Source: Gammaproteobacteria bacterium
GTDB taxonomy: Bacteria; Pseudomonadota; Gammaproteobacteria; BMS3Bbin11
Assembly (NCBI GenBank): GCA_030636465.1
Contig: DAOVWW010000014.1
Coordinates: 1 to 11,519, forward strand
DNA: 11,519 nucleotides
Reading direction: 5' to 3'
Positions 1 through 11,519 of this stretch are shown here, piece after piece; the first letter of the stretch is position 1, and the number at the start of each line of letters is the position of its first letter. The notes below the pieces were generated by a model, which saw nothing but the letters and a program-made list of their open reading frames with translations, searched no databases and was not told the DNA's origin. The translations under genes were made by a program, and so were the position numbers.

Positions 1-513
1 CAGCTCGGCAGGTACGCCCGGTGATGTGGGTACACCCAGAGTTAAGGCGCCGGAACCGGCTTTAGCTAGTAATGAATCAGAATGGCCATGATAACAGCCC
101 TCAAACTTTATCAATTTATCTCTGCCCGTCGCACCGCGCGCAAGGCGGATCGCACTCATTGTGGCTTCTGTACCCGAACTGACCATCCTGACTTTATCTA
201 GCGACGGGACCAGCTCACAGACTAAATCAGCCATCCTTGTTTCCAGCACCGTCGGCGCACCATAACCCAGGCCCGCTTCAATTTGCTTCTTTACCGCATT
301 AATCACTGCTGGATGAGAATGGCCAAGTATCATCGGCCCCCACGAACCAACATAATCAATATATTCTCGCCCCTGCTCATCCCATAATCTGGCACCAGAA
401 CCGGACTTAAAAAATATGGGCGATCCGCCTACTGACTTGAACGCCCTTACTGGTGAATTTACACCGCCGGGAATATGGACGGATGCCTGTTGAAAAAGCT
501 CTTCATTATTCAT
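1..513 (-). CDS. hemL: Glutamate-1-semialdehyde 2,1-aminomutase, N-terminal 171 codons (cut by left edge)
   Basis: HemL is a cytoplasmic PLP enzyme that converts glutamate-1-semialdehyde to 5-aminolevulinate in the C5 route to heme. The visible part starts at ATG 513 ([20 protein letters not shown]) and shows the family signatures in order: [12 protein letters not shown] (about residues 14-25), [15 protein letters not shown] (51-65), the PLP-phosphate loop [16 protein letters not shown] (112-127), [10 protein letters not shown] (137-146) and GSGALTLG (153-160). The frame stays open to base 1. The C-terminal half, including the PLP-binding lysine, is outside the window, so its integrity cannot be judged. 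It is the last visible gene of the minus-strand train, 58 bp after thiE, and the gap contains a possible promoter of its own. No strong Shine-Dalgarno precedes the ATG. Identification rests on the long, near-continuous match to the family N-terminus. Confidence 0.97.
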
Positions 514-536
514 TTTTGATAACCCAGTTGTTCTTT

Positions 537-565
537 GTTTTAAATTATTTAGTTTTAGATCTCAA
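537..565 (-). promoter_or_regulatory. Possible sigma70-type promoter for hemL
   Basis: Read on the minus strand there is a TTGAGA (560-565, 5/6 to the -35 consensus), a 17-bp spacer and TAAAAC (537-542, 4/6 to the -10). It lies in the thiE-hemL gap and would start a transcript with a leader of roughly 17-20 nt before the hemL ATG. The region is AT-rich, so a chance match is possible; hemL may also be read from the operon upstream. Confidence 0.3.
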
Positions 566-571
566 TACAGT

Positions 572-1213
572 TCACCCTGCCTGACTGTCGAACAAAGCGC
601 AGAGTTCTTTGCTGCTGCGATAAGGATCTGCTGTCGAGAATATGCCACCGATGACCGCGACGGCACTGGCTCCGGATGATATCAGAAACCCTGCATTTTC
701 GGTCACGATTCCACCGATAGCTACAATTGGTTGAGAAAATTTCCTCTTTGCCTGCTGCAATATCGCCGCATCAGCTGGACTTGCTTCAGGTTTTGTTAGA
801 GAGGGGTAAAAACGACCAAAGGCAAGGTAATCAGCACCAGCATTAACAGCCTGCTCAGCAAGATCAATACTGTTATAGCAGGAAGCGCCTATCAGTAAAT
901 CTGGATAACTTTTCCTTGTTTCTACAATGCCGGCATCATCTTTGCCACAATGCACGCCATCTGCCTTTACCCGACTCGCCAGCCCGGCATCATCGTTGAT
1001 AATAAAAACAGCACCCAACAGTGTGGTCATCCTGCGCAATTTACTGGCCTGCATTAGTCGTTTTTTATCATCATTACTCTTGTCGCGATATTGCAGCACA
1101 CGGCAACCGGCATCAAGCACCATCTGTACATTTTCAAACAGGCTGTTTTCATCGCAACACCCTGTATCAACGATGGCGTATAGGCCTGATATCTTTTTTG
1201 CCAGAGGGTGCAC
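572..1213 (-). CDS. thiE: Thiamine-phosphate synthase
   Basis: ThiE is a cytoplasmic TIM-barrel enzyme that couples HMP-pyrophosphate with thiazole phosphate to give thiamine phosphate and pyrophosphate. The 213-residue length is normal. Visible family motifs are QYRDKS (41-46, pyrophosphate binding), INDDAGLA (72-79) and ADGVHCGKDD (84-93), GASCYNS (109-115), GADYLAFGRFYPSLTKPEASP (126-146), and the phosphate-binding AIGGI (165-169) with AVAVIGGIF near 185-192. The start is a GTG at 1213, four bases after the thiD stop, which fits translational coupling; the family N-terminus (LYAIVD at 11-16) leaves no room for a much later start. HCGKDD replaces the more usual HLGQ-D form, a conservative change. 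It supplies the step after ThiD, its direct upstream neighbour. No THI-box riboswitch was recognised in front of the pair. Confidence 0.96.
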   Translation of the reverse strand: MHPLAKKISGLYAIVDTGCCDENSLFENVQMVLDAGCRVLQYRDKSNDDKKRLMQASKLRRMTTLLGAVFIINDDAGLASRVKADGVHCGKDDAGIVETRKSYPDLLIGASCYNSIDLAEQAVNAGADYLAFGRFYPSLTKPEASPADAAILQQAKRKFSQPIVAIGGIVTENAGFLISSGASAVAVIGGIFSTADPYRSSKELCALFDSQAG

Positions 1214-1217
1214 GATA

Positions 1218-2048
1218 TCAAATAATCTCTACAGCCAGGTTCGTATTCAGCCTGTATGGAATATGCTGACCTTTTCCGGGTTTGAACGCTGCAGACAGGC
1301 TTTTCATAACATGCTGCTGGGCCTGATCTACGGCCTCCTCCATATCCAAACCCAGTGCAAGACCTGCTGCACAGGCGGATGCCAGCGTGCACCCTGAGCC
1401 ATGGTATTCATAAGGCAGGCGCGGCCAGCACCACTCTTTGCTCTTTTTACCCTGCCGGTAGTAGCGGTTAATTACCTGTTCAGAATCTGCATGCGTTCCT
1501 GTGATTAAACAGTCACAGTTACTGTTTGCATTCGAAATTACGGCTGCGCAGGCATCTGCTGTTTCCACATCACCCTTAGCTGCCAGCGCAATGGCTTCGG
1601 GGATATTTGGCGTTACTAGACTTGCAACAGGTAACAGGTCTTCCTTAATTGAACTAATAAGTGAATGCTCACTTAGTGCATCATTCATATTGCTGCTCAT
1701 TACCGGGTCAACAACCAGGCTAATATGCGGGTAATTTAATAATACCTCCACCAATCCTAAAATTACCTCTTTATTCACTAGCATGCCGGTTTTTATAACA
1801 GATGGAGAAATATCCTCCATGACGGCTTGCATCTGTGCCCGTATCACTTCTGGATCGACCAGGTCATAACCCTTGACCGCAGAGGTGTCCTGAACGGTAA
1901 CGGCTGTTACCACAGGTGCAGCGTGGCAACCCAGCATGGATAAGGTCTGAATATCCGCACACAAACCTGCGCCACCAGAAGGATCCATTCCCCCAATGAC
2001 CATCACCACGGGTGGGGAAGCTGTTTTATTACTCATCGGTGTCGTCAC
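1218..2048 (-). CDS. thiD: Hydroxymethylpyrimidine/phosphomethylpyrimidine kinase
   Basis: ThiD is a cytoplasmic ribokinase-fold enzyme that phosphorylates HMP to HMP-P and then HMP-PP, the pyrimidine substrate of ThiE. The 276 residues show IGGMDPSGGAGLCADIQT (18-35), the DPVMSS segment (114-119), TPNIPEA (146-152) and the anion-hole and catalytic loop YHGSGCTLASACA (215-227, catalytic Cys220). The longest frame starts with GTG at 2048, which overlaps the upstream stop codon as GTGA and has AAGGA 4-5 nt before it. An in-frame ATG at 2036 (MSNKTASPP) has AGGTGA eight bases upstream and is an equally good start, giving 272 residues. Both keep the whole domain. Translation is probably coupled to the transglutaminase gene upstream and to thiE downstream. 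Confidence 0.96.
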   Translation of the reverse strand: MTTPMSNKTASPPVVMVIGGMDPSGGAGLCADIQTLSMLGCHAAPVVTAVTVQDTSAVKGYDLVDPEVIRAQMQAVMEDISPSVIKTGMLVNKEVILGLVEVLLNYPHISLVVDPVMSSNMNDALSEHSLISSIKEDLLPVASLVTPNIPEAIALAAKGDVETADACAAVISNANSNCDCLITGTHADSEQVINRYYRQGKKSKEWCWPRLPYEYHGSGCTLASACAAGLALGLDMEEAVDQAQQHVMKSLSAAFKPGKGQHIPYRLNTNLAVEII

Positions 2049-4075
2049 CTGTTCCTTTTTGGATGAAAACTTCTTACTGCCTGTGCCAGTTTTCTTTGCT
2101 GAAATGTACCAGTATTACCGGCATACCTTAGTTCAATAAATGTATTCGTCACCAGGCTTACCGGTGTTTTTAAATCTGGACGCAACTTGATAATTCTATC
2201 GGCAAATGCTCGCGGGCCTTCGTGTTTAAATTTTACGATACCTATTCCCTGTAATCGATTACAAAACTTTTGATATTGCACTATGGCCGGGTCAAAAATC
2301 TTTCTGCGATGGAATAACAACAAGGCCTGAAGACTGACCACTATAGACATAAGAATAACCAGCAGTATAACCATGTCTCTCCAGTTTGCCTGTTGGAACC
2401 CCAGCCATTTAAGTAAAAAGCTCTGGTTTTCTTTTCCAAAACCGATTACCCATTTATACCAGCGTGTGTTCACCCCATCCCAAAACATTGTCACACCCTT
2501 TAAGGTATTTGCCAGCAGTGACATCTGCAACATTATTTTTATTTTTTCGTCACTCAGGCTACCCGGCTCCTTTCCTTCTGCGACCAGCTGCCGGATGGCA
2601 TCAAGACCATACTCAATTCTCTCAGGAGCTACTGCCGCAGTAGGATCAACTCGCACCCATCCCTCTTCATCTAACCAGACTTCTGACCAGGCATGCGCAT
2701 CACTTTGCCTTACTATCATATAGTCACCCTGCTCATTCCATTCACCACCCTGATAACCTACAATCACTCTTGCAGGAATACCTGCAAGCCTCATCATCAT
2801 GGTGAAAGATGATGCATAATGTTCACAATATCCTTTGCGAGTATTAAGCATAAAATCTTCTACTGGATGTTCATCAAGCATGGGGGGCTGAAGACTATAG
2901 AAAAATGCATTATTACGATAATAGGCAAGGATGGTACTAATGTAGTTTTTATCACTACCGGATTGTCGATAAAGCTCACCAGCCAGACTTATCACCCGCT
3001 CGCCACTTACTGAACTTACATCAAGGTTTTTTGCCAGCGTATCATCTGATATGTCTTCATAATAATACTGGCTCACTGACTTAAGACTCTGTTGCAGCCG
3101 CTCTCGCAGGCCTCTGGCAGCACGTAAACTTCGACCGGGCCCCCACTCTAAATTGTCCGGCTTAAGTACAGGCATATCGAGTGCGAATACCCATTTTTTA
3201 TTTGACGCTTCCTGCAATACCGTATATTCAACTACATCTTTCAGCGAATATTTAAGTTCTGACACCGCAGTCTTTTTAAAGCGGCGCTCTTTCCACAGCC
3301 CGTGGTCATACTCCTCGAGCACCAGACCACGCCAGTAGCGTTGATTTGCAACGGGTACTGGTGATGAGAAATCCACTCTGAAGGCCACCTTTTCACTCAG
3401 GTTCAATTCATTAATAGTTCCAGGTTTCATCGTATCTGACATCCCCGTCAGCCCCGAGTGACTATCACCCGGTAAACCAAAGAGTCCGCCCTGCAGGCGC
3501 GGAAATAATACAAACAATAATGCGGCTACCGGCAAGCCCAGCATCAACATAGATGCTGAACGCTTAAGCATCGCTAACAGATGGTCCCTGCTTCCATGAT
3601 TCAAATACATCATGACGCTAAACAGGACTATTACTACCGCGAATAGATAGATTCCAAGCCAGAGCGCCTGCGAATATAGAAAGCTAGTTAAAATAATAAA
3701 CATGCATAAAAACACAACTAGCATGTAATCCCGCAAAGTTTTCAGCTCAAGAAATTTCAACATGGTTAAGGCGATCAGCATAGCAACGCCGGCATCACGA
3801 CCGAGCAATGTTCCATAGTGCTTATGCAGCATATATATGAGCGTAATCACACCAAGGAAACGAAGGACAGGCCCTGGCTGATGCGCTTTTCTATTAATTA
3901 TTAAGTATCGCCAGAGGAAAACAATGAATGCCAGCGCTGCAAACCAAACAGGTAATCTCATCAGGTGCGGGCTAATAGCAAGACATAATGCCAGCATTAG
4001 GGCATAAAGCGCCTGCCGGTCTGGCTGCAACTCCTCAGCATTGCTGATATGAAACCGCTTAAATAGACTAACCAA
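2045..4075 (-). CDS. tgpA: Membrane-anchored transglutaminase-like protein, TgpA type (DUF3488-TGase-DUF4129)
   Basis: This 676-residue inner-membrane protein has the TgpA architecture. A cluster of about six hydrophobic helices lies between residues 20 and 195. An extracytoplasmic region follows, with a transglutaminase/protease-like core carrying the Cys-His-Asp triad: Cys417 in RKGYCEHYASSF, His461 in QSDAHAWSEVW and Asp477 in WVRVDPTAAV. A C-terminal helix lies at about 568-588, followed by a cytoplasmic tail of about 90 residues. All three catalytic residues are present, so it is probably active; the substrate is unknown. The start is TTG at 4075, because an in-frame TAA lies only two codons upstream and the first Met is residue 27, already inside the first helix. 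The gene directly follows the MITE at 4083-4240, whose end carries an AGAGGTG. Its stop overlaps the thiD GTG by four bases. With the MoxR and DUF58 genes upstream it forms a recurrent bacterial module. Confidence 0.93.
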   Translation of the reverse strand: MVSLFKRFHISNAEELQPDRQALYALMLALCLAISPHLMRLPVWFAALAFIVFLWRYLIINRKAHQPGPVLRFLGVITLIYMLHKHYGTLLGRDAGVAMLIALTMLKFLELKTLRDYMLVVFLCMFIILTSFLYSQALWLGIYLFAVVIVLFSVMMYLNHGSRDHLLAMLKRSASMLMLGLPVAALLFVLFPRLQGGLFGLPGDSHSGLTGMSDTMKPGTINELNLSEKVAFRVDFSSPVPVANQRYWRGLVLEEYDHGLWKERRFKKTAVSELKYSLKDVVEYTVLQEASNKKWVFALDMPVLKPDNLEWGPGRSLRAARGLRERLQQSLKSVSQYYYEDISDDTLAKNLDVSSVSGERVISLAGELYRQSGSDKNYISTILAYYRNNAFFYSLQPPMLDEHPVEDFMLNTRKGYCEHYASSFTMMMRLAGIPARVIVGYQGGEWNEQGDYMIVRQSDAHAWSEVWLDEEGWVRVDPTAAVAPERIEYGLDAIRQLVAEGKEPGSLSDEKIKIMLQMSLLANTLKGVTMFWDGVNTRWYKWVIGFGKENQSFLLKWLGFQQANWRDMVILLVILMSIVVSLQALLLFHRRKIFDPAIVQYQKFCNRLQGIGIVKFKHEGPRAFADRIIKLRPDLKTPVSLVTNTFIELRYAGNTGTFQQRKLAQAVRSFHPKRNR

Positions 4076-4082
4076 AACTTAT

Positions 4083-4100
4083 GGGCACCTCTATAAAGTC
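4083..4100 (+). repeat. Left terminal inverted repeat of the MITE
   Basis: GGGCACCTCTATAAAGTC, adjacent to TTAT at 4079-4082. It matches the complement of 4223-4240 at 17 of 18 positions; the single mismatch is at 4095/4228 (A against the complement of G). Confidence 0.88.
4086..4092 (-). promoter_or_regulatory. Candidate ribosome binding site for the transglutaminase gene, supplied by the MITE end
   Basis: Minus-strand AGAGGTG lies inside the MITE terminal repeat, ten bases before the TTG at 4075. The spacing is on the long side. The pre-insertion junction, reconstructed by deleting the element, has no comparable purine-rich motif and would rely on coupling to the DUF58 stop. In the operon mRNA this motif would be base-paired with the other terminal repeat. 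Confidence 0.4.
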
Positions 4101-4222
4101 TGGGTATTTCAGATTACATTCAGAATTGTTCATATCAAGGCAAGGATCGCACGTAATAGCTAGCTCTTGCGAAGATTCTTAACGCAGAGATGGGCGATTA
4201 TGGATGTAGGATGAATATTCAT

Positions 4223-4240
4223 GACTTGATAGAGGTGCCC
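4223..4240 (-). repeat. Right terminal inverted repeat of the MITE
   Basis: Plus-strand GACTTGATAGAGGTGCCC, followed by TTAT at 4241-4244. On the operon transcript this copy is made first and could pair with the copy next to the transglutaminase start. Confidence 0.88.
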
Positions 4241-4243
4241 TTA

Positions 4244-5128
4244 TTACATCAGTGCCAGCAGAGTTAGACATTTTGACGCCTGTTTTTCATTATTGGATGG
4301 TAAAACTTTTTTTCCCGGCAGTTCCATGCCAAACCTGATTCCCTGTGCAGCGGCTTCAATTACCCAGCGTGTTAGCAGGCTGATGCGCTGTTCTTTCTCA
4401 CCCGCAGTATCATTCCACCTAAAAACCATTAATGGCATCTCACCGCCAGTAAACTCCTTACTATGCAAGCCTTTACCCCGCGCATAGGTTTTCCAGTCTA
4501 TGCGCTGAGGTGAATCACCCTTACGGTACTGACGTAAACCTGAAAAATCATCATTATTTCTTCTGCTCTGTATCTGAGTCATACTATTTTCACTATATCT
4601 GACTGGGAAGTCCTGCCAGCTGGACGGTTTTGGATAAACCAGACTTTTCTTTTCCAGCTGGGCTGGCTTACTCCATGAAAACAATAGGCCTATAGGAAAA
4701 CGGGTATTTACCTGTACTGCCGGTAATGTATGCCAGCCACGATGTTGTACCCTGGTCGTACATTCAATTTTCAAAGTTTCATGCGCAGAAAAATCACACC
4801 GCCTGCTTTTATCGCCCTTTATATCTATTCCTATATCAAAACGATCTCGCTGTGTCCCGTTCTTTAATACTAGCGAGTAACTAAGCAGTTCCCCGGCAAA
4901 CACGGGTTTACTCTCGCCATAAGTCAGGCATAAACCGTGCAAATTTCGATGCGTGTACAACATTGACACCAGCACCGTGGAGAACAGAGTAAAAGTCATC
5001 ATATAGGCCAGTGAGTTACTATAATTCACCGCTACCAGCAACATTGCCAGCAGTACCAGAGAGAAAATAAAACCATGCCTGGTTGGCAACATATAAAGGT
5101 TATCCCTGCTAAGGCACTGCTCCTGCAT
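4244..5128 (-). CDS. DUF58 domain protein, membrane-anchored
   Basis: A 294-residue protein of the DUF58 family, normally encoded beside MoxR ATPases and often described as having a von Willebrand A-like fold. Two hydrophobic stretches at about 18-35 and 40-57 suggest a membrane hairpin with the bulk of the protein cytoplasmic. The family signature lies at 194-226: DFSGLRQYRKGDSPQRIDWK, followed by TYARGKGLHSKEF. The start ATG at 5128 has AGAGG eight bases upstream; a later in-frame ATG (MLPTRHGF, residue 13) is possible. The 3' end is normal (CLTLLALM), with the TAA at 4244-4246 touching the MITE target duplication. It lies 26 bp after the MoxR gene. The molecular role is not established for the family; a partnership with the MoxR ATPase is inferred from the conserved gene order. 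Confidence 0.92.
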   Translation of the reverse strand: MQEQCLSRDNLYMLPTRHGFIFSLVLLAMLLVAVNYSNSLAYMMTFTLFSTVLVSMLYTHRNLHGLCLTYGESKPVFAGELLSYSLVLKNGTQRDRFDIGIDIKGDKSRRCDFSAHETLKIECTTRVQHRGWHTLPAVQVNTRFPIGLLFSWSKPAQLEKKSLVYPKPSSWQDFPVRYSENSMTQIQSRRNNDDFSGLRQYRKGDSPQRIDWKTYARGKGLHSKEFTGGEMPLMVFRWNDTAGEKEQRISLLTRWVIEAAAQGIRFGMELPGKKVLPSNNEKQASKCLTLLALM

Positions 5129-5154
5129 TTACCAAACCTCTTCGCATGCTTTAT

Positions 5155-6075
5155 TCATACAGGTGTAATTTCCAGTAACCTTTGTGCAGGATTTACACCA
5201 ATATTTACCTGGCCATCCTGATCCTGGATCATGGTCAGCCGATGACCGATGGCTGATGGTAAAACGGCCTGTATATCTTCTGGGATTACATATTTTCTGT
5301 CATTCAGGAGGGCCCATGCCCGGCCAGCATTAATCAGGTCTAAGCCCGCCCGCGGAGAAATACCGTTACCAAATTCACCAGAGTCACGAGACTGCTGAAT
5401 TAAATCCTGAACATAATCCAGCAGGGCTGGCTCTGTCTTTATGCGTTTCACTTCCTGTTGCCAGGCAACAATCTCTTTTTCTGTAACAATAGATGCCATC
5501 TTTTCTAATACCAGCCTGCGCTCCTCATTTTCAAGCAGCTTCCTTTCAGCCTCTCTATCCGGGTAGCCAATACTTATACGCATAAAAAACCTGTCCAGCT
5601 GTGACTCTGGTAAAGGGAATGTACCGGTTTGTTCAAGAGGGTTTTGAGTGGCGATCACAAAAAAAGGAAATGGCAGAGGATATGTCTTACCGTCAACGCT
5701 CACCTGTCGCTCTTCCATCGCCTCTAACAGTGCGCTCTGGGCTTTAGGTGATGCCCTGTTTATTTCATCAGCGAGTACTACGCTCGAAAAAATTGGGCCT
5801 TTATGAAAATGGAAGCTATTATTACTCGCTTCAAAAACCGATACGCCGGTGATGTCTGCAGGAAGCATATCACTGGTAAACTGTATTCTGCTAAACTCAA
5901 GTCCAAGGACTTTTGCCAGAGCATGTGCCAGTAGTGTCTTACCCATACCAGGGAGATCTTCTATTAATAAATGACCTTTTGCTAATATACAGCACAGGCA
6001 TAATTCAATCTGTTTTTCTTTTCCAAGAACTATTTGATTTAGAAAGTCTCTAATCTCATTAAACCGTGTATTCAT
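5155..6075 (-). CDS. moxR: MoxR-family AAA+ ATPase
   Basis: A cytoplasmic AAA+ ATPase of 306 residues, the normal length. Motifs in order: Walker A DLPGMGKT (40-47), Walker B VVLADEINRASPKAQSALLE (99-118, with D103/E104), sensor 1 ATQNP (142-146), LPESQLDRF (155-163, likely arginine finger R162) and sensor 2 GISPRAGLDL (238-247). MoxR proteins act as chaperones that help assemble or activate partner proteins; the target here is unknown, and the symbol is used in the family sense only. It is the first gene of the minus-strand train and has a good promoter candidate at 6112-6140. The ATG at 6075 has only a weak Shine-Dalgarno (AAGTGA). A DUF58 gene and a TgpA-like gene follow, the usual companions. 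Confidence 0.95.
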   Translation of the reverse strand: MNTRFNEIRDFLNQIVLGKEKQIELCLCCILAKGHLLIEDLPGMGKTLLAHALAKVLGLEFSRIQFTSDMLPADITGVSVFEASNNSFHFHKGPIFSSVVLADEINRASPKAQSALLEAMEERQVSVDGKTYPLPFPFFVIATQNPLEQTGTFPLPESQLDRFFMRISIGYPDREAERKLLENEERRLVLEKMASIVTEKEIVAWQQEVKRIKTEPALLDYVQDLIQQSRDSGEFGNGISPRAGLDLINAGRAWALLNDRKYVIPEDIQAVLPSAIGHRLTMIQDQDGQVNIGVNPAQRLLEITPV

Positions 6076-6086
6076 TTTTATGTTTC

Positions 6087-6100
6087 ACTTACTCGGGTAA
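6087..6100 (-). repeat. Leader motif copy 1, upstream of the MoxR gene
   Basis: Minus-strand TTACCCGAGTAAGT, 11 bases before the MoxR ATG. It agrees at 12 of 14 positions with plus-strand 6161-6174 in the leader of mlaA; together the two make a mirrored pair around the divergent promoters. The copy is itself a partial palindrome (TTAC/GTAA arms at 6089-6100). Confidence 0.6.
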
Positions 6101-6111
6101 TATTTCCTTAT

Positions 6112-6140
6112 ATATTAAGATGTATATGGAGTAGTGACAA
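6112..6140 (-). promoter_or_regulatory. Sigma70-type promoter for the MoxR operon
   Basis: On the minus strand TTGTCA (6135-6140, 5/6 to the -35 consensus) and TAATAT (6112-6117, 4/6 to the -10) are separated by exactly 17 bp. Transcription would begin near 6105, about 30 nt before the MoxR ATG. It could drive the whole train down to thiE or hemL. It overlaps the presumed upstream part of the mlaA promoter. Confidence 0.6.
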
Positions 6141-6150
6141 TCTAACATCC

Positions 6151-6159
6151 TGATATAAT
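6151..6159 (+). promoter_or_regulatory. Extended -10 promoter for mlaA-pip-apaH
   Basis: TGATATAAT is a perfect extended -10 element (TG, one base, TATAAT at 6154-6159). The upstream GTGACA (6134-6139) is only 14 bp away, so the extended -10 probably compensates for a poor -35. Transcription would start near 6166, giving a leader of about 22 nt to the ATG at 6188. The element overlaps an ATG at 6158 that would otherwise be taken as the start of the lipoprotein gene. Confidence 0.65.
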
Positions 6160-6160
6160 G

Positions 6161-6174
6161 TTTCCCGAGTATGT
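6161..6174 (+). repeat. Leader motif copy 2, upstream of mlaA
   Basis: Plus-strand TTTCCCGAGTATGT, identical at 12 of 14 positions to the motif read on the other strand at 6087-6100. It begins one base after the mlaA -10 and covers the likely transcription start. An A-rich stretch leads to the ATG in both leaders. Confidence 0.6.
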
Positions 6175-6187
6175 AAAAATAACAAAA

Positions 6188-6943
6188 ATGAAAAATTTAT
6201 TTTACAAAATTCTTCTACATTTATTTATAGTCATTGTGTTGGCTGGCTGTGCGACTTCTTCACATAATGACATGGCCGTTGTTGAACATAATCAACTTGC
6301 TACTGATGAAGTAAACCCCGATCCTTACGAAAATATAAACCGAAAAATATATAAGTTTAATCAGGATTTTGATAAAGCTGTATTAATTCCCTTCGCAAAG
6401 GGTTACCGCAAATACCTTCCTCGTCCTCTTCGTTTGGCTGTCTACAACTTTTTCTCAAATACAGCTGAAGGCAGAAACTTCATCAATAGCTTATTTCAGG
6501 GGAAATTACATAATGCCGTTGACAGTTTTTCGCGCTTATTCATCAATACTACATTAGGACTGGGCGGACTCATTGACATCGCTACAATCTCTGGCCTGGA
6601 GCGGCATGTCGAGGATATTGGACAAACTTTGGCTGTATGGGGCTTTGACTTCGGGCCCTACATAGTCATACCTATAATTGGACCCTCCAGCGGCAGAGAT
6701 ATATTTGGGCTCTATAGTTACTTCAGTTACACAGACCCTCTCGGTTACCTGGATGATTCTACTGCCAGATTTTCAATACTGGTACTGGATATGATCGATA
6801 CCCGCTCTCGTTATTTACGCGCATCATCTGTGTTTGGTTTCGCCTCTGTTGATCCGTACTTATTTGAACGTGAAAGTTATTTCCAGCAACGACTAGACTT
6901 CATCTATGACGGCTTACCCCCTATTGATGTCTATGATCAGTAA
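6188..6943 (+). CDS. mlaA: MlaA (VacJ) outer-membrane phospholipid-removal lipoprotein
   Basis: MlaA sits in the outer membrane, removes mislocalised phospholipid from the outer leaflet and passes it to the Mla carrier and inner-membrane transporter. From the ATG at 6188 the protein has 251 residues. A lipoprotein signal peptide comes first: KNLFYK, a hydrophobic stretch, then lipobox VLAGC with the acylated Cys at residue 21 and Ala at +2, which favours outer-membrane sorting. The family body follows: DPYENINRKIYKFNQDFDKA (about 45-64), RNFINSLFQG, DIGQTLAVWGFDFGPYIVIP (about 143-162), GPSSGRDIFG and DPYLFERESY. The frame is open to an ATG at 6158, but that codon is part of the -10 box and would place ten charged or polar residues before the signal peptide. 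No other mla gene is nearby. It leads a plus-strand train with pip and apaH. Confidence 0.94.
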   Translation: MKNLFYKILLHLFIVIVLAGCATSSHNDMAVVEHNQLATDEVNPDPYENINRKIYKFNQDFDKAVLIPFAKGYRKYLPRPLRLAVYNFFSNTAEGRNFINSLFQGKLHNAVDSFSRLFINTTLGLGGLIDIATISGLERHVEDIGQTLAVWGFDFGPYIVIPIIGPSSGRDIFGLYSYFSYTDPLGYLDDSTARFSILVLDMIDTRSRYLRASSVFGFASVDPYLFERESYFQQRLDFIYDGLPPIDVYDQ

Positions 6944-6952
6944 ATAATTGTT

Positions 6953-7909
6953 GTGAAACAACTATTTCCAGCCATTCAACCTAACCAGACGTGGTCTCTA
7001 CAACGAGATTCGCACCAGATTTACCTTGAAGAGTCTGGTAACCCGGGTGGTATACCTGTTCTTTTTTTGCATGGCGGTCCCGGTACTGGCTGCATTGCAG
7101 CGCATCGACGCTTTTTTAATCCTGAAATTTATCGCATTATTCTATTCGATCAGCGTGGGTGTGGGCGCTCAACGCCGCATTGTTCCCTTATTGATAATAC
7201 TACATGGCACCTGGTTGGTGATATTGAGGCGATTAGAGTCTTCCTACAGATAGATAAATTTTTATTATTTGGTGGATCCTGGGGCTCTTCGTTGTCGCTA
7301 GCTTATGCTCAATCATATCCTGAATCTGTATCAGCATTAATTCTAAGAGGGATATTTCTTTGCCGTGAAGCGGAAATACAGTGGTTTTATCAATCAGGCA
7401 CGAACAAAATATTTCCTGATTACTGGACTGATTTTATTGCTCCAGTCAATGAAAAAAAACATGATGATATAGTCAGTGCATATAGCGATTTGTTATCTTC
7501 TACCAATGAACTTAAACAGATGGCCGCGGCCAGGGCCTGGGTCACCTGGGAAAACAGGTGTTCTGTACTTACTCATACGGCCACTACTGATGAGAAAGGG
7601 CCGCCCAGTCAAAACATGCTCGCTATGGCCCGCATAGAAAATCATTATTTTATCAATCAATCATTTCTATCTCCTAACCAACTTCTAGAAAACATGGATA
7701 AAATTTCTTCTATTCCCTCCATAATAGTGCATGGTAGATATGATGCAATCTGTCCTCTTGAAAACGCCCTGCAACTACACAGGGCCTGGCATGCATCATG
7801 CCTGAATATTATTCCGGCTACAGGGCACTCTGCTTTTGAGGTTGGAAATATTGATGCCCTGATTAACGCAACTGAATACTTTTCATCTTTGCCAGGGCTT
7901 CAGCACTAA
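6953..7909 (+). CDS. pip: Proline iminopeptidase (alpha/beta hydrolase)
   Basis: A cytoplasmic serine peptidase of the S33 family, 318 residues, which releases N-terminal proline from peptides. Visible motifs are the oxyanion HGGPGTG (40-46), DQRGCGRSTPH (66-76), nucleophile elbow GGSWGSSLSLAYAQ (107-120, Ser109), AWVTWENR (195-202, Glu200 probably contributing to recognition of the substrate amino group), the acid residue Asp264 in HGRYDAICP and His292 in TGHSAFE. The triad is complete. The start is a GTG at 6953, nine bases after the mlaA stop, with no clear Shine-Dalgarno, so translation is probably coupled; the N-terminus matches the family. One base separates its stop from the apaH ATG. 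Confidence 0.95.
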   Translation: MKQLFPAIQPNQTWSLQRDSHQIYLEESGNPGGIPVLFLHGGPGTGCIAAHRRFFNPEIYRIILFDQRGCGRSTPHCSLIDNTTWHLVGDIEAIRVFLQIDKFLLFGGSWGSSLSLAYAQSYPESVSALILRGIFLCREAEIQWFYQSGTNKIFPDYWTDFIAPVNEKKHDDIVSAYSDLLSSTNELKQMAAARAWVTWENRCSVLTHTATTDEKGPPSQNMLAMARIENHYFINQSFLSPNQLLENMDKISSIPSIIVHGRYDAICPLENALQLHRAWHASCLNIIPATGHSAFEVGNIDALINATEYFSSLPGLQH

Positions 7910-7910
7910 C

Positions 7911-8732
7911 ATGACCATATATGCTATCGGTGATATTCAGGGCTGCTACAAATCCCTTCGCAACCTGATAAAACACAGCGGTTTTAAACCTGCATCTGAC
8001 CAGCTATGGTTTTGTGGCGACCTGGTTAACAGAGGTCCAAATTCTGCAGATGTCCTGCGCTACATTATGGACCTTGGTGATACAGCTCACTGCGTTCTTG
8101 GTAATCATGATCTTAATCTTCTCGCCGTCGCCTATGGCAAGCGAGAGAGCAAGGAATTAGATACCCTGGACGATATATTAAATGCACCTGATTCTGCTGA
8201 AATGCTTAAATGGTTGCGCTATCAGCCATTATTTCACCAATCAAAAAAGTATCGTGTCTGTATGGTTCATGCTGGTATACATCCAGCCTGGTCGATTAAA
8301 AAGACAAAAAATCTCGCCCGGGAAGTACAGAATGTTTTACGTAAAGGTGATTACAAAATGCTTCTGGAAAAAATGTATGGTAATTACCCGGCATACTGGG
8401 ACAACAAGCTGGATAATTGGGAACGGCTGCGCTTTATTACCAACGTATTAACCCGCATGCGCTACCTCGATTCTTCCGGTGCTCTTGATCTGGACATTAA
8501 ATGCAGCCCGGGTAAACAACCGATTGGCTACCACCCCTGGTATTCTATCCAGGCAAAGCGTAAGCAGCACTGGAGAGTGTTTTACGGCCACTGGTCCACA
8601 CTAGGCTTACATTGGCAAAATAATGCGATATGCCTCGATTCAGGCTGCCTGTGGGGAGGAAAACTGACAGCGGCACAGGTAGGCGATGAAAAAACCCGGT
8701 TCATCCAAATAAATTGCGGAAAAACTCTATAA
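7911..8732 (+). CDS. apaH: Symmetrical bis(5'-nucleosyl)-tetraphosphatase
   Basis: ApaH is a cytoplasmic metallophosphatase that splits diadenosine tetraphosphate into two ADP, and so also affects the Np4-capped state of RNAs. The 273 residues match the family length. The metal-binding PPP-phosphatase signatures are all present: GDIQG (7-11), GDLVNRGP (36-43), GNHD (64-67), VHAGIHP (119-125) and FYGHWS (224-229), followed by CLDSGCLWGGKLTA (241-254). It starts at an ATG one base after the pip stop and closes the plus-strand train. In enterobacteria apaH travels with ksgA and apaG; here it accompanies pip and mlaA. Confidence 0.97.
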   Translation: MTIYAIGDIQGCYKSLRNLIKHSGFKPASDQLWFCGDLVNRGPNSADVLRYIMDLGDTAHCVLGNHDLNLLAVAYGKRESKELDTLDDILNAPDSAEMLKWLRYQPLFHQSKKYRVCMVHAGIHPAWSIKKTKNLAREVQNVLRKGDYKMLLEKMYGNYPAYWDNKLDNWERLRFITNVLTRMRYLDSSGALDLDIKCSPGKQPIGYHPWYSIQAKRKQHWRVFYGHWSTLGLHWQNNAICLDSGCLWGGKLTAAQVGDEKTRFIQINCGKTL

Positions 8733-8772
8733 CTTATTGATAATATTAATAAATAAAGGGAAATTAAAAATT

Positions 8773-8794
8773 AGCCTGTTTTTCTTTAGTGGCT
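8773..8794. terminator. Weak candidate bidirectional terminator between apaH and gyrB
   Basis: The 95-bp convergent gap (8733-8827) is very AT-rich. Its only stem-loop candidate pairs AGCC (8773-8776) with GGCT (8791-8794) around a 14-nt loop; on the gyrB strand it is followed by AATTTTT. A four-base stem is too weak to call an intrinsic terminator with confidence, and nothing else was seen in the gap. Confidence 0.2.
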
Positions 8795-8827
8795 GCCTCT
8801 CCATACCTTAAATTTAATCATCAACCC

Positions 8828-11239
<2,412 letters not shown>

Positions 11240-11253
11240 TTAGCTGCTCATAA

Positions 11254-11281
11254 ATTATATTGCTTAATTATTCGATTCTAA
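11254..11281 (-). promoter_or_regulatory. Candidate gyrB promoter with a very short leader
   Basis: Minus-strand TATAAT (11254-11259) is a perfect -10; a 16-bp spacer separates it from TTAGAA (11276-11281, 4/6). Only 14 bases lie between the -10 and the gyrB ATG, so the leader would be about 7-9 nt and would include at most the GAGCAG purine patch. The tiny frame ATG AGC AGC TAA ends one base before the gyrB ATG. Further promoters upstream are possible. Confidence 0.45.
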
Positions 11282-11295
11282 CATTAACAAGCCTT

Positions 11296-11326
11296 AATAG
11301 GTGTTTAAATGGAGTAAATACCTATT
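11296..11326. repeat. Inverted repeat with 12-bp arms upstream of gyrB
   Basis: AATAGGTGTTTA (11296-11307) and TAAATACCTATT (11315-11326) are complementary at 11 of 12 positions with a 7-bp spacer AATGGAG. The single non-pair would be a G-U wobble in a plus-strand RNA. No T-run follows on either strand, so it does not look like a terminator. It lies just upstream of the proposed gyrB -35, a reasonable place for an operator. Confidence 0.7.
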
Positions 11327-11370
11327 GCAAACATAGATAAAGATTTTCAATCCGGCTTCTTGTTTCTAAT

Positions 11371-11386
11371 TGTTTCACGTGAAACA
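11371..11386. promoter_or_regulatory. parS: parS, ParB-binding centromere site
   Basis: TGTTTCACGTGAAACA is the perfect 16-bp palindromic parS consensus recognised by chromosomal ParB. Such sites cluster near oriC and seed the ParB-DNA complex that ParA segregates. The motif is long and exact, so a chance match is unlikely. A partial direct repeat, TTGTTTC, occurs at 11360-11366 and 11370-11376. parAB are not in the window. Confidence 0.95.
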
Positions 11387-11461
11387 TTGTTTGATTCTTG
11401 CATGTTCATGGCGAGTGGGAAGTTCTGGTTTGTGCTATCACATGGATGACAATTACGCACT

Positions 11462-11477
11462 TATGTGTTGACACATA
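11462..11477. repeat. Short inverted repeat upstream of parS
   Basis: TATGTG (11462-11467) and CACATA (11472-11477) are perfect complements around TTGA. The site resembles a binding site for a dimeric regulator and contains TTGACA (11468-11473), a full -35 consensus on the plus strand, but no convincing -10 follows at a proper distance. Function unknown. Confidence 0.5.
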
Positions 11478-11502
11478 CATATTGGCAATCGAAGGGCATT
11501 AG

Positions 11503-11519
11503 AAAAAAACACCCGCCAA
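11503..11519 (-). terminator. Right half of a rho-independent terminator, cut by the window edge
   Basis: On the minus strand the sequence ends as TTGGCGGGTG followed by seven T. A GC-rich arm running straight into a T-tract is the downstream half of an intrinsic terminator; the matching arm (CACCCGCC) would lie just beyond the edge. It would end a minus-strand gene located to the right and isolate gyrB from it. Confidence 0.5.

What the first reader, a model, noticed from the sequence alone, without database searches (positions are those of the whole stretch)
4079..4244. MITE-like element inserted exactly at a gene boundary inside an operon
Seen: 18-bp terminal inverted repeats (17/18), TTAT on both sides, no coding capacity, 158 bp. 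Deleting it with one TTAT restores a tight junction of 9 nt between the DUF58 stop and the transglutaminase TTG. The nearly intact repeats suggest a recent or still mobilisable insertion. The transposase family is inference; IS5-like is one candidate.
Basis: partly seen in the sequence, partly recalled or inferred. Interest (0 to 1): 0.72.

Follow-up and report, generated by a model that had tools for sequence, protein, structure and literature searches.

The report
Mobile hairpin element inside an operon
A 158-base mobile DNA element has landed exactly between two genes of a bacterial operon, and its relatives, found in many bacterial genera, keep a long hairpin that folds much better from one strand than from the other.

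Summary
4083-4240 is a 158-bp element with 17/18-base terminal inverted repeats and a TTAT duplication, 3 nt after the DUF58 stop. Removing it with one TTAT leaves 6 nt (not 9) before tgpA's TTG. The host genome holds 17 other near-full-length copies. All 7 relatives examined have an empty site. One relative holds a 1254-bp IS5-type insertion sequence with nearly the same ends and a 4-bp duplication. So the MITE reading is right. Recent activity of this copy is not shown (nearest own-genome copy 92%).

A covariance model finds ~160-nt relatives in 58 of 321 gammaproteobacterial genomes and in one family of another class, with several kinds of terminal repeat. The body is a hairpin with strong compensatory change; one strand folds better in 190 of 190 distinct copies. 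In the host genus, copies between co-directional genes mostly have that strand antisense to the mRNA (43 against 6), more so among copies without an exact duplication. Outside the genus there is no clear bias (34 against 24). No Rfam family matched. Best reading: a non-autonomous IS5-type element with a selected, strand-specific hairpin. What selects the hairpin is open.

The parts
4079..4082 (.). left copy of the 4-bp target duplication, TTAT
   Evidence: family duplication length 4 bp
4083..4100 (+). left terminal inverted repeat GGGCACCTCTATAAAGTC (17/18 to the right one)
   Evidence: 16 forward and 15 reverse matches to GGGCACCTCTATNAA in the host genome at up to 1 mismatch
4086..4091 (-). 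Shine-Dalgarno-like GAGGTG reading toward tgpA; 12 nt between GAGG and the TTG (role inferred)
   Evidence: sequence; junction listing of 84 copies
4083..4240 (+). whole mobile element; + strand folds as one long hairpin (-71.0 kcal/mol as RNA, z -8.8) against -44.6 (z -4.2) for the - strand
   Evidence: model R1 177 bits on + and 67 on -
4151..4172 (+). approximate apical stem-loop of the hairpin, near where long forms in two lineages carry extra hairpins
4223..4240 (-). right terminal inverted repeat
4241..4244 (.). right copy of the target duplication, TTAT
4244..5128 (-). upstream operon gene, DUF58 protein (294 aa); stop codon TAA at 4246-4244 next to the element
   Evidence: PF01882 24.8 bits, cut-off 23.4, over a short stretch only
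2045..4075 (-). downstream operon gene tgpA (transglutaminase, 676 aa), TTG start at 4075
   Evidence: PF11992 and PF01841
5155..6075 (-). MoxR-type AAA ATPase gene in the same direction (same operon inferred from spacing)
   Evidence: PF07726

Best explanation
The element is a non-autonomous mobile element (MITE) moved in trans by an IS5-type transposase that recognises GGGCACCTCTAT-like ends and duplicates 4 bp of TA-rich target (anatomy, copies, empty site and a full IS with nearly the same ends are shown; transposition itself is inferred). It inserted just after the DUF58 stop codon, so both reading frames are intact (shown). Its body is a ~160-nt hairpin kept by compensatory change across many genera, with pairing that leans on G.U pairs of one strand (shown). 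So selection probably acts on that folded strand, most likely as RNA (inferred). In the host genus, copies with the strongly folding strand in the mRNA sense appear to be weeded out between co-directional genes, while the opposite sense survives (bias and its link to missing duplications shown; weeding inferred). In this window the operon mRNA therefore carries the weaker strand. The outward-reading end carries GAGGTG, which may serve as ribosome-binding site for tgpA, freed when a ribosome terminating at the DUF58 stop opens the base of the hairpin (inferred).
For: Copies: 40 matches in the host; matches in 9 of 37 genomes, host included. Duplications: 41 of 84 against 10.5 expected, consensus C|TTAA|G; class-wide set 46 of 106 against 9.1. 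Empty site: 7 of 7 relatives. IS: G002, 1254 bp; a second in G232, 1272 bp, 51% identical transposase, identical 16-base ends GGGCACTTCTATTAAT, ATTA duplication. Fold: + strand lower in energy in 84 of 84 and 108 of 108, 190 distinct; strands were assigned by sequence or model, and sequence-only alignment agrees for all of both sets. On 26 diverse sequences 94.0% of cells paired, 51 of 64 pairs changed on both sides, covariation 0.493 against 0.197 shuffled, 0/500, slid versions at most 0.088. With pairs chosen by Watson-Crick matches only, G.U 407 against A.C 157 cells; G.U in excess in 27 of 29 genomes, 1 tie, 1 reverse. Orientation, antisense against sense: 41:4, 43:6, 39:6 without shared or doubtful insertions. 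Left neighbour 22/11 with exact duplication, 30/2 without, p 0.011.
Against: No matching IS was found in the host genome (71.8% complete). Orientation bias is not seen outside the genus (34:24, p 0.24), is weak in G003 (3:2), and with the strictest gene calls too few copies remain to test it (2:0). The direct comparison of antisense:sense, 14:5 with duplication against 25:1 without, gives p 0.069. The strongly folding strand is antisense here, so nothing shows that it is ever transcribed at this locus; no promoter match lies inside the element. On the genus tree G.U gains exceed A.C gains 104 to 58, but unpaired columns skew the same way, 36 to 28, so part may be mutation bias. The 26-sequence structure test uses a fold derived from the same sequences. 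The GAGG-to-TTG spacing of 12 nt is longer than ideal (recalled), and the motif lies in the paired end. An intact duplication is only a proxy for youth.
Confidence: 0.82

Rival explanations
1. An ordinary decaying MITE: the palindrome and its strand asymmetry are a founder effect plus mutation bias and arm-to-arm template switching, with no selection on the fold.
For: Copies are fairly diverged (median identity 0.77-0.88 within G000, G002, G003, G004 and G006). Template switching in palindromes can make compensatory double changes (recalled). The skew at unpaired columns is in the same direction.
Against: G.U exceeds A.C in 27 of 29 genomes; all four Watson-Crick types occur at single pairs; length 156-163 is held in 106 of 108 class-wide copies; template switching makes Watson-Crick pairs, not strand-specific G.U pairs (inference).
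Confidence: 0.2
2. The folded strand matters as single-stranded DNA (replication, transposition or recombination), not as RNA.
For: G.T is also better tolerated than A.C in DNA hairpins (recalled); the + strand is also the better DNA folder, -27.5 against -22.9 kcal/mol. Sense and antisense insertions are both common outside the genus.
Against: The energy gap is far larger with RNA parameters, about 26 against 5 kcal/mol. IS5-type DDE transposases act on double-stranded ends (recalled).
Confidence: 0.25
3. The orientation bias reflects a benefit of the antisense insertion (for example an outward promoter or translation enhancer for the gene at the left end) rather than weeding of harmful ones.
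For: An ORF start lies within 20 nt of the left end in 29 of 84 copies against 11 of 84 for the right end; copies without a duplication are the most biased.
Against: No promoter match in the element; no clear bias outside the genus.
Confidence: 0.2
4. It is native regulatory DNA of the DUF58-tgpA junction.
For: Exact fit between the two genes.
Against: Empty in 7 of 7 relatives and repeated elsewhere in the genome.
Confidence: 0.01

Closest known systems
YPAL / RU-2 of Yersinia (passages seen in PMC2229807 and PMC2267715)
   Same: About 168 bp, predicted structured RNA, empty and filled sites; insertion next to stop codons is recalled.
   Different: YPAL duplications vary from 3 to 26 bp and its inverted repeats are internal; ours are 4 bp with IS5-type terminal repeats. 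YPAL is listed for Yersinia and Erwinia; ours spans many genera.
ERIC / IRU / RU-1 (passages in PMC2229807, PMC2267715)
   Same: Single long hairpin, co-transcribed between genes; orientation matters for mRNA stability there.
   Different: 127 bp, TA at termini; different ends and duplication.
Correia / NEMIS (passages in PMC2229807, PMC10969869)
   Same: MITE in transcripts; RNase III cleavage reported there.
   Different: 24-bp repeats with TA ends, listed for Neisseria; RNase III cleavage untested here.
QMITE1/2 of Coxiella burnetii (passages in PMC5896051)
   Same: Gammaproteobacterial MITEs whose transcripts fold; QMITE2 is 150-190 bp, mainly in 3' untranslated and intergenic regions; its authors also report hits in alphaproteobacteria.
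   Different: QMITE2 duplications are 7-11 nt, QMITE1's 2-3 nt; sequences not compared here.
dsrA-intron MITE of Ca. Thiomargarita nelsonii (passages in PMC4853749)
   Same: TATAG direct repeats, one-mismatch inverted repeats, long hairpin, many copies; could be a relative.
   Different: Sequence not seen here, so not compared; its authors found no strong candidate parental IS.

Membership tests
MITE (bacterial) | short, no long ORF, terminal inverted repeats | tested here: met
   158 bp, 17/18; ORFs of 20-33 aa only
MITE (bacterial) | many dispersed copies with target duplications | tested here: met
   41 of 84 exact 4-bp duplications, 10.5 expected
MITE (bacterial) | empty site in relatives | tested here: met
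   7 of 7
MITE (bacterial) | moved by a transposase in trans | not testable with these tools
   needs a transposition assay
IS5-type non-autonomous element | ends shared with an IS5-family element | tested here: met
   G002 1254-bp IS, NF033581; G232 IS
IS5-type non-autonomous element | duplication of the same length as that IS | tested here: met
   ATAA on both sides of the IS; TTAT here
IS5-type non-autonomous element | partner IS in the same genome | tested here: inconclusive
   none found in G000; assembly 71.8% complete
Deletion derivative of the G002 IS | shares sequence with the IS beyond the ends | tested here: not met
   blastn of the whole IS in 8 genomes matched G002 itself and two G005 fragments, no MITE copy at E 0.001
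YPAL / ERIC / Correia | their ends and duplication type | tested here: not met
   4-bp duplication and GGGCACC ends against the table passage of PMC2229807
Any Rfam RNA family | score above the curated threshold | tested here: not met
   0 matches for the window and for 20 loci with relatives

The most novel reading that the evidence does not exclude
The body is a mobile structured RNA: an ancient ~160-nt RNA fold, conserved across Gammaproteobacteria and one further class, that spreads by wearing the terminal repeats of whichever IS5-type transposase is at hand, and whose + strand RNA does something the element needs.
Probability: 0.35. Interest if true: 0.82.

Novelty: new variant of a known kind. 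Interest (0 to 1): 0.62.

Why it matters
Most bacterial MITE families in the passages I saw are listed for one genus or family and treated as IS remnants. Here one body is recognisable over 45 of 242 genera sampled, keeps its length and hairpin by compensatory change, prefers one strand, and appears with different ends. That makes testable whether a bacterial MITE can carry a selected RNA of its own. The genus-level orientation bias also gives a view of how operons tolerate insertions.

Tried and rejected
Native junction DNA: rejected by empty sites. Known RNA family: no Rfam match (at E up to 10 one weak match to an unrelated viral family). A general orientation rule: I first took the bias as a property of the element; the class-wide set did not show it, so it is claimed for the host genus only. 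A partner IS with GGAACCTCTGA ends: not found in 30 loci (of 34 PF01609 matches, in 8 of 14 genomes). One IS in G206 has AGACCTTTGCACGA ends like the two G089 copies; its flanks are unresolved. Other collections: the window element in plasmids, one class-wide copy in plasmids and phages and one core pattern in viral contigs gave no match. Print: searches showed no description of this family that I could recognise; only open-licence PMC papers are held, most results were seen as listings, and passages were seen of six papers (PMC2267715, PMC2229807, PMC5896051, PMC10969869, PMC4853749, PMC4383904).

Rows dropped and limits: the 84-copy set keeps nhmmer matches with both ends within 3 mismatches and flanks present, from loci I fetched (210 matches on both strands, 168 kept, 84 copies). 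It includes one copy from another family (L037) and two doubtful ones (L028, second L048). A1 used 78 of the 84. The 108-copy set was picked from the best-scoring listed matches plus G007, not at random; two of its rows have the sequence of rows in the first set: L148 is the same place as L037, and L139 (G192) has the sequence and flanks of a G002 copy and is probably a misbinned contig. G192 is therefore doubtful in the counts 58 of 321 and 27 of 29. One search used 106 of the 108. A3 used 25 of those plus the window. One search left out six rows as shared or doubtful insertions; the 43:6, 41:4 and 14:1 counts include shared insertions. Gene directions come from ORF length or a codon model, not annotation.

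Full report
Observation. The window element is as described: 4083-4240, TTAT on both sides, 17 of 18 terminal bases in inverted repeat, above 40 of 40 shuffles. It sits between the stop of a DUF58 gene and the TTG of tgpA, next to a MoxR-type ATPase gene in the same direction. Without the element and one TTAT, 6 nt would separate stop and start. ORFs of 20 aa or more that touch it are 20-33 aa long.

It is a mobile element. The host genome (G000, 1.87 Mb, 71.8% complete) gives 40 blastn matches, 17 of them other near-full-length copies; the nearest are 92% identical. Matches occur in 9 of 37 genomes searched, host included; all six other genomes of the genus have at least one. Among 84 end-to-end copies 41 have an exact 4-bp duplication, 10.5 expected by cross-pairing flanks. 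Matches of 3, 5 and 6 bp are not in excess; 2-bp matches are (17 against 5.6), in part because TATA and ATAT targets repeat. The target reads C|TTAA|G. The DUF58-tgpA junction is empty in 7 of 7 other genomes (G001-G007); against the nearest, G003, the flanks line up without gaps by eye. G003 and G001 match the records JAUVSB010000009.1 and JARFQE010000072.1 (the second titled an Arenicellales MAG) at 100% over 5 kb, which places the host genus.

Its mover. G002 has a 1254-bp IS (L067 1320-2573) with ends GGGCACCTCTATTTA and GGGCATCTCTATTTA, ATAA on both sides, and an IS5-family transposase. G005 has two contigs that end in a 77% relative of one end of it (137 bases). A more distant IS in G232 has identical GGGCACTTCTATTAAT ends and an ATTA duplication. 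A blastn search with the whole G002 IS found no MITE copy, so the MITE is not a simple deletion of that IS. None was found in the host assembly (its one PF01609 protein is IS1182-type).

The body is a conserved hairpin. The window's + strand folds at -71.0 kcal/mol (z -8.8), the - strand at -44.6 (z -4.2). The + strand is lower in 84 of 84 genus-set copies (mean -71.5 against -46.9) and 108 of 108 class-wide copies (-77.5 against -57.1); the sets share two sequences, so 190 are distinct. Strands were assigned by sequence similarity or the model; sequence-only alignment to the window element gives the same strand in all of them. On 26 diverse sequences, 51 of 64 pairs show changes on both sides, and each of the five measures beats all 500 shuffles and all six slid versions; the fold tested came from the consensus of these same sequences. 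With pairs chosen on Watson-Crick matches alone, which favours neither strand, G.U cells outnumber A.C cells 407 to 157; G.U leads in 27 of 29 genomes, with one tie and one reverse. In the genus tree, over 57 pairs common to both strands' folds, single changes from Watson-Crick pairs went to G.U 104 times, to A.C 58, to other mismatches 100, and 39 were double changes to another Watson-Crick pair. Unpaired columns have a milder skew the same way, 36 to 28. I read this as selection on the folded + strand with some mutation bias possible. RNA is favoured by the larger energy gap, but DNA is not excluded.

The family is wide. Model R1 matches 58 of 321 gammaproteobacterial genomes (45 of 242 genera) at E up to 1e-4, four of them of the host genus; at most 9 candidates per genome were scored, so copy numbers are lower bounds. 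One of the 58, G192, holds a contig with the sequence and flanks of a G002 copy and is probably misbinned. In the phylum sample 20 of 249 genomes match at 1e-6: the host, three gammaproteobacteria, and 16 from one family of another class. Class-wide copies are 156-163 nt in 106 of 108 cases. Ends differ: GGGCACCTCTAT, GGAACCTCTGAT, GGAAGCTCTGAT and AGACCTTTGCAC types, with more than one type in single genomes such as G105, G137 and G150. Of 106 class-wide copies with both flanks, 46 have exact 4-bp duplications, 9.1 expected. No match was found in Rfam, nor in the plasmid, phage and viral-contig searches made. Near-identical copies at different sites (99.4% in G206, 98.7% in G002) point to recent movement in some genomes, not of the window's copy.

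Orientation and operons. In the genus set, copies between two genes of the same direction have the + strand antisense 41 to 4 times (p 9e-9; 24 to 1 and 2 to 0 with stricter gene calls), 37 to 3 and 43 to 6 by two other methods, and 39 to 6 without shared or doubtful insertions (by genome G000 12:1, G002 11:1, G004 6:0, G006 7:2, G003 3:2). An ORF stop within 12 nt before and a start within 20 nt after the element: 14 antisense, 1 sense, the 14 including three pairs of shared insertions. Copies with an exact duplication are less biased (left neighbour 22/11) than those without (30/2; p 0.011; right neighbour 21/14 against 28/4, p 0.014); the antisense:sense comparison itself, 14:5 against 25:1, gives p 0.069. 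That fits removal of sense insertions after the event but is not proof. In the class-wide set it is 34 to 24, p 0.24, so this is a trait of the host genus and perhaps a few other genomes (G105 6:0, G262 6:1, but G296 0:4).

Possible tolerance device. The outward-reading end is ATAGAGGTGCCC. In several copies a start codon follows directly, for example ATATG right after the end in L013, L016, L040 and L054. Both ends carry the motif, so it does not explain orientation. A ribosome finishing at the upstream stop could open the end pairing and free it. This is inference; at the window the spacing from GAGG to TTG is 12 nt.

Verdict. MITE moved by an IS5-type transposase: well supported. Strand-specific conserved fold over many genera: supported by sequence statistics. 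Function of the fold, RNA or DNA, and the weeding model: open and testable.

Noticed in passing
L122, L124, L125, L126, L128, L129, L130; also L123, L127 (coordinates): Tiny elements of 30-38 bp made of two fused terminal repeats; 7 of the 9 fetched have an exact 4-bp duplication. Either internal deletions of full copies or independently mobile mini-elements.
   Followed up: partly
L020 1505-1714, L022 720-928 (host genome); L155 1501-1708, L238 701-908 (G150): Long forms of 208-210 nt in two lineages carry dissimilar ~50-nt additions near the hairpin apex; in L020 and L155, the two folded, these form extra stem-loops.
   Followed up: partly
L016 and L054; L042 and L093; L047 and L085; L055 and L133: Pairs of copies in different genomes with similar flanks: likely shared old insertions within the genus.
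   Followed up: no
L139 (G192 C235) and L077 (G002 C25): Same element sequence and same flanks in genomes of two families: probably a misbinned contig in G192.
   Followed up: partly
L256 1005-2208 (G206): IS of about 1.2 kb with AGACCTTTGCACGA ends, the same end type as the two G089 copies of the family.
   Followed up: no
L028 1432-1592 (G000 C288): A host copy with GGGAACCTCTGA ends instead of GGGCACCTCTAT, so two end types occur in the host genome too.
   Followed up: no
window 4365-4390, +: Terminator-like hairpin with T-rich tail inside the DUF58 gene on the opposite strand; 2 such sites were found in the 501-base region, shuffles give 0.5 on average; probably chance.
   Followed up: no
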